Part shown: piece after piece, positions 1 through 64,000 of the stretch | Layout: every line of letters starts with the position of its first letter | How positions within the stretch are numbered: position 1 is the stretch's first letter | Assembly: GCF_034387475.1 (NCBI RefSeq) | Contig: NZ_JAXCIL010000002.1 | Coordinates: forward strand, 2,356,001-2,420,000 | DNA: 64,000 bases | From: Pseudomonas sp. Teo4 | GTDB lineage: Bacteria > Pseudomonadota > Gammaproteobacteria > Pseudomonadales > Pseudomonadaceae | Direction of reading: 5' to 3' | Notes under the pieces: generated by a model | Database searches by the model: none | What the model was told of the DNA's origin: nothing | Seen by the model: the letters and a program-made list of their open reading frames with translations, nothing else | Program-made: the position numbers and the translations under genes

Positions 1-870
1 GGCCAGGCGTCGGGTATTGACGAAAATCAGCGTGGTGCGATGTTCGCGGGCCAGCGCGGCGAGACGATCGTAGACCAGGCCCCAGACATCGGTGGCCATC
101 ACCGCCTCCAGTGGAACCGGCGGGACTTCCAGTGCCAGGTCACGCTGGCGGATGTGGCCGACATCGACAATCGCGCAAGGGCGTTCATGCCCGGCAAGAA
201 ACCGCGCCACCTGTTCAACTGGGCGCTGGGTCGCCGACAGGCCGATCCGCCGCAGTGGCCGCCCGGCCAGCGCTTCCAGGCGCTCCAGCGTCAACGCCAG
301 ATGGCTGCCGCGCTTGTTGCCGGCCAAGGCGTGGATTTCGTCGACGATCACCGTGTGCACGCTGGCCAGGCCCTCGCGGCCCGAGGCAGAGCCCAGCAGC
401 ACGTACAGCGATTCGGGGGTGGTCACCAGGATGTGTGGTGCCACCTTGCGCATGGCTGTGCGTTCTTTCTGCGCAGTATCGCCGGTGCGGACGGTGGTGG
501 TGATACGCGGTGCTTTCAGGCCCTGATCTTCAAGGGCCTTGCCGATGCCATCGAGCGGTGTCTGCAAATTCAGCCGGATATCGTTGGACAGGGCCTTGAG
601 TGGCGAGACGTACACCACCTGGGTTTGCGCGGGAAGCTCGCCGTCGTGCGCCAAGCCTTCGCGATACAGCTCATCGAGCACGGCCAGAAAGGCGCTCAGG
701 GTCTTGCCCGAGCCGGTAGGTGCGGCGAGCAACATCGACTGGCCGGCATGAATCAGCGGCCAGGCCTGGGCCTGGGCGTCGGTGACCGTGGCGAAATGGC
801 GACGGAACCAGGTACCGACGGCGGGATGGAACAGCTCGAGCACCGGGTGCTGGTGGGCTGGCAGGTTCAT
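1..870 (-). CDS. lhr: Lhr-type DEAD/DEAH-box ATP-dependent helicase, 5' part (partial)
   Basis: This gene runs off the left edge of the window; 290 codons from the ATG at 870 are present with no stop. The translation starts [10 protein letters not shown] and contains Walker A PTGSGKT (residues 51-57), motif II DEIH (177-180) and motif III SAT (212-214). DEIH rather than DEAD, together with motif spacing typical of superfamily 2, fits large Lhr or ligase-associated helicases, which act on DNA or RNA:DNA hybrids in repair. Which subtype it is (full-length Lhr of about 1500 aa, or the shorter ligase-associated form of about 800 aa) cannot be decided because the C terminus lies outside the window. 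It is transcribed divergently from the Nudix gene. Confidence 0.88.
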
Positions 871-947
871 GTGTTGGTTATGGAGGGTCGGCAGCGGCTT
901 GGCAAGGGGCCGTTCGTCGCGGATCTTCTGTAGACTGTTCCGTCCCT

Positions 948-1010
948 ATCGCTGGCAAGCCAGCTCCCACAGGTATCGTACAACCTGTGGGAGCCGGCTT
1001 GCCGGCGATG
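948..1010. repeat. REP inverted-repeat pair (GCAAGCC-type)
   Basis: Two imperfect copies of the Pseudomonas REP core GGCTTGCCGGCGAT face each other around a short AT-richer loop, in the divergent gap between the helicase and the Nudix gene. The left arm carries CTGGC where the right has CCGGC. The pair can form a long stem. The same arm type recurs near 3.6, 28.4 and 61 kb. Confidence 0.85.
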
Positions 1011-1060
1011 AGGCCGATACAGACGGCACTTCATTTGCACCTTTCTCAGCGAGCCCTTCA

Positions 1061-1474
1061 ATGTCCAACACCATCCGCATCGCCGCAGCCCTGCTGATCG
1101 ACCCGCAAGGCCGTACCCTGCTGGTGCGCAAGCGCGGCACCCTGGCCTTCATGCAGCCAGGTGGCAAGATCGACGCAGGCGAGTCGCCGGCCCAGGCACT
1201 GGTGCGCGAGCTTCATGAAGAGCTGGGCCTGCGGGTCGATCCTGTGGACATCCTGCACATGGGGCGCTTCAGCGCTCCGGCGGCCAACGAGCCGGGGTTC
1301 GAGGTACAGGCTGAGTTGTTCCGCGTTGACTGCGCCGAGGTTGTAGCCCCGGCGGCGGAAATCGAAGAAGTGGTGTGGCTGGCGGCAGAGGAGGCCACGG
1401 CGTTGAACCTGGCGCCACTGACCCGCGACCTGATCCTGCCGCTGTGGCGCGAGAGCCTCAACGCACCGCGCTGA
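1061..1474 (+). CDS. Nudix hydrolase
   Basis: A 137-aa protein beginning MSNTIRIAAA. It carries a full Nudix box at residues 34-57 (GG, E41, then REL-x-EELGL at 49-57), the metal-binding helix of enzymes that cleave nucleoside diphosphates linked to another moiety. Length and single-domain build match small MutT-like Nudix proteins; the substrate cannot be read from sequence. An upstream in-frame ATG would add about 90 residues of low-quality REP-derived sequence, so the start at 1061 is preferred. Its 3' end overlaps that of the convergent metR gene by 17 bases. Confidence 0.85.
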   Translation: MSNTIRIAAALLIDPQGRTLLVRKRGTLAFMQPGGKIDAGESPAQALVRELHEELGLRVDPVDILHMGRFSAPAANEPGFEVQAELFRVDCAEVVAPAAEIEEVVWLAAEEATALNLAPLTRDLILPLWRESLNAPR

Positions 1475-2375
1475 CCCCATCGAGGGTGGCGAACGAAGTG
1501 TCCTTGGCGGTCAGCAGGAAGTCGCGCATGTACGGAGCATCGAGCATGTCGGTGCGGACCGCCGCGTAAAGCGTGGCGAACAGGCCCTTTTCGCCCAGGC
1601 GCTTGCCTTTCACATAGCCCCGCGAGCTGTATTCGTGCAGCGCCCAGTGCGGCATGCCGCAGACACCACGGCCGCTGGCCACCAGCTGCATCATCATGAC
1701 CGTCAGCTCTGAGGTGCGAACGGCAGCCGGTTCGATGTCGGCAGGCTCCAGGAAGCGGGTGAAGATGTCCAGGCGGTCGCGTTCGACCGGGTAGGTGATC
1801 AGCGTTTGCTCGATCAGGTCCTGTGGCACGATGTAGGGCTTGCTGGCCAGCGGGTGCTGGTTGGCCACGGCAAGCATGGCCTCGTAGGTGAACAGCGGCA
1901 CGTAGGTGATGCCAGCCAGGTCCACCGGGTCGGACGTCACCACCAGGTCGAGGTCGCCACGGGCCAGCGCTGGCAACGGTGCGAAGGCAAAGCCCGAGGC
2001 CAGGTCCAGTTCCACTTCCGGCCAGGCATCGCGGAACTGGTCGATGGTCGGCATCAGCCACTGGAAGCAGCTGTGGCATTCGATGGCCATGTGCAGGCGC
2101 CCGGCGGTACCTCCGGCCAGGCGGGCGATGTCGCGTTCGGCGCCACGCAGCAGCGGCAGGGTGGCATCGGCCAATTGCAGCAGGCGCAGGCCTGCGCTGG
2201 TGAAACGGATCGGTTTGGTCTTGCGCACGAATAACGGCAGGCCCAGACGCTCTTCCAGCTCCTTGAACTGGTGCGACAGCGCCGATTGAGTCAGGTGCAG
2301 GCGTTCGGCGGCCTCCACCAAACTGTCGGCCTCGCGCAGGGCATGAAGGGTTTTCAGGTGACGGATCTCCAGCAC
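1458..2375 (-). CDS. metR: LysR-family regulator MetR
   Basis: A 305-aa LysR-type regulator. The N-terminal winged HTH (about residues 1-60, MLEIRHLKTLHALREADSLV onward with LTQSALSHQFKELEERLG) is followed by a periplasmic-binding-protein-like effector domain. The N-terminal HTH and the FVRKTKPIRFT stretch resemble MetR, which uses homocysteine as co-effector to control methionine synthesis genes such as metE. No met gene lies next to it here, so assignment is by sequence resemblance only. It is transcribed divergently from the secreted hydrolase and overlaps the Nudix gene tail to tail. Confidence 0.8.
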   Translation of the reverse strand: MLEIRHLKTLHALREADSLVEAAERLHLTQSALSHQFKELEERLGLPLFVRKTKPIRFTSAGLRLLQLADATLPLLRGAERDIARLAGGTAGRLHMAIECHSCFQWLMPTIDQFRDAWPEVELDLASGFAFAPLPALARGDLDLVVTSDPVDLAGITYVPLFTYEAMLAVANQHPLASKPYIVPQDLIEQTLITYPVERDRLDIFTRFLEPADIEPAAVRTSELTVMMMQLVASGRGVCGMPHWALHEYSSRGYVKGKRLGEKGLFATLYAAVRTDMLDAPYMRDFLLTAKDTSFATLDGVSAVR

Positions 2376-2397
2376 GGCTGACTCCGGGAGAAAAACT

Positions 2398-2430
2398 TGA
2401 GGGAAAATGGAATGAGTTGAGTTTCCCTCA
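2398..2430. promoter_or_regulatory. Inverted repeat upstream of metR, possible LysR operator
   Basis: Arms TGAGGGAAA (2398-2406) and TTTCCCTCA (2422-2430) are perfect inverted repeats beginning 23 bases upstream of the metR start codon. LysR regulators usually bind dyads in the gap between their own gene and a divergent target, so this is a candidate autoregulatory site. The arms do not match the enterobacterial MetR consensus TGAA-N5-TTCA, which lowers confidence. Confidence 0.4.
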
Positions 2431-2572
2431 TGTTGCCCCTGCCTGTCGACTGGCCTTTGGTACTGACCACTCAGCAGGGTTCATCAAACTGTCACTGAAC
2501 TGTGGCAGCGCGCCCGAACAGATTTCATCAGACTCACGCTCTACTGGGGATTTGCATTCTGGTGTTTCTTTC

Positions 2573-3568
2573 ATGCGGGCTTTCTTGTTCTTTTTATTCT
2601 TTGTGTTGGGCGTACCGGCGGGAGTTGCCGCTGGGCGCTGTGACGCTCAGGTGCCGGTGCAACGGGCCGAACTGGGCGAGTTGAGCCTGGTGTACCAGAG
2701 TGTCGGCGCGCCGAGAGATCCGGCTTTGCTGCTCGTCATGGGCCTGGGTGGGCAGTTGATCCATTGGCCCGACGACGTGGTGGAGGCGCTGTGCCGCCAA
2801 GGTTTTCGGGTCATTCGCTATGACAACCGCGATGTTGGCCTGTCGCGCTGGAACCAATTGCCGCCCTCGGCCAACCTGACGGTCGAGTTGTTGCGCTACA
2901 AGTTTGGCCTGCCGGTTGCCGCGCCTTACAGCCTGACCGATATGGCGGGCGATGGCTTGCGGCTGATGGATGCGCTGGGGGTACGCGATTTCCATGTGCT
3001 GGGGGTGAGCATGGGCGGCATGATCGCCCAGCACATGGCAGCCATGGCACCGGAGCGTGTGCGCAGCCTGACGCTGGTGATGTCCAGCTCCGGTGCCGCA
3101 GGGTTGCCGGCGCCGAACCCGGCCCTGGTTCAGCTCCTGGCCCGTCGCAACGCCCCGAACCGGGAAGTGGCCATCGAGCAGCAGGCTGACCTGCTGGCTG
3201 CGTTGGGCAGCCCCGAGGTGCAAGATGATCGGGCGGTGCTGTTGCAGCAGGCAGCGGCGGCCTATGACCGGGCGTTCAATCCTGAAGGGGCAAAGCGTCA
3301 GATCATGGCGATTCTCGCTGAGCCAAGCCGGGTCGAATTGCTGAACCAGCTGCGGGTCCCGACCCTGGTGGTGCATGGCACCGCCGACCCGTTGTTGCCG
3401 GTGATGCACGGTGTGCATCTGGCGGCGCATATCCAGGGAAGCCAGCTGCGGTTGATACCGGGGTTGGCTCATCGTTTCCAGGAGCAGTTCAAGGCGCCAT
3501 TGCTTGGGGCGGTGTTGCCCTATTTACAGGCGCATCGACAGGATATGACGCACATCGCCGGGCTTTGA
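2573..3568 (+). CDS. Secreted alpha/beta hydrolase
   Basis: A 331-aa protein with an N-terminal hydrophobic signal sequence ([20 protein letters not shown]), so probably exported. The alpha/beta hydrolase fold is shown by the nucleophile elbow GVSMGG (Ser146), the acid in HGTADP (Asp272) and a C-terminal His in GLAHRF (His300). The oxyanion region is GLGG (57-60). An in-frame start 156 bases upstream would bury the signal peptide behind 52 unlikely residues, so 2573 is chosen. The family includes esterases and lipases; the substrate is unknown. It stands alone, divergent from metR. Confidence 0.82.
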
Positions 3569-3578
3569 ATAGGTGCTG

Positions 3579-3654
3579 CCTTCATCGCCGGCAAGCCGGC
3601 TCCCACAAGGGGGCGGTGCATTACCTGTAGGAGCCGGCTTGCCGGCGATGAAGG
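3579..3654. repeat. REP inverted-repeat pair (GCAAGCC-type)
   Basis: Two facing copies of the ATCGCCGGCAAGCCGGCTCC arm lie just downstream of the hydrolase and convergent to glpM. Flanking CCTTC/GAAGG extends the stem. One copy has CTGTAGG in place of the more usual CTGTGGG. Confidence 0.85.
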
Positions 3655-3668
3655 CACCACGATTCGAA

Positions 3669-4004
3669 TCAGTGCATCCGCACCCACACCGTCACCAGTA
3701 CCGTCGCCGCCATCAGCCAGGCCACCGTGGCCAGCGCCAGCGACACCTCCAGGCGCATCCGGTCCACCAGCACATACAAAGTCGCCAAGTACACGAAGTA
3801 GGGAATGATCGACCACATCCCGAACAGGATTGTGGTCTTCAGGTCGTCGACGCCACGCCCCTTGCCGACGATGTAGTGAGCGATCAGGGCGAAGGTGGGG
3901 AACAGCGGCACCAGCCCAGCGATGTAGTAGTTGCGGGTCTTCGAAAGGATAGCCAGCAATACGACTACACCAGCGCCCAGGGCGGCTTTGAATACCAGGT
4001 CCAC
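3669..4004 (-). CDS. glpM: GlpM family inner-membrane protein
   Basis: A 111-aa highly hydrophobic protein with about four membrane segments. The stretches NYYIAGLVPLFPTFALIAHY and LFGMWSIIPYFVYLATLY are characteristic of GlpM, a Pseudomonas membrane protein named from the glp region and linked to efficient alginate production in P. aeruginosa (established for the family). The start is a GTG at 4004, 25 nucleotides downstream of the aauR stop, so it is probably the last gene of the aauS-aauR transcript. The biochemical role is not known. Confidence 0.85.
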   Translation of the reverse strand: MDLVFKAALGAGVVVLLAILSKTRNYYIAGLVPLFPTFALIAHYIVGKGRGVDDLKTTILFGMWSIIPYFVYLATLYVLVDRMRLEVSLALATVAWLMAATVLVTVWVRMH

Positions 4005-4029
4005 GTTGTCTTTCCAGATCAGGTTGAGG

Positions 4030-5358
4030 TCAGCCGAGGCCGTACTTTTTCACTTTGTCGAACAGCGTCGTCTTGGCCATGCCCAGCTCCTGGCTGGCTT
4101 GGCTGAGGTTGCCGCCGGTGCGCTGCAGGGCGTCGCTGAGCAGGTTGCGCTCGAACGCCTCGACGGCCTCGGAAAAGCCCAGGCCTTGAGCCGCGCCACC
4201 GCTGCTGCTTTTCTTGAAGGCCGGCAGGCCCAAGGCGTAGCGTTCGGCGACGTTGCGCAGTTCACGTACGTTGCCTGGCCAGTCATGGGCCATCAGGCGA
4301 GACAGGGTCTGGCTGTCCAGTGTCGGGATGTCACGGTCAAAGCGCAGCGCGGACTGCTGCAGGAAGTGCTCGAACAACTGCAGGATGTCTTCGCGACGCT
4401 CACGCAGCGGTGGCAGCTCCAGGGTGACCACGTTCAGGCGGTAATACAGGTCGCTGCGGAACTGGCCGCTCTGGCCGAGCGCATCAAGGTCGGACTTGGT
4501 CGCGGCGATCACCCGGCAGTCCACCGGGATGCTCTGGTTCGAACCCAGGCGTTCCAGGGTGCGTTCCTGCAGCACGCGCAGCAGTTTGATCTGCAGGTTG
4601 ATCGGCATGCTCTCGACTTCATCGAGGAACAGCGTACCGCCGTTGGCATGTTCGATCTTGCCGATACGGCGTTTTCCGGCACCGGTGAAGGCGTTGGCTT
4701 CGTGGCCGAAAATCTCGCTTTCGAACAGGTTTTCTGGCAAACCGCCGCAGTTCAGGGCGACAAAAGGTTGGCCCTGGCGGCGGCTGAAGTCATGCAGGCA
4801 ACGGGCGACTAGCTCTTTGCCGGTACCGGTTTCGCCCTCGATCAGCACGTTGGCCGAGGTGTCGGCGACGTTGGCGATCAGCTCGCGCAGGTGCTCCATG
4901 GCCGGGGAGCGGCCGATGATGCGACCTTCCAGGCTGCTTTGGCTGGCCAGTTGGCGGCGCAGGGCAACCACTTCGCGTGACAGGCCGCGTTGCTCGAGGG
5001 CGCGGCGTACCACATCGACCAGCCGCTCTGGGGAGAACGGTTTTTCCATGAAGTCGTAGGCGCCGTTGCGCATTGCGCCGACCGCCATGTCGATGTCGCC
5101 GTGGCCGGTGATCAGTACCACTGGCAGGCTGCGGTCACGGGCCTTGAGCCGGTTCAGCAGTTCCAGGCCGTCGATGCCTGGCAGGCGGATATCACTGACG
5201 ACGATGCCGGCGAAGTCATCGCCAATGCGTTCCAGTGCCTGTTCGGCACTGCCGACACCTTCGCAGGCGATGTCCTCCAGGGCCAACGCCTGTTGGCAGC
5301 CGAGCAGCACATGCGGGTCGTCTTCGACGATCAGGACGGTAAGAGGCGCTTGGTTCAT
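4030..5358 (-). CDS. aauR: Sigma-54-dependent response regulator AauR
   Basis: A 442-aa NtrC-type activator: receiver domain (about 1-120, phospho-acceptor Asp56 in VVSDIRLP), AAA+ domain (about 145-370, Walker A GETGTGKE, Walker B GGTLFLDE) and a C-terminal Fis-type HTH (about 400-442). It is assigned to AauR, the acidic amino acid utilisation regulator, because it overlaps the sensor gene by four bases (ATGA) and sits beside gltIJKL, whose promoter carries sigma-54 and AauR-like sites. The sigma-54 contact loop reads NAFTGA instead of the usual GAFTGA. A DctD role is the main alternative but fits the context less well. Confidence 0.87.
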   Translation of the reverse strand: MNQAPLTVLIVEDDPHVLLGCQQALALEDIACEGVGSAEQALERIGDDFAGIVVSDIRLPGIDGLELLNRLKARDRSLPVVLITGHGDIDMAVGAMRNGAYDFMEKPFSPERLVDVVRRALEQRGLSREVVALRRQLASQSSLEGRIIGRSPAMEHLRELIANVADTSANVLIEGETGTGKELVARCLHDFSRRQGQPFVALNCGGLPENLFESEIFGHEANAFTGAGKRRIGKIEHANGGTLFLDEVESMPINLQIKLLRVLQERTLERLGSNQSIPVDCRVIAATKSDLDALGQSGQFRSDLYYRLNVVTLELPPLRERREDILQLFEHFLQQSALRFDRDIPTLDSQTLSRLMAHDWPGNVRELRNVAERYALGLPAFKKSSSGGAAQGLGFSEAVEAFERNLLSDALQRTGGNLSQASQELGMAKTTLFDKVKKYGLG

Positions 5359-7259
5359 GGGTGCTCTGCCGATTCGCTAGGGGGCGTGGCCAAGGGCAGG
5401 GCAAGCACGAAGGCAGTCCCGCCACCTGCGGGGTGCTCGACGCTCAGGGTGCCCTTGGCGGCGGCGGCAAGGCTCGCCGACAGGGTCAGGCCCAGGCCCA
5501 GGCCATGTTCGCCCGGTTTGGTGGTGAAGAAGGGTTCGAACAGGTGCTTGCGTGCCTCTGGGTCGATGCCATGGCCATTGTCGCGTACACGCAGCCGGTA
5601 CTTGTCGTCCTGCAACTCGCCCTCCAGCCAGAGTTCCGGAAGCGGTTGGCTGGCCATGGCGTCGATCGCGTTGCCGATCAGGTTGACCAGTATCTGTTCG
5701 AGTCGGGTTTGGTCGATGGCCAGTTGTTGGTCATCGAACTGGCTGTGCAGTTGCAGTTGGCAGCCGGCGATGCGGTTGCCCAGCACTTGCAGCGTGGCAT
5801 CCACTGCCTTGGCCAGCGAGGCTTGGCCGCGGTCATCGCCACGTCGGGCGAAGGAGCGCAGGCTGGCGGTGATGCGCCCCATGCGGTCGATCAGGTCGTT
5901 CATGGTACGCAGGTTGGTGCTGGCGGTTTCCAGGGCGCCACGCTCCAGGAAGCGCACGGTGTTGCCAGACAGCGTACGCAGTGCCGCAAGCGGCTGGTTC
6001 AATTCGTGGGCGATGCTGGTGGACATCTGCCCGATGGCCGCCAGCTTGCCCGCTTGCACCAGTTCGTCCTGAGCATGGCGCAGGGTCTGTTCGGCGTGAC
6101 GGCGTTCGCGGATCTGCCCTTTGAGCCGCTCGTTGCTGGCGCGTAGGTCGGCGGTGCGGTCGGCGATGCGCCGCTCCAGCTGGCTGTTGGCTTCTTCCAG
6201 TGCTTCGCGGGCGGCCAGTCGGGTGGCGATCACCTTGCGTCTTTCGTTCCAGGCGATGCCAAGGATCGCTAGCAGAGCGAACGCCACGCCTACCAGGATG
6301 CCTTGCACCATCGATTCACGGCGCAGGTCCTGAAGAGGGGTGAGCAGGGTGAAGTGCCAGGGCGTGTCGACCAGTCTGCGGGTCTGGGCCAGATAGGCCA
6401 CCTCATGGGCTTTGCCATGGGCGGTTTCGCTGTTGGCCGGAAAGGTCAGTTTCTCCACACCATCGGCCAGGGTTTCACGGGCCAGGGGTTGCAGCTCATT
6501 CAGCGGCCACCAGTAATATTGCAGGCTGCGCGCAAGGCGCTCCTTGATCTGTGGCGTCAGTGGGCGCACCGACTTCAGGCGTCGGGCCGGGTCGCTGGAC
6601 AGGATGATGATACCGTTCTCATCGCTGACGAAGGCTTCCAGGCGAGCGCGTTGCCAGCGCTCTTCAAGGGTGTCCAGGCGTACCTTGATGACCGCCACGC
6701 CAATGATCTTGCCGTGTTCCTCCAGGCCATGGGCCAGGTAGTAGCCGGCCTCGCCGGTAGTGCTGCCGATGCCATAGAAGCGGCCAGGCTCACCGCGCAC
6801 GGCATCCTGGAAATAGGCCCGGAACGACAGGTCTTCACCGAGGAATGAATCGGCATCGCGCCAGTTGCTGGTGGCCTGCACCCGGCCGTTGGTGTCGAGT
6901 ACGAAGATCGCCCGGCTGCGGCTGCGTCGGTTGAGGCCTTCGAGGTATTCGTTCACCGTCTGGCGGTACTCGCCATCGGTGCTGGTGAGCAGCTTCGAGA
7001 CGCTGTCTTCCAGCTCGAGCAAGCTCGGCAGGTAGGTGTACTTGCTGATTTCGCTCTCTACCGTACGTGCATGCAGCTCCAGCTGGCGCTCGCCATTTTC
7101 GCTGAGGGTGCGGATGCCATTGCTCTCGCTGATCAGGTAGCCAGCCAGACCCAGGCCGATCATCAGCAGGATGACCAGGGGCGGCAGCAGCAGTTGGCGG
7201 ATCAGGCGGGATTTCACGGCAGGCTTGGCAGGGAGAAGAAGCGAAGGATCGCATTTCAT
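5355..7259 (-). CDS. aauS: Sensor histidine kinase AauS
   Basis: A 634-aa DctB-like membrane sensor. A membrane helix lies near residues 22-42, followed by a large periplasmic sensing region of dCache type, a second helix near 310-330 and a coiled coil (EEANSQLERRIADRTADLRA). The HisKA domain has the phospho-accepting His in IAHELNQPL. The HATPase domain has the N box NLIGNAIDAM and the G box DNGHGI. It is the cognate partner of AauR, with coding regions overlapping by four bases. A GTG one codon upstream (7262) could also start the protein. The ligand is inferred to be acidic amino acids from the adjacent transporter. Confidence 0.87.
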   Translation of the reverse strand: MKCDPSLLLPAKPAVKSRLIRQLLLPPLVILLMIGLGLAGYLISESNGIRTLSENGERQLELHARTVESEISKYTYLPSLLELEDSVSKLLTSTDGEYRQTVNEYLEGLNRRSRSRAIFVLDTNGRVQATSNWRDADSFLGEDLSFRAYFQDAVRGEPGRFYGIGSTTGEAGYYLAHGLEEHGKIIGVAVIKVRLDTLEERWQRARLEAFVSDENGIIILSSDPARRLKSVRPLTPQIKERLARSLQYYWWPLNELQPLARETLADGVEKLTFPANSETAHGKAHEVAYLAQTRRLVDTPWHFTLLTPLQDLRRESMVQGILVGVAFALLAILGIAWNERRKVIATRLAAREALEEANSQLERRIADRTADLRASNERLKGQIRERRHAEQTLRHAQDELVQAGKLAAIGQMSTSIAHELNQPLAALRTLSGNTVRFLERGALETASTNLRTMNDLIDRMGRITASLRSFARRGDDRGQASLAKAVDATLQVLGNRIAGCQLQLHSQFDDQQLAIDQTRLEQILVNLIGNAIDAMASQPLPELWLEGELQDDKYRLRVRDNGHGIDPEARKHLFEPFFTTKPGEHGLGLGLTLSASLAAAAKGTLSVEHPAGGGTAFVLALPLATPPSESAEHP

Positions 7260-7285
7260 CACAGTGGCCTTGTCACGACCAGCAT

Positions 7286-7313
7286 CCGCTGCCCGGAGGA
7301 TGTCGGGCAGCGG
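7286..7313 (-). terminator. Stem-loop between gltL and aauS
   Basis: CCGCTGCCC (7286-7294) pairs with GGGCAGCGG (7305-7313), giving a 9-bp GC stem in the 79-base gap between gltL and aauS. No T run follows, so it looks more like an attenuating or mRNA-stabilising hairpin than a full terminator; it could lower aauSR transcription relative to glt. Confidence 0.45.
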
Positions 7314-7338
7314 TGCCAGCCGGCTTATGGTCGCAGGA

Positions 7339-8073
7339 TCAGTGTTGCAGGATCTTGCTGAGGAAGTGCTGAGTCCGTTCGTGGCGGGCAGTCGGGTCGC
7401 CGAAGAAATCTTCCTTCTGGCAGTCCTCGATGATGCTGCCCTTGTCCATGAAGATCACGCGGTTGGCCACTTTGCGAGCGAAGCCCATTTCGTGGGTTAC
7501 GCACATCATGGTCATGCCTTCGTGGGCAAGTTCGACCATCACGTCCAGCACTTCGTTGACCATCTCGGGGTCCAGCGCCGAGGTCGGTTCGTCGAACAGC
7601 ATGACGATCGGGTCCATCGACAGCGCGCGGGCAATCGCCACGCGCTGTTGCTGGCCGCCGGACAGCTGGCCCGGGTGTTTCTTGGCGTGGGCGCCGAGGC
7701 CGACGCGGTCGAGCAGGGCCAGGCCCTTCTTGGTGGCTTCGGCTTCACTGCGGCCCAGGACCTTGCGCTGGGCAATGGTCAGGTTTTCGGTGATGGTCAG
7801 GTGCGGGAACAGCTCGAAGTGCTGGAACACCATGCCCACCCGCGAGCGCAGTTTTGGCAGGTTGGTTTTCGGGTCGGCGATGGAGGTGCCGTCGACCACG
7901 ATGTCGCCTTTCTGGAACGGCTCCAGCGCGTTGACGCACTTGATCAGGGTGGATTTGCCCGAGCCCGAAGGGCCGCAGACCACCACCACTTCACCTTTCT
8001 TGACCTCGGTGCTGCAGTCGGTCAGCACCTGGAAGTCCCCGTACCACTTGTTGACGTTCTTGATGGAAATCAT
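7339..8073 (-). CDS. gltL: Glutamate/aspartate ABC transporter, ATP-binding protein
   Basis: A 244-aa ABC ATPase of the polar amino acid family (called aatP in P. putida). Walker A GPSGSGKS (34-41), signature [15 protein letters not shown], Walker [14 protein letters not shown] and the H-loop VTHEM are all present. It energises uptake through GltJ/GltK. The start [10 protein letters not shown] at 8073 is chosen because it gives the usual N terminus and a four-base ATGA overlap with gltK; a start 36 bases upstream would add an unlikely leader. It is the last gene of the gltIJKL cluster. Confidence 0.93.
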
Positions 8074-8741
8074 ACGGTGATCCTTTTTTGCAGGCGCTTG
8101 ACCAGCCACGAAGCGGAGAAGCTGATGAGGAAGTACACGACACCGGCGAAGATCAGGAACTCATGGGAGCGTCCGATGATGTCGCCGTTGGAGCGTGCCG
8201 AGTTGAGGAAGTCCACCAGGCCCACGGTGTACACCAGCGAGGTGTCCTGGAACAGGATGATGCTCTGTTGCAGCAGCAGCGGGGTCATCTTGCGGAAAGC
8301 CTGGGGCAGGATGATCAGGCGCATGGTCTGGCCATAGGTCATGCCCAGCGCATACGACGCGCCCATCTGGCCCTTGGAGATCGACTGCACGCCAGCGCGG
8401 ACGATTTCGCAGAAGTACGCGGCCTCGAACATCATGAACGCCACCACGCAGGAGGTGAAGGCACCCACCGGGGTGTCCTCGCCGGTGATCCAGCGCAGCA
8501 CGAACGGCACCGCCAGGTAGAACCAGGTGATCACCAGCAGCAACGGGATGGAACGGAAGTAGTTGACGTAGGCGCCGGCCAGGTTCGCCAGCAGCTTGCT
8601 CGACGACAGGCGCATCAATGCCAGGAGGGTACCCAGCACGATGCCGCCGACCACGCCCATGACCATCAGCTGCAGGGTCATGACCATGCCGTCCCAGAGG
8701 GCGGGCAGGGCGGGGATGATTTCGCTGAAATCCATGTCCAT
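8070..8741 (-). CDS. gltK: Glutamate/aspartate ABC transporter permease GltK
   Basis: A 223-aa integral membrane permease of the HisM/GlnP type. Hydrophobic segments begin at about residues 20, 60, 85 and 185, and the coupling-loop EAA-type motif lies in [18 protein letters not shown]. It pairs with GltJ to form the transmembrane channel (aatM in P. putida). The start codon directly follows the gltJ stop (TAAATG) with GGAGG seven bases upstream, which settles the start and indicates translational coupling. Confidence 0.92.
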
Positions 8742-9488
8742 TTACTTGCCTCCCACGGAAATCAGGCCAGGCACCGAGACTTTCTTCTCGACCAGGCGCA
8801 TGAACAGCATCAGGCCCATGTTCAAGGTGAAGTAGATCAGGGTTGCCAGGGTGAACGCTTCGAACAGGTTGGCGGAGAATTCAGCGGTCTGCTTGGTCTG
8901 CGCCAGCAGCTCCATCAGGCCGATCAACGACGCCACCGAAGAGTTCTTGAACACGTTGAGGAACTCGGAGGTGAGCGGCGGAATGATGATCCGGTAGGCT
9001 TGCGGCAGCAGCACGTTGTTGTAGATCTGCGGCAGGCTGAAGCCCATGGCGCGGGCGGCGGCTTCCTGGCCGCGGGGCAGCGCCTGAATACCGGTGCGCA
9101 CCTGTTCGCAGACCCGCGCGGCGGTGAACAGGCCCAGGCAGATGACCACGCTGATCAGCGCCGAGGTGGTCGGGTTGAGGTCCTGCTTGAACCATTCCTG
9201 CAGGCCCTCGGGCAGCAGGTCCGGCACCAGGAAGTACCAGATGAACAGCTGTACCAGCAGCGGCACGTTGCGGAACAGCTCCACATAGGCGGTGGCAATG
9301 CCCGACACCAGGCGGTTCGGCACGGTACGCATGACGCCAAGCACCGAGCCCAGCAGCAGCGCGATGATCCAGGCGGAGATGGCGATGGCGATGGTCCAGC
9401 CCAGGCCGGTGATATACCAGTCCAGATAGGTTTCGCTGCCCACGCCGGTGGACTTGAAGAACACGCCCCAGTCCCAGTTGTAATTCAT
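8742..9488 (-). CDS. gltJ: Glutamate/aspartate ABC transporter permease GltJ
   Basis: A 248-aa permease starting MNYNWDWGVF, with several membrane segments and the EAA-type loop ALPRGQEAAARAMGFSLPQI. The opening residues are typical of GltJ (aatQ in P. putida). Together with GltK and GltL it imports glutamate and aspartate delivered by GltI. A 132-base gap with a strong hairpin separates it from gltI. Confidence 0.92.
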   Translation of the reverse strand: MNYNWDWGVFFKSTGVGSETYLDWYITGLGWTIAIAISAWIIALLLGSVLGVMRTVPNRLVSGIATAYVELFRNVPLLVQLFIWYFLVPDLLPEGLQEWFKQDLNPTTSALISVVICLGLFTAARVCEQVRTGIQALPRGQEAAARAMGFSLPQIYNNVLLPQAYRIIIPPLTSEFLNVFKNSSVASLIGLMELLAQTKQTAEFSANLFEAFTLATLIYFTLNMGLMLFMRLVEKKVSVPGLISVGGK

Positions 9489-9578
9489 CGGGATTTCCCC
9501 TCAGACGGTTGTTTCACGGGCACCTTCGAGCATCCAAGGGCGTTTAACGCCCTCGGATGAAAGGGTAGACACTTAACG

Positions 9579-9610
9579 GTGGCCCGCACGGCAAATGTGC
9601 GGCGGGCCAC
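9579..9610 (-). terminator. Strong stem-loop between gltI and gltJ
   Basis: GTGGCCCGC (9579-9587) pairs with GCGGGCCAC (9602-9610), with further GCAC/GTGC pairing inside. No U tract follows on the minus strand. Such hairpins between a binding-protein gene and its permeases commonly protect the upstream mRNA or cause partial termination, so GltI is made in excess over the membrane parts. That role is inferred here. Confidence 0.6.
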
Positions 9611-9620
9611 TAACCGGGGA

Positions 9621-10538
9621 TCAGGACTTCTTCTCGTCCGCGGCCTTGTCGGTCGGCTCGGCGATCAGTTTCTTCAACTCGTCGCTCATCGGGAACTGCA
9701 GGTTCAAGCCCTTCGGTGGGATCGGCTGCTGGAACCACTTGTCGTAGCTCTTGTTGACCTCGCCCGACTTGAAGTAACCCACGATGGCGTCGTCGACCGC
9801 TTTCTTGAACGCGGCGTCATCCTTGCGCACCATGCAGCCGTAGATTTCGTACGACTGCGGGGTGCCGGTGATGACCCAGTCCGACGGCTTGCGTGCCTTG
9901 GCCATTTCACCGGCCAGCAGGGCGTCGTCCATCATGAAGGCCACGGCGCGGCCGCTTTCGAGCATGTTGAAGGCTTCACCGTGGTCCTTGGCGGAAATCA
10001 CGTTCATCTTCATCTGCTTGTCGGCGTTCATCGCCTTGAGGATGCGCTCGGAGGTGGTGCCGGCGGTGGTCACGACGTTCTTGCCGGCCAGGTCAGGGAA
10101 GTCCTTGTATGCCGGTTGACCGTCCTTGACCTTGGTCAGCAGACGGGTACCGACTTCGAAGATGCCCACCGAGAAGCCGACCTGCTGTTGGCGCTCGACG
10201 TTGTTGGTGGTGGAGCCGCACTCGAGGTCCACGGTGCCGTTCTGCACCAGTGGGATACGGGTTTGCGAGGTGACCAGGTTGTAGCGGACCTTGATGTCCG
10301 TGCCCAGTTGCTTTTTCAGGGCTTCGACGACGGCCAGCTGGATGTCGTGGGAGTAGCCCACAGGCTCCGGTTTGCCGGCCAGGTAGGAAAACGGAATGGA
10401 GGAGTCGCGGTGGCCCAGGGTGATGGTGCCCGAATCCTTGATCTTCTTCAGGGTGCCGGTCAGCTCCTCGGCCATGACTGGCGAAGCGATGACTGCAGCC
10501 GCGATGGCGGCGCCCAGCAATTGACGAACGATACGCAT
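9621..10538 (-). CDS. gltI: Glutamate/aspartate periplasmic binding protein
   Basis: A 305-aa periplasmic solute-binding protein (aatJ in P. putida). The signal peptide is MRIVRQLLGAAIAAAVIASP with cleavage near VMA-EE. The family-3 amino acid binding fold is shown by the repeated ligand-lobe segments TLGHRDSSIPFSYL and VVTTAGTTSERILKAM. It captures acidic amino acids for GltJKL and is the first gene of the operon. The start at 10538 is set by GAGGAAA upstream and by the signal peptide; 24 further in-frame codons upstream are leader. A sigma-54 promoter and AauR-like palindromes lie upstream. Confidence 0.93.
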   Translation of the reverse strand: MRIVRQLLGAAIAAAVIASPVMAEELTGTLKKIKDSGTITLGHRDSSIPFSYLAGKPEPVGYSHDIQLAVVEALKKQLGTDIKVRYNLVTSQTRIPLVQNGTVDLECGSTTNNVERQQQVGFSVGIFEVGTRLLTKVKDGQPAYKDFPDLAGKNVVTTAGTTSERILKAMNADKQMKMNVISAKDHGEAFNMLESGRAVAFMMDDALLAGEMAKARKPSDWVITGTPQSYEIYGCMVRKDDAAFKKAVDDAIVGYFKSGEVNKSYDKWFQQPIPPKGLNLQFPMSDELKKLIAEPTDKAADEKKS

Positions 10539-10641
10539 CAAATTTTCCTCGACGTGTTTGTTTTTTTTATGGAGCCGTTGGCGGACTCTTTCGTTCAACG
10601 AATACAGCAAGAAGCGGTGTGCATTCGGCTACCAAGTGTAG

Positions 10642-10658
10642 AGCATGACTCGTGCCAA
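10642..10658 (-). promoter_or_regulatory. Sigma-54 promoter of gltI
   Basis: On the minus strand the sequence reads TTGGCACGAGTCATGCT, close to the RpoN consensus TTGGCACG-N4-TTGCA with exact -24 and near-exact -12 elements. It lies about 105 bases upstream of the gltI start, which gives a 5' leader of roughly 90 nt. It fits activation by the neighbouring NtrC-type regulator AauR. Confidence 0.75.
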
Positions 10659-10734
10659 GCCCTGATATTGATCATAACGCCGCGAAAACACTGGGGATTA
10701 AAGTTTTCCTACAGCCAGGCGCTGCTGTTTTTCG

Positions 10735-10748
10735 TCCGATATTCCGAA
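10735..10748. promoter_or_regulatory. Degenerate AauR-type half-palindrome
   Basis: TCCGA-TATT-CCGAA: the right half matches the CCGAA of the perfect site at 10766 and the left half matches three of five bases. Its centre is 31 bp (about three helical turns) from the centre of the perfect site, which suits side-by-side binding of an NtrC-type activator. Confidence 0.4.
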
Positions 10749-10765
10749 TGAATTGTTTTTTGCCG

Positions 10766-10779
10766 TTCGGGTATCCGAA
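10766..10779. promoter_or_regulatory. Perfect AauR-type palindrome (UAS)
   Basis: TTCGGGTATCCGAA matches the TTCGG-N4-CCGAA form described for AauR targets, and the arms extend outward as CCG/CGG (10763-10782). It lies about 115 bp upstream of the sigma-54 -24 box of gltI, a normal enhancer distance. It also lies about 90 bp upstream of the large LRR gene on the other strand. Confidence 0.7.
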
Positions 10780-10870
10780 CGGTCAGGTGCGGAATAACCG
10801 TCAGAATTAATTACCACTTTCGTCGAGGCGCGCTGTGGCTTTGTGTCTTCATCTACAGGAGGCACAACCC

Positions 10871-13800
10871 ATGAGTGGCACCATTGAAACCCCCGGCCTT
10901 GCGCCTACCCCCGCGGCTATCCCGGCTGACTCCATCGATGCGGCAATCGCCAGATATCTACCTGACTGGATGATCAATACATCGGTCGAGTCGCTCAGGA
11001 GCCTGCATCTTGCGCTGAGTGCGGAACAAGAAAGCGCCGAGGGGGTAAATGAACTGCTGGCCAGTATTCCCGGTTTGCTTGAGTTCTCCATTGCTCGGCT
11101 TGAGAAAAAACTGCGTGAATCGCACAACGTCAAAGTGGATGTAAGTGCTGGCTCGCTGTGTACGGTGGTGCGAAAGGAATACGCCAGTATTTTCCCACTG
11201 CCTCCGGTCGTGCGGGTCGTACGTACTTCTTCAGTGCCCATATTGTCTGCGGCCTTACACAATTTTGCTCTGGACGAGTTGCAGTCCCGGCCACTCATCC
11301 GGCAAAGGTTGGAGACCTCCTCGGGCGCGGTGTTGCCGATTTCCTTCGTTCAGTTCGCCAAGCTTTGCCGCGAACTCGACCTGGGTGGGCTCTACCAGAA
11401 TGTGCTGCGAGAGAAGTTGCTGCCAGTCGATGCGCAGGCCAGGCACAAGGTCGATCAGATGCTTGAAGAGGCATTGCGATCTGCCATGGAAGCGGCCGTG
11501 CGTGTTGCCGGGCTGAAGGCGCTGATCGATGAAAACTGTTGCTCACAGATGCTGCAGGTTTGCGCGAAAACGGAGCCGGAAAGCGCAAACAGGATCGAGC
11601 CCCTGCCGACCACCACACTCAAGAACCGACAACTCTATGTGCTGGGCAAATGTGTACACGGGGTGGTGACCGTCGAGGTCAGGAACCGCGATAACACGCT
11701 GCACAGTGTGCTGGTGTGGATCCCGGGTGACCCCGTGCAGCCCGTTCAGTGTCATCAATCCTGGGAAGGTTTCTACAACGTGCTGGGGCAGCGTTTGCGT
11801 GAGCAGACCTATGCCGCCTTCTTCGCTCGATTCATTGCCGAAGCGGACCGTATTGCATTCAGTGCATTGCTCAAGGAGCGCAAGGTCAGCGCAAAGGCCG
11901 GGACATCACTCGAACTCGATTGCCGAAACCTGCCGGTCGAGCAAGCACTGTTCGCCTACTTGCGAGCCCAACGCATCGACAAGATGCTCAATGATGCGAA
12001 GGTAATGGCGGTTCCGACCGGGGTTGAAGATGCCGAAGACCGCAAGGCGCGCTTGAAAAGTTATGAAGATGCCGGCTTGACCTTGCTTGGCCTGGCCGGC
12101 TTGTTCATACCGGTCCTGGGAGAGGTCATGGTGGGAGTGGCCGCGCTGCAGATTGCCGATGAGGTCTACGAGGGCTATCAGGATTGGCGGATAGGTGACC
12201 GCCAGGGGGCTCTGAAGCATTTGTTCTCGGTGGCGGAAACCGTTGGGGTGGGGGCGGCTGCGGGCATCGGTGCGGCTGTCGGTGCCCGCCTGCTCGAACG
12301 TGTAGCGTTCGTCGATGAGCTGACGCCGGTGCTGGTTGGCAATCAGCGCTTGAAACTGTGCTCCAGCAACATGAAGCCTTATAGCATCGCGAAAGCTGGC
12401 GAGCAGCCTGTTGGGCAGATTCATGTCGGTCCGGAGGGTGGTCATCTGCATTTGCACGAAGGGAATTTCCTGCTGGCCAGTTCAAGGGACGGCAAGGACT
12501 TGTCGATTCGTCATCCCAAGCGCGAGGATGCCTATCGGCCCTTGCTCGAACGCAACGGTAGTGGCAGTTGGCGCCATACGCTCGAGCGGCCGCAGGAGCT
12601 GGTGGGTGAGCTACCCCTGTTGCGTCGACTGGCCGCGAGCTTTGCCGATATCACACAAGATCAAGCGACGGCCCTGCTCGATAGCACAGGCTTTGACGAG
12701 GCCCGCTTGCGGCGTCTGCAGGTGGAGAACGCGCGGGCACCTGCGCGACTTCAGGATGCGCTGGACCGTTATCGCTTGCACACTTCGCACCCGACCATGG
12801 AACCCGATGCATTCGAACTGCTGGTTGCCGCCGCCCAGGATGCCGAAGAGGTCGAGGACTTGTTGTTGCGCCGGCATTTCCCTGGGCTGACCGTGCGCGG
12901 CGCCAAGGAAATACGCCGGCAGGTCGACAGTGCGGCCCTTGAGCAACTGAATGCGACGGGGCGAGTGTCGCTGGGCCTGGCGGAACGAGCGCGCTGGTTC
13001 TTGCGAGACAGTCGCCTGGATCGTGCCTGCGCGGGGTTGCGGCAAAGAGCGGCCGTCAATGCCGACACGGAAAGACTCGCGCTTGGGCTGGTACAGGAAC
13101 TTGCCGCCTGGCCAACTTCGCTTCGTGTCGAGCTCCGAGCAGGTTCCCCGGAGGGCGAGGTGGTAGGGCAAGCGGGGGCAGAGGTTGCCGAGCAGGTCGT
13201 CTGCATCGTGCGAAAGGATGGCGGTTACAGTGTTCATGATAAAGCCGTTGGCGGCCACTCGGACATCACCACCACCGACAGCCTCATGAACGCCATTCTG
13301 TTTGCCATGAGCGAGAATCAGAAAGTGCTGCTGGGCAGTGCCATGCTCAGTGAGCAGGAACTGATCAACGTGCTGGCGACTCATGCCCGAAGCCATCGCG
13401 ATACCGCCTCCAGGCACATTGGACAAGCACCGATCTCCGGCGGTGTACGTCCCCCTGTGCGCTTTGCCGACGGTCGGCTCGGCTACCCGCTCAGCGGCCG
13501 AGGAGGGAGCCGTGCGCAAGCCAGCAGGCGCGGGATTCGGCAGATTTTTCCGACACTCGATGATGACCAGTTACAGCGCTACATGCTCGATATCATCTCT
13601 AGCGGGGCGGACCCATGGTCGCGCTATGAGAGGCTGCACGGGCAGTGGATGAGACTGCGTCAGGGCTTGGCGAGTTGGCGGGCCGAGTACGTGAATCTTC
13701 TCGACCTGCTGCGGCGTAGCAGGGTGATCAAGTCGATCCGCCGTTGTTGGCGCCGCAAGTCAGGGGTGCTGGGCGACGGCACCTATGCCTTGGACATCCG

Positions 13801-15310
13801 CGCAGAGCGAGTGGGCCAACTGCCGAGATTGCCGGAGAACATCATGTTCGAGCATGTCACGCGGTTGACGCTGCGCGATATGGACCTGGTGGAAATTGAC
13901 GCTGACTTCCTCAGGCGTTTTCCAAACCTCAGGGAACTGGACCTGCGTGACAATCGATTGCTCTCGATTCCATCGGGCCTGGAGTACTTGCCTGAGCTTC
14001 GGGTGCTGAGCCTGGACAATAACGAGATCATCTTCACGCTGCCGGATAACGAGCGGTTGAGGGCGCTGCACAACCTTGAAAGTCTGCAGATCAACTTCAA
14101 CCCACTGGGCATCGCACCCGAGGTAAGGGGGTTGTTGAACCTGCGCAGCGTGGGCATGCGTGGGGCGCAACTTGCGCAGCTGCCTGAGGGCATCCGGCAA
14201 CTGCCGTGGCGCGGCATTGTCGACCTGAGGGAAAACCAGATCCAGCAGGTCAACCAAGACCTTCAAGGGCTACGGGATCGACTGCAACAGATGGCCTTGC
14301 GTGGCAATCCTCTGGACGAAGCCAGTGAACGTTATGTGCAAGCGCAGCCCGGCCCTTCGAGCGCGATACATGCCAGTGACCAAGGAAGCTTGAATTACCG
14401 AGAGCATCTGCAACGCCAGGCCGAGTTGGCTCAGTGGCTGACGGGAGCGTCCGATGCGCAGCGCATCGCGCGCGAGCAGACATGGCTCAACCTGCGCAAT
14501 GAGCCGGGTTCAAATGACTTTTTCCACTTCCTGCATGACTTTGGCAGGTCGCCGGATTTCTTGAAGCACCCAAGTTATTACCGGGCACGGGTATGGGCCA
14601 TCATCGAGGCTTGCGAGCAGAACACCGAGTTGCGTGAGCTGTTGTTCGTGCAGGCGGGCGGAATGGCGACCTGCGAAGACCGTGTGCTTTGGCTGTTCAG
14701 TCAGATGGAAGTGCGTGCACTGGTGCACCGTGAGACGGCGGGTTTGTCGCAGATGCAGAGCGAGAGGGCGTTGATGAGACTGGGGCGCTCGCTGTTTCGC
14801 TTGCAGGAGATCGACAGAATTGCAGCGGAAAAACTCAAACGCCTCAGAAACGCATTCGCCAACGATCCGGAGCGCCTGGAGCGTATTGACGATATCGAAA
14901 CCTACCTTGCCTACCGGGTGGGGCTTGCCGGGCCTTTGCAGTTGCCGGCCCAACCACTTCGGATGCACTACCTGCCGGAATCGTTGGTGACGGTGGAAGA
15001 TATCAATGCCGCCAGGGTTGAAGTTCTGTCTGTGGAAAGCGCGGACAACAATGCTCGGCTTATGCAGTCGCTTGCCGAGCAGACGTATTGGCAGGACTAC
15101 TTGCGCAACACGTACTTCCTGCGTTTCAGGGCGCTTGTGGATGCGCAGCGTCAAGCCCTGGAGCTTGCCGAATCGCTGGTAAGCGAGGGAGTCATCAGTG
15201 AAAACACGTATCTGGAGCAGTGCAGGGTGCTGACCAGGGACCTGGAGAGCAAGGAGCGTGTCTTGATCGAGCAACTGACTCAGGAGGCCTTCATGCGCTG
15301 GCCACTGTGA
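10871..15310 (+). CDS. Giant LRR protein with NEL-type E3 ubiquitin ligase domain
   Basis: A 1479-aa protein with AGGAGG eight bases before the ATG. The N-terminal part resembles Pseudomonas dermonecrotic-toxin-like regions, with Ala/Gly-rich hydrophobic stretches at about 402-473 (LTLLGLAGLFIPVLGEVMVG, then VGVGAAAGIGAAVGA). Leucine-rich repeats occupy about 990-1150 (NLRELDLRDNRLLSIPSGLE is one unit). The C-terminal 310 residues match the IpaH/SspH 'novel E3 ligase' fold, with the catalytic-type motif ATCEDRVLWLF (Cys1268). NEL enzymes ubiquitinate host proteins after delivery by secretion systems (family knowledge). No secretion or chaperone gene lies nearby, and no signal peptide is visible. 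Its promoter region is shared with gltI. Confidence 0.85.
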   Translation: MSGTIETPGLAPTPAAIPADSIDAAIARYLPDWMINTSVESLRSLHLALSAEQESAEGVNELLASIPGLLEFSIARLEKKLRESHNVKVDVSAGSLCTVVRKEYASIFPLPPVVRVVRTSSVPILSAALHNFALDELQSRPLIRQRLETSSGAVLPISFVQFAKLCRELDLGGLYQNVLREKLLPVDAQARHKVDQMLEEALRSAMEAAVRVAGLKALIDENCCSQMLQVCAKTEPESANRIEPLPTTTLKNRQLYVLGKCVHGVVTVEVRNRDNTLHSVLVWIPGDPVQPVQCHQSWEGFYNVLGQRLREQTYAAFFARFIAEADRIAFSALLKERKVSAKAGTSLELDCRNLPVEQALFAYLRAQRIDKMLNDAKVMAVPTGVEDAEDRKARLKSYEDAGLTLLGLAGLFIPVLGEVMVGVAALQIADEVYEGYQDWRIGDRQGALKHLFSVAETVGVGAAAGIGAAVGARLLERVAFVDELTPVLVGNQRLKLCSSNMKPYSIAKAGEQPVGQIHVGPEGGHLHLHEGNFLLASSRDGKDLSIRHPKREDAYRPLLERNGSGSWRHTLERPQELVGELPLLRRLAASFADITQDQATALLDSTGFDEARLRRLQVENARAPARLQDALDRYRLHTSHPTMEPDAFELLVAAAQDAEEVEDLLLRRHFPGLTVRGAKEIRRQVDSAALEQLNATGRVSLGLAERARWFLRDSRLDRACAGLRQRAAVNADTERLALGLVQELAAWPTSLRVELRAGSPEGEVVGQAGAEVAEQVVCIVRKDGGYSVHDKAVGGHSDITTTDSLMNAILFAMSENQKVLLGSAMLSEQELINVLATHARSHRDTASRHIGQAPISGGVRPPVRFADGRLGYPLSGRGGSRAQASRRGIRQIFPTLDDDQLQRYMLDIISSGADPWSRYERLHGQWMRLRQGLASWRAEYVNLLDLLRRSRVIKSIRRCWRRKSGVLGDGTYALDIRAERVGQLPRLPENIMFEHVTRLTLRDMDLVEIDADFLRRFPNLRELDLRDNRLLSIPSGLEYLPELRVLSLDNNEIIFTLPDNERLRALHNLESLQINFNPLGIAPEVRGLLNLRSVGMRGAQLAQLPEGIRQLPWRGIVDLRENQIQQVNQDLQGLRDRLQQMALRGNPLDEASERYVQAQPGPSSAIHASDQGSLNYREHLQRQAELAQWLTGASDAQRIAREQTWLNLRNEPGSNDFFHFLHDFGRSPDFLKHPSYYRARVWAIIEACEQNTELRELLFVQAGGMATCEDRVLWLFSQMEVRALVHRETAGLSQMQSERALMRLGRSLFRLQEIDRIAAEKLKRLRNAFANDPERLERIDDIETYLAYRVGLAGPLQLPAQPLRMHYLPESLVTVEDINAARVEVLSVESADNNARLMQSLAEQTYWQDYLRNTYFLRFRALVDAQRQALELAESLVSEGVISENTYLEQCRVLTRDLESKERVLIEQLTQEAFMRWPL

Positions 15311-15326
15311 ATTGCTGTGCGGCGTG

Positions 15327-15355
15327 ACGCGGTGCATTGCCTGGATGCACCGCGT
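15327..15355 (+). terminator. Stem-loop after the LRR/NEL gene
   Basis: ACGCGGTGCAT (15327-15337) pairs perfectly with ATGCACCGCGT (15345-15355) in the short gap between the LRR gene and the convergent glpD. No T run follows on either strand, so it is only a possible bidirectional terminator. Confidence 0.5.
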
Positions 15356-15364
15356 CGAGTCGGT

Positions 15365-16906
15365 TCAGGCAGCCTGTACGCCAGTCGATGAGTTGCAGAC
15401 TGTTTGCTTGAGGTAGTCCTTCAGCACTTGCTGTTCGCTCGCCGAGGTAAACAGGCCCAGTTTGGTTCGCCGCCACAGAATGTCGTCGGCGCTGATAGCC
15501 CACTCTTGGCTACGCAGGTAGTCGACCTCACGGCTGAACAACCCGCCACCGATAGCCTGGCCAAGATCGTCCGGCCCGCTGACACCTTCCAGCAGACCCC
15601 ACACGCGGCTGCCATAGGTTACGGCCCAGCGCTTGGCGATATCGACGGGTAGCCAGCCGTACTGGGCCAGAATGGCATCCACCAGTGCTTGGGCAGTGGT
15701 CATGTTCTCGCCACCCGGCAGTGTTGCCTCGGCCGTCCAGCTGCCGCGCATCTGGGTGAAGAACGGCTTGAGTTCCGCCATGGCTGACTCGGCCAGCTTG
15801 CGATAGGTGGTCAGCTTGCCGCCGAACACCGAGAGCAAAGGCGCCTGGCCTTGTTCGGCGGACAGCGCCAGGGTGTAGTCACGGGTAACCGCCGAAGGGT
15901 TGTCCGACTCGTCATTGCACAGCGGGCGTACGCCGGAGTAGGTGTGCAGGATGTCGGCCCGGGCCAGCTGGTGGTTGAAATGCTCGTTCACCACCTTCAG
16001 CAGGTAATCGGTTTCCTGTTCGGTGATGGCCACTTGGGCAGGGTCACCACTGTATTCGCGGTCGGTGGTGCCGATCAGGGTGAAGCGATCCAGGTAGGGA
16101 ATGCAGAACACGATGCGCTGGTCTTCGTTCTGCAGTATGTAGGCATGTTCGCCTTCGTACAGGCGCGGCACGATGATGTGGCTGCCCTGGATCAGGCGAA
16201 TTCCGTACGGCGCGCTGAGCTTGAGGTCGTCCTTGATGAAGCTGGCGACCCAGGGGCCAGCGGCGTTGACCAGCGCGCGAGCACGGATGGTCTGTTGGCT
16301 GCCGTCGGCGTGCTGCAGTTCCACTTCCCATACGCCTTCCACGCGCTCGGCGCGCAAGCAGCGGGTGCGGGTGCGAATGTGTGCGCCTTTTTCACGGGCG
16401 GCCATGGCGTTGAGCACCACCAGGCGAGCGTCGTCCACCGCGCAGTCGGCGTATTCGAATCCGCGGGTGATGGTCGGTTTGAGCGGGTAGCCAGGGCCGA
16501 AGCGCAGGCTGCGCGAGGCGCCCAGGCGCTTGCGTTTGCCCAGGTGGTCGTACAGGAACAGCCCGGCACGGATCATCCAGGCCGGACGCAGGTGTGGGCG
16601 GTGCGGCAGGACAAAACGCATGGGCTTGACGATGTGAGGGGCCTTGGCCAGCAGGACTTCACGCTCGGCCAGGGCTTCACGCACCAGGCGGAACTCGTAG
16701 TGCTCCAGGTAGCGCAGCCCACCGTGGATCAGTTTGCTGCTGGCCGAAGAGGTGTGCTGGGCCAGGTCATCCTTTTCGCAAAGGAACACCTTCAGCCCCC
16801 GCCCGGCGGCGTCGGCAGCGATGCCCACGCCATTGATGCCACCGCCGATAACGGCGAGGTCATAGCAGTCGGCGTGTGGGGGCTGGGACGAGACGGGTTG
16901 GGACAC
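15365..16906 (-). CDS. glpD: Aerobic glycerol-3-phosphate dehydrogenase
   Basis: A 513-aa FAD enzyme that oxidises glycerol-3-phosphate to dihydroxyacetone phosphate and feeds electrons to the quinone pool at the inner membrane. The dinucleotide-binding site is AVIGGGINGVGIA near residues 19-30, followed by the family stretch SSASSKLIHGGLRYLE. The best start is GTG at 16906, with GGAGG eight bases upstream; a TTG two codons earlier is too close to that site. A GlpR-like palindrome lies just upstream. Last step of the glpF-glpK-glpR-glpD pathway. Confidence 0.95.
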   Translation of the reverse strand: MSQPVSSQPPHADCYDLAVIGGGINGVGIAADAAGRGLKVFLCEKDDLAQHTSSASSKLIHGGLRYLEHYEFRLVREALAEREVLLAKAPHIVKPMRFVLPHRPHLRPAWMIRAGLFLYDHLGKRKRLGASRSLRFGPGYPLKPTITRGFEYADCAVDDARLVVLNAMAAREKGAHIRTRTRCLRAERVEGVWEVELQHADGSQQTIRARALVNAAGPWVASFIKDDLKLSAPYGIRLIQGSHIIVPRLYEGEHAYILQNEDQRIVFCIPYLDRFTLIGTTDREYSGDPAQVAITEQETDYLLKVVNEHFNHQLARADILHTYSGVRPLCNDESDNPSAVTRDYTLALSAEQGQAPLLSVFGGKLTTYRKLAESAMAELKPFFTQMRGSWTAEATLPGGENMTTAQALVDAILAQYGWLPVDIAKRWAVTYGSRVWGLLEGVSGPDDLGQAIGGGLFSREVDYLRSQEWAISADDILWRRTKLGLFTSASEQQVLKDYLKQTVCNSSTGVQAA

Positions 16907-16941
16907 GGGCAAGGCCTCCTGAAGCTATTCGAATCGAATAT

Positions 16942-16955
16942 GAACATTAATGTTC
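16942..16955. promoter_or_regulatory. GlpR-type operator at glpD
   Basis: GAACATTAATGTTC is a perfect 14-bp palindrome built from the GAACA/TGTTC half-sites typical of GlpR operators, flanked by ATTCGAATCGAAT. It lies 36 bases upstream of the glpD start and just downstream of a TATTTT that could serve as a -10 element, so bound GlpR would block transcription. The assignment is by resemblance. Confidence 0.55.
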
Positions 16956-17084
16956 GTTTCCGAAAATACTAGCGCAACACAAAGCCAGTCGCCAGTCAGT
17001 CTTTATAGAAAAAACTGATGTGATGACAGGAAAGTGAACAATTACGAAAATTTGAGTGATCGGCTTGAGGGGGATGTCTTCTGT

Positions 17085-17311
17085 GAGATCGAGCGCCGCC
17101 CGCGCGGCGCATCGCGAGCAAGGCTCGCTCCTACGTTTGTTTCGGGCCAGTGATGCCTGTGGGATTTGCGCGCGAACGCTTTGGCGCATGGTTTGAAGTC
17201 GCGTCGTGCAAACAAGGCGGTCGCGCGCGCCTTTCACAGGCGTTACTGGCCGTAAACAAACGTAGGAGCGAGCCTTGCTCGCGATGCGCCGCGCGGGCGG
17301 CGCTTGATCTC
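17085..17311. repeat. 227-bp long-hairpin element, copy 1
   Basis: The element begins GAGATCGAGCGCCGCC and ends with the inverted form. The outer arms are about 65 bp and almost perfectly complementary, containing CGCGAGCAAGGCTCGCTCC and ACGTTTGTTT. Inside is a second inverted repeat (GCGCGCGA and TCGCGCGC) and an asymmetric core. A second copy of the same length and orientation sits at 47271. Here it lies just 3' of glpR and upstream of the glpD promoter. It has no coding capacity. Confidence 0.85.
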
Positions 17312-17350
17312 ATCAACGCCAAGAATCTTGCGGCATGCCCCCGCCAGCCT

Positions 17351-18106
17351 TCAAACCACGTCGAGGCGAATCTTGTACTGGTTGAGCAACTGGGTAAGTG
17401 CAGGAGAAGGGGATTGGTCGGTCACCAGGCAATCGACCAGGCTGATCGAGCCCAAACGAACCATGGCATTGCGCCCGAACTTGCTGGAGTCGGCGGCGAG
17501 GATCACTTGGCGGGCATTGGCGATTATCGCCTGGGAAACACGCACTTCCTGGTAGTCGAAGTCCAGCAGGCTACCGTCCTCGTCGATGCCACTGATACCC
17601 ACCAGGGCAAAATCGACTTTGAACTGGTTGATGAAATCGACACTGGCCTGGCCTACCACGCCGCCATCGCGACGCACCGTGCCGCCAGCGACCAGCACCT
17701 CGAAATCGTCCTTGGCCGCAAGAATTGCCGCCACATGCAGGTTGTTGGTGATCACTTTGAGGTGGTTGTGGTTCAGCAGTGCCCGGGCAATCGACTCGGT
17801 GGTGGTTCCGATATTGATGAACAGTGACGCGTGGTCGGGAATCTGCCGGGCCACGGCTTCGGCAATGCGCTGCTTCTCGTCGCGCATCTGATCGGCGCGC
17901 ATGGCGTAGGCGGTGTTCTCGACGCTCGAATCATAGGCGGCTCCACCATGGTAGCGGCGCAGTAGATTGAGCTCGGCGAGCTGGTTGATGTCACGACGGA
18001 TGGTTTGCGGGGTCACGACGAACAACTGCGCCATTTCTTCGATGCTGACATAGCCACGTTCGCGGACCAGCTCGAGAATTTGTTGTTGGCGAGGGGGCAG
18101 ATTCAT
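17351..18106 (-). CDS. glpR: Glycerol-3-phosphate regulon repressor GlpR
   Basis: A 251-aa DeoR-family repressor: N-terminal HTH (about 1-57, including [19 protein letters not shown]) and a C-terminal sugar-phosphate sensing domain with [14 protein letters not shown] and [15 protein letters not shown]. Glycerol-3-phosphate is the known inducer in this family. It sits between glpK and glpD, which matches its usual Pseudomonas position. It probably acts on the palindromes noted at glpD and on the glpF promoter region. Confidence 0.93.
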
Positions 18107-18191
18107 GGGCGGTCCTTAGGGGCTGCCGGACAAATTCTGCAATGATGCCGTAGGAAGTGGATGACGGCCAGTAGCTGGGCTGTTGTAAGTG

Positions 18192-18319
18192 CCGACCTCT
18201 TCGCGGCGGTCCGGCGCACCGGTAAACCCGCTCCCACAGGAATACCAGCGCTTTCGGTGCTGGTGGTGTCCCTGTGGGAGCGGTTTTACCGGTGCGCCGG
18301 ACCGCCGCGAAGAGGTCGG
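18192..18319. repeat. Long REP inverted-repeat pair (GGTAAACCCGCTCC-type)
   Basis: Outer arms CCGACCTCTTCGCGGCGGTC and its complement, extending through GCGCACCGGTAAAACCGCTCCCACAG-like sequence, make a stem of about 50 bp per arm around a central smaller dyad (CCAGCGCTTTCGGTGCTGG). It fills the space between glpK and glpR. The core differs from the GCAAGCC-type pairs elsewhere in the window, so it belongs to another REP subfamily. Confidence 0.85.
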
Positions 18320-18346
18320 TCGTTTCACATCGTCCTAAAAGGCGAT

Positions 18347-19873
<1,527 letters not shown>

Positions 19874-19910
19874 TCAGGGCTTGGGCGGGCGAAGTCTCGC
19901 GACGCCGGTA

Positions 19911-20762
19911 TCAGTTGACTTGAGTATCGCCCTGGGGATTGTCGTTTGTCTCAGTGGTCGCGTTTTGCGCCACCGGCAGGTTGCGAGCGATCAGGCCGCG
20001 GTACAGCGCGGCACCCAGGCAAGCGCCGAGAATCGGGGCAAACACCGGTACCAGGAAATAGGGTATGTCCCGTCCGCCAGTGAAGGCGATTTCGCCCCAG
20101 CCTGCCAGGAAAGTCATCAGTTTGGGCCCGAAGTCTCGGGCGGGGTTCATCGCGAAACCGGTCAACGGCCCCATGGCACTGCCGATCACCGCGATCAACA
20201 GGCCGATCAGCAGCGGAGCCATGGCGCCGCGGGGCAGGCCGTTGTTGTCGTCGGTTAGGGCCATGATCACGGCCATGAGAATGGCGGTGATGACCACCTC
20301 GACCAGAAACGCCTGGCCGAAGGACAGCGACGGATGCGGATAGGTCGAGAATACCGACGCCAGTTCCAGGCTGGCCGGGCTGCCACGCAGCATGGCGTGG
20401 GCTTGTTCGAAATCGAAGAACAGGTTGCTGTAAAGGGTGTAGACCAATGCTGCACCGCAGAAGGCGCCGCATACCTGGGCCAGCATGTAGAAAGGCAGTT
20501 TGCGCTTGTCGAAGCCGGCGAACAGGGTGAGGGCGATGCTCACGGCCGGGTTCAGGTGCGCACCGGAAATACCGGCGGTGAGGTAGATCGCCATGCTGAC
20601 GCCCACGCCCCAGATGATGCTGATTTCCCAGAGCCCGAAGCTGGCGCCCGCGACTTTCAAGGCTGCGACGCAGCCGGTACCAAAGAAGATGAGCAGCGCC
20701 GTACCGAGAAATTCGGCCAGGCATTGGCTGGACAGAGTGGGTTCGCGCAGAGCAGTCGTCAT
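19911..20762 (-). CDS. glpF: Glycerol uptake facilitator (aquaglyceroporin)
   Basis: A 283-aa MIP-family channel with six membrane helices and both NPA boxes (HLNPAVS and GFAMNPARDFGP; the Asp after NPAR is typical of glycerol channels). It allows glycerol to diffuse across the inner membrane. The start at 20762 (MTTALREP) is chosen; an in-frame upstream extension of 52 residues covers the promoter region and is not believable. First gene of the glpF-glpK unit. Confidence 0.95.
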   Translation of the reverse strand: MTTALREPTLSSQCLAEFLGTALLIFFGTGCVAALKVAGASFGLWEISIIWGVGVSMAIYLTAGISGAHLNPAVSIALTLFAGFDKRKLPFYMLAQVCGAFCGAALVYTLYSNLFFDFEQAHAMLRGSPASLELASVFSTYPHPSLSFGQAFLVEVVITAILMAVIMALTDDNNGLPRGAMAPLLIGLLIAVIGSAMGPLTGFAMNPARDFGPKLMTFLAGWGEIAFTGGRDIPYFLVPVFAPILGACLGAALYRGLIARNLPVAQNATTETNDNPQGDTQVN

Positions 20763-20853
20763 GTATGACCTCGTTGTTTTTGTTGTGAGGCGCTTGGCGC
20801 TCGACAGCAAAGCCCGACATCGATCCCCATTGACGTCGGGCGGGTACAGGAAA

Positions 20854-20870
20854 TGCACCTTATAAGTGCA
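20854..20870. promoter_or_regulatory. Dyad in the glpF leader
   Basis: TGCAC (20854-20858) and GTGCA (20866-20870) form an inverted repeat around CTTATAA, about 92 bases upstream of the glpF start and downstream of the predicted promoter. It may be an operator or a leader hairpin; its function is unknown. Confidence 0.3.
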
Positions 20871-20879
20871 CCATTTCTT

Positions 20880-20918
20880 CAGAAACGAAAAAATATAGAC
20901 AAGAAACGCTGATGTCAA
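20880..20918 (-). promoter_or_regulatory. glpF promoter with GlpR-like half-sites
   Basis: On the minus strand TTGACA (20913-20918) and TATTTT (20890-20895) are separated by exactly 17 bases. The TTTTCGTTTC that follows (about 20881-20890) resembles the TTTTCGTTT half-site reported for Pseudomonas GlpR, and another CGTTTC lies in the spacer. The arrangement fits repression by GlpR. Confidence 0.5.
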
Positions 20919-21064
20919 AGGTCGAAAGTGAACGCTCGGTCACGAAATGGCCGGCCATTAGGGGCGTGAATCAGCGTGCTAGAGAGGCTTGTCAGCTCTG
21001 CGCTGGCTGGCTTGTGGGATTTATCCTAAAGTAGCCGCCGACCTGTCCCAGACCGGAGTGCTGA

Positions 21065-21535
21065 ATGACCCCCGCCCTCGACCTGTTGAAAAAGGTGCGC
21101 GCCGAACATCGTGTGCACAGTTACGAGCATGACCCCAAATCCGCCTCATACGGGCTGGAAGCCGCAGAGAAGCTCGGGCTAGACCCTCAGCAGGTGTTCA
21201 AGACCCTGTTGGCGAGCAGTGAAAAGGGGGAGCTGTTGGTGGCGGTGGTGCCGGTAGTCGGAACCCTGGACCTGAAGGCACTGGCCCAGGCCGCAGGCGT
21301 GAAGAAGTGCGAGATGGCTGACCCAGCAGTGGCGCAGCGTGCGACGGGCTACCTGGTGGGCGGCATCAGCCCGTTGGGGCAGAAGAAGCGCCTGCGCACC
21401 TTCATCGATGAGTCTGCGCAGAACTTTGCAAGCATTCATGTCAGCGCTGGGCGCCGTGGGCTTGAAGTTGAGCTGGCAGCGGTGGTGTTGGCCGAGCATA
21501 CCCAGGGCAAATTTGCCGGGATTGGCCGAGGCTGA
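21065..21535 (+). CDS. ybaK: Cys-tRNA(Pro) deacylase YbaK
   Basis: A 156-aa protein of the YbaK/EbsC family, which hydrolyses Cys mis-attached to tRNA(Pro). The N terminus [20 protein letters not shown], the loop [21 protein letters not shown] and [20 protein letters not shown] are family hallmarks. The length matches YbaK. It is a single gene, divergent from glpF and convergent with the ABC ATPase gene, with a shared terminator. Confidence 0.92.
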
Positions 21536-21539
21536 AACA

Positions 21540-21566
21540 ACAAGGGCCGCTTCGCGGCCCCTTGTG
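21540..21566. terminator. Terminator between ybaK and the ABC ATPase
   Basis: CAAGGGGCCGC-type complementary arms (CAAGGGCCGC near 21541 and GCGGCCCCTTG near 21555) form a GC-rich hairpin with a TTC loop, 3' of both convergent genes. T runs are short on both sides. Confidence 0.6.
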
Positions 21567-22676
21567 TCAGGTCGCCGAACTGTAGCGACGAACCCCGTTC
21601 TCCTGGCGCGGCAACTGCGCCGCCACACTGCCCGGTACCGGGAACAGCACCAGGTGATCGGCCTTCACGGCAATGCCGACATCTTGACCGACCTGGTGGT
21701 CGATATGGCTGGGGAAAATGGCCTCGAGCTGGCTGCCAGTGGGCAGTTGCAGGCGATACAAGGTCGAGGCCCCGAGGAAACTCTTGCCAACGATCTTGGC
21801 CCGCAGCTCGCTGTCCGGCGCCGGCACGATGTCGTCTGGGCGCAGCAGCACATCCACCCAGCTGCCTTGGGCCATGGTATAGGCTCGGTTACCGCGCAGC
21901 TCGCCCACCTCGGTGTTGACCGATTCATGGCTGCTCATCTGACCACGGATGAAGTAGCCCTGGCCGATGAAACTGGCCACGAATGGCGTCTGCGGCTCGT
22001 GGTAGAGGTTGTAGGGGGTATCCCACTGCTCCAGGCGGCCTTCCTTGAACACGCCGACGTGGTCGCTGACGGCAAAGGCTTCTTCCTGGTCATGGGTCAC
22101 CAGGATGGCACTGGTGCCACGGCTTTTGAGAATGTCACGGACCTCATGGCTCAACCGGCGACGCAGCTCTACGTCAAGGTTGGAGAAGGGTTCGTCGAGC
22201 AGCAGCAATTGAGGCTCGGGGGCCAAGGCGCGGGCCAACGCGACACGCTGTTGCTGGCCGCCGGACAGCTCATGGGGATAGCGTCCACCCAGGCCACCCA
22301 GCTTGACCAGTTCGAGCATCTCCTCGACCACTTCGGCCTGGCGCGGGTGTTTGGCGATGCCGAAGGCGATGTTCTGTGCCACGGTCAGGTGCGGAAACAG
22401 CGCATAGTCTTGAAACACCATGCCGATGCGGCGTTTCTCCGGGGACAGGGTGAAGCCTGCGCGGGAAATGACCTCGCCAGCCAGCTGGATCTCGCCCTCG
22501 TGCACCGGCTCGAAGCCGGCGATGGCGCGCAGGGTGGTGGTCTTGCCGCAACCGGAGGAACCCAGCAGGCAACCGATGTCGCCTGCGTTCAGGTGCAGGT
22601 TGAGGTTCTGGACGATGCGCTGCTCGCCATAGCCGCAGGCGAGGTTGCGCAGGTTGAGCAGTAGGGGTTGACTCAT
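21567..22676 (-). CDS. ABC transporter ATP-binding protein (FbpC/PotA-like)
   Basis: A 369-aa ATPase: Walker A GSSGCGKT (39-46), signature [15 protein letters not shown], Walker [13 protein letters not shown] and H-loop VTHDQ, followed by a C-terminal TOBE-type domain (about 240-369). This build is typical of importers for ferric iron, polyamines or thiosulfate-type solutes. No permease or binding-protein gene is next to it, so its partners must be elsewhere. It starts inside the argF stop (ATGA), implying translational coupling to argF. The substrate is not determinable. Confidence 0.85.
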
Positions 22677-23593
22677 GCGTGGTGGTAAGCCGGTTCTACA
22701 AGGAATTCGAGAAGCGCCTTCTGTGCATGCAGCCGGTTTTCAGCTTCGTCCCAGGCGACCGAGCGTGGGTCGTCGAGCAGGTCCTGGCTGATTTCCTCGC
22801 CACGGTGGGCGGGCAGGCAGTGCATGAAGAGGACATCGGGTGCCGCCAGGTCGAGCAGTTCGCGGGTGACCTGGTAAGGCGCGAAGTGCGCCAGGCGCCG
22901 TGCAGTTTCCTCCTCCTGACCCATGGAAGTCCAGACATCGGTGGTCACCAGGTGTGCACCCCGCACCGCTTCCTTTGGATCACGGACGATTTGCACACGG
23001 TCGCCACCCAACGTGAGGAAACGCTGGTCAGGCTCGTAGCCTTCCGGGCAAGCGATGCGCAGCTGGAAGTCGAATTGCACCGCCGCTTCGATGTACGAGT
23101 TGCACATGTTGAAGCCATCACCGACCCAGGCCACGGTCTTACCCTGGATCGAGCCACGGTGTTCGTGGAAGGTCTGCATGTCGGCCAGCAGCTGGCACGG
23201 GTGCGACTCGTCCGACAGGCCGTTGATTACCGGAACGCGCGAATTGGCGGCGAACTCGGTGAGGGTGCTGTGGGCATGGGTACGGATCATCACCGCGTCG
23301 AGCATGCGCGACATGACGATGGCGCTGTCGGCGATTGGTTCGCCACGACCCAGCTGGGTATCACGTGGCGACAGGAAAATAGCCTGGCCGCCGAGCTGGA
23401 TCATGCCGGCTTCGAACGACAGACGGGTGCGGGTCGAGGACTTCTCGAAGATCATCCCCAGCACACGGTTTTTCAGCGGCTCGAACAGCACGCCTCGGTT
23501 ACGCAGGTCCTTCAGCTCGATGCCTCGACGGATCACGCCGAGCAATTCGTCAGCGGTGAAATCCATCAGGGAGAGAAAGTGCCTAGCGCTCAT
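22673..23593 (-). CDS. argF: Ornithine carbamoyltransferase (anabolic)
   Basis: A 306-aa enzyme converting ornithine and carbamoyl phosphate to citrulline in arginine synthesis. The carbamoyl-phosphate loop is STRTR (53-57), with [11 protein letters not shown] and the C-terminal [12 protein letters not shown]. The length fits anabolic ArgF. The last four bases overlap the downstream ABC ATPase gene. Upstream are a sigma-70-type promoter and tandem ArgR-like half-sites. Confidence 0.95.
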
Positions 23594-23697
23594 GATTGAC
23601 TACCTTATCTGCAACGGTATGCAGGTCGACCGTATGGTTTTTTTGACAACGGGAGTGACCTGCGGCGTAAGCCGCACGGGGCGGACGAAATAGGGAA

Positions 23698-23739
23698 AGG
23701 CGCAATACTATAATTAAATGTCGCCTGAAACCAAGAGGG
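23698..23739 (-). promoter_or_regulatory. argF promoter with tandem ArgR half-sites
   Basis: The minus strand has TTGGTT (23729-23734) and TATAGT (23707-23712) 16 bases apart. The plus strand carries two tandem copies of the pseudomonad ArgR half-site pattern TGTCGC-N8-AA-N5: AGGCGC at 23698 (four of six) and an exact TGTCGC at 23719, each followed eight bases later by AA, with a 21-nt period. Binding there would cover the promoter, as expected for repression by arginine. Confidence 0.6.
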
Positions 23740-23955
23740 AGAACAGCGTCTCTGTTGCGAAGGATGTCGTAACCCGCTGAGCCTTGGCTGTTTTTTATTT
23801 GCTACAGAGGTTGTACACGGCTTGTTGGCAATTTGGCAAATGGCTGTCGCAAATCGTGCGCCTGATGTCGGGGGATTCATGGGACGAAGCGCGCTGGCCG
23901 CAGGCAAGGGCCGGGCGCATAGTCGTGCCTGGACAACAACAAGGCAGAGGCGGCC
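23740..23955. other. Intergenic region between argF and the molybdopterin oxidoreductase
   Basis: Together with the argF leader this makes a 362-base divergent gap. No credible ORF was seen. The stretch near 23790-23830 is locally AT-rich (TTTTTTATTTG) and may hold the promoter of the oxidoreductase, but no clear -35/-10 pair could be fixed. Confidence 0.4.
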
Positions 23956-26064
23956 ATGACCAAGACCCTGCATCACCGTGCCTGTCACCTGTGCGAAGCC
24001 ATTTGTGGCCTGAACATCGAAGTCAGTCATGAAGCCGACGGGCGGGCGCGAATCAGCTCCATCAAGGGCGACCCCGAGGACCCGTTCAGCCGTGGCCATA
24101 TCTGCCCCAAAGCGGTGGCGTTGCAGGATATCCAGGACGACCCCGACCGGCTGCGCGTGCCTCACCGGCGCATCGGTGACCAATGGCAGCCGATCAGTTG
24201 GCAAGAGGCCTTCACCTTGGCTGCCGAGAAGCTCTGGTCGGTGCAGCAGGCCCATGGTCGCAATGCCGTCGCGGTCTACCAAGGCAACCCCAGCGTGCAC
24301 AACTATGGGTTGATGACCCACAGCAACTATTTTCTGGGCTTGCTCAAAACCCGCAACCGCTATTCCGCCACCTCGGTGGACCAATTGCCCCAGCACCTGA
24401 CGAGCCATCTGATGTACGGCCACGGGTTGCTGTTGCCGATTCCGGACATCGACCACACAGACTTCATGCTGATTCTGGGCGGCAACCCGTTGGCGTCCAA
24501 CGGCAGCATCATGACCGTGCCGGACGTGGAAAAACGCCTCAAGGCGCTGCGCGCCCGGGGTGGGCAGCTGGTGGTGGTCGACCCGCGGCGCAGCGAAACG
24601 GCGGCGATGGCGGATCGTCATCTGTTCGTGCGCCCCGGTGGGGACGCTGCCTTGTTGTGTGGCCTGCTCAGCACCCTGTTCGATGAGAACCTGGCCCGTG
24701 GCTCGCATTTGCCGGTCGATGGTCTGGAGCGGGTGCGTGAAGCGATTTCGCCGTTGACCGCCGAGAAAATGAGCGCCGTCTGCGGCATTGCTGCTACTGA
24801 CATCCGCCAACTGGCGCGAGATTTCGCCGCTGCAGACAAGGCGGTGTGCTATGGGCGCATGGGCGTGTCGACCCAGGCGTTCGGCAGCCTCTGCCACTGG
24901 CTGGTGCAACTGATCAACCTGGTCACCGGCAACCTCGACCGAGTCGGGGGCGCGTTGTGCACCGAGCCGGCGGTCGACCTGGTGGCCAGCACTTCGGGTG
25001 GGCATTTCAATGCCTGGCAAAGTCGCGTGTCCGGTTTACCGGAATATGGTGGGGAGCTTCCGGTTGCAGCCTTGGCTGAGGAGATGCTCACACCAGGGGA
25101 CGGGCAGATCCGGGCGCTGGTGACCGTGGCCGGTAACCCGGTGCTGTCCACGCCCAATGGCCGGCAACTGGACGTGGCACTGGATGGGCTGGAGTTCATG
25201 CTCAGCATCGATCTATACATCAACGAGACCACCCGCCATGCCGACCTGATTCTGCCATCGACCTCGGCGCTGGAGAACGACCACTACGACACCACGTTCA
25301 ACTTGCTGGCGGTGCGCAATGTCACGCGCTTCAACCAGGCGATACTGGCCAAGCCGGAAGGGGCGCTGCACGACTGGGAGATTTTCGTCGGCCTGGCGCG
25401 GGCATTCGCCGAACGCGCAGGTCTTGAACTCAAGCCGACTGTTGCCCCCGCGCAGATGATCGACATGGCGCTGCGTGGCGGGCGCTATGGCGAGTCTTCC
25501 CCATGGAAGCTTTCGTTGAAAGCCTTGCAGGCGCATCCCCATGGCCTGGATCTGGGCCCGCTGCGTGCGAACCTTGGCGCGCGCCTGCGTACCGACAGCC
25601 AGGCAATCGAGGCGGCACCTCAGGTGCTGCTGGACGACCTGCGTCGACTTGCCTTGCAAGCGCCACCCGTGGCGGGGGAGCTGCTGTTGATTGGCCGGCG
25701 TCACGTGCGCAGCAACAACTCGTGGATGCACAACTTTCATCGACTGGTCAAAGGCAAGCCACGCCACCAGTTGCTGATGCACCCCCAAGACTTGCAGCAA
25801 CGGCAGTTGGAGAGTGGTCAACGTGTGCGTATCCGTTCGCGAACCGGCACGCTGGAGGTCGAAGTACAAGCCTGCGAGGACATGATGCCGGGCGTTGTCA
25901 GCCTGCCCCATGGATACGGCCATGGTCGCCATGGGGTGCAGTTGCAGATCGCCCATGGGCAACCCGGTGTCAGCGCCAATGACCTGACCGATGAGCGTCT
26001 GCGCGACCAGGTTTCCGGTAACGCAGCCCTCAATGGCGTGCCTGTGCAGGTGGAGGCCGCTTGA
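23956..26064 (+). CDS. Molybdopterin-dependent oxidoreductase with N-terminal 4Fe-4S site
   Basis: A 702-aa member of the DMSO reductase superfamily. A 4Fe-4S ligand set is visible at the N terminus (Cys10, Cys13, Cys17, Cys50), followed by the large molybdopterin-binding domains (for example MLILGGNPLASNGSIM) and a C-terminal molydopterin dinucleotide-binding domain (about 590-702). No Tat twin-arginine signal is present, so it is probably cytoplasmic, like assimilatory or formate-type enzymes. No partner subunit lies adjacent. The substrate is unknown; 'formate dehydrogenase-like' would be a guess. Confidence 0.85.
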   Translation: MTKTLHHRACHLCEAICGLNIEVSHEADGRARISSIKGDPEDPFSRGHICPKAVALQDIQDDPDRLRVPHRRIGDQWQPISWQEAFTLAAEKLWSVQQAHGRNAVAVYQGNPSVHNYGLMTHSNYFLGLLKTRNRYSATSVDQLPQHLTSHLMYGHGLLLPIPDIDHTDFMLILGGNPLASNGSIMTVPDVEKRLKALRARGGQLVVVDPRRSETAAMADRHLFVRPGGDAALLCGLLSTLFDENLARGSHLPVDGLERVREAISPLTAEKMSAVCGIAATDIRQLARDFAAADKAVCYGRMGVSTQAFGSLCHWLVQLINLVTGNLDRVGGALCTEPAVDLVASTSGGHFNAWQSRVSGLPEYGGELPVAALAEEMLTPGDGQIRALVTVAGNPVLSTPNGRQLDVALDGLEFMLSIDLYINETTRHADLILPSTSALENDHYDTTFNLLAVRNVTRFNQAILAKPEGALHDWEIFVGLARAFAERAGLELKPTVAPAQMIDMALRGGRYGESSPWKLSLKALQAHPHGLDLGPLRANLGARLRTDSQAIEAAPQVLLDDLRRLALQAPPVAGELLLIGRRHVRSNNSWMHNFHRLVKGKPRHQLLMHPQDLQQRQLESGQRVRIRSRTGTLEVEVQACEDMMPGVVSLPHGYGHGRHGVQLQIAHGQPGVSANDLTDERLRDQVSGNAALNGVPVQVEAA

Positions 26065-26155
26065 GCAACGGTAAGGCCGAGCACGCCGCTCGGCTTTCCG
26101 TTACAATGCGTCACCGTGCCGACGACCGCGTCGGAAAGTTCAGCCGAGGTGCTAC

Positions 26156-26491
26156 ATGGATATCATCGAAACGATCAAAGAGCAGATTGCCAACAACACC
26201 GTTCTGCTTTACATGAAAGGCTCGCCGAATGCCCCGCAGTGTGGCTTCTCTGCGCGTGCCTCGCAGGCTGTGATGGGTTGCGGCGAGAAGTTCGCCTACG
26301 TCGACATCCTGCAGAACCCGGAAATCCGCGCCAACCTGCCAAAGTACGCCAACTGGCCGACCTTCCCGCAACTGTGGGTCGCCGGTGAACTGGTCGGCGG
26401 CAGCGACATCATGCTGGAAATGTTCGAGAAGGGTGAGCTGCAGACCCTGATCAAGGAAGCGGCCGCCAAGGCCAAGGCTTCTGAAGCCTGA
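26156..26491 (+). CDS. grxD: Monothiol glutaredoxin Grx4/GrxD
   Basis: A 111-aa monothiol glutaredoxin with the CGFS active site (residues 29-32, Cys29) after KGSPNAPQ, and the glutathione-binding WPTFPQLWV segment. Members bind a glutathione-coordinated 2Fe-2S cluster and pass it on to Fe-S acceptor proteins. Its position beside bfr and bfd matches the conserved iron-handling neighbourhood of Pseudomonas. Single gene with its own terminator. Confidence 0.95.
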   Translation: MDIIETIKEQIANNTVLLYMKGSPNAPQCGFSARASQAVMGCGEKFAYVDILQNPEIRANLPKYANWPTFPQLWVAGELVGGSDIMLEMFEKGELQTLIKEAAAKAKASEA

Positions 26492-26504
26492 TTTACCCCA
26501 GGCA

Positions 26505-26535
26505 TAAAAAAACCCGCACATTGCGGGTTTTTTTA
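26505..26535. terminator. Bidirectional terminator between grxD and bfr
   Basis: CCCGCA (26513-26518) pairs with TGCGGG (26522-26527), flanked by seven A on one side and seven T on the other, so it works for both convergent genes. Confidence 0.9.
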
Positions 26536-26547
26536 TGGGGTGGGAAT

Positions 26548-27021
26548 TTACTCTTCGCCCATCTGCGACTGCAGGTAGTTCTCGATGCTGATCTTGTCGA
26601 TCAGGCTCAGTTGGGTTTCCAGCCAGTCGATGTGTTCTTCCTCGGATTCGAGGATGTCTTCGAGCAAATCACGCGAGCCGAAGTCGCCGACCGTTTCGCA
26701 GTGAGCGATGGCTGCCTTCAGGTCGACCAGGCCTTTCTGTTCGATCTTCAGGTCGCATTCGAGCATCTCTTTGGTGTGCTCGCCGATCAGCAGCTTGCCC
26801 AGGTCCTGAACGTTGGGGATGCCTTCGAGGAAGAGAATACGCTTGATCAGTTTGTCAGCGTGCTTCATCTCGTCGATGGATTCTTTGTACTCGTGTTTGC
26901 CGAGCTTGTTCAGGCCCCAATCTTCGTACATGCGTGCGTGCAGGAAGTACTGGTTGATTGCGACCAGCTCGTTTCCGAGGATCTTGTTGAGATGCTGGAT
27001 GACGCTTACGTCGCCTTTCAT
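26548..27021 (-). CDS. bfr: Bacterioferritin (BfrB-type)
   Basis: A 157-aa haem-containing ferritin that stores iron as a 24-mer. All ferroxidase ligands are in place: Glu18, Glu51, His54, Glu94, Glu127 and His130. Met52, the haem ligand between subunits, is also present, so it is a true bacterioferritin. The neighbouring bfd gene encodes the ferredoxin that releases the stored iron. A TTGACA-type promoter lies about 65 bases upstream. Confidence 0.95.
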
Positions 27022-27065
27022 TTCGGGTTCCTGCCCTGTAGAAGTGTGCCAATACAGAGAAGTTT

Positions 27066-27089
27066 GAGCCTGATAATGGGGTCTGTCAA
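27066..27089 (-). promoter_or_regulatory. Possible bfr promoter
   Basis: TTGACA (27084-27089, minus strand) is followed after about 17 bases by a weak CAAACT -10. The 80 bases further upstream are strikingly AT-rich for this genome, as in an UP element or a nucleoid-protein site. Confidence 0.35.
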
Positions 27090-27176
27090 ACCTAAGTTAT
27101 TGAATAATAAATGAAAATTAATAGGAATAAGAATGTTTGTGAACCGCGTTAGAGCGCTAACTTATTGAATTACAGG

Positions 27177-27206
27177 CATAAAAAAACCGGACACAAGGTC
27201 CGGTTC
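27177..27206 (-). terminator. bfd terminator
   Basis: Minus strand: ACCGGAC, a five-base loop, GTCCGGT and then seven T. A textbook intrinsic terminator 17 bases after the bfd stop. Confidence 0.9.
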
Positions 27207-27222
27207 TTCGAATTCGGGCAAA

Positions 27223-27444
27223 TCAGGCAGCGGTAAATTCCACTGGGTAGGGCAGGGCGGCATGCTGGCTCGCCTGGATTTCGGTCAGGGTCTCGCGGAC
27301 CACCTCTTTGGCCAGACAGGCACATTTGCCACACTGGCTGGCGACGTTCGTCGCGGCTCGCACTTCCTTGTAACTGCAGCATCCTTCATAGATCGCATCG
27401 CGGATCTGTCCGTCGGTAACGCCGACACAAAGACACACATACAT
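27223..27444 (-). CDS. bfd: Bacterioferritin-associated ferredoxin
   Basis: A 73-aa BFD-fold 2Fe-2S protein. Ligand cysteines are Cys4 and Cys6 (VCLC) and Cys38 and Cys41 (CGKC), the spacing of Bfd. In P. aeruginosa, Bfd docks on BfrB and reduces its haem to mobilise core iron; the same pairing is likely here because bfr is adjacent. A Fur-like site overlaps its promoter, consistent with expression during iron limitation. Confidence 0.95.
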   Translation of the reverse strand: MYVCLCVGVTDGQIRDAIYEGCCSYKEVRAATNVASQCGKCACLAKEVVRETLTEIQASQHAALPYPVEFTAA

Positions 27445-27484
27445 AAAGGCTGACCATCGTTGGTTGGGTCGATGGGTTGGAGCT

Positions 27485-27509
27485 TAATGTTAATGAGAAT
27501 GCTTGTCAA
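27485..27509 (-). promoter_or_regulatory. bfd promoter with overlapping Fur-like box
   Basis: Minus strand: TTGACA (27504-27509) and, 17 bases on, TAAGCT. The spacer GCATTCTCATTAACATTA matches the repeating NAT-A/T-AT pattern of Fur boxes. Fur with iron would cover the promoter. Confidence 0.55.
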
Positions 27510-27658
27510 AGGACTTTCGGAGAGGGCCGTGCTTGAGCGACCGGCGGTTGAATTCGGACTGTCACCGCAAGCCGTGTATGATGGTCGGCCTTTGTTGGAT
27601 GTCGGGCAAGCCAGCCTTGCACCGGCAAACGATTCTTCACTCTCATCAGGAGATAGCA

Positions 27659-28261
27659 ATGAGCGTACTCGTTGGCAAACAAGCCCCCGACTTCACCGTA
27701 CCTGCCGTACTGGGCAACGGCGAGATCGTCGACAGCTTCAACCTGGCTTCGGCCATCAAGGGCAAGTACGGCCTGGTGTTCTTCTACCCGCTGGACTTCA
27801 CCTTCGTCTGCCCGTCCGAGCTGATCGCTCTGGACAACCGCATTCCTGACTTCCAGGCGCGCAACGTGGAAGTGATCGGCGTGTCGATCGACTCGCACTT
27901 CACCCACAACGCCTGGCGTAACACCCCGGTCAACAACGGCGGCATCGGCCAGGTCAAGTACACCCTGGCTGCTGACATCTCCCACGAAATCTGCAAAGCC
28001 TACGACGTCGAGTCCGAAGGCGGCGTGGCTTTCCGTGGCGCCTTCCTGATCGACACCAACGGTGTTGTTCGCTCGCAGATCGTCAACGACCTGCCACTGG
28101 GCCGTAACATGGACGAGCTGCTGCGTCTGGTCGACGCTCTGCAATTCCACGAAGAGCACGGCGAAGTCTGCCCTGCCAACTGGAAAAAAGGCGACCAGGG
28201 CATGACCGCTTCGCCGGAAGGCGTCGCTGCCTACCTGAGCGAGAACGCTGGCAAGCTGTAA
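27659..28261 (+). CDS. Two-cysteine peroxiredoxin (AhpC/TSA family)
   Basis: A 200-aa typical 2-Cys peroxiredoxin that reduces peroxides. The peroxidatic Cys51 lies in DFTFVCPSE and the resolving Cys171 in HGEVCPANW. The start at 27659 is preferred over an in-frame ATG 156 bases upstream because of the AGGAG upstream and the conserved N terminus MSVLVGKQAPDF. It is divergent from bfd and ends at an intrinsic terminator. No AhpF-like reductase is adjacent, so it is probably recycled by thioredoxin. Confidence 0.93.
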   Translation: MSVLVGKQAPDFTVPAVLGNGEIVDSFNLASAIKGKYGLVFFYPLDFTFVCPSELIALDNRIPDFQARNVEVIGVSIDSHFTHNAWRNTPVNNGGIGQVKYTLAADISHEICKAYDVESEGGVAFRGAFLIDTNGVVRSQIVNDLPLGRNMDELLRLVDALQFHEEHGEVCPANWKKGDQGMTASPEGVAAYLSENAGKL

Positions 28262-28274
28262 TTGCCGCGTGCAT

Positions 28275-28306
28275 GAAAAAACCGGCCCAGGTGGCCGGTT
28301 TTTTTG
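28275..28306 (+). terminator. Terminator after the peroxiredoxin gene
   Basis: ACCGGCC and GGCCGGT arms with a short loop, preceded by A6 and followed by T7, 15 bases after the stop. Confidence 0.9.
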
Positions 28307-28340
28307 TGTCTGGGCTCGATGCACCCAGTGGCGGGTTCGG

Positions 28341-28403
28341 CCTCATCGCCGGCAAGCCGGCTCCTACACCGTATCTGTGGGAGCCGGCTTGCCGGCGATG
28401 AGG
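28341..28403. repeat. REP inverted-repeat pair (GCAAGCC-type)
   Basis: CCTCATCGCCGGCAAGCCGG and its inverted copy face each other across about 20 bases, between the peroxiredoxin terminator and the 3' end of rnt. Confidence 0.85.
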
Positions 28404-28411
28404 TCTTCAAC

Positions 28412-29086
28412 TCAATCGTTGAAGTCGCGCCAGCCGCCCATCTCTTTCCAGCGGTTGACGATGCCGCAGAACAGCTCAGCCGTCTTCTCGGTGTCGTAAC
28501 GCGCCGAGTGTGCTTCGCGCCCATCGAAGTCGATGTCGGCGCTCTGGCAGGCGCGTGCCAACACGGTCTGGCCATAAGCCAGGCCGGCCAGCGTCGCGGT
28601 GTCGAAGCTGGAGAACGGGTGGAACGGGTTGCGCTTCAGGTCGTTGCGCGCCACGGCGGCATTGAGGAAGCCCAGGTCGAAGCTGCTGTTGTGCCCGACC
28701 AGGATCGCTCGCTTGCAGCCATTGGCCTTGAGCGCCTTGCGCACGCCACGGAAGATGTCGGTCAGCGCGGTTTCTTCACTCACTGCCATGCGCAGCGGGT
28801 GGTCCAGCTTGATACCGGTGAACTCCAGTGCCGCAGGTTCGATGTTGGCGCCTTCGAACGGCTCCACGCGATGGAAGTAAGTGTGTTCCGGGAAAAGGAA
28901 GCCTTTATCGTCCATGCCGATGGTTACCGCGGCAATTTCAAGCAGCGCATCGGTGGCGCTGTTGAAACCACCGGTCTCGACATCCACCACCACTGGCAGG
29001 TAGCCGCGGAAGCGTTCAGCCATCGGGTGGCGTGGGCCACTGCTGACCTGGCCGTCCTGGTCGTCTTCGTAGAAGTCTTCGCTCAC
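28412..29086 (-). CDS. rnt: Ribonuclease T
   Basis: A 224-aa DEDD exonuclease that trims 3' ends of tRNA and stable RNAs. Catalytic acids are seen in [11 protein letters not shown] (Asp35, Glu37), [10 protein letters not shown], and the C-terminal [11 protein letters not shown] with its His/Asp pair. The gene starts four bases inside pyrC (ATGA), giving the pyrC-rnt order conserved in Pseudomonas. Confidence 0.94.
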
Positions 29087-30129
29087 GCGTTTTCCTCCAG
29101 CAGGCGCCAGCGCAGTTTTTCACCGGCACGCAGCGGGATCACGGTCTGCTCGCCGAACGGCAGGCTGTCCGGGGCGGTCCATTCTTCACGGACCAGGGTA
29201 ATGGTGTCGGTGTTCGCCGGCAGGCCATAGAAGGCGGGGCCATGCAGGCTGGCGAAGCCTTCCAGTTTGTCCAGCGCGTTACGCTGCTCGAATGCCTCGG
29301 CGTACATTTCGATGGCCGCGTAAGCGGTGTAGCAACCGGCACAGCCGCACGCGGCTTCCTTGGCATGCTTGGCATGAGGTGCCGAGTCGGTACCGAGGAA
29401 GAACTTCGGGTTGCCGCTGGTGGCAGCATCCAGCAAGGCCACCTGGTGGGTGTTGCGCTTGAGGATCGGCAGGCAGTAGAAGTGCGGGCGGATACCGCCT
29501 ACCAGCATGTGGTTGCGGTTGTACAGCAAGTGCTGCGCGGTGATGGTCGCGCCAACGTTGGCCGGGGCCTCGGTGACGAACTGCGCGGCATCGCTGGTGG
29601 TGATGTGCTCGAACACCACCTTGAGGGTCGGGAAACGCTCGACCACACGGCGCATGTGCTCATCGATGAAGCGCTTCTCGCGGTCGAACACGTCGATTTC
29701 GCTGCGGGTCACTTCACCGTGTACCAGCAGCGGCATGCCAACTTCTGCCAGCGCCTCGATGGCGGGGAAGATGTTGTCGATGCTGGTCACGCCGGAATCG
29801 GAGTTGGTGGTGGCGCCGGCAGGGTACAGCTTGGCGGCGTAGACGAAGCCGCTGGCCTTGGCCGCACGGATGTCCTCGGGGCTGGTGCGGTCGGTGAGGT
29901 ACAGCACCATCAGCGGCTCGAAGCGGCTGCCGGCCGGGCGTGCGGCCAGGATGCGCTCACGGTAGGCGCCCGCCTCGACGGCGTTGCGTACCGGCGGAAC
30001 CAGGTTGGGCATGATGATGGCGCGGGCGAAAGTGCGCGCCACGTCGCCAACGGTATGGGGCAGGACGGCACCATCGCGCAGATGGATGTGCCAGTCGTCG
30101 GGGCGCAGGAGGGTCAGGCGATCGGACAT
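29083..30129 (-). CDS. pyrC: Dihydroorotase
   Basis: A 348-aa class II dihydroorotase that cyclises carbamoyl aspartate in pyrimidine synthesis. The zinc-binding HxH is His14-x-His16 in [10 protein letters not shown]. Further ligand regions are [16 protein letters not shown] (carboxylated Lys), [16 protein letters not shown] and LGTDSAPH. The start at 30129 ([10 protein letters not shown]) is chosen over one nine codons upstream. It overlaps rnt by four bases. Confidence 0.95.
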
Positions 30130-30259
30130 TGGGGATTCCAGGCGGGTCGAACTCAAGCCTCAATGCTACCGGAAAACCGGGGGGCGAGCACGGCTATCAA
30201 GTTTTCCGATCGGCGCCCGATAGCCTCAAGGTAAGCCGTCAGAATTATTGGAGCCGCCC

Positions 30260-31225
30260 GTGCGCCAGCGTTACCTAGCCCTGTTGACCCTGTTCGCCAG
30301 CCTGCCGGCTGGTGCGCTGACTTTTCAGACCCGCATGGAAAACATCGCCTGGAAAGTCGAGGGTGATCAGTTCGAATGCCGTCTTGTCCAGCCGATCGAC
30401 GGTTTCGGCAGTGGTGAGTTCGTGCGCCGGGCCGGTGAGCAGCCGGTGTTCCGACTGCGTTCGGACACCAATGTGTTGGGCGCCGGTTCCGCCACTCTGC
30501 TGGCGGCGGCAGCGCCGTGGCAACCTGGGCGGGCCGACATCAACCTCGGTGCGGTGCGCATGGCGCGCACCGGGGTGCTGTTCAGTTCTTCCCAGGGCCA
30601 GGCCAGCCGGCTGATCAATGGGCTGCTCGATGGGCGTAGCACGGTGGTGCGCGCCTACAGCGGAGAAGGTGGGCGGGCCATGGAGGTGCGCGTGCTGCCG
30701 GTGAGTTTCGCCAAGGCTTACAGCGATTATCAGCTGTGCGCTGGCAAGCTGTTGGCGATGAACTTCGATCAGGTCCGCCAGACGCAGGTGGGCTTCCCGG
30801 GTGGCGGTATTGAACTGGACGACTCGGCCAAGGCCCGGCTGGATGTGATCCTCGAATATCTGAAGGCCGATCCTACGGTCAACCATATCGAACTCAACGG
30901 ACACTCCGACAACAGCGGCAACCGCCTGACCAATCGCGACAGCTCGCGCCGCCGGGCGTTGGCCGTGGCCGATTACCTCAAGGCCAACGGCATTGCGGAA
31001 GATCAGATCGTCGTGCGCTTTCACGGTGAACGCTACCCGTTGGTCAAGAACAACAGCGCCGCCAACCGTGCGCGCAACCGTCGGGTCAACATCGAACTGG
31101 ACCGTGTCGCCGCAGTCGAGAAGCCGGTTGAAAAGCCCGTCGAGCAGCCGGCAGCGCAACCGGCAACGGCACCGGCCGCCACCACACCTGTCCCGGCAGC
31201 CAGCACACCCGCCGCAAAATCCTAG
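30260..31225 (+). CDS. motY: Flagellar stator-associated protein MotY
   Basis: A 321-aa exported protein starting at GTG with GGAG seven bases upstream. A signal peptide (cleavage near PAGA-LTF) leads into the MotY N-terminal domain, then an OmpA-type peptidoglycan-binding domain at about 190-290 (ELNGHSDNSGNRLTNRDSS, NRARNRRVNIEL). MotY forms the T ring that anchors flagellar stators in Pseudomonas and Vibrio. Its place between pyrC and argG matches P. aeruginosa motY. The last 35 residues are a Pro/Ala-rich extension of low complexity. Confidence 0.88.
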   Translation: MRQRYLALLTLFASLPAGALTFQTRMENIAWKVEGDQFECRLVQPIDGFGSGEFVRRAGEQPVFRLRSDTNVLGAGSATLLAAAAPWQPGRADINLGAVRMARTGVLFSSSQGQASRLINGLLDGRSTVVRAYSGEGGRAMEVRVLPVSFAKAYSDYQLCAGKLLAMNFDQVRQTQVGFPGGGIELDDSAKARLDVILEYLKADPTVNHIELNGHSDNSGNRLTNRDSSRRRALAVADYLKANGIAEDQIVVRFHGERYPLVKNNSAANRARNRRVNIELDRVAAVEKPVEKPVEQPAAQPATAPAATTPVPAASTPAAKS

Positions 31226-31261
31226 CCTGCTGCGTCAGGGAGTCGCGGTATCGACAGTTCC

Positions 31262-31303
31262 TGTCGCTTTGTCGTCACAAGCTGTCGCCCCACTGTAAAT
31301 TTG
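31262..31303 (+). promoter_or_regulatory. Tandem ArgR half-sites upstream of argG
   Basis: TGTCGC at 31262 and TGTCGC at 31283 lie exactly 21 bases apart. The second is followed by N8 and AA (31297-31298), a full match to the pseudomonad ArgR half-site pattern; the first has CA at that point. The pair sits 55-96 bases before the argG ATG, in the same arrangement as at argF. Confidence 0.6.
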
Positions 31304-31357
31304 GCCGCAACACCGTTAGAATCGGTGGCTTTCCGTACAACCCCGTGGAGTGATGGC

Positions 31358-32575
31358 ATGGCGGACGTAAAAAAGGTCGTACTGGCGTATTCCGGCGGCC
31401 TTGATACTTCGGTGATTCTCAAGTGGCTGCAGGACACCTACAACTGCGAAGTGGTGACCTTCACCGCTGACCTGGGTCAGGGCGAAGAGGTCGAGCCGGC
31501 CCGTGCCAAGGCTCAGGCAATGGGCGTTAAAGAGATCTACATCGACGATCTGCGCGAAGAGTTCGTGCGTGATTTCGTCTTCCCGATGTTCCGCGCCAAC
31601 ACCGTCTACGAAGGCGAGTACCTGCTGGGTACTTCCATCGCTCGTCCGCTGATCGCCAAGCGCCTGATCGAAATCGCCAACGAAACCGGCGCCGATGCCA
31701 TTTCCCATGGCGCGACCGGCAAGGGTAACGACCAGGTTCGCTTCGAGCTGGGCGCCTATGCCCTCAAGCCGGGTGTCAAGGTCATCGCCCCGTGGCGCGA
31801 GTGGGACCTGCTGTCCCGCGAAAAACTGATGGACTACGCCGAGAAGCACGGTATCCCGATCGAGCGCCACGGCAAGAAGAAATCGCCGTACTCGATGGAT
31901 GCCAACCTGCTGCACATCTCTTACGAAGGCGGCGTTCTGGAAGATACCTGGACCGAGCACGAAGAAGACATGTGGAAATGGAGCGTCTCGCCAGAGAACG
32001 CCCCTGACCAGGCCACCTACATCGAGCTGACCTACCGCAACGGCGACATCGTCGCCATCGACGGCGTCGAGAAGTCCCCGGCCACCGTGCTGGCCGACCT
32101 GAACCGCATTGGCGGCGCCAACGGTATCGGCCGTCTGGACATCGTCGAGAACCGTTACGTCGGCATGAAGTCCCGCGGCTGCTACGAGACCCCGGGCGGC
32201 ACCATCATGCTCAAGGCTCACCGCGCCATCGAGTCGATCACCCTGGACCGCGAAGTCGCTCACTTGAAAGACGAGCTGATGCCGAAGTACGCCAGCCTGA
32301 TCTACACCGGCTACTGGTGGAGCCCAGAGCGTCTGATGCTGCAGCAGATGATCGACGCTTCTCAGGTCAACGTGAACGGCGTTGTGCGCCTGAAACTGTA
32401 CAAAGGCAATGTGATCGTCGTTGGCCGCAAGTCGGATGACTCGCTGTTCGATGCCAACATCGCGACCTTCGAGGAAGATGGCGGCGCCTACAACCAGGCG
32501 GATGCTGCCGGCTTCATCAAGCTCAATGCACTGCGCATGCGCATCGCTGCCAACAAGGGCCGCTCGATGCTGTAA
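31358..32575 (+). CDS. argG: Argininosuccinate synthase
   Basis: A 405-aa enzyme joining citrulline and aspartate with ATP. The PP-loop YSGGLDTS spans residues 11-18, and [15 protein letters not shown] and [20 protein letters not shown] are family signatures. The start at 31358 ([10 protein letters not shown]) has GTGGAG upstream; a start 57 bases further upstream is not supported. It ends at a strong terminator. Confidence 0.96.
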
Positions 32576-32595
32576 GTGCTGCCTCGAGCTGCATC

Positions 32596-32624
32596 AACCC
32601 CGGCCTCGGCCGGGGTTTTTTTTT
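32596..32624 (+). terminator. argG terminator
   Basis: AACCCCGGCC, loop T, GGCCGGGGTT and nine T, 20 bases after the argG stop. Confidence 0.92.
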
Positions 32625-32647
32625 GCGCGTTTCACACTGGAACGCTT

Positions 32648-33118
32648 TCAAGGTGCAGGTCCTGCAGTGTTTTCTGGAAGTGGCCTCAATGTCAGTTGGA
32701 TGGATTGCTGTTTATCCAGGTCGACCAGCACCCAGCAGCATGCTGTGTCGTTGGGATACGCCAGCGCCTCGAGAACGTGTTTGCGTAACATTGATTGCGC
32801 ATCTGGCCCGGAGAGCATCACGGTTATCGGACTCGACTCGGTCGCCAAGGTGATGAGTTGGTTCGAATGCAAAGGAGGCGTTGTTTGAGCCTCATTGTCC
32901 AAAGCGGGGGCGTCGGGCATGTAAAAGGTTTTGTGGTTGAAGTTCAGGGTGAGGAAAAACAATGCAGTCAGGAAAAACGGAAAGGCTACGAGGAACCAGG
33001 TGTAGAGGCTCTGGCTGTCTTCGCTGAGGAAGGGCAGGGTGGCAAGGGCGGAGGCCTCGATGATGCCCGCCAAGACGGCAATGATGGTCAGCGGCGCAAA
33101 AGGCTGAGGGTTGGGCAT
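32648..33118 (-). CDS. Small two-helix membrane protein, unknown function
   Basis: A 156-aa protein not recognised. From the ATG at 33118 (GGAGA eight bases upstream) it has two membrane helices at about 6-28 and 38-58 (the latter FLVAFPFFLTALFFLTLNF), then a soluble Ser/Thr-rich domain of about 95 residues ending LPENTAGPAP. It may be anchored with the C-terminal part in the cytoplasm. A TTG ten codons upstream could also start it. It converges on the argG terminator. Confidence 0.65.
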   Translation of the reverse strand: MPNPQPFAPLTIIAVLAGIIEASALATLPFLSEDSQSLYTWFLVAFPFFLTALFFLTLNFNHKTFYMPDAPALDNEAQTTPPLHSNQLITLATESSPITVMLSGPDAQSMLRKHVLEALAYPNDTACCWVLVDLDKQQSIQLTLRPLPENTAGPAP

Positions 33119-33487
33119 GATGGCGGTCTCCGGGTGTTTCTGACTCAATACCTCACTAAGTCAATCAACTAAAGAGTGGGGCTTTCCACGTTCGAAGCCG
33201 TGCTCGAAGTAATACTCCGGTCAATCTGCAGGCGTTAAGTTCTGCTTCAGTGCTCGTGCTGAAAAATCACTCAAACCGTGCTTGTTGTTTCAACTGGTCA
33301 ATTCTGAATAGTTGCAGGTAGATTTTCTGCTGCGGAGAGGTGGAGTGGATGCAAAGCCATTTTGTAGGAAAATTCTCTAACTACTGTAAGTTCCATCTAT
33401 TCGTGTGTTCGAGCGGAAAATCGTAACGCAAGAGTTGTTCTGCTCGGTTATCTTGGCGCGTCAACGAAAATAATGAATGGATTTCGC
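33119..33487. other. Non-coding region before the orphan response regulator
   Basis: A 369-base gap between divergent genes. It is noticeably richer in A+T than the flanking genes. Apart from the dyad at 33365 no clear element was identified. Confidence 0.5.
33365..33379. promoter_or_regulatory. RcsB/BvgA-like dyad upstream of the response regulator gene
   Basis: TAGGAAAATTCTCTA is a near-palindrome resembling the RcsB box (TAAGAATATTCTTA type) used by NarL-family regulators. It lies about 109 bases before the regulator start and may be an autoregulatory site. Confidence 0.4.
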
Positions 33488-34114
33488 ATGAATAAAGTGC
33501 TTATCGTGGATGACCATCCGGTCATACGCTTGGCCGTACGCATGCTGATGGAGCGGCACGGCTACGATGTGGTCGCGGAAACCGACAACGGAGTGGCAGC
33601 CTTGCAACTGACGCGGGAACACCTACCGGATATCGTGGTGCTGGATATCGGTATTCCGAAACTGGACGGGCTTGAGGTGATCGCACGCATGGCGTCCGCC
33701 AGCCCGGGCAGTCGGGTACTGGTGCTGACATCGCAGGCGCCTGGCCACTTTTCGATGCGCTGCATGCAGGCGGGGGCTTCAGGGTACGTGTGTAAACAGC
33801 AGGAACTTACCGAGTTGCTCAGTGCGATCAAGGCTGTGCTGTCGGGTTACAGTTATTTCCCGAACCAGGCGCTGCACGCGTCGCGAGGAAGGGTGGGCGG
33901 GGCCACCGAGAGCGAAATGGTCGAACGTCTGTCCGCCCGGGAAATGATGGTGCTGCAGCAACTGACGCGCGGCAAGTCCAACAAGGAGATTGCCGAAAGC
34001 ATGTTCCTCAGTAACAAGACTGTCAGTACCTACAAGACACGGCTGTTGTTCAAACTCAATGCCCGGTCGTTGGTGGACCTGATAGAGCTTGCCCAACGCC
34101 ATGGTCTGACCTGA
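33488..34114 (+). CDS. NarL/FixJ-family response regulator (orphan)
   Basis: A 208-aa two-domain regulator. In the receiver, Asp8/Asp9 and phospho-acceptor Asp53 (VVLDIGIPK) are present, with the conserved Thr (VLVLTSQAPG) and Lys (YVCKQQEL). The LuxR-type HTH spans about 142-208 (LSAREMMVLQQLTRGKSNKE). It looks like the BvgA/EvgA branch. No histidine kinase gene is adjacent, so its partner is elsewhere. An ATG five codons upstream (33473) is an alternative start. The target genes are unknown. Confidence 0.88.
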   Translation: MNKVLIVDDHPVIRLAVRMLMERHGYDVVAETDNGVAALQLTREHLPDIVVLDIGIPKLDGLEVIARMASASPGSRVLVLTSQAPGHFSMRCMQAGASGYVCKQQELTELLSAIKAVLSGYSYFPNQALHASRGRVGGATESEMVERLSAREMMVLQQLTRGKSNKEIAESMFLSNKTVSTYKTRLLFKLNARSLVDLIELAQRHGLT

Positions 34115-34125
34115 GCGTCATAAAG

Positions 34126-34154
34126 CGGAAAGCCTCCACAAGGGAGGCTTTCCG
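34126..34154. terminator. Stem-loop after the response regulator
   Basis: CGGAAAGCCTCC (34126-34137) and GGAGGCTTTCCG (34143-34154) form a perfect 12-bp stem between convergent genes. T runs are poor, so termination may be partial. Confidence 0.6.
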
Positions 34155-34160
34155 GGAGGA

Positions 34161-34337
34161 CTACAGGTCGTAGTCGAAATCGGCCAATTGCTTTTGCAGG
34201 CGTCGTTCTTCCAGCATGTTGTCGATGGTGCGGCGCTTGCTCAGGTTGGTCTTCGCGGTTTCTACCTGAGGTTCCGCTTCGTCGTCGGCGGTAGCAAATT
34301 CATCTTCGATTGACAGTTCGTCTTTATCGGTGCTCAT
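34161..34337 (-). CDS. PA3496-like small acidic protein
   Basis: A 58-aa peptide beginning MSTDKDELSIEDEFATADDE. The first half is strongly acidic; the second half is basic, with RRTIDNMLEERRLQKQLADF, probably a helix. It resembles the short PA3496-type protein found beside nth in Pseudomonas, which some annotation pipelines call a putative envelope integrity protein. Function unproven. A longer frame exists, but the extra 28 residues lack a ribosome site. It lies about 105 bases before nth on the same strand order. Confidence 0.65.
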   Translation of the reverse strand: MSTDKDELSIEDEFATADDEAEPQVETAKTNLSKRRTIDNMLEERRLQKQLADFDYDL

Positions 34338-34442
34338 TGAGTCGCTCCAAGCCAAAGGGCCATTGGCCGTCCTTATAGCGAGAAAGCTGAGCCTGGTAAA
34401 AAAGATTTTTTCAATCGTCAACCCAGGTTTTTTGCTATCGAC

Positions 34443-35081
34443 TCAATCGTCCGAAGTTTTCTGCTTGTACTCGCACAAGTCCTCGATCCGACAGCTGCCG
34501 CAGCGTGGCTTGCGCGCCTGACACACGTAGCGCCCATGCAGAATGAGCCAGTGATGGGCATCGAGCAGGTATTCCTTGGGCACGAACTTGAGCAGTTTCT
34601 TTTCCACCTCCAACACGGTTTTCCCAGGCGCAATACCGGTTCGGTTGCTGACCCTGAAGATATGTGTGTCGACGGCCATGGTGGGTTGGCGGAAAGCAGT
34701 ATTGAGCACCACGTTAGCTGTTTTGCGCCCAACGCCTGGTAGAGCCTCCAGAGCCTCCCGCGTTTGCGGGACCTGGCTGTCGTGGCGCTCGATCAGCAGG
34801 CGGCAAGCTTCGATGACGTTCTTGGCCTTGCTGTTGTAGAGCCCAATGGTCTTGATGTATTCGCTCAACCCTTCGACGCCCAGGGCGTAGATGGCTTCTG
34901 GTGTATTGGCCACCGGAAACAGCCGTGCAGTGGCCTTGTTGACGCCAACGTCGGTGGCCTGGGCCGAGAGGGTCACGGCAACCAGCAGCTCGAACGGGGT
35001 GGTGTAGGCCAGTTCAGTCTTTGGGTCCGGGTTGTCTTCGTGCAGCCTGCGGAAAATTTCCAGGCGTTTTGCGGCATTCAT
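34443..35081 (-). CDS. nth: Endonuclease III
   Basis: A 212-aa DNA glycosylase/AP lyase for oxidised pyrimidines. The helix-hairpin-helix has Lys120 in LPGVGRKTANV and the catalytic Asp138 in VDTH. The 4Fe-4S ligands are Cys187, Cys194, Cys197 and Cys203 (C-x6-C-x2-C-x5-C). It overlaps the end of rnfE by four bases (ATGA), the same linkage to rnf seen in many gammaproteobacteria. Confidence 0.95.
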   Translation of the reverse strand: MNAAKRLEIFRRLHEDNPDPKTELAYTTPFELLVAVTLSAQATDVGVNKATARLFPVANTPEAIYALGVEGLSEYIKTIGLYNSKAKNVIEACRLLIERHDSQVPQTREALEALPGVGRKTANVVLNTAFRQPTMAVDTHIFRVSNRTGIAPGKTVLEVEKKLLKFVPKEYLLDAHHWLILHGRYVCQARKPRCGSCRIEDLCEYKQKTSDD

Positions 35082-35605
35082 GGGGCGACGCTTTCCTTCG
35101 GCGTAGGGGGCGGAGTTGGGCGAAGGCGATTGTACAAGGCCAACAGCAGTCCGAGTATCAGCAGGGCGCCTGGAGCCAGGCTAGCCAAGTGCAGGTTCAA
35201 GCCTTCATTCAGCCATTGACGGCTGGCACCCATGAGCAGCAAGACCACTACCATGCCACTCAACTGCAAGAGCAGCTGGCGCGAGCGCCCGTTGGTTGGT
35301 AGCAGACCATCGATAGCCACGCACGCCAGGCATAAAAGCGCCGGATAAAAGCCCAGGATCAGGGCTATCGGCAATGTCCATGCGCGCAGGCCGAGCTGCA
35401 AGCAGCTGGCCAGGGCTGCGATAATTAGCAGGCTCGCCAGTTGAAGCGTCATCCCGGTGAGTTGCTGGCGCAGCGGTACCAGCAGCACCTGATGGGCGAG
35501 TGTCAGCCCCACCAGGCACAGGGCAATGCTGGCGCCTTGGGTCAAGGTTCGAGTAGCGCCAAGCACGGGTACCAGGCTGGCAGCCAGCCAGCAAAACCTA
35601 TTCAT
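35078..35605 (-). CDS. rnfE: Divergent RnfE/RsxE-like membrane subunit
   Basis: A 175-aa protein with about six hydrophobic segments. By position (after rnfG, before nth) and weak resemblance it is RnfE. Unlike standard RnfE, which has a conserved Cys in a GLCPLL-type loop that helps hold an intramembrane 2Fe-2S cluster, this one reads VPVLGATRTL there. Cysteines occur elsewhere (for example LLCLACVAIDG), but their placement differs. The start at 35605 overlaps rnfG by eight bases. It may be a degenerate or repurposed subunit. Confidence 0.7.
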   Translation of the reverse strand: MNRFCWLAASLVPVLGATRTLTQGASIALCLVGLTLAHQVLLVPLRQQLTGMTLQLASLLIIAALASCLQLGLRAWTLPIALILGFYPALLCLACVAIDGLLPTNGRSRQLLLQLSGMVVVLLLMGASRQWLNEGLNLHLASLAPGALLILGLLLALYNRLRPTPPPTPKESVAP

Positions 35606-36200
35606 GAACAGGGGCCTCCAGCAAGACCTGGCGATGTGCGTCAAAGTAGCTCAAGGCATCTTGCAATGCCTCGATCACTGCCCGCGAGGTAACCGTGGCA
35701 CCTGCGAGCTGGTCGAAATCCCCCTGATCGCGCTTGAGCGCCCAGTGGTCCTTGAGGTGTCGATTGGCAAATTGCCCCAGCCAGTTCAATTGCGGGTCGC
35801 CAATTCGCGCGCCCAGCCCAGGACTTTCCTGTTGCTCGAGCACCTGGCTGCCAATCAGGCGCCCGTTGGGGTCGATGGCGATGGTCAGCCTGATTGGCCC
35901 ACCGTAGCCCTGGGTCTCGCTCAGGAGGATGACGGCCGTCACTTGTGTGCCTAACATCGCCAGGTAGGCTGCCATGACACGACTGTGCGGCAGCTTGGCG
36001 TCGGGAACCGGTAGTGCGACGGCCAGCGGCCGGTTGTCGTAGCTGTTCGCCGGCAGGACCGCGAGCCATTGGCGCTCTTTCAGCGCTTGTTCGGCTTGAC
36101 TGATCGCAGGGTGAGTCCACTGGCGCCAGGCGAATGTGGCTGACAGGCTCAGTATGCCGACGGCTATCAGCCAACCAGCCGAGCGAATGAGGTGTTTCAC
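35598..36200 (-). CDS. rnfG: RnfG-like flavoprotein subunit
   Basis: A 200-aa protein with one N-terminal membrane helix (about 5-25) and a periplasmic FMN-binding domain. The flavinylation region is DQLAGATVTS (163-172), with Thr169 in the position that carries FMN in RnfG/NqrC; the usual Ser/Thr three residues before it is Ala. Also conserved is ETQGYGGPIRLTIAID, with the GxxG-type FMN-domain strand. It overlaps rnfD by four bases. Confidence 0.85.
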   Translation of the reverse strand: MKHLIRSAGWLIAVGILSLSATFAWRQWTHPAISQAEQALKERQWLAVLPANSYDNRPLAVALPVPDAKLPHSRVMAAYLAMLGTQVTAVILLSETQGYGGPIRLTIAIDPNGRLIGSQVLEQQESPGLGARIGDPQLNWLGQFANRHLKDHWALKRDQGDFDQLAGATVTSRAVIEALQDALSYFDAHRQVLLEAPVHE

Positions 36201-37165
36201 GGTGAGGTCTGCCTGCGCCGCAGGGCAAGGCGCTCAAGGCTGGGAACCGTGAGGTTCATCAGCAGAATGGCGAACGCAGTGCCATCCGGGTAGCTGCCCC
36301 AGGTGCGGATAAGGTAGATCAGTAGACCTGCACCAAAGCCGAACAGCAGTCTGGCAAGGTCGCTCCTGGGGCCAGACACCGGCTCGGTGGCAATGAAGAA
36401 CGCCGCCAGCATAGTCGAGCCGGAGAACAGGTGCAGCAAGGGTGAGCCATTGGAGTCTGAACCTGAGCCATTCCAGCCCAGCAGGCTGAACAGCGCAAGT
36501 CCCGCGAGCAACCCCGTCGGCGTCTGCCAGCTGAATACCTTGCGCTGCACAAGCAGAAGCCCCCCGATCAGAAACGCCAGATTGACCCATTCGCTACCGC
36601 GTCCGCCAATGGTGCCGAAACCTGGATGACGGGCAAACAGTTCTTCGATTGTCAGGCTGCGGTTGTGGCGCAGGCTGTCGAGTACGGTCGGTTGTGCCCA
36701 AGCATCGATTTGCTCGCCAGCGAACACCAACTGCACACTCTCCAGCATGCTGGGTGATTGCCCGGGCCAGTGGGTCATTTGCAATGGGAAACACAGCAGC
36801 ACCACGGCATAGCCGACCATTGCCGGGTTGAACAGGTTACGGCCCACTCCACCAAAGGCTTGTTTGCCAATGCCGATGGCGGCGCTGGCTGCGATCACCG
36901 GTATCCACCAAGGTGCATGGGTTGGCAGGGCCGCTGTCAGCAGCACGGCGGTCACCAGCGCACTGCCATCGGCCAGCGTCTCAGTGACGGGTTCACCGCG
37001 CAATGCCAGCAATAATGCTTCACAGCCCAGGGCCGCCCCACAGCACAGCAGCAAGCTCAACAACAGGCCCCAGCCATGCAGCCAGAACAGTGCCAGCAGA
37101 CCTGGGGCGCAAGCCAGCAGGACCAGGCCCATGGCCGCGCGCATTCGTGGGTCAGGAGGGGCCAT
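36197..37165 (-). CDS. rnfD: RnfD-like membrane flavoprotein subunit
   Basis: A 322-aa polytopic protein with about nine membrane helices. The family stretches [11 protein letters not shown] and [20 protein letters not shown] are well preserved. The candidate flavinylation Thr is in [10 protein letters not shown]. The start ATG at 37165 lies inside the end of rnfB (14-base overlap), so there is no room for rnfC between the two. In Rnf complexes this subunit carries covalent FMN and passes electrons across the membrane. Confidence 0.87.
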
Positions 37166-37985
37166 GTTCAGGCCCTGCCTGAAGTGCAGCGAGATGTTGC
37201 TGTGCCTGCTCAACGGCGCTTTGCAATGTTTGTAGTTGGACGCGTTGGGCGTCGTTGGGGGTTGCGCCAAATGCGCTACGGGCTTTGCTCAGCTGCGCCC
37301 GACTCATGGCGGCGGCAATCTTGGCCTGTTTGAGGGCGGCATCGTCGCTGGCGGCTTTCTGTGCCTTGACTCGCTCGATGGCAGCTTTGATCGGGTCGGC
37401 AGTGCTCTGCGCGCTGTTGGTGTTCGGCGTGTTGCGCGCCAGGCGCAGGGTTTCGCGGCGAGCCTCATCGCGCAGCAGGCGGGAAGCACGTTGTTCATGA
37501 CGAAGGCGGGCCTGATCGCGGCGTTTAGCGCGTTCTTGCAACTGCTCAGGTGTATGGGCAAGGCCACTGACAATAGGGATGACATTGCTCGGCAAGGGCA
37601 GCATGTCGATGCAGTCGACTGGGCAGGGCGCCAGGCACAGGTCGCAGCCGGTGCATTCACTGGCGATCACCGTGTGCATAAGTTTGGCAGCCCCGACGAT
37701 TGCGTCGACCGGGCATGCCTGGATGCACTTGGTGCAGCCGATGCATTCCGCTTCGCGAATGAACGCCACCTGAGGCGGTGCGCTGCCACGCTGCGGGTCG
37801 AGTGCGATCACTGGCACTTTCAGCAACGCCGACAAGGCCTGGATGGTTTCACTGCCGCCGGGTGGGCATTTGTTGATCGCTTCGCCCGCAGCCAGGCCTT
37901 CGGCGTAAGGCCGACAGCCTCCGTGGCCGCATTTACCGCATTGGGTTTGCGGTAACAGGGCGTCGATGCGTTGTATCAGACTCAT
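37152..37985 (-). CDS. rnfB: RnfB-like ferredoxin subunit with RnfC-like tail
   Basis: A 277-aa protein. The Fe-S domain has Cys16, Cys19, Cys24 and Cys40. Two 4Fe-4S ferredoxin motifs follow (Cys81/84/87/91 and Cys111/114/117/121). The N-terminal membrane helix of standard RnfB is missing: the protein starts straight at [14 protein letters not shown]. After residue 131 comes a charged, Ala/Lys/Gln-rich tail ([20 protein letters not shown]) that resembles the C-terminal tails of RnfC, hinting that an in-frame loss of rnfC fused its tail to RnfB. It overlaps rnfA by four bases. Confidence 0.85.
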
Positions 37986-38530
37986 TGTGTGAATAATCCG
38001 TTGAAGCCGGAGAACGCCATGGCCATGACCCCGGCACCAAGCAAGTCGATGGGCAAGCCACGCAGGCTGGCTGGAATGTCAGCCTGATCGGTGCGCTGGC
38101 GCAGGTCGTTGAACAGCACCAGGGCAAGCCAGAAGCCCAGGCCGGTAAGCAGCGCAGAGGTGGCTACCACCAGGCCGCCCTGGCCTTCGGCCGTTGCCTG
38201 TAGCAACAAGCCTAGCAGTGGAGCTCCCGCCGGTATCAGCGCAGGTAACGTGGTCGCGGGCCAATCAGGGCGCAGCCTCGCCAGTGCATACGGCACTCCC
38301 AGGCTCACAAGCGCGAGCCATGGGAGGAACAGGAACAGTTGCAGGTCCTGCAGTTGCCAAGGCGCCAGCAGCACGCGCGCAAGCAGCTGCCCGCCGCTCA
38401 CCCCCAGTAGAATCGACAATGCGCACGTCAAGCCGAGCACATGCACGTGCAACTGCGAGAAGGGCTGACGTTGCAGGGTCAGAGAACTGACCAGCGCGGC
38501 GCTGACCAGTATCAGAATGTAGTCGTTCAT
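37982..38530 (-). CDS. rnfA: Divergent RnfA-like membrane subunit
   Basis: A 182-aa protein with about six hydrophobic helices. Similarity to RnfA is clear at the ends ([41 protein letters not shown]), but the usual LGLCPFMG and TNC motifs, whose cysteines ligate a 2Fe-2S cluster between RnfA and RnfE, read LTLQRQPF and PAGAPLLG here. It is the first gene of the operon. The start at 38530 is preferred to one 13 codons upstream. Confidence 0.75.
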
Positions 38531-38571
38531 GGGATGACGATAGCCGGGAATTGTCGGCCGTGGATGCAAAT

Positions 38572-38593
38572 GCCCCGGCGGTGAAGCCGGGGC
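38572..38593 (-). terminator. Stem-loop between metG and rnfA
   Basis: GCCCCGGC (38572-38579) pairs with GCCGGGGC (38586-38593) just downstream of metG. No T run follows; probably a weak terminator or attenuator before the rnf operon. Confidence 0.5.
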
Positions 38594-38602
38594 AGGGGGG
38601 CG

Positions 38603-40642
38603 TTACTTGATGCGTTGGCCTGGCTTGGCACCGCTGTCGGGGCTGAGCAGGTAGATCTCTTCACCACCAGGGCCTGCCGCCATGACCATGCCCTCGGATA
38701 CGCCAAAGCGCATTTTGCGCGGCTTGAGGTTGGCAACCATCATGGTCAGGCGCCCTTCCAGTTTGGATGGGTCGGGGTACGCGGACTTGATGCCAGAGAA
38801 CACGTTGCGCTGCTCGTCACCGATGTCCAGGGTCAGGCGCAACAGTTTGTCAGCGCCTTCCACCGACTCGGCCTTGACGATCAGGGCCACGCGCAGGTCG
38901 ACGGCGGCGAAAGTGTCGAACTCGATCTCGGCCGACAGCGGGTCCTTGGTCAGTTCGCCATTGCCGGCTGGTGCCTTGGCTTCTGTGGCCAGCAGGTCTT
39001 CCTTGCTGGCTGCGACCATGGCTTCGACCTTGGCAGGCTCGATACGGCTCATCAGGGCCTTGAACGGGTTGAGCTTGTGGTTTTCCAGGCGCGACAGGTG
39101 GTCGTTCCAGGCCAGCGGCGCAACGTTGAGGAACGCCTCGGCATCGGCGGCCAGCACTGGCAGTACCGGCTTGAGGAAGATCACCAGTTGACGGAACAGG
39201 TTGATGCCCTGGGCGCAGATGGCCTGGACTTCATCCTGCTTGCCTTCCTGTTTGGCCAGCGACCATGGTGCCTTGTCGGCGATCCAGGCGTTGGCTCGGT
39301 CGGCCAGGGCCATGATTTCGCGCATGGCGCGGCCAAAGTCACGGCCTTCGTAGGCTTCGGCGATGGACGGAGCGGCAGCCAGGAATGCTTCGGTCAGTTC
39401 TGGTGCGGCGTCGCCAGCGACCATCACACCGTCATTGCCCTTGTGAATGAAGCCGGCGCAACGGCTGGCGATGTTGACCACCTTGCCGACCAGGTCGGAG
39501 TTGACCTTCTGCACGAAGTCTTCCAGGTTCAGGTCGAGGTCGTCGACGCCACGGCCCAGCTTGGAGGCGTAGTAGTAACGCAGGTATTCCGGCTGCAGGT
39601 GGTCCAGGTAGGTGCGCGCCTTGATGAAGGTGCCGCGCGATTTCGACATTTTCGCGCCGTTGACCGTCAGGTAGCCGTGCACGTTGATACCGGTTGGCTT
39701 GCGGAAGCCCGAACCTTCGAGCATGGCTGGCCAGAACAGGGCGTGGAAGTTGACGATGTCCTTGCCGATGAAGTGGTACAGCTCGGCCTTGGAGTCTTCT
39801 TTCCAGAACGCGTCGAAGTCCAGCTCAGGGCGGCGGGCGCACAGGTTCTTGAAGCTGGCCATGTAACCGATCGGTGCGTCCAGCCAGACATAGAAGTACT
39901 TGCCGGGCTCGCCAGGAATCTCGAAACCGAAGTACGGCGCATCGCGAGAGATATCCCACTCCTGCAGGCCAGAATCCAGCCATTCGGCGAGCTTGTTGGC
40001 GACCGCGTCCTGCAGGGTGCCGCTGCGGGTCCATTGCTGGAGCATGGCCTGGAAGTCAGGCAGCTTGAAGAAGAAGTGCTGGGAGTCGCGCAGCTCTGGG
40101 GTGGCGCCGGAGATGGCCGACTTGGGGTTCTTCAGCTCGGTGGGCGCGTAGGTGGCGCCGCACTTCTCGCAGTTGTCACCGTATTGGTCTTCGGCCGCGC
40201 ATTTGGGGCAGGTGCCCTTGATGAAACGGTCGGCCAGGAACATGCCCTTCTCAGGGTCGAAGTACTGGGTGACCGAACGGGTGGCAATGTGCCCGGCATC
40301 GCGCAGGCGGGTGTAGATCAGCCCGGACAGCTCGCGGTTTTCTTCGCAGTGGGTGGAGTGGAAGTTGTCGAAGTCCACCAGGAAGTCGGCGAAATCGCTG
40401 CTGTGCTCGGCCTGGACGTTGGCAATCAGCTGCTCTGGCGTGATGCCTTCCTTCTCGGCGCGCAGCATGATGGCCGAGCCGTGGGCGTCGTCGGCGCAGA
40501 CGTAGATGCACTGGTTGCCACGTAGTTTCTGGAAGCGAACCCACATGTCCGTCTGGATGTACTCAAGCATATGGCCAAGGTGGATGGATCCGTTGGCATA
40601 GGGCAGGGCACTGGTTACGAGAATCTGACGTGGCTCGGACAT
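38603..40642 (-). CDS. metG: Methionyl-tRNA synthetase
   Basis: A 679-aa class I synthetase: HLGH at 21-24, KMSKS in AKMSKSRGT, a CPKC-type zinc-binding insert ([19 protein letters not shown]) and a C-terminal tRNA-binding domain (about 575-679) of the EMAP/Trbp111 type used for dimerisation. Start [10 protein letters not shown] at 40642. The upstream gene, apbC, is divergent. Confidence 0.96.
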
Positions 40643-40798
40643 GTTGGCTCGGCTACTTATCTGGCTCGGGGTAAAAATTAGGGTGATCGGCAACTATAAA
40701 GGGCTGGGAAATTTATTTCACCCCAAGGACGCATCTACTGACGATTGACGGGTTAGGATAAGCGCCTGTTTGACTACCGTTTGCCAATGGGAGCCTCC

Positions 40799-41893
40799 AT
40801 GAGTGCCGTCACCCGTGCCGCCGTCGAAGGCGCGCTTCGCCAGTACACCGACCCCTATCTGAATCTCGACCCTGTGAGCGCCGGCTGCGTGCGGGCCGTG
40901 GATATCCAGGGCGGCCAGGTCAGCGTGCAACTGCAGTTGGGGTATGCCGCCGGGCTGTTCAAGAATGGTTGGGCCCAGGTGCTGCAGACGGCGATCGAGA
41001 ACCTGGAGGGCGTCGTCTCGGCCAAGGTGTCGATCGACTGCGTGGTTGCCGCGCACAAGGCACAGGCCCAGGTGCCGGCCATGGCCAATGTGAAGAATAT
41101 CGTTGCCGTGGCCTCTGGCAAAGGCGGCGTCGGCAAGTCGACCACCGCGGCCAACCTGGCCCTGGCCCTGGCCCGTGAAGGTGCTCGGGTAGGTATTCTG
41201 GATGCCGATATCTATGGCCCTAGCCAGGGCGTGATGTTCGGCATTGCCGAAGGCACCCGACCACAGGTGCGCGAGCAGAAGTGGTTCGTGCCGATCAAGG
41301 CTCATGGTGTGGAAGTCATGTCCATGGCCTTCCTGACCGACGACAACACGCCGATGGTCTGGCGCGGTCCGATGGTCTCGGGTGCTTTGCTGCAACTGGT
41401 GACCCAGACGGCTTGGGACGATCTCGACTATCTGGTCATCGATATGCCGCCTGGAACGGGCGACATCCAGCTGACCCTGGCGCAGAAAGTGCCGGTGGCA
41501 GGCTCGGTAATCGTAACCACCCCGCAGGACCTTGCCTTGCTGGACGCCAAGAAAGGCGTCGAGATGTTCCGCAAGGTGAACATCCCGGTATTGGGTGTGG
41601 TGGAGAACATGGCCGTACACATTTGTTCGAACTGCGGCCACGCCGAGCACCTGTTCGGCGAAGGCGGTGGTGAGAAGCTGGCGGCACAGTATGGTGTCGA
41701 CCTGCTGGCGTCGTTGCCCTTGTCGATGCTGATTCGCGAGCAGGCCGATAGCGGCAAGCCTACGGCCATTGCCGAGCCGGAAAGCCAGATTGCCATGGTT
41801 TACCAGGAGCTGGCCCGTCAGGTGGGGGCGCGGATCGTGCTGCAGGAAGCGGCGGCGCCGGCGATGCCGAGCATCACCATCAGCGAGGATTGA
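40799..41893 (+). CDS. apbC: Iron-sulfur cluster carrier ATPase Mrp/ApbC
   Basis: A 364-aa P-loop protein: N-terminal MIP18/DUF59-like domain (about 1-90) and a ParA-type ATPase with deviant Walker A GKGGVGKST (about 107-115). The C-terminal CxxC (ICSNCGHAEH) is used to hold a bridging 4Fe-4S cluster in the dimer. It delivers Fe-S clusters to target proteins. The divergent metG-apbC pair is conserved in many gammaproteobacteria. Confidence 0.94.
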   Translation: MSAVTRAAVEGALRQYTDPYLNLDPVSAGCVRAVDIQGGQVSVQLQLGYAAGLFKNGWAQVLQTAIENLEGVVSAKVSIDCVVAAHKAQAQVPAMANVKNIVAVASGKGGVGKSTTAANLALALAREGARVGILDADIYGPSQGVMFGIAEGTRPQVREQKWFVPIKAHGVEVMSMAFLTDDNTPMVWRGPMVSGALLQLVTQTAWDDLDYLVIDMPPGTGDIQLTLAQKVPVAGSVIVTTPQDLALLDAKKGVEMFRKVNIPVLGVVENMAVHICSNCGHAEHLFGEGGGEKLAAQYGVDLLASLPLSMLIREQADSGKPTAIAEPESQIAMVYQELARQVGARIVLQEAAAPAMPSITISED

Positions 41894-41903
41894 GATACCT
41901 CGT

Positions 41904-41998
41904 CGCTCCTTCGCGGGTAAACCCGCTCCCACAGAAATCGCGTCGCTTTGCGCCCTGGTGGAAGTACCTGTGGGAGCGGGTTTACCCGCGAAGGAGGT
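41904..41998. repeat. REP inverted-repeat pair (GGGTAAACCCGCTCC-type)
   Basis: CTCCTTCGCGGGTAAACCCG and its inverted copy flank a 33-base loop just after apbC. This is the classic P. putida REP arm and shares its core with the larger pair at 18.2 kb. Confidence 0.88.
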
Positions 41999-42019
41999 GA
42001 CCTGGTGTTTCAGCCAGGC

Positions 42020-42052
42020 ATAAAAAAACCCGCCGGAAGGCGGGTTTTTTTG
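42020..42052. terminator. Bidirectional terminator between apbC and the cold-shock gene
   Basis: ACCCGCC, GGAA loop, GGCGGGT, with A7 before and T7 after, so it serves both convergent transcripts. Confidence 0.92.
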
Positions 42053-42074
42053 AAAGCTAGGAAGCGAGATCGAC

Positions 42075-42284
42075 TTAGGCGATCTGAACTTCTTCAGCCT
42101 GCATGCCTTTCTGGCCGCGGGTAGCGACGAAAGTAACAGCCTGGCCTTCTTTCAGGGTTTTGAAGCCGTCAGCTTGGATGGCTTTGAAGTGCACGAACAG
42201 GTCGTCGCCCGACTGAGGGGTGATGAAGCCGTAGCCTTTCTCATCGTTGAACCACTTAACAACACCGGATTGACGGTTGGACAT
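42075..42284 (-). CDS. Cold-shock domain protein (CspA family)
   Basis: A 69-aa single-stranded nucleic acid-binding protein. RNP1 KGYGFI and RNP2 LFVHF are both present in the beta barrel; the N terminus is [20 protein letters not shown]. Members act as RNA chaperones and antiterminators. AAGGAG precedes the start. The gap to dcd leaves room for the long 5' leader usual in this family. Confidence 0.93.
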
Positions 42285-42612
42285 GTTTCTGTCTCCTTGG
42301 ACAAAGTTGATTACGGTCAGGAAAAACCCTGGCCGGGACTGAGCGCAAAGAGAGCAGAAAATTCAGCGATGGGCCGATAGGAATCGTGCATCAAACTAGA
42401 GATTCTCGGTGTCACGTGCAGCACAGTGGCGCCACCTTAACCCACTTTCCGCGACCTGCCAATCACCAAGATGGCCTTTGTGGAAATTCAGATCGACGGC
42501 CAACGCAAGCCCCGTCCGGCGCGGGATGCGGCATGGAACTTTAACCTGAGCGCGCGGACCGGTAAGATGCGCGTCTCGATTTTCACCTCGCAACCCTTCA
42601 GGACACCCCGCC
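42285..42612. other. Non-coding region between the csp gene and dcd
   Basis: A 328-base divergent gap. It presumably holds the csp leader and the dcd promoter, but no convincing -35/-10 pair or cold box could be fixed by eye. Small ORFs in it look like chance. Confidence 0.45.
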
Positions 42613-43179
42613 ATGAGCATCAAATCGGACAAGTGGATTCGCCGCATGGCGCAGGAACACGGCATGATCGAACCGTTCGTCGAGCGCCAGGTGCGCGGCG
42701 AGCACGACAGCCGGGTGATCTCCTTCGGCGTCTCCAGCTACGGTTACGACGTGCGTTGCGCTGACGAATTCAAGGTCTTCACCAACATCAATTCGGCCAC
42801 GGTCGACCCGAAGAATTTCGATGCCGGCAGCTTCGTCGACGTCAAGAGCGACGTCTGCATCATTCCGCCGAACTCCTTCGCCCTGGCGCGTACCGTCGAA
42901 TACTTCCGTATTCCGCGCAACGTGCTGACCATCTGCCTGGGCAAAAGCACCTACGCGCGTTGCGGCATCATCGTCAACGTGACTCCGCTCGAGCCTGAGT
43001 GGGAAGGCCATGTGACCCTGGAGTTCTCCAACACCACCACCCTGCCGGCGAAAATCTACGCCAACGAAGGCGTCGCCCAGATGCTTTTCCTCGAGTCCGA
43101 TGAAGAGTGTGAAGTGTCCTACAAGGACCGTGGCGGCAAGTACCAGGGCCAGCGCGGCGTCACTCTGCCGCGTACCTGA
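42613..43179 (+). CDS. dcd: dCTP deaminase
   Basis: A 188-aa homotrimeric enzyme converting dCTP to dUTP for thymidylate synthesis. Conserved [35 protein letters not shown] (with the catalytic Glu) and the C-terminal [13 protein letters not shown] are seen. Normal length. The downstream small proline-rich ORF may be read from the same transcript. Confidence 0.95.
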
Positions 43180-43276
43180 GCCGACGAGCGCGGGGAATTC
43201 CTCGCGCATTTGGCACTCCAACGGGATAACCGTGCCGTTGCACGCGCTGTGCATCGGCCCCGCTCAGGAGCTGCCA

Positions 43277-43504
43277 ATGAAACTCCATCCCACGATCAGC
43301 GCGAAGCTGGCTGTCCTGCAGCCCAATCAGATCGGCTTGCTGGCGTGGTCATTGCTGGCGCATCCGCTGCCGCTCCAGGCTGGCGGTGTACCGCATCAGC
43401 CCGACCCCGACACTCCGCAGCCGCCCGACCCCGGTGAAGGCCAACCCATGGAGCCCGGTGAGCCGACGCTGCCCGACGAGCCACCCCCTGCGCCTGTGGC
43501 GTGA
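43277..43504 (+). CDS. Small proline-rich protein, unknown
   Basis: A 75-aa ORF with AGGAG seven bases before the ATG. The first 40 residues include a hydrophobic stretch (IGLLAWSLLAHPLPLQAGGV); the remainder is acidic and proline-rich with PDPDTPQPPDPGEGQP. The hydrophobic part could be a signal peptide or membrane helix followed by an exposed Pro-rich arm. Not recognised; the good ribosome site and clean gap support it being real. Confidence 0.5.
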   Translation: MKLHPTISAKLAVLQPNQIGLLAWSLLAHPLPLQAGGVPHQPDPDTPQPPDPGEGQPMEPGEPTLPDEPPPAPVA

Positions 43505-43525
43505 CTCCAGGCTGCCTGGGGCTGC

Positions 43526-44641
43526 TCAGTTGGCCAGCAAGTAGCCGCTGCGCATGACCTGTTCCCCTGCGACATGGGCGATCACCATGCCGGCCGTTGC
43601 CATGCGCCGCACACTGCGGGCATACAGCAAACCAGACTGACTGTTGCGTATGGCCGTGACGCGATCGCTGAGCGGGTCGATGACCTCTGCGATCAACTGG
43701 CCTGCCTCCACATGCTGACCCGGTTTGGCGTGGTACACCAACAGCCCGCCCAGCGGTGCCTGTAATGGCTCGACTGCTGCCAGCGGGGTGGCGGGCCGGG
43801 GCAGCGCTGGTAGCGGTGCACAGGCGCCTTCGATGGCGCCTCTGTGGGTCAGGAAGTCGATAATCGCCTGGCAGTCCTTGCTAGCCAAGTCATGGCTGAC
43901 ATCGGCCTGGCCGCGCAACTCGACGGTAACCGAGCAGTTCCCCAGTGGAATTGGAAAACGCTTGCCGAAGCGTTGCTGCAGTTGCCACCAGACCAGGCTG
44001 AAGCATTCATCGAACGACTGCCCACCTGAGTCGGTGGCCAGCAGGCTGGCCTGAGCCCCCAGGTAGCGGGCCAGGGGCTCCACCTGCGGCCAAGCTTCCG
44101 GCGTGGTGTAGAGGTGCTCGACCGCTTCGAAGTCGCAATGCAGGTCCAGCACCAGGTCGGCATCGCAGGCCAGGCGCTGCAAGGTCAAACGCAGGGACTG
44201 CAGGGGTGTTTGCGCCTGGTGCGCGTCCAGGCCGCGGCGCAGGTACTCGCGGATCAGCGCAACATTGTGCGCGGGGTCCTGATTCAGGTGCTGCTCGATC
44301 TGGTCCCCGATGCTGTCCGAAAGGTCGACGAACTTGCGGTTGAAGTTTTCGCCACTTTGCAGCTCGAAGCGCCCCAAAGGTGCGTCCAGCAGTACCTGTT
44401 CCAGGCCGACCGGGTTGGCCACGGGGACCAGAATGACCTCGCTACGCAGGCGTCCTTGCTGTTCCAGTTCGGCCAGTTGGCGCTTGAGGTGCCAAGCCAC
44501 CAGCATGCCGGGCAGTTCGTCGGCATGCAGTGAGGCCTGGATGTACACCTTGACGCCACCGCGAGGTCCGAAGTGGAAACTGTGCAACTGGCGGGTGATC
44601 CCCGGTACGGGGGAGAGCAGGTCGTGGGTAGAGTGGTGCAT
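43526..44641 (-). CDS. Succinylglutamate desuccinylase/aspartoacylase-family zinc hydrolase
   Basis: A 371-aa M14-like amidohydrolase. The zinc site is His39-x-x-Glu42 in LHADELPG, with the third His in LDLHCDFEAVEHLYT. The C-terminal region (GGLLVYHAKPGQHVEAGQLI) is a small barrel also seen in AstE/AspA relatives. These enzymes deacylate N-acyl amino acids; the substrate here is unknown. Start MHHSTHDLLS at 44641. It follows the penicillin-acylase gene on the same strand. Confidence 0.82.
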   Translation of the reverse strand: MHHSTHDLLSPVPGITRQLHSFHFGPRGGVKVYIQASLHADELPGMLVAWHLKRQLAELEQQGRLRSEVILVPVANPVGLEQVLLDAPLGRFELQSGENFNRKFVDLSDSIGDQIEQHLNQDPAHNVALIREYLRRGLDAHQAQTPLQSLRLTLQRLACDADLVLDLHCDFEAVEHLYTTPEAWPQVEPLARYLGAQASLLATDSGGQSFDECFSLVWWQLQQRFGKRFPIPLGNCSVTVELRGQADVSHDLASKDCQAIIDFLTHRGAIEGACAPLPALPRPATPLAAVEPLQAPLGGLLVYHAKPGQHVEAGQLIAEVIDPLSDRVTAIRNSQSGLLYARSVRRMATAGMVIAHVAGEQVMRSGYLLAN

Positions 44642-44712
44642 GGTGGTCCTGGCTGCGTGGCGAAAACGGTCTGCGACACGGGTCGGCACAAAGATAGAAG
44701 CATAATTTGCGC

Positions 44713-44737
44713 GGTTGCGCCTGTCTCAGGCGCAACC
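44713..44737 (-). terminator. Stem-loop after the penicillin-acylase gene
   Basis: GGTTGCGCCTG (44713-44723) and CAGGCGCAACC (44727-44737) form an 11-bp stem with a three-base loop immediately after the stop codon. No T run follows. Confidence 0.55.
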
Positions 44738-44748
44738 GAGTAGCCGGC

Positions 44749-47196
44749 TTATTTGCCTGGAACCAGAGTCAGTCGCTGGTTGCCATAAGCCCGAGCGAAG
44801 TTTTGCGGCTGCATTGGCAGGCTGGTGAAGCGCCCTTTGAACCAGGCATCGAGCCCGTCGCTGTAATGCTTGCTGGCCGGGTTGCCAGATTGCCCGTTGC
44901 TGGTCAGTACCTGCAGCGGTTCAGCCTGGCCGAAGTCGACGATCAGACGGGCAGACGCCGGCAGCCGGGTGTCGAAGTCGTTGCCCCAGGCATAAGGCGT
45001 CAGCGCCAAGGTGCTGAAGTCGCCCCCTGCGGCCAGTGGTGAGCGGCTAAGGGCGTCGCCCAGGCCATGATAAGCGGTACCCGGCCAGCGATACTGGTGC
45101 AGTTTGCCCCACTGCCAGGCACGACGGTCCGCGCCCATTTGTGCGGTACCGGCGTCCACCGCCGCCGCCAGGCTGCGGGCGAGGATGGCGGGCTTGTCTT
45201 CTTTCTGCGGGGTGCTGCGGTCATCCCAGAACGGGCTGTCTTCGCGCCCCAGCAGGTGGTCGGCCTGGGCTGAGTACGACAGCCGGGCATTGCTGACGAA
45301 CGCTTGCCAGGCGGCACCGGATTCCGGGCCCAGGTCATCGAGGAAGGTTTGCCGGGCAACTTCCTGAAGGAAAAGTTCGTACAGCGCAGCATCGGCCGAC
45401 ACCGGGCTCAAGCGACCATCGAAGGCCTTGAGCCGCGTCAGGGCGTCCCGGGCCTTGTCGCGTTGGCCGGCGGGCAGGGCGTCGATGGCCTGCTTGAGCG
45501 GTTGGGCCATGCCGGGTGCGTCGAACATCTGCTTGAGCTTGTCAGCCAGCAGCGTCACTTGGTCGTTCTGCAGTGCCATCAGGCTACGGGCGTCGTGGCG
45601 ACCATTGCCGGCCAGCTGTGCCAGGCGTTCGGCGCGCTCAGGGTAATACCAGGTGTTGGACAACTGCATGCCGTAGCCGCGTGGCTGACTGCGCTGGTTG
45701 GCGTGGCCGAGCCAGCCGGCTGGTGGGTCCTGATCGTAGGGGTGCAGCATTGGATCAGCGTAGCCGTCCCAGTCGTAGCGCCCGTCCCAGCCTGGCGAAG
45801 GCAGCAAACCTTGGCCTTCGCGGCGGTTCGGGTAGCGACCGCTGACCTGCCAGCCGATGTGCTCCGGTTCGGCGAAGACGAAGTTGAGGGCGACGGCTGC
45901 CACCTCGCGGGTGCTGTCGAAGGCGCGCTCCACGGTGCGGGCGCGGGTCAGGTCGAACAGGGCATCCAGGCTACGGTCGCCCTTGAACTGTGGCAGGTTC
46001 AGGGCCAGGCCCAGGCCCAGGCTGGCATTGCCGGGCTGGGCGAGCAGGGTGCCATGACGGGTGTCGTACATGACTTCGCGCAGCGGGCGTTGGCCGCGTA
46101 CGAAGAACGTCTCGCTGCGGGCGCGGGCGGGCTGCCATTTACCGTCGGCCAGGTAGTTCAGCTGGTTGCCCTGGCGGCGTAGTTGCTCCAGGTACAGGTC
46201 CTGGTTGTCGGCCATGACCGCGCTGCTGCTCCAGGCCACTTTGCCGTTGTAGCCGGCCAGCACGATGGGCAGGCCAGGCAGAGACAGGCCGGCGACTTGA
46301 TACTTGCCGGTTTGGATCTGCACCGGGGTCAGTGCCCAGGCCGCTCGCGTGTCGCTGGCCAACAGGCTTTTGCCGCTGCGGCTGCGCTGCGGCCCCAGGG
46401 CCAGGTTGGCCGAACCCGGGCTGCCTAGCAGGTCGAGGTCGGCGAGTTTCTGGCTGGCAGCGGCCAGGGCCGAAAGGCCAGGCAACTGGCTGGAAATGTT
46501 CAGGCCTTTGAGCTTGTCGAGTTCGGCCTCGGCCAGGGGTTCGTCCGGCGCGCCGGGCAGCAGCCAGTGCAATTTGTCGTTGCCGACTTTTTGCGCGAGG
46601 GTCAGGGCGCTCAGTTCTTCCTGCAGGTTCACGGACTGGCTGAAGGCGTACAGGCTGAAGATCAGGGCCGAGTCTTCGGGCTTCCAGTATTCCGGGCGGT
46701 AGCCGCTGTTGGCCAAATTGGCAGGCAGCTTGTCGCGGTAGCGGAACAGATAGGCGTTGACCCCGCGTGCGTAGACTTCAAAGAAGCGTTTCAGGCGCGG
46801 CGAGGCGTCGGCATACAGCTGGGCCGAGCTTTGCTTGAGGTTGGCGGCGCGCATCAGGCGGTCGATGTCCAGGGCATCGCTGCCGGCCAGTTCGGCCAGA
46901 CGGCCCTGGGCGAGCAGGCGCATGGCGAGCATCTGTTCGATGCGGTCGCCGGCGTGGAGGTAGCCCAGGCTGAACAGCGCGTCGTGGAAGTTGCTGCTTT
47001 CGATCAGCGGCGCGCCCATGGCGTTGCGCCGTACCGTGACGTTCTGTGCCAGGCCCTTGAGCGGCTGGATGCCGGTGGTAGGGGGGACGGTGTCCTGGTA
47101 GCCGCCCATCTGGCAGCCGGCGAGTCCGAGCATGCCGAGCAGCGTGGCAGCGGTCGAGAGCCGCGGGCGGAAGGGTGGGAAGGCGGGGGCGGCCAT
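44749..47196 (-). CDS. Penicillin-acylase-family lipoprotein
   Basis: An 815-aa Ntn-hydrolase precursor. The signal peptide ends in a lipobox (GLAGC, Cys28), so it is probably lipid-anchored in the periplasm. The nucleophile region reads [12 protein letters not shown] with Ser262 as the likely N-terminal nucleophile after self-cleavage; the classical Ser-Asn pair is Ser-Ala-Asn here. The family cleaves penicillins or acyl-homoserine lactones; PvdQ/QuiP-type enzymes share the fold, but the substrate is not predictable. The 227-bp element copy 2 lies just upstream. Confidence 0.85.
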
Positions 47197-47270
47197 GACA
47201 AGGCTCCTGCTAGGCGTGGCGGGGTTGGAAAGGCGCTAAGGTAGCATGCCGGTAGACTTTCAGCGGTTTT

Positions 47271-47497
47271 GAAATCGAGCGCCGCCCGCGCGGCGCATCG
47301 CGAGCAAGGCTCGCTCCTACGTTTGTTTCGGGCCAGTTTTGTCAGTGGAAAATGCGCGCGACCGCTTTGGCGCACGGCGCGAAATCGAGTCGTACAATCA
47401 AGGCGGTCGCGCGCATCTGTCACAGGCGTTATTGGCCGAAAACAAACGTAGGAGCGAGCCTTGCTCGCGATGCGCCGCGCGGGCGGCGCTCGATCTC
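47271..47497. repeat. 227-bp long-hairpin element, copy 2
   Basis: Same length, same orientation and nearly the same sequence as 17085-17311. The outer arms (ATCGAGCGCCGCCCGCGCGG and its complement) match almost base for base; the core keeps CGCTTTGGCGCA and CAAGGCGGTCGCGCGC. It sits between the 3' end of the SEC-C gene and the start of the penicillin-acylase gene. ORFs inside it are artefacts of the repeat. Confidence 0.85.
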
Positions 47498-47531
47498 TAC
47501 GGCGCTACAAAACTAAAAACGTGCCTAGGTA

Positions 47532-47735
47532 TCAAGCGCCGTGGCACTTCTTGAACTTCTTCTGGCTACCGCATGGGCATGGGTCGTTGCGACCGACGTC
47601 CTTCAGCGCATTGCGCACTGGCTCCTGGTGGCCATGGTTGCAGTGCGGGCCGTGCACATGACCGTGGTCGTGGTCATGATGGTGATCGTGACCATGGTTG
47701 CAGTCCGGGCCATGAACATGGGGTTGTTGGGTCAT
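47532..47735 (-). CDS. Histidine-rich SEC-C metal-binding protein
   Basis: A 67-aa protein in two parts. Residues 6-36 contain 14 histidines plus two CNH motifs ([20 protein letters not shown]). Residues 50-66 are a SEC-C zinc motif ([14 protein letters not shown]: Cys53, Cys55, Cys64, His65). It may bind several metal ions; chaperone or metal-storage roles are inference. The CGGAG site overlaps the end of the upstream lipoprotein gene. Last gene of a four-gene operon. Confidence 0.85.
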
Positions 47736-47742
47736 TGCGGTG

Positions 47743-48219
47743 TTACTCCGGTTTGAGATCGCCGGGCATTATCTCACCACTGCGCGACAAGTGCAGGCTT
47801 CGGAAGATGAGCAGCCCGGTATTGAGCTCGCCCTGCAAGGTGTAGTGCAGCGGCTCACCGCTTTTGAGCAGCTTGGCCAAGGGTTTGAGGTGTTCCCACA
47901 GGTTGGTCCGCGCCGTGATCTTGAAGGTTCGCCGGGCATGGCCGCCAACGCTGCGCCACAAACTGGCTTCATCTTCTACCAGCAGCAAGTTGTTGAGCCG
48001 CACCGAGTAATCGAGGTTGCGTATGAACAGACGGCTGTCGTTCGGGTTGTCGATGCGCACGTGCAGCACGAATTCTTGCTGGAGCAACCTGGCCTTGACG
48101 GTCTCGACCTTGACCAGATGCACCTGCGGCTCGCGCCAATCGTCGCCCCACCAGCTGGCACAGCCCGCCAGCAACATCAGCAAGACACTGAGTACGGACA
48201 AGCGGACCAGGGCGAGCAT
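47743..48219 (-). CDS. LEA type 2-like lipoprotein
   Basis: A 158-aa lipoprotein (signal peptide with LLAGC, Cys20). The mature part, with [20 protein letters not shown] and [10 protein letters not shown], matches the water-stress/hypersensitive-response (LEA14) fold, a fibronectin-like sandwich. Its role in bacteria is unclear; desiccation or envelope stress is a guess from the family. It starts two bases after the YchJ-like stop. Confidence 0.8.
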
Positions 48220-48221
48220 GC

Positions 48222-48701
48222 TCAGCTACCCACGTAACTGGCGCAGCATTTCTTGAACTTCTGCCCGCTGGCGCAGGGGCAGGGGTCGTTGCGTCCGGCC
48301 TTGAGCTCGACGGTCGGGTCGATGAAGTACCAACGCCCGTCATGCTGCACGAACGCCGAACGTTCGCGATGCTGGTGGTCCCCCTCCAGGTCATGCCAGC
48401 GAGCAGTGAAGGTGACGAAACCGTGCTCGGGCTGTCCGCCCAGCACTTCGGCACTTTCCACTTCCAGGCCGAGCCAGGTGCTCTGGGCGCTCCAGGCAGC
48501 CATGGCGGCGCGGTCCAGGCCCGTCTGCTGGGCGGGCAGGGTGGTGGCCACCAGGTAGTCGATCAGGCCCAACACGTAAGCGCTGTAGCGCGAGCGCATC
48601 AGCGTCTGGGCATCCGGCGCCGGGGTGCCGGCATGGTAATGCCCGCAGCAGGCATCGAGCAGGTTGCCGCTGCCGCAAGGGCAAACCGAAACACTCATCA
48701 T
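48222..48701 (-). CDS. YchJ-family protein with two SEC-C motifs
   Basis: A 159-aa protein with SEC-C zinc motifs at both ends: [14 protein letters not shown] (N-terminal) and [15 protein letters not shown] (C-terminal), around an NTF2-like middle ([31 protein letters not shown]). This is the standard YchJ build (UPF0225). Function unknown. Its ATG overlaps the TGA of the upstream gene by one base; GTG codons just before are also possible starts. Confidence 0.88.
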
Positions 48702-49195
48702 CACCACCAGTACTTGCCAAAGTTTTCAGGGTTGGCCCAGAACTTGGCGTTCAACCAGTCCGGGACCTGCTTGTAGTCATGTAGATCATAGGTGAACAGG
48801 CTCAACACCTGCTCGTCGCGGCGGAATTTCTCGCTTGCCGACAGTGCCAGGGCAAAGAAATCGGTGTCGTGCCAACCACACACCGACAGGTCAGCCAGCA
48901 CCGCGACTCGGCTGGCATTGAGGTTGCGAATACCACCCAGCAGCTCCAGCCCGGTCCGCTTGGGCAGGTGCTCCAGGCAGTCCACCAGCACGGCCAGGTC
49001 GAAGCGCTGTGCCGCCAGTTCGGCGGGCAGTGGGCCGGCGGCAGCGGTTTCTATCCGCACCTCAGGGTGTGCTTGGGCAAAGGCATCCAGGGCCGGGAAA
49101 CGCGAGCCGACCAGCAGCAAGCGTTGCGGGGTGAAGCGCTCTAGCAGGGCCGCCAGGGCCTGTTGCGGGGTGCGCTGGGAAAAACCGTCGGTCAT
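48701..49195 (-). CDS. Methyltransferase-like protein (DUF6231 type)
   Basis: A 164-aa protein with a short Rossmann-like pattern: [14 protein letters not shown] near residue 28 and [15 protein letters not shown] near 65, as in SAM methyltransferases, but too short for a full domain and ending in a Trp/Tyr-rich tail ([13 protein letters not shown]). It resembles the DUF6231 family of pseudomonads. First gene of the operon with YchJ, LEA and SEC-C. The start at 49195 is set by GAGG seven bases upstream. Confidence 0.75.
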
Positions 49196-49354
49196 TGCCA
49201 ATCCTCATTCAGGTCGTCCAAGACTAGCGGGCTGTTGGCTGTGGGCAAAGAGGCATGTGGCCGCGTCGTGGCTTATTGCTGGCAGGGATGGATTGCGGGG
49301 TCTTTACTCCCAAGGATCGGCCTCATGCCGATTCCCCCTAGGAGAAGCAACAAA

Positions 49355-50047
49355 ATGAGCATAGTACGCACAGCGATACCCCTGGTACTGCTCACCAGTG
49401 TGTTGACTGGTTGTGCAGGTTTGCAAAAAACCGACTGGCCGAAGTGCGCTGCCGTCGGGGGTGTAGGCGGCGCCGCCTTGGGCGCCATCGAAAGTTCCAG
49501 CTGGGCCGGCTGGGGCGCGTTGCTCGGCGGTAGCCTGGCGGCGGGTTACTGCTGGGCCCATGGCGATGGCGACGAAGACGGTGACGGTGTGCCGGACAGC
49601 CGTGACAAGTGCCCAGGCACGCCGCGTGGCGTGCAGGTCGACGCCAACGGATGCCCGCCAGAACCAGCCCCGGTGGTCGAGGAAGTCGTCGTACAGAAAG
49701 AAGAAGTCATCGTCATTCGCGATGTGCGCTTCGAGTTCGACTCCGCACGCCTGACCGCGTCCGATAAAGAGCGGCTCAACACCATCGCCACCCGTCTGAA
49801 GCAGGAAGCGCCCACCGCACGCCTGAGCGTCAGCGGCCATACCGACAGCGTCGGCTCCGACAGCTACAACCAGAAACTTTCCGAGCGCCGGGCCCACTCG
49901 GTGACGGACTATCTGGTCGAGCAAGGCGTGCCGCGCAGCAGTTTCGTCTCTGTAGTAGGGGCTGGCGAGACCCAACCAGTGGCCGATAACGCCACGGCTG
50001 ATGGGCGCGCCATGAACCGTCGCACCGAGATCAAGATCCAGCGTTGA
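49355..50047 (+). CDS. OmpA-family lipoprotein with Ca-binding-type linker (copy 1)
   Basis: A 230-aa outer-membrane lipoprotein: signal peptide with LTGC (Cys20), glycine-rich segment (GGVGGAALGAIESSSWAGWG), an Asp-rich DGDEDGDGVPDSRDKCPGTP linker (71-90) like thrombospondin type 3 calcium repeats, and a C-terminal OmpA peptidoglycan-binding domain (about 120-230, GHTDSVGSDSYNQKLSERRA). Peptidoglycan anchoring is the expected role. It is followed by a paralogue with the same build. Confidence 0.88.
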   Translation: MSIVRTAIPLVLLTSVLTGCAGLQKTDWPKCAAVGGVGGAALGAIESSSWAGWGALLGGSLAAGYCWAHGDGDEDGDGVPDSRDKCPGTPRGVQVDANGCPPEPAPVVEEVVVQKEEVIVIRDVRFEFDSARLTASDKERLNTIATRLKQEAPTARLSVSGHTDSVGSDSYNQKLSERRAHSVTDYLVEQGVPRSSFVSVVGAGETQPVADNATADGRAMNRRTEIKIQR

Positions 50048-50053
50048 CGGCCT

Positions 50054-50084
50054 GCGCCCGCGTCTTGAGAAGTGACGCGGGCGC
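50054..50084 (+). terminator. Stem-loop between the two OmpA lipoprotein genes
   Basis: GCGCCCGCGTC (50054-50064) and GACGCGGGCGC (50074-50084), then GTCTTT. A GC-rich hairpin with a short T stretch; partial termination likely. Confidence 0.65.
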
Positions 50085-50135
50085 GTCTTTACTCCTGTGG
50101 AGCCGGTTACGGCCAATGACACAGGAGCATTCACC

Positions 50136-50855
50136 ATGAGTGTTATGTCGAAAGCGGCGTTGCCGCTGTTGCTAGCATCGAGCCTGCTTGCAGGCTGCGC
50201 TACGCACAGTGACGGCAGTGCGCCGCTCAATCAAAGGACTTGGCCTCTCTGCAGCCTGCTGGGCGGCCTCGTGGGCGGTGGGCTTGGGGCAATCGAGAGT
50301 TCCAGCTGGGCCGCCGGAGGCGGTGCGTTGGGCGCGATCGCCGGTGGCCTGATCTGCTATGCCCAGGATGGCGACGAGGATGGCGATGGCGTGTTCGATC
50401 GCCGCGACCGCTGCCCCGATACGCCTGCCAACACCGCCGTCAACCACATGGGTTGCCCGTTACCGCAGTATCCAACGTCCGCTCCCGCCAGCGAAGCCGC
50501 GCCCACGCCCGAGGTGATCACACTCGATGATCAGGGCCAGGTCATGTTCGCTTTCGACTCCGCCGAGCTCACCGCCGCAGCTCAGCAGCGCCTGCAAAGC
50601 CTGGTGCCCAGGCTCACCGAGCCGGCCGTGACCCGCATCAGGGTCGTTGGCCATACCGACAGCGTGGGTTCTGACAGCTACAACCAGACGTTGTCCGAGC
50701 GCCGCGCCAGTAGTGTCGCCGAGTACCTGATTAGCCAAGGCGTTGCACCAACCAAGGTCACCAGCCAGGGCCAGGGTGAAAGCGAACCGGTGACCGAGAA
50801 CGACACCGAGCAGGGTCGCGCGCTCAACAGACGGGTGGAGCTACACCTCAATTGA
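50136..50855 (+). CDS. OmpA-family lipoprotein with Ca-binding-type linker (copy 2)
   Basis: A 239-aa paralogue of the previous gene: LLAGC lipobox (Cys21), the same LGAIESSSWAAGGGALGA segment, DGDEDGDGVFDRRDRCPDTP linker, an added Pro/Ala stretch, and an OmpA domain with GHTDSVGSDSYNQTLSERRA. AGGAG precedes the ATG. The leaders of both genes share TCTTTACTCC about 41-45 bases before the start, so the pair probably arose by tandem duplication. Confidence 0.88.
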   Translation: MSVMSKAALPLLLASSLLAGCATHSDGSAPLNQRTWPLCSLLGGLVGGGLGAIESSSWAAGGGALGAIAGGLICYAQDGDEDGDGVFDRRDRCPDTPANTAVNHMGCPLPQYPTSAPASEAAPTPEVITLDDQGQVMFAFDSAELTAAAQQRLQSLVPRLTEPAVTRIRVVGHTDSVGSDSYNQTLSERRASSVAEYLISQGVAPTKVTSQGQGESEPVTENDTEQGRALNRRVELHLN

Positions 50856-50952
50856 TGCCGCTGGCGCAAGCCGTGGCATTGGCGCTACTGTTAGCCGCGC
50901 AGCCCGCTCGAACGGGTTGCGACGGCATAACAATAAATAAGTAGGGGCGGGT

Positions 50953-51228
50953 ATGAAATTCATCCTGGGCCTTGGCAAGGCCCTGACGGTCGTTTTCTGG
51001 TGGGTGGTGCTGTTCAATCTGTTGAAGCCGCAACCGCTGCCACTCAATCTGTTGATCAATGCAGTTGGCATCACTGTCCTGAGCCTGCACTGCCTGGAGG
51101 TGCTGTTCTTCAATGGCAGCCTGCGCGGGCGCAGTCATCGCTGGTTCGACCGTTTGCAGATACTGCTGACAGGTATCTTCCATGTCATGTCCATTCCCCG
51201 TCCGCAGGAGGCACCACGCCATGCGTAA
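50953..51228 (+). CDS. DUF1145 family membrane protein
   Basis: A 91-aa protein with two or three hydrophobic segments (LTVVFWWVVLFNLLKPQPLP, LLINAVGITVLSLHCLEVL). It matches the DUF1145/YhhL family of small inner-membrane proteins; function unknown. Its last eight bases overlap the collagen-like gene, which suggests co-translation. Confidence 0.8.
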   Translation: MKFILGLGKALTVVFWWVVLFNLLKPQPLPLNLLINAVGITVLSLHCLEVLFFNGSLRGRSHRWFDRLQILLTGIFHVMSIPRPQEAPRHA

Positions 51229-51979
51229 ATTGATGTTGCTGGCCGCATTGGTCGCCCCTCTGGCCCAGGCAGAAAGCTTGCAGGTCGCTGCCAACTCCAT
51301 GCTGCGCTTGCCCAACAAGTCGGCCAGCGTGCATCTGGAGCGCCTGCAGCTGGCCGATTCCGCCACCCTGCTGCTGCCCGCCTCGCTTAAAGAGCTGAGT
51401 ATCGACCAGCTGGAACTGGGGCGTGATGCGCGTATCGCCATCGCCCCGTCCGAAAGCCCGCTGCTGATTCAGGCACGCGATGCCCGGTTGGATGAGGGCA
51501 GCGAGTTCAGCGCCACCGGTTCGGCCGGCACCTACGAACGGGCTGCCCGCTCGGGTCGCAACCTGGATTTGAAACTGGACGCCATCACGGCTCAACGCCT
51601 GGCAATCGACGCCCGAGGTGGTGCCGGTGCGCCGGGGTATGTGGGCCTGGATGGCGCCAACGGTCAGGCTGGCGGCTGCACCTGGGGGCAGGCCACCCGA
51701 GGCGCCAATGGCGATGATGGTGGCAACGGCCATGACGGAGCCCCCGGAGGGCGCATCCGCTTGAGCGTACCGCAGGGCTTCGCGCAGGAACGTATCGTGG
51801 TTCGCCTCGATGGCGGCGCACCCGGCAAGGCGGGGGCTGCCGGCAAGGCTGGCAAAGGTGGTGCGAGCAAGGGCTGCCTGGTCTACCGCACCGATGCCGG
51901 GGCCAATGGTCGTCCGGGGCAACCGGGACAGCCGGGGTTGGCAGGAGCAACCGGTGAGTTGATTCTGCACCAACTCTGA
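51221..51979 (+). CDS. Secreted collagen-like Gly-rich protein
   Basis: A 252-aa protein with a clear signal peptide (MRKLMLLAALVAPLAQA). The first part is a beta-repeat-like region of stepped hydrophobic motifs (LHLERL-type: ASVHLERLQLADSATLLLPA). The second half has imperfect Gly-x-y runs (GAGAPGYVGLDGANGQAGG, GGNGHDGAPGG, GKAGAAGKAGKGG, GRPGQPGQPGLAGATG), broken by ordinary sequence, with two or three Cys. A surface or matrix protein seems likely. AGGAGG precedes the start. No homologue was recognised. Confidence 0.78.
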   Translation: MRKLMLLAALVAPLAQAESLQVAANSMLRLPNKSASVHLERLQLADSATLLLPASLKELSIDQLELGRDARIAIAPSESPLLIQARDARLDEGSEFSATGSAGTYERAARSGRNLDLKLDAITAQRLAIDARGGAGAPGYVGLDGANGQAGGCTWGQATRGANGDDGGNGHDGAPGGRIRLSVPQGFAQERIVVRLDGGAPGKAGAAGKAGKGGASKGCLVYRTDAGANGRPGQPGQPGLAGATGELILHQL

Positions 51980-52009
51980 TCTGACAGCATGGCTGTGCCA
52001 GCTTGGCGT

Positions 52010-52474
52010 CTACAGCACCAGACGCGAGCTGGCCACCGCTACCACGCCCAATCCCAGAATCAGGTTGATCCCCACCATCCGGCGTATCCGGCCCAGCACG
52101 GCGGCACCCGTCGACCAGTCCTCGTCCTGCACCGCCGTCTTGAGCTCTGGCAGCAGCAGCGCCTGAATGCGCATGAACAGCGCGAACATGGCGATGCCGC
52201 CGCCGATCATCACGTGCACGTAGCGCGGTGCGGTTTCAAAACCGTTGAAGCGCATGTGCAACATGCCGATACCACTTATCGCCAAGATGGCTACCGCCAG
52301 CCAGACCCATCCGAAGAAACGTCGGAAAACTTCCACCCACAAGCGCAGCCGGGCCGGCCCTTCAAGGGCTGCAACCGCTGCCGGGCGTAGCACCAGCCAG
52401 GCGAAGAACATGCCGCCGACCCAGACCAGGGCCGCCAGAACGTGAAGTGTGTAGGGCAGGGCAAAGGCAAGCAT
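52010..52474 (-). CDS. CopD-like membrane protein
   Basis: A 154-aa inner-membrane protein with four helices. TLHVLAALVWVGGMFFAWLV and IGGGIAMFALFMRIQALLLP are typical of the CopD/YqhA-like domain family, some of which have haem-ligand His residues (His11 in YTLHVL). A copper role is only by family name. GGAG six bases upstream sets the start at 52474. Divergent from dinG. Confidence 0.78.
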   Translation of the reverse strand: MLAFALPYTLHVLAALVWVGGMFFAWLVLRPAAVAALEGPARLRLWVEVFRRFFGWVWLAVAILAISGIGMLHMRFNGFETAPRYVHVMIGGGIAMFALFMRIQALLLPELKTAVQDEDWSTGAAVLGRIRRMVGINLILGLGVVAVASSRLVL

Positions 52475-52572
52475 CCGGATCTCCATGCGGCACAAAGGGC
52501 AATAGCGGGGTATGATAGCCGCCCCATGCGAAACACTGAAAATATATCCAGCCCTCCGGGCGCCTGCAGACC

Positions 52573-54717
52573 ATGATCAGCAACGAACTCAAAGCCACCA
52601 TCCAGGGCGCCTACTCGCGTTTTCTCGAAGCCAAGAGCCTGAAGCCGCGTTATGGCCAGCGTCTGATGATCGCCGAAGTGGCCAAGGTGCTCGGCGATAT
52701 CGCCTGCGACGACGAAGGTCGCCGTGCGGGCGAACCCGCCGTGGTGGCGGTGGAGGCCGGTACCGGTACCGGCAAGACGGTGGCCTACAGCCTGGCTGCG
52801 ATTCCGGCCGCCAAGGCCGCCGGCAAACGCCTGGTGATCGCCACCGCAACCGTTGCCCTGCAGGAACAGATCGTGTTCAAGGATCTGCCCGATCTGATGC
52901 GCAACAGCGGCCTGAACTTCAGCTTCGCCCTGGCCAAGGGCCGGGGGCGCTACCTGTGCCTGTCCAAGCTCGATGTGCTGCTGCAGGAGGGCCATGCGCA
53001 ATCGGCCACTGCCCAGCTGTTCGAGGAGGAGGGGTTTCATATCGAAGTCGATGAGCGCAGCCAGAAGCTGTTCAACAGCATGATCGAAAAGCTCGCCGGA
53101 AACCGCTGGGACGGTGACCGCGACAGCTGGCCCGAGGCCCTGGAGGACCAGGATTGGGCACGCCTGACCACCGATCACAGCCAGTGCACCGGCCGCCATT
53201 GCCCGAACTTCCAGCAATGTGTGTTCTACAAGGCCCGGGAAGGCATGGGCAAGGTCGATGTCATCGTCACCAACCACGACATGGTGCTGGCTGACCTGGC
53301 CCTGGGCGGCGGTGCGGTGTTGCCCGACCCTCGCGACACGGTCTACGTGTTCGATGAAGGCCATCACCTACCGGACAAGGCTATTGGCCACTTCGCCCAT
53401 TATTCGCGGTTGCGCTCCACCGCCGATTGGCTGGAGCAGACCGCCAAGAACCTGACCAAGCTCCTGGCCCAGCATCCGTTGCCGGGCGATCTGGGCAAGT
53501 TGATCGAGCAGGTGCCCGAACTTGCGCGGGAAATCCGCACCCAGCAGCAGTTCATGTTCACCCTGTGCGAGCAGGTGGCCGACTTCCGTCCCAGCGAGGA
53601 CATGGAAGGCCGCGAACGCCCGCGTTACCGTTTCGAAGGCGGCGTGGTCCCAGAGCAGATCCGCGAAGCGGGCATCGAGCTGAAAAAGGGCTTCGCCCGC
53701 CTCAACGACCTGTTCACCCGTCTGGCTGACCTGCTCAAGGAAGGCATGGACGGCGAGGTCAGCATCGGTATCGCCAGCCACCAGGCCGAAGAGTGGTACC
53801 CGTTGTTCGGCAGCCTGGTGACCCGCGCCCAGGGTAACTGGGAACTGTGGACCGCCTTCACCGCCGAAGACCCCGAAGACAGCCCGCCCATGGCTCGCTG
53901 GCTGACCCTGGCCGAAAGCGGTGCGCTGTTCGACATCGAGGTCAACGCCAGCCCCATCCTGGCGGCCGAGATGCTGCGCCGCAGCCTGTGGAACGTGGCC
54001 CATGGCGCCCTGGTGACCTCCGCGACCCTCACGGCGCTGGGCAAGTTCGACCGTTTCCGCATGCGCTCGGGGCTGCCCCGCGACGCCGTCACCTGCGTGG
54101 TGCCCAGTCCGTTCGTGCACGGCGATGCCGGGTTGCTGCGGGTCCCGGACCTCGGCGCCGACCCGCGTGATGCGACAGCGCACACGGCGGCGATCATCCG
54201 TGAACTGCCGGGCATCGTCGAAGATGCCCGCGGTGCCCTGGTGCTGTTCTCTTCGCGCAAACAGATGCAGGACGTATTCGATGGCCTGGACCGGGACTGG
54301 CGCAAGCTGGTGCTGATCCAGGGCAACCTGTCCAAGCAGGAAACCCTCAACAAACACAAGGCACGGGTCGACGATGGCCAGCACAGCGTGCTGTTCGGCC
54401 TGGCCAGTTTCGCCGAGGGCGTCGACCTGCCCGGCGCCTACTGCGAGCACGTGGTGATCGCCAAGATCCCCTTTGCGGTGCCCGACGACCCGGTCGAGGC
54501 GGCGCTTGCCGAGTGGATCGAGGCCCGTGGCGGTAACCCGTTCATGGAAATCGCCGTGCCCGACGCCTCCTTGCGCCTGATCCAGGCCTGCGGTCGACTG
54601 CTGCGTACCGAGCAGGATCGCGGCGTCATCACCTTGCTTGATCGGCGTCTGGTCACCCAACGCTATGGCAAGGCTATTCTCAATGCGCTGCCGCCATTCC
54701 GGCGGGAGATTTCGTAA
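52573..54717 (+). CDS. dinG: ATP-dependent DNA helicase DinG
   Basis: A 714-aa XPD-like 5'-3' helicase. Walker A EAGTGTGKT, motif II DEGH (VFDEGHHLPD) and the Fe-S cluster cysteines (one in GRGRYLCLSK and three in QCTGRHCPNFQQC) are all present. DinG resolves R-loops, forks and other structures. C-terminal motif VI is QACGRLLRTEQDRG. Normal length; the short divergent gap to the CopD-like gene contains no visible LexA box. Confidence 0.94.
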   Translation: MISNELKATIQGAYSRFLEAKSLKPRYGQRLMIAEVAKVLGDIACDDEGRRAGEPAVVAVEAGTGTGKTVAYSLAAIPAAKAAGKRLVIATATVALQEQIVFKDLPDLMRNSGLNFSFALAKGRGRYLCLSKLDVLLQEGHAQSATAQLFEEEGFHIEVDERSQKLFNSMIEKLAGNRWDGDRDSWPEALEDQDWARLTTDHSQCTGRHCPNFQQCVFYKAREGMGKVDVIVTNHDMVLADLALGGGAVLPDPRDTVYVFDEGHHLPDKAIGHFAHYSRLRSTADWLEQTAKNLTKLLAQHPLPGDLGKLIEQVPELAREIRTQQQFMFTLCEQVADFRPSEDMEGRERPRYRFEGGVVPEQIREAGIELKKGFARLNDLFTRLADLLKEGMDGEVSIGIASHQAEEWYPLFGSLVTRAQGNWELWTAFTAEDPEDSPPMARWLTLAESGALFDIEVNASPILAAEMLRRSLWNVAHGALVTSATLTALGKFDRFRMRSGLPRDAVTCVVPSPFVHGDAGLLRVPDLGADPRDATAHTAAIIRELPGIVEDARGALVLFSSRKQMQDVFDGLDRDWRKLVLIQGNLSKQETLNKHKARVDDGQHSVLFGLASFAEGVDLPGAYCEHVVIAKIPFAVPDDPVEAALAEWIEARGGNPFMEIAVPDASLRLIQACGRLLRTEQDRGVITLLDRRLVTQRYGKAILNALPPFRREIS

Positions 54718-54798
54718 CAGCCGGAGCACGATGCGCCGGCTCGTTGTCCATTACTCGGTCGTGGGCTCATGAGGGCCCTGAAGGAGAGCCCCAGCCCT

Positions 54799-57051
54799 AT
54801 GATCCGCCGCACCCTACCTGCCGTTCTTACCCTGTTGTTCAGCACGCCGTTGCTGGCTGGACAACAGACGCTGTTCAGCTTCGTGCGCCCGGCCTCGGTG
54901 GTCAACGTGGTGACCGAGGATGCCGGCATGCCCCAGTACAATGCGGAGCAGACGGCTGAAGGCGAAGTCCTGCGGCGTGTGGTGTTCAATCCGGTTGCGC
55001 GACCTACGCTGCGCCTTAGCCCGCAGAGCGGTGCCTGGGACTGGTCCACCGGGCAGTTTCTGACCTTGCGCCTGCAAAGCGCCATGGACTGGGCACTGAC
55101 CGTGGATGTCACTGTACTGGGCAGTGATGGCCGCACGCTGACCAGCCGCATCGATTTACCGGCAGGGCCTGCGCAAACCGTGATGGTGCCGCTGAAGGCC
55201 AGCTCACCCCTGAGCCAAGGCATGCGTGCCGGCCCGCCGATGCCTTGGGTCCATGAAGGGCAGCGCCTGCTGCTGACCAGCAGTGCCGGGGAGGTCGACC
55301 TCACGCAGGTGGTGTCGGTCAGCCTGAGCATTCCCGGCCCCAAGGTCGCGCAGAACCTGCTGATCGAGAAAGTCGGCTTGCAGGATGACGATGTGGCGTA
55401 CCAGGCTGCATACCGTGAGCTGATCGACGCCTATGGCCAATCCAGCCGTGGTCGCTGGCCAGAGAAAATCGTCAGCGACGATCAGCTCAAAGCCGCCGAT
55501 CAACGCGAGCAGCAGCAACTGAAAGGGTGGCTGGCTGAACGGCAAAAACAGAACCTGGACAGCTATGGTGGATTACTGGCCGGGCCGACCTTCGAGGCCA
55601 AGGGGTTCTTCCGTACCGAAAAGCGCGATGGGCGTTGGTACCTGGTGACCCCCGATGGTCACCCGTTCTATTCGCTGGGAGTCAATGCGGTGACTGCCGA
55701 TGGCGGGCGCACCTATATCGCCGGCCGCGAGAAAATGTTCAAGGTGTTGCCGGCTGAAGGCGAACCGCTGGCAGCCTTCTTTGGTGAAGGCAACAATGAC
55801 GACGGCAATGCCTCGTCGCAAGGGCGCGGCTTCAAGCAGGGGCGCTGGTTCGATTTCTACGCCGCCAACCTGCAGCGTACCTACGGCAAGCCATGCAGTG
55901 CCGACACACCCGGCCAGCCCCCGGCAGTCTGCCCGCCGCTGGCGTTTGACGCGGCTCGCTGGCAGGCTCATGCCCTTGACCGGCTGCAGGCCTGGGGCTT
56001 CAACACGCTGGGCAACTGGAGCGACCCCGCGCTGGGACAGGCAAAACGAGTGCCTTACACCTTGCCGCTGTCGATCATTGGCGACTACGCCAGTATCAGC
56101 ACCGGCATGGACTGGTGGGGGCGCATGCCCGACCCGTTCGATCCGCGTTTTGCCATGGCCACCGAGCGCGCCGTGGCCATCGCTGCACGAGATCATCGCG
56201 ACGACCCTTGGCTGATCGGTTACTTCGCCGACAATGAGCTGGCCTGGGCTGCCCCTGGTGACGACCCCAAAGCCCGCTACGGACTGGCCTACGGCACCCT
56301 GCGTCTGACCACCGACGTGCCGGCCAAGCGGGCCTTCCTCAAGCAGTTGCGTGACAAATACCGCAACCAGGAAGGGCTGTCCAAGGCCTGGGGTATCGAA
56401 CTGCAAGCCTGGGAGCTGATGGAGGACCCAGGCTTCGAGGCGCCGCTGCCCACCCCTGAACACCCTGAAATCGAGCGTGATTATCAGCACTTCCAACAGG
56501 TGTTCGCCGAAACCTACTTCAAGACCATTGCCGATGCCTTGAAGTGGCATGCGCCCAATCACCTGCTGCTGGGCGGGCGCTATGCGGTGAGCACGCCCGA
56601 GGCGGTCAAGGCATGTGCCGAGTTCTGCGATGTACTGAGCTTCAACTTCTATACCCTCAAACCCGAAGATGGCTACGACTTCGCCCGTCTGGCCGAGCTG
56701 GACAAGCCTGTGCTGGTGTCCGAGTTCCAGTTTGGCTCCCGTGACCGCGGGCCATTCTGGCCGGGGCCGGTGGAAGTGGCGCGTGAAGAGGATCGTGGGC
56801 CGGCGTATGGCAACTTCCTCAAGGCGGCTCTGGCGCAGCCGATGATCGTCGGTGCGCATTGGTTCCAGTACCTCGACCAACCGGCCAGTGGTCGGCTGCT
56901 CGATGGCGAGAACGGGCATCTGGGGCTGGTGGCGATTACCGATGTGCCGTACCCGGGCTTCGTCGAGGCCGTGCGCAAGAGCAACTGGCAGGCTCTGGGG
57001 CAGCTGCGCAGCGAGCTGGAAAAACCAGCAGCGGCGACCACCCGGCCTTAG
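54799..57051 (+). CDS. Secreted glycoside hydrolase resembling GH50 agarase
   Basis: A 750-aa exported enzyme (signal peptide MIRRTLPAVLTLLFSTPLLA). An N-terminal beta-rich carbohydrate-binding-like domain (about 30-210) precedes a TIM-barrel domain. Acid/base Glu480 lies in GYFADNELAW and the likely nucleophile Glu642 in VSEFQFGS, both typical of the GH50/GH42-like agarase clan. GWYLVTPDGHPF-type motif (GRWYLVTPDGHPFYSLGVNA) is also as in beta-agarases. The true polysaccharide is unknown; agar is unlikely for a soil bacterium. Start 54799 has GGAG upstream. Confidence 0.83.
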   Translation: MIRRTLPAVLTLLFSTPLLAGQQTLFSFVRPASVVNVVTEDAGMPQYNAEQTAEGEVLRRVVFNPVARPTLRLSPQSGAWDWSTGQFLTLRLQSAMDWALTVDVTVLGSDGRTLTSRIDLPAGPAQTVMVPLKASSPLSQGMRAGPPMPWVHEGQRLLLTSSAGEVDLTQVVSVSLSIPGPKVAQNLLIEKVGLQDDDVAYQAAYRELIDAYGQSSRGRWPEKIVSDDQLKAADQREQQQLKGWLAERQKQNLDSYGGLLAGPTFEAKGFFRTEKRDGRWYLVTPDGHPFYSLGVNAVTADGGRTYIAGREKMFKVLPAEGEPLAAFFGEGNNDDGNASSQGRGFKQGRWFDFYAANLQRTYGKPCSADTPGQPPAVCPPLAFDAARWQAHALDRLQAWGFNTLGNWSDPALGQAKRVPYTLPLSIIGDYASISTGMDWWGRMPDPFDPRFAMATERAVAIAARDHRDDPWLIGYFADNELAWAAPGDDPKARYGLAYGTLRLTTDVPAKRAFLKQLRDKYRNQEGLSKAWGIELQAWELMEDPGFEAPLPTPEHPEIERDYQHFQQVFAETYFKTIADALKWHAPNHLLLGGRYAVSTPEAVKACAEFCDVLSFNFYTLKPEDGYDFARLAELDKPVLVSEFQFGSRDRGPFWPGPVEVAREEDRGPAYGNFLKAALAQPMIVGAHWFQYLDQPASGRLLDGENGHLGLVAITDVPYPGFVEAVRKSNWQALGQLRSELEKPAAATTRP

Positions 57052-57123
57052 CCAGTTTGCAAAACCTTCAACTACTGAAACAATGCACGCCTTTGTCAGC
57101 AAGGTCGTACGGAGAACAGGCGG

Positions 57124-58269
57124 GTGCAGATCCAGGGTCACTATGAGCTGAAGTTCGAGGCAGTGCGTGAAGCGTTCGCCGCGTTGTTCGATGATCCCCA
57201 GGAGCGTGGCGCTGCGCTGTGCATCCAGGTGGGCGGGGAAACCGTGGTCGACCTCTGGGCGGGCAGCGCCGACAAGGACGGCCAGCAGGCCTGGCACAGC
57301 GATACCATCGCCAACTTGTTCTCCTGCACCAAAACCTTCACGGCCGTCACCGCGCTGCAACTGGTGGGCGAAGGCAAGCTGGCTTTGGATGCTCCGGTAG
57401 CCCGTTACTGGCCGGAGTTCGCCCAGGCAGGCAAGGAATCTGTCACCCTGCGCCAGTTGCTCAGTCATCGTGCAGGTCTGCCGGCCATCCGCGAACTGCT
57501 GCCCGCCGAGGCGCTGTACGACTGGCAAACCATGGTCGATACCCTGGCTGCAGAGGCGCCTTGGTGGACACCAGGTACCGAGCATGGCTATGCCGCCATC
57601 ACCTACGGTTGGCTGATTGGCGAGCTCATTCGTCGGGTCGACGGCCGTGGGCCGGGCGAGTCGATCGTAGCCCGCACCGCCCGGCCATTGGGGCTGGACT
57701 TTCACGTCGGCCTGGCCGATGAAGAATTTCATCGTGTGGCGCACATCGCCCGTGGCAAAGGCAACGCCGGCGATGCCGCCGCCCAGCGCCTGCTGCAGGT
57801 CACCATGCGCGAACCAGAGGCGCTGAGCACTCGCGCATTCACCAACCCGCCTGCGATCCTGACCAGCACCAACAAGCCTGAGTGGCGGCGTATGCAGCAG
57901 CCTGCAGCCAATGGCCACGGCAATGCCCGCAGCCTGGCGGGCTTCTACGCCGGCCTGCTGGACGGCAGCCTGCTTGAATCCGAGCTGCTTGACGAGCTGA
58001 CCCGCGAGCACAGCCTTGGCCAGGACCGTACCCTGCTGACCCAGACTCGCTTCGGCCTCGGCTGCATGCTAGACCAGCCCGACGTGGCCAATGCCACGTT
58101 CGGCCTCGGCTCCAGGGCCTTTGGTCACCCAGGGGCAGGTGGTTCCGTCGGATTTGCCGACCCGGAACACGACGTTTCCTTCGGTTTCGTGGTCAATACC
58201 CTAGGCCCCTACGTGCTAATGGACCCTCGTGCCCAGAAGCTGGTCCGGGTGTTGGGCAGTTGCCTTTGA
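57124..58269 (+). CDS. Beta-lactamase-fold serine hydrolase (EstB-like)
   Basis: A 381-aa family VIII esterase/PBP-like protein starting at GTG (GGAG upstream). The SxxK motif is Ser67-Cys-Thr-Lys70 and RQLLSHRAGLP is the family stretch; GHPGAGGSVGFADPE supplies the C-terminal part. No signal peptide, so cytoplasmic. It is 72 bases after the glycosidase and may share its transcript. Substrate unknown; esters are likelier than beta-lactams. Confidence 0.84.
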   Translation: MQIQGHYELKFEAVREAFAALFDDPQERGAALCIQVGGETVVDLWAGSADKDGQQAWHSDTIANLFSCTKTFTAVTALQLVGEGKLALDAPVARYWPEFAQAGKESVTLRQLLSHRAGLPAIRELLPAEALYDWQTMVDTLAAEAPWWTPGTEHGYAAITYGWLIGELIRRVDGRGPGESIVARTARPLGLDFHVGLADEEFHRVAHIARGKGNAGDAAAQRLLQVTMREPEALSTRAFTNPPAILTSTNKPEWRRMQQPAANGHGNARSLAGFYAGLLDGSLLESELLDELTREHSLGQDRTLLTQTRFGLGCMLDQPDVANATFGLGSRAFGHPGAGGSVGFADPEHDVSFGFVVNTLGPYVLMDPRAQKLVRVLGSCL

Positions 58270-58368
58270 TCGGTTAATGCGGGTGTTGACCGGTCCCTTT
58301 GACTATCCTGAATGCCAACGCCAAAAGCGCGTGGGCAAAATTTCTTTTAATTTCATGGTGTATCGCTG

Positions 58369-59352
58369 ATGTCTTCACACAAAACCTTAGCACTTGCCCT
58401 GTGCCTGACCGCTGTCACGGGCTGTGCCAGCCATTCCCAGAACGCCTCGAAGGACAGTGGCAGCAGCTGGTGGCCCTTCGGTTCGGACAAGGTGGCCGAT
58501 CAGGAAGTGAAGGCAGCTGTTACCGAGAAAGTCGCCAAGGCCGACGCCAAGTCCGAAAGCGCCAGCCACTGGTGGTGGCCGTTCGGCGGTGACGACAAGC
58601 AGGCGAAGACACCCGCCGTGCCGAAAATCGACCAGAAGGCTACCCAGGCCTGGCTGGACGAGTACGAGCCGAAGGTGCGCGAAGCGATCAAGGGCAGCAA
58701 GCTGCAGCTGGAGCGCCGTGAGGATGTGCTGGCGGTAACCATTCCGGTGGATGGTTCCTACAACCCTGACCGTCCGAACATGTTGCTGCCAATCACCTTG
58801 GGCCCGATCACCCGCGTGGCCAAGACGGTGGAGGGCGATACCAAGTCTGCCGTGCTGGTGCTGGGCCATGCCGACAACAGTGGTGCGACGGCTGCCAACC
58901 AGAAGCTCAGCCTGGAGCGCGCCGCTTCGGTGTCGGCGATCTTCCGCCTCAGTGGCCTGCAGCGTGATCGCCTGAGCCTCAAGGGCATGGGCTCGGTGAT
59001 GCCACGCGCCGCCAACGACAGCGCGGAAGGCCGTGCCCTCAACCGCCGCGTGGAAATGCTGCTGACGCCGCAGAACACCATGGTCGCACTGCTGGCCAAG
59101 TATCAGCAGGCTGCTCCTGCGCCAAGCCCGGCGTCGATGGTTGCCGTGCAGGATGCCAAGGCACCTGCCGCCAAGGCCACCGACAGCAAGCCGGCCGCCA
59201 AGACCGCAGCGAAGAAGCCGGCGACCAAAGCCAAGGCCAAGGCTCCGGCCAAGACCACCGCCAAGAAGAAAGCCGCGCCGGCCAAGCCTGTCGCCAAGAA
59301 AACCACGGCCGACAAGAAAGTCGCCGCCAACAGCCCTGCGAAGACCAACTGA
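58369..59352 (+). CDS. OmpA-family lipoprotein with histone H1-like tail
   Basis: A 327-aa protein: signal peptide with VTGC (Cys19), a region with repeated Trp motifs ([20 protein letters not shown]), an OmpA-type domain at about 115-235 ([32 protein letters not shown]), then about 75 residues made almost only of Ala, Lys, Pro and Thr ([20 protein letters not shown]). The tail resembles AlgP/histone H1-like tails. A cationic, probably periplasmic arm on an outer-membrane lipoprotein is unusual. It runs directly into pdxH. Confidence 0.82.
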
Positions 59353-59371
59353 TCGTCAAGGAAACGCAGCC

Positions 59372-60019
59372 ATGACCCAATCCCTGGCCGATATGCGCCG
59401 CGACTACACCCGAGATGGCCTGGCAGAAGCCCAGGCGCCGGCTGAGCCGTTCGCCCTGTTCCACCAGTGGTTTGCCGACGCGGTGAAAACCGAGCAACCC
59501 CCGGTGGAGGCCAATGCCCTGACCCTGGCCACTGTCGATGGCGAGGGGCGCCCCCATTGCCGCGTGTTGTTGCTCAAGGGGCTCGATGAGCGCGGTTTCA
59601 CCTTCTTCACCAACTACGACAGCGCCAAGGGCCAGCAACTGCTGGCCAACCCCTTCGCCGCCATGACGTTCTTCTGGCCGGCGCTGGAGCGTCAGGTGCG
59701 CATCGAGGGTCGGGTCGAGAAGGTTACTGCGAAAGAGTCGGACGACTACTTCCAGGTGCGCCCGCTGGGCAGTCGCCTGGGCGCCTGGGCTTCGCCACAG
59801 AGTCGAGTGATCGCCGGGCGTGAGGAGTTGGAAGGCATGGTCAAGGCTACCGAGGCGCGGTTCTCTGACACGCAGCCACATTGCCCCGAGCATTGGGGCG
59901 GTTATCGTCTGCTGCCGGAGCGCATCGAATTCTGGCAGGGCCGTGCCAGCCGGTTGCACGACCGCTTGAACTACCGCTGGGTCGATGGCCAGTGGCTGCG
60001 CGAGCGCCTGGCGCCCTAA
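59372..60019 (+). CDS. pdxH: Pyridoxamine 5'-phosphate oxidase
   Basis: A 215-aa FMN enzyme making pyridoxal phosphate. The N-terminal [12 protein letters not shown] segment ([15 protein letters not shown]), FMN site [20 protein letters not shown] and C-terminal signature [18 protein letters not shown] are all normal. The start at 59372 is 20 bases after the preceding stop, so co-transcription is likely. It overlaps the convergent small gene by four bases. Confidence 0.95.
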
Positions 60020-60249
60020 CCTCGGTAAGCGGCGGCCTCGCGCTCCAGCCAGGCCGCCAGTTCCTTGCGCTTGACCTTCTGCGCCCGAGCCCGTTCGAGG
60101 CTCTGCAACATATACGCACGCTTTGCCGTGTCCGCTCCCGCCAGCGCCAACGCCAGATCCCGATCCATCCAGCGCCGCATGCGTACATACAGCCAGCCGT
60201 GGAAGTACAGCCCCGCAAGTGTGCTTACCACGACGATGAAGTAATCCAT
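60016..60249 (-). CDS. Small membrane-anchored protein, unknown
   Basis: A 77-aa protein: one N-terminal helix ([20 protein letters not shown]) then a strongly basic amphipathic region ([36 protein letters not shown]). It is probably tail-exposed in the cytoplasm. AAGGAT precedes the start at 60249. Not recognised; it is tail-to-tail with pdxH. Confidence 0.6.
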
Positions 60250-60397
60250 GGCTATCCTTGGTCTGACGTTAAAAGCCTGCAAAACAGCCCATTGAGGCTG
60301 TACAAGAGCTGAATAAAAGCAATTTTGTTACCTATGTATCGTGACAGCCGTCAAGGCACAGCGTCTAATGGACACCTGACTTATGGAGACTGTACCC

Positions 60398-60862
60398 ATG
60401 CGTAAATCTGTTTTGCTGGTGGCGACCTTCACCACCATGTCGCTGTTGCTCGGGGGCTGTGCCTCGAGCCTGACAGGCGACAGCTACTCCCGTGATGAAG
60501 CCCGTCGCGTGCAGACTGTGCGCATGGGTACCATCGAGTCCCTGCGCCCAGTGAAAATCGAAGGCACCAAGACCCCGATCGGCGGCGGCGCTGGCGCCAT
60601 CGTCGGTGGTGTGGCCGGTAGTGCTGTTGGCGGTGGCCGTGGCAGCATCGTCGCTGCAGTCATCGGTGCAGTAGCCGGTGGCCTGGCAGGTTCGGCCGCT
60701 GAAGAAGGCCTCACCCGCACCCAGGGCGTGGAAATCACCGTGCGTGAAGACGACGGCAGCATGCGCGCCTACGTCCAGGCCGTGCAGGAGAACGAAATCT
60801 TCCGCGTTGGTGACCGTGTACGCATCATGACGGTCGATGGCACCAGCCGCGTTTCGCACTGA
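60398..60862 (+). CDS. slyB: SlyB-like glycine-zipper outer-membrane lipoprotein
   Basis: A 154-aa lipoprotein (LLGGC, Cys21). A glycine zipper stretch (GGGAGAIVGGVAGSAVGGGR, then VIGAVAGGLAGSAAEEG) is typical of the SlyB/Pcp family, followed by a small beta domain (VEITVREDDGSMRAYVQAVQ, GDRVRIMTVDG). SlyB proteins stabilise the outer membrane under Mg or envelope stress (family knowledge). The ATG at 60398 follows GGAGA. It ends at a strong terminator. Confidence 0.88.
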   Translation: MRKSVLLVATFTTMSLLLGGCASSLTGDSYSRDEARRVQTVRMGTIESLRPVKIEGTKTPIGGGAGAIVGGVAGSAVGGGRGSIVAAVIGAVAGGLAGSAAEEGLTRTQGVEITVREDDGSMRAYVQAVQENEIFRVGDRVRIMTVDGTSRVSH

Positions 60863-60879
60863 AGCCACTGAAAAACAAA

Positions 60880-60915
60880 ACCCCGAACGGGCCAGGCTCG
60901 TTCGGGGTTTTTTTT
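60880..60915 (+). terminator. slyB terminator
   Basis: CCCCGAACG and CGTTCGGGG arms with a loop of about nine bases, then eight T. Strong intrinsic terminator. Confidence 0.92.
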
Positions 60916-60923
60916 GCCTGTAT

Positions 60924-61007
60924 CGGCCTCATCGCCGGCAAGCCGGCTCCCACAGGTACCGTAGTGCGCGGTCGATGTGGGAGCTGGCTTGCCAGCGATG
61001 AGGCCGG
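60924..61007. repeat. REP inverted-repeat pair (GCAAGCC-type)
   Basis: CGGCCTCATCGCCGGCAAGC faces an inverted copy in which the core reads CTGGCTTGCCAGCGAT, the same variant arm as at 948-1010. It lies between slyB and the convergent FAD oxidoreductase gene. Confidence 0.85.
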
Positions 61008-61023
61008 GACTGCTGATCGAGAT

Positions 61024-62631
61024 TCAGAGCCCGAGCATATCCCGCGCCACCGCTTCGGCGATGCGAATACCATCGACACCCGCCGACAGAATGCCGCCCG
61101 CGTAACCTGCACCTTCACCCGCGGGGAACAGCCCCTTGAGGTTCAGGCTCTGGTAATCCGCGCCTCGCGTGATGCGCAGTGGCGAGGACGTGCGGGTCTC
61201 GATCCCGGTCAGTACTGCATCGTGCAGGTTGTAACCCTTGATCTGGCGGTCGAAGGCCGGCAAGGCTTCACGGATGGCCTCGATGGCGAAGTCCGGCAGG
61301 CTGGGGGCCAGGTCACCGAGGGTAACGCCCGGCTTGTAGGACGGCTCGACGCTGCCCAGCGCGGTGGACGGACGCCCGGCTACGAAGTCACCCACCAGCT
61401 GTGCCGGTGCCTGGTAGTTGCTGCCACCCATCACATAGGCATGGGCTTCCAGGCGCTCTTGCAGCTCGATACCGGCCAGCGGGCCGCCCGGGTAGTCGCG
61501 CTCCGGGTCGATACCAACGACGATGCCAGAGTTGGCGTTGCGCTCGTTGCGCGAATACTGGCTCATGCCGTTGGTGACGACGCGCCCAGGCTCGCTGGTG
61601 GCAGCAACCACGGTGCCGCCCGGGCACATGCAGAAGCTGTAGACCGAGCGACCATTCTTGGCGTGGTGCACCAACTTGTAGTCGGCGGCCCCCAGCTTCG
61701 GGTGGCCGGCGTATTTGCCCAGACGCGCCTTGTCGATCAGCGTCTGCGGGTGCTCGATGCGGAATCCGACGGAGAACGGCTTGGCCTCCATGTACACGCC
61801 CTTGGCGTGCAGCATGCGGAAGGTGTCGCGGGCACTGTGCCCCAGTGCCAGCACCACATGGCGGGAGTGCAGCTGTTCGCCGCTTTCCAGCACAACACCA
61901 GTCACCTGGCCATCTTCGAGCAGCAGGTCGGTGACCTTCTGCTGGAAGCGCACTTCGGCACCCAGGGCGATCATGTCCTGGCGCATCTGCTCGACCATGC
62001 CGGTCAGGCGGAAGGTACCGATGTGCGGTTTGTTGATGTAGAGGATCTCTTCCGGCGCGCCAGCCTTGACGAACTCTTCCAGTACCTTGCGGCCGTGGTG
62101 GTTCGGGTCCTTGATCTGGCTGTACAGCTTGCCGTCGGAGAAGGTGCCGGCGCCGCCTTCGCCGAACTGCACGTTGGACTCTGGGTTGAGTACGCTTTTA
62201 CGCCACAGGCCCCAGGTGTCCTTGGTACGCTGGCGGACTTCCTTGCCGCGCTCGAGGATGATCGGCTTGAAGCCCATTTGTGCCAGCAACAGGCCTGCGA
62301 AGATGCCGCAGGGGCCGAAACCGACCACGATCGGGCGTTCCGACAGTTCGGCCGGGGCCTGGCCAACGAACTTGTAGCTGACGTCCGGGGCAACGCCGAT
62401 GTTGCGATCATCGGCGAACTTGCTCAGCAGTTCGGCCTCGTTGCTGGTTTCGAGGTCGATGGTGTAGATGAACAGCAGTTCGCTGTTTTTCTTGCGCGCA
62501 TCGTAGCTGCGTTTGAACAGGGTGAAGCTGAGCAGTTGCTCGTCCTCGATGCCCAGGCGCTGGACGATGGCCTCGCGCAGGGCTTCGTCGGGATGGTCCA
62601 GGGGCAGCTTCAGTTCGGTGATTCGTAGCAT
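61024..62631 (-). CDS. FAD-dependent oxidoreductase (COG2509 type)
   Basis: A 535-aa flavoprotein. A small N-terminal ferredoxin-like region (about 1-85) precedes the FAD-binding GFGPCGIFAGLLLAQMG (104-120) and the C-terminal NAD(P)/FAD part (AGDYQSLNLKGLFPAGEGAG-like, here RGADYQSLNLKGLFPAGEGA). This matches the YtfP/COG2509 'uncharacterised FAD-dependent dehydrogenase' group. The substrate is unknown. Start MLRITELKLP at 62631. Confidence 0.85.
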   Translation of the reverse strand: MLRITELKLPLDHPDEALREAIVQRLGIEDEQLLSFTLFKRSYDARKKNSELLFIYTIDLETSNEAELLSKFADDRNIGVAPDVSYKFVGQAPAELSERPIVVGFGPCGIFAGLLLAQMGFKPIILERGKEVRQRTKDTWGLWRKSVLNPESNVQFGEGGAGTFSDGKLYSQIKDPNHHGRKVLEEFVKAGAPEEILYINKPHIGTFRLTGMVEQMRQDMIALGAEVRFQQKVTDLLLEDGQVTGVVLESGEQLHSRHVVLALGHSARDTFRMLHAKGVYMEAKPFSVGFRIEHPQTLIDKARLGKYAGHPKLGAADYKLVHHAKNGRSVYSFCMCPGGTVVAATSEPGRVVTNGMSQYSRNERNANSGIVVGIDPERDYPGGPLAGIELQERLEAHAYVMGGSNYQAPAQLVGDFVAGRPSTALGSVEPSYKPGVTLGDLAPSLPDFAIEAIREALPAFDRQIKGYNLHDAVLTGIETRTSSPLRITRGADYQSLNLKGLFPAGEGAGYAGGILSAGVDGIRIAEAVARDMLGL

Positions 62632-62734
62632 GGCAGGGTCCAGTATCCCGGCCATGGGCGGCCGGCGGCTTTACACAAACCGCCAAGTATAAGCTGTTCG
62701 CCGCCCCGACAGGCAGGATAAAAGTGCCCGGCGA

Positions 62735-63409
62735 TCAGTTGTCGCGCGCACCACCGTAGTAGCCACAGCCTTTGAGGGTCTGGCCGTCGATGTGCAGTTC
62801 GGCGCGCAGGTGATGAACGGCGCCGCTGGCGCTGTCGACGCAGCGTTGCGGGGCAACCCACAGCTCGACATGTTTGCCGTTGGCTTCGCTGGTCAGCGTC
62901 AGGCCACCGCCGGGTACTTCTTCTTCGAGGAAGGGCAGCGGCAGCGGGTCCTGACCAACGCGGTTGAGCACCATGCCTTTGCCGCTGGCCTTGATGTCCC
63001 ACTCGGGTTCGTGGCCATTGGCGCGCAGGGTCAGCTGCTTGAAGTTGGGGTCTTCGCAAGCGCGGGTGGAGGGATCCAGACGGTACAGGCGGCGCACGTC
63101 GAGAACACCGTCGGTATTGGCCTGCTTGCTGCCGGTGAGGCGGCCGCGGACATCTGCGAAGAGTTTGTCGTTGGCATCGTCGGCCAGGTTGGCGGCTTCC
63201 TGCAGAATGCCGGTGCCGCCCGCGTCGTTGATCACGAAGTGGCGGCTCTCACCGCAGGGTTTGAACAGCAGCTGGCCGCCACCAGCACTCAGCTCGCCCT
63301 GCATGCGCGTGGTGCCGATGTTCGGGTCGCTGGGTTGGCTGGCCATGAGCTGGCAGCCGGCGAACAGGGGCAGCAGGGCAGTGAGCAGCAGGGTGTGGGT
63401 GAGGCGCAT
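62735..63409 (-). CDS. COG3650-type lipoprotein
   Basis: A 224-aa lipoprotein (LFAGC, Cys19). The middle has GGGQLLFKPCGESRHFVIND and the C-terminal part LTLRANGHEPEWDIKASGKG, with a conserved EPEW motif and Cys pairs (CED, QRCVDS, KGCGYYG) that may form disulfides. It resembles the COG3650 family of envelope proteins related to the MliC/HslJ-type heat-shock fold. Function unknown. It lies about 100 bases upstream of the FAD oxidoreductase on the same strand. Confidence 0.75.
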   Translation of the reverse strand: MRLTHTLLLTALLPLFAGCQLMASQPSDPNIGTTRMQGELSAGGGQLLFKPCGESRHFVINDAGGTGILQEAANLADDANDKLFADVRGRLTGSKQANTDGVLDVRRLYRLDPSTRACEDPNFKQLTLRANGHEPEWDIKASGKGMVLNRVGQDPLPLPFLEEEVPGGGLTLTSEANGKHVELWVAPQRCVDSASGAVHHLRAELHIDGQTLKGCGYYGGARDN

Positions 63410-63491
63410 CGGGCAGGCTCCGGGAATCTTTTGCCAAAGAGCTGGCCACGTTACTCAGGCTGGGCTTTGATCACAAGCGCTCGATTGCCTG

Positions 63492-63593
63492 TGCCGGCCT
63501 TTTCGCGGGCAAGCCCGCTCCCACAGGAGTGGCGTCAGACCTGAGCGTTGCGTTACCTCTGTGGGAGCGGGCTTGCCCGCGAAAAGGCCGGCA
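63492..63593. repeat. REP inverted-repeat pair (GGGCAAGCCCGCTCC-type)
   Basis: TGCCGGCCTTTTCGCGGGCA and its inverted copy, arms of about 35 bp, between the COG3650 gene and livF. A third REP arm variant in this window. Confidence 0.88.
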
Positions 63594-63616
63594 TTGGCGG
63601 TGCATTTTCAACAGGC

Positions 63617-63641
63617 AGAAAAAAGGGGCCGAAGCCCCTTT
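63617..63641 (-). terminator. livF terminator
   Basis: Minus strand: AAGGGGC, TTCG loop region, GCCCCTT and then T run, directly after the livF stop. Confidence 0.88.
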
Positions 63642-63646
63642 CTCTA

Positions 63647-64000
63647 TTAGCCACCCAGATACGCGTCTCGCACCTTCGGGTCGGTCAACAGTGCTTCACC
63701 CGTCCCTTGCATCACCACTCGGCCGTTCTCCAACACATACGCCCGGTCAGCGATCTTCAGCGCCTGGTTGGCGTTCTGCTCCACCAGGAACACCGTCACG
63801 CCGTCACGGCGCAGTTGTTCGATGATGTCGAAGATCTGCTGGATGATGATCGGCGCCAGGCCCAACGATGGCTCGTCGAGCAGCAGCAGCTTGGGTTTGC
63901 TCATCAGCGCACGGCCAATGGCCAGCATCTGTTGTTCGCCGCCGGACATGGTGCCGCCACGTTGGATGTAGCGCTCCTTCAGACGGGGGAACAGTTGCAG
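63647..64000 (-). CDS. livF: Branched-chain amino acid ABC transporter ATPase LivF, 3' part (partial)
   Basis: The gene enters from the right edge; 117 codons and the stop are present. Signature [20 protein letters not shown] and Walker [15 protein letters not shown]-loop replaced by [13 protein letters not shown], are characteristic of LivF. It energises leucine/isoleucine/valine uptake with LivG. The N-terminal Walker A is outside the window. The frame continues upstream of the ATG at 63949 to the window end. Confidence 0.93.

Follow-up and report, generated by a model that had tools for sequence, protein, structure and literature searches.

Probable separate survival of the flavin core and the ferredoxin subunit of the Rnf complex in a Pseudomonas lineage that lacks RnfC

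The closest described relatives of the gene set considered here are the Rnf complexes of A. vinelandii (8AHX), C. tetanomorphum (7ZC6) and A. woodii (9ERI). In the available sections of one structural account (PMC12174285), the 4Fe-4S domain of RnfC is described as the normal bridge to the riboflavin of RnfD, the long C-terminal helix of A. vinelandii RnfC touches both RnfB and RnfH, and RnfD is said to lack the quinone-site helices of NqrB. The E. coli complex RsxABCDGE, together with RseC, reduces SoxR, according to excerpts from that account and from PMC11729352, and an extract of PMC12300143 states that loss of Rnf A, C, D, G or H abolishes ms2i6A in P. aeruginosa PA14. For NQR/RNF-like one-path systems, the portions of Meheust 2021 (PMC8238504) and PMC11334425 that deal with them envisage a single direction of electron flow between the side facing the cytosol and an FMN domain outside it. 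Searches of the open PubMed Central literature, which covers few subscription papers and preprints, listed no paper dealing with a Pseudomonas Rnf devoid of RnfC, with a fusion of rnfB to rnfC or with the co-loss of RnfB/RnfH and MiaB.

The window, a stretch of 64,000 nucleotides from Pseudomonas sp. Teo4, carries open reading frames in the order metG-rnfA-rnfB-rnfD-rnfG-rnfE-nth, every gene on the minus strand. The conserved upstream neighbour (38603..40642), which we take from its sequence to be metG, encoding methionyl-tRNA synthetase, is a fixed marker of the site across the genus. RnfA (182 aa; 37982..38530) is an RnfA-family membrane subunit by sequence and fold, in which the cluster cysteines are replaced by Gln and Ala. 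RnfB (277 aa; 37152..37985), identified by family matches as the ferredoxin subunit, has 13 Cys and retains both a putative Fe-S domain and a 4Fe-4S dicluster; its N-terminal membrane helix is absent, and its last 155 residues (37152..37619, an extent counted from the tail sequence) share homology with the C-terminal tail that canonical RnfC carries. The membrane flavoprotein RnfD (36197..37165) retains its FMN-Thr site, DAWAQPT, and a GKxxxGGxxxNxFNPAM stretch, and the FMN-binding subunit RnfG (35598..36200) has the flavinylation motif AGAT. RnfE (175 aa; 35078..35605) is an RnfE/NqrD-like membrane subunit in which the first cluster Cys is replaced by Val and the second is retained; its start was placed at 35605 since homologues are mostly 174-175 aa long. 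The conserved downstream neighbour is nth, encoding endonuclease III (34443..35081). The overlaps are 4 bases for rnfA/rnfB, 14 for rnfB/rnfD, 4 for rnfD/rnfG, 8 for rnfG/rnfE and 4 for rnfE/nth, so that the coordinates bear out an earlier note on this DNA, which had claimed the order rnfA-rnfB-rnfD-rnfG-rnfE-nth with overlaps of 4 to 14 bases. That note had also described the RnfB ferredoxin cysteines, RnfD and RnfG as well kept.

No rnfC lies in the operon, that is, between metG and nth. The same note had held that rnfC is missing and had named a complete, co-expressed rnfC elsewhere in the genome as grounds for abandoning its reading, and a search of the whole assembly, which is 96.2% complete, gave nothing above the family cut-off (nine matches to TIGR01945, none scoring higher than 55.8 bits where the cut-off is 245.95). 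A search of this genome with PF13375 for a hidden RnfC gave a single match below the cut-off. Partial matches of the type seen here, in all probability to the complex I subunit NuoF, occur in all 199 genomes of the genus sampled. Nor is rnfC present in relatives assembled as a single contig (G005 and G010 among them), and an RnfC with the NADH/FMN domain is missing from this genome and from 79 of 80 named loci. RnfD is present and RnfC absent in 106 of the 199 genomes, and the RnfC-less state is a lineage trait. A further 59 genomes have no RnfD match at all. Six of the 199 genomes carry a second locus with RnfC, RseC being absent. Azotobacter beijerinckii L250, considered as an RnfC-less locus, was ruled out, its gene set being the canonical ABCDGE. 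Databases name these genes as Rnf subunits, and a large survey, in the part of its text that gives the rule (PMC8238504), scored Rnf by an RnfB close to an FMN-binding gene; a pump that they cannot have may therefore be credited to roughly one in two of the genus genomes sampled (106/199).

The membrane subunits of the RnfC-less loci have also lost most of the site for the intramembrane 2Fe-2S cluster. Both canonical cysteines are present in RnfA (15/15) and RnfE (25/25) of full complexes in the genus. In the RnfC-less loci neither the first nor the second is found in any of 111 RnfA proteins, and RnfE has the first in 0 and the second in 108 of 112, so that three of the four ligands are gone in all the RnfA and RnfE proteins examined. 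The claim that the cysteines of both subunits are absent thus holds for these three and fails for the second RnfE cysteine. No other set of cysteines, which would have spoken against the loss, occupies the site in these 111 RnfA and 112 RnfE proteins. Since the variant RnfA is still recognized as RnfA by both sequence and fold, the likeness is not due to chance. RnfE is a weaker case, with 27 bits to TIGR01948 and a score slightly below the Pfam cut-off; its top eleven Foldseek matches are all NqrD/RnfE at a probability of 0.99-1.00, yet with E values of 0.05-0.5. The Pfam label PF26592 carried by two homologues did not reproduce in our own Pfam search. Of the earlier proposal, support extends to a membrane flavoprotein set that has given up NADH use through RnfC and is unable to bind the RnfA/E cluster.

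One possibility is that such a set is a decaying relic, functionless after the loss of rnfC and the cluster and persisting because it sits between metG and nth. The variant RnfA and RnfE are the fastest-evolving proteins of the operon, RnfD has been lost repeatedly (the nine RnfB-only loci placed on the species tree represent nine separate losses) and one locus (L176) holds an 86-aa RnfE-like remnant, all of which favor decay. The tree comprised 118 loci, 3 of 121 having been left out for not having both metG and nth, and 9 of 146 RnfD rows were left out as short. We nevertheless consider a relic unlikely, given the state of the membrane genes. Open reading frames are intact for RnfD, RnfG and RnfE in 112 of 112 loci and for RnfA in 110 of 111 at at least 90% of the model, the exceptions being a short RnfA in L096 and a missing one at a contig end in L153. 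The FMN site is kept in all 112 RnfD (Thr in 111, Ser in 1) and all 112 RnfG (Thr in 109, Ser in 3), and the flavin transferase ApbE is present in all 140 genomes with any RnfD match, including all 106 RnfC-less ones, and in 10 of the 59 without RnfD. For close pairs picked by nth divergence, summed dN/dS in RnfB-bearing loci (102 pairs) is 0.24 for RnfA, 0.11 for RnfD, 0.17 for RnfG, 0.25 for RnfE and 0.03 for nth. An earlier, wider set picked by rnfD divergence gave higher values (medians of 0.40 for RnfA and 0.50 for RnfE, with half of the RnfE pairs above 0.5), and rows for canonical RnfB and RnfA were set aside as unreliable owing to mixed-in fragments (n=8). The RnfC-less membrane genes are nearly all intact and under purifying selection.

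The membrane core also does without RnfB. While rnfB lies within the operon in 96 of the 112 RnfC-less loci, it is absent from the other 16, where constraint is not relaxed (20 pairs: RnfA 0.26, RnfD 0.14, RnfG 0.15, RnfE 0.25). Columns fixed in RnfB-bearing loci and altered in RnfB-less ones number 1 of 33 in RnfA, 1 of 117 in RnfD, 1 of 33 in RnfG and 0 of 8 in RnfE, and this comparison revealed no RnfB docking surface on the four subunits.

RnfB itself has been remodeled at both ends. The distance from the rnfA stop to the CxxC motif is 128 nt in every one of the 15 full loci and has a median of 29 nt in 94 RnfC-less loci (2 of 96 RnfB proteins without a recognizable motif were left out). 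Fewer than 19 residues precede the motif in 91 of the 94, and the other three have no hydrophobic stretch, such a stretch being found in 0 of 94 RnfC-less and 15 of 15 full loci; loss of the N-terminal membrane helix, as first noted for the window, extends to all 94. At the other end, an HMM of the RnfC tail matched at <1e-5 in 97 of 99 RnfB tails from RnfC-less loci and in 11 of 11 RnfB-only tails, compared with 0 of 15 canonical RnfB tails and no reversed tail; among the locus ORFs it matched none other than those assigned RnfB or RnfC. Judged by homology, rnfC persists in part, joined to rnfB; this rnfB::rnfC fusion is described here for the first time. The tail may predate the clade, since PRK06991, an RnfB family model, spans it as well. 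An RnfB beside metG is also listed for a Legionella adelaidensis plasmid record.

Across the 199 genomes, RnfB follows RnfH and MiaB rather than the membrane core. RnfB (presence scored at E <1e-50) and RnfH are concordant in 198 genomes, the exception being G065, with no RnfB and a weak RnfH match. Every MiaB genome (E <1e-100) has RnfB (168/168), and all 26 RnfB-less genomes lack MiaB; with these thresholds a badly truncated gene would be scored absent. RnfB is retained in 49 of the 59 RnfD-less genomes. Five genomes, the window genome together with G045, G077, G104 and G110, lack MiaB and keep an RnfB with all 13 Cys. MiaB losses on the tree number only two, and an independent-pairs test (median p 0.5) is powerless. 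Genomes lacking RnfH comprise 20 listed and 5 obtained by difference from the RnfH-positive list, and those lacking MiaB 20 listed and 11 by difference from the MiaB-positive list; the numbers agree in both cases. RseC is present in 24 of 24 canonical genomes versus 1 of 112 RnfC-less ones (G123), and none was found in the window genome. These natural splits pair helpers with parts: ApbE accompanies RnfD/G, RnfH accompanies RnfB, and RseC accompanies both RnfC and the RnfA/E cluster, while RnfB goes with MiaB.

An alternative explanation is that RnfB, docked by its RnfC tail, replaces RnfC at RnfD and supplies the periplasm with electrons drawn from ferredoxin or flavodoxin in the cytosol. The fusion, the normal bridging role of the RnfC 4Fe-4S domain and the place of rnfB in most of the operons are consistent with such a route. 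It is improbable, however, given the unchanged constraint in the 16 loci without rnfB, the RnfB-bearing genomes that have no RnfD, and the tracking of RnfH and MiaB by RnfB. The first and the last of these observations also tell against the description of the system in the earlier note as ferredoxin-linked. Less probable still is a working Rnf with an unlinked RnfC substitute, such as a NuoF-like NADH module: every genome has partial NuoF-like matches, but so do all 199 whether they have Rnf or not, and there is no cluster to connect RnfB with RnfG either. Reduction of SoxR without NADH input, as suggested in the earlier note and as known with NADH input from E. coli, is the least credible reading and was rejected. 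Of the 106 RnfC-less genomes, 91 (the window genome included) have SoxR above the cut-off and 15 do not; it occurs in 40 of the 59 genomes that have no RnfD but in no more than 5 of the 24 canonical ones; and both RseC and the cluster path to the cytosol have been lost.

The explanation that we favor, and regard as modestly probable, is that the complex has split into a flavin relay (RnfA, D, G and E) that needs neither NADH nor RnfB and a ferredoxin module of RnfB and RnfH tied to MiaB. The starting point would have been a full Rnf at the metG-nth site, divided in the common ancestor of a large clade within Pseudomonas. On the sequence evidence, rnfC is gone save for the C-terminal tail fused to RnfB; the RnfB helix, the RnfA/E ligands and RseC are lost; and RnfA, D, G and E are intact, with predicted FMN attachment sites and ApbE. 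The four membrane subunits may form a relay in which electrons move among the riboflavin and FMN of RnfD and the FMN of RnfG, with RnfA and RnfE as scaffold, and which may provide a one-way link from a membrane or cytosolic donor, perhaps quinol or a flavin reductase, to a periplasmic acceptor. RnfB, with its RnfC docking tail, and RnfH would act as a soluble ferredoxin, and the co-loss suggests MiaB, the tRNA ms2i6A methylthiotransferase, as its client. MiaB would have been lost first, followed by RnfB and RnfH, with the window genome as an intermediate state. Counted against the split are the fast evolution of RnfA and RnfE, the RnfD-less genomes (59/199) and the nine separate losses on the tree, the low number of MiaB losses (two), the MiaB-less keepers of RnfB, G065, G123, the six genomes with a second, RnfC-bearing locus and no RseC, and the possibly greater age of the RnfB tail. 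The separate survival of flavin core and ferredoxin part suggests that old components have taken on two new roles. A broader proposal, tentative enough that it may well be wrong, is that Rnf comprises three separable machines, of which one Pseudomonas lineage dropped that for NADH and the cluster (RnfC, the RnfA/E cluster and RseC), leaving a one-way, periplasm-facing relay with ApbE and also a soluble ferredoxin, RnfB with its RnfC tail, that might together with RnfH serve MiaB as a dedicated electron donor or as a partner in repair; RseC would then be a helper of the RnfA/E cluster or RnfC and not of the flavins.

Set beside the known systems, the RnfC-less set has homologous D, G and B subunits and ApbE in common with the E. 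coli SoxR reducer as outlined in the available text of PMC11729352, but it has no RsxC, RseC or cluster, and the genus has no SoxR coupling. Homologues of NqrB, C, D and E and a similar flavin chain to riboflavin are shared with Na+-NQR, whereas the operon is without NqrF or NqrA and its D/E homologues are without the cluster ligand set. The one-path systems likewise have a reduced Rnf/Nqr core, and an RnfD/NqrB-like membrane subunit and an FMN-binding subunit are found here as well. In the passages of PMC8238504 and PMC11334425 that describe them, however, those systems consist of two subunits with a fused NAD-binding domain and without FMN-Thr on the membrane subunit, and belong mainly to Actinobacteria and CPR; the present set arose in Pseudomonas, has four subunits, retains FMN-Thr and lacks the NAD domain, with no C-terminal PF00175 on RnfD and PF03116 as the only domain found there. 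Compared with the Rnf complex, the RnfC NADH/FMN domain, the RnfA/E ligand set and RseC are missing, and RnfB, predicted to be soluble, carries an RnfC tail and is dispensable. Homologues of RnfA, B, D, G and E are nevertheless common to both, as are predicted flavinylation sites in both RnfD and RnfG together with an ApbE encoded in the genome, and with the canonical Rnf of its own genus the set shares the same gene order, the same metG-nth site and the FMN sites of RnfD and RnfG.

The window (G000:C2:2356001-2420000, from a 6.5 Mb genome) carries a minus-strand operon in the order metG-rnfA*-rnfB*-rnfD-rnfG-rnfE*-nth, as the earlier note had described, where the asterisk marks the altered form of a subunit found at loci that lack rnfC. 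RnfD (338 bits) and RnfG (172 bits) pass their NCBIfam cut-offs. RnfA* scores 55 bits against TIGR01943 (cut-off 229) and RnfE* 27 bits against TIGR01948 (cut-off 213), both far under the threshold. AlphaFold models built from alignments of 39 (RnfA*) and 33 (RnfE*) sequences had mean pLDDT values of 76.5 and 78.2, respectively. The RnfA* model matched RnfA chains (Foldseek E of 3e-5, TM of 0.72); the first eleven matches of the RnfE* model were NqrD/RnfE chains, with probabilities of 0.99-1.00 and TM of 0.54-0.68 but E values of 0.05-0.5.

RnfD without RnfC is common in the genus and uncommon around it. Among 199 genus genomes, RnfD exceeded its cut-off in 136, RnfC did so in 30, and 106 had RnfD without RnfC; an order-level survey of 145 genomes found RnfD over the cut-off in 126 and RnfC in 117. 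The RnfC-less set comprises 112 loci with flanks, the window serving as the entry for its own genome, and six of the 30 genomes with RnfC possess an RnfC-less metG-nth locus together with a second RnfC/RnfD locus elsewhere. In a tree of 137 RnfD proteins, one branch (support 94) parts canonical from RnfC-less proteins, a topology consistent with the RnfC-less form having arisen once. Among the best 80 of 404 matches, 79 of the 80 named loci were RnfC-less at the metG-nth site (77 under the name Pseudomonas and 2 under Pantoea), the single Azotobacter locus was canonical, and the closest named relative by RnfD was Pseudomonas taiwanensis DSM 21245 (89%). The same neighbourhood occurs outside Pseudomonas in a Legionella adelaidensis record (plasmid collection hit H1, among the matches listed), where an annotated RnfB directly adjoins metG. 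Three genomes of one family in the same order (G206, G310 and G337) have RnfD-domain matches within open frames of 553-857 aa, with no RnfC match listed, and perhaps contain another reduced, fused Rnf/Nqr-like system.

Both RnfC and the cluster ligands have been lost lineage-wide. The two RnfA cysteines are present in 15/15 canonical proteins and 0/111 RnfC-less ones, in which the first is Asp in 86 and the second Ala in 92, and the first RnfE cysteine is present in 25/25 canonical proteins and 0/112 RnfC-less ones. Another cysteine lies within six columns of the second RnfA* site in 4/111 proteins and of the first RnfE* site in 4/112. The claim that the cluster cysteines were absent therefore stands for these three positions but not for the second RnfE cysteine, which is found in 25/25 canonical and 108/112 RnfC-less proteins. 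These counts exclude a four-Cys [2Fe-2S] site in RnfA*/RnfE*. Despite loss of the cluster, two membrane cysteines of RnfE* (35078-35605 in the window, and 112 proteins) are nearly fixed, at 108/112 and 102/112.

The flavin sites, by comparison with the lost ligands, are retained, along with ApbE. The FMN site is Thr in 111/112 RnfD proteins (Ser in one) and in 109/112 RnfG proteins (Ser in three), most positions of the RnfD stretch GKxxxGGxxxNxFNPAM are close to invariant across the 112 RnfC-less loci, and ApbE occurs in 140/140 genomes with any RnfD match versus 10/59 without. The core reading frames of the 112 loci are intact apart from a short RnfA* in L096 and a contig-end cut in L153. Summed dN/dS for pairs picked on nth divergence was 0.24 for RnfA*, 0.11 for RnfD, 0.17 for RnfG and 0.25 for RnfE* (nth, 0.03). 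In a previous run on wider pairs the medians were 0.40, 0.25, 0.32 and 0.50, and half of its RnfE* pairs exceeded 0.5. In both runs selection on the four proteins is relaxed but purifying. This core is independent of RnfB: 16 of the 112 loci have the order metG-A*-D-G-E*-nth, their dN/dS values (0.26, 0.14, 0.15 and 0.25; 20 pairs) resemble those of RnfB-bearing loci (102 pairs), and almost none of the columns fixed in RnfB-bearing loci are altered in them.

RnfB in turn persists without the core, being kept in 49/59 RnfD-less genomes, and nine placed RnfB-only loci represent nine separate RnfADGE losses on the metG+nth tree. A locus with a lone rnfB (L176, in G006) has an 86-aa RnfE-like frame (22 bits) between rnfB and nth, which may be left over from the lost membrane genes. 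As had been claimed for the RnfB in the window, the RnfB proteins of RnfC-less loci lack the helix; they also carry an RnfC-type tail. Canonical RnfB in the genus ends 36-41 residues past the last ferredoxin CP motif, and RnfC has a long, repeat-rich C-terminal tail; at RnfC-less loci the tail of RnfB measures 103-288 residues. An HMM built from 15 canonical RnfC tails matched, at a threshold of 1e-5, 97/99 of these tails and 11/11 from RnfB-only loci versus 0/15 canonical RnfB tails. Among all reading frames of the loci its matches were confined to frames identified as RnfB or RnfC, and no reversed tail, with composition and helical periodicity preserved, scored below 1e-5. The end motif of RnfC also appears in 34/94 RnfB* tails. 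The simplest reading is that a deletion brought the 3' end region of rnfC into frame with rnfB, giving a fusion rather than a clean deletion; the tail may be older than the RnfC-less clade, because the RnfB family model PRK06991 covers it too. In Azotobacter vinelandii, a 2025 review (PMC12174285) describes a long C-terminal RnfC helix that touches RnfB and RnfH, with a function not understood.

RnfB co-occurs with RnfH and MiaB. RnfB and RnfH agree in 198/199 genomes (173 with both, 25 with neither), the exception, G065, having a weak RnfH match. MiaB was chosen for testing because loss of Rnf A/C/D/G/H is reported to abolish ms2i6A in P. aeruginosa PA14 (PMC12300143). MiaB occurs in 168/199 genomes, all 168 with RnfB, and is absent from 26/26 RnfB-less genomes. 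Five genomes keep RnfB without MiaB (the window genome, G045, G077, G104 and G110), with 13 cysteines in each RnfB. RnfB covers less than 90% of its model at five loci: those of the last four genomes, owing to shorter tails, and L153, cut by the contig end. In the window genome MiaB was not found at E <1e-100 although RnfB and RnfH are present; this RnfB may be in the course of being lost. Two clades of the tree, which hold 13.6% of its length, have lost MiaB, and the losses of RnfB, at least three to five in number, all fall inside them. The loss of MiaB thus appears to have preceded that of RnfB and RnfH. The small number of MiaB losses, two, is a weakness of this ordering, and the independent-pairs test cannot reach significance.

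The suggested role in SoxR reduction was not upheld, as no SoxR coupling was found across the 199 genomes. RseC occurs in 24/24 canonical, 1/112 RnfC-less and 0/59 RnfD-less genomes. The sole RnfC-less genome retaining it is G123 (locus L140), and it is absent from all six genomes with both locus types (those of L059, L087, L089, L138, L144 and L145); thus, RseC is not required by every Rnf.

What might such an operon do? Electrons in Rnf are described as passing from RnfB through the RnfA/E cluster, the FMN of RnfG, and the FMN and riboflavin of RnfD to RnfC and NAD (PMC12174285). In the RnfC-less set both ends of this path are cut and the flavin stretch is whole. The earlier note was right in its observation and half right in its interpretation. 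The co-loss suggests that RnfB* and RnfH may form a separate cytosolic unit serving MiaB. RnfA*, RnfD, RnfG and RnfE* would likely be a one-way link, with RnfA* and RnfE* as the scaffold of the flavin relay, between a donor with access, through the membrane or from the cytosol, to the riboflavin of RnfD and an acceptor in the periplasm that takes electrons from RnfG; direction, donor and acceptor are our inference. A similar one-way link has been proposed for two-subunit NQR/RNF-like systems of other phyla (PMC8238504, PMC11334425).
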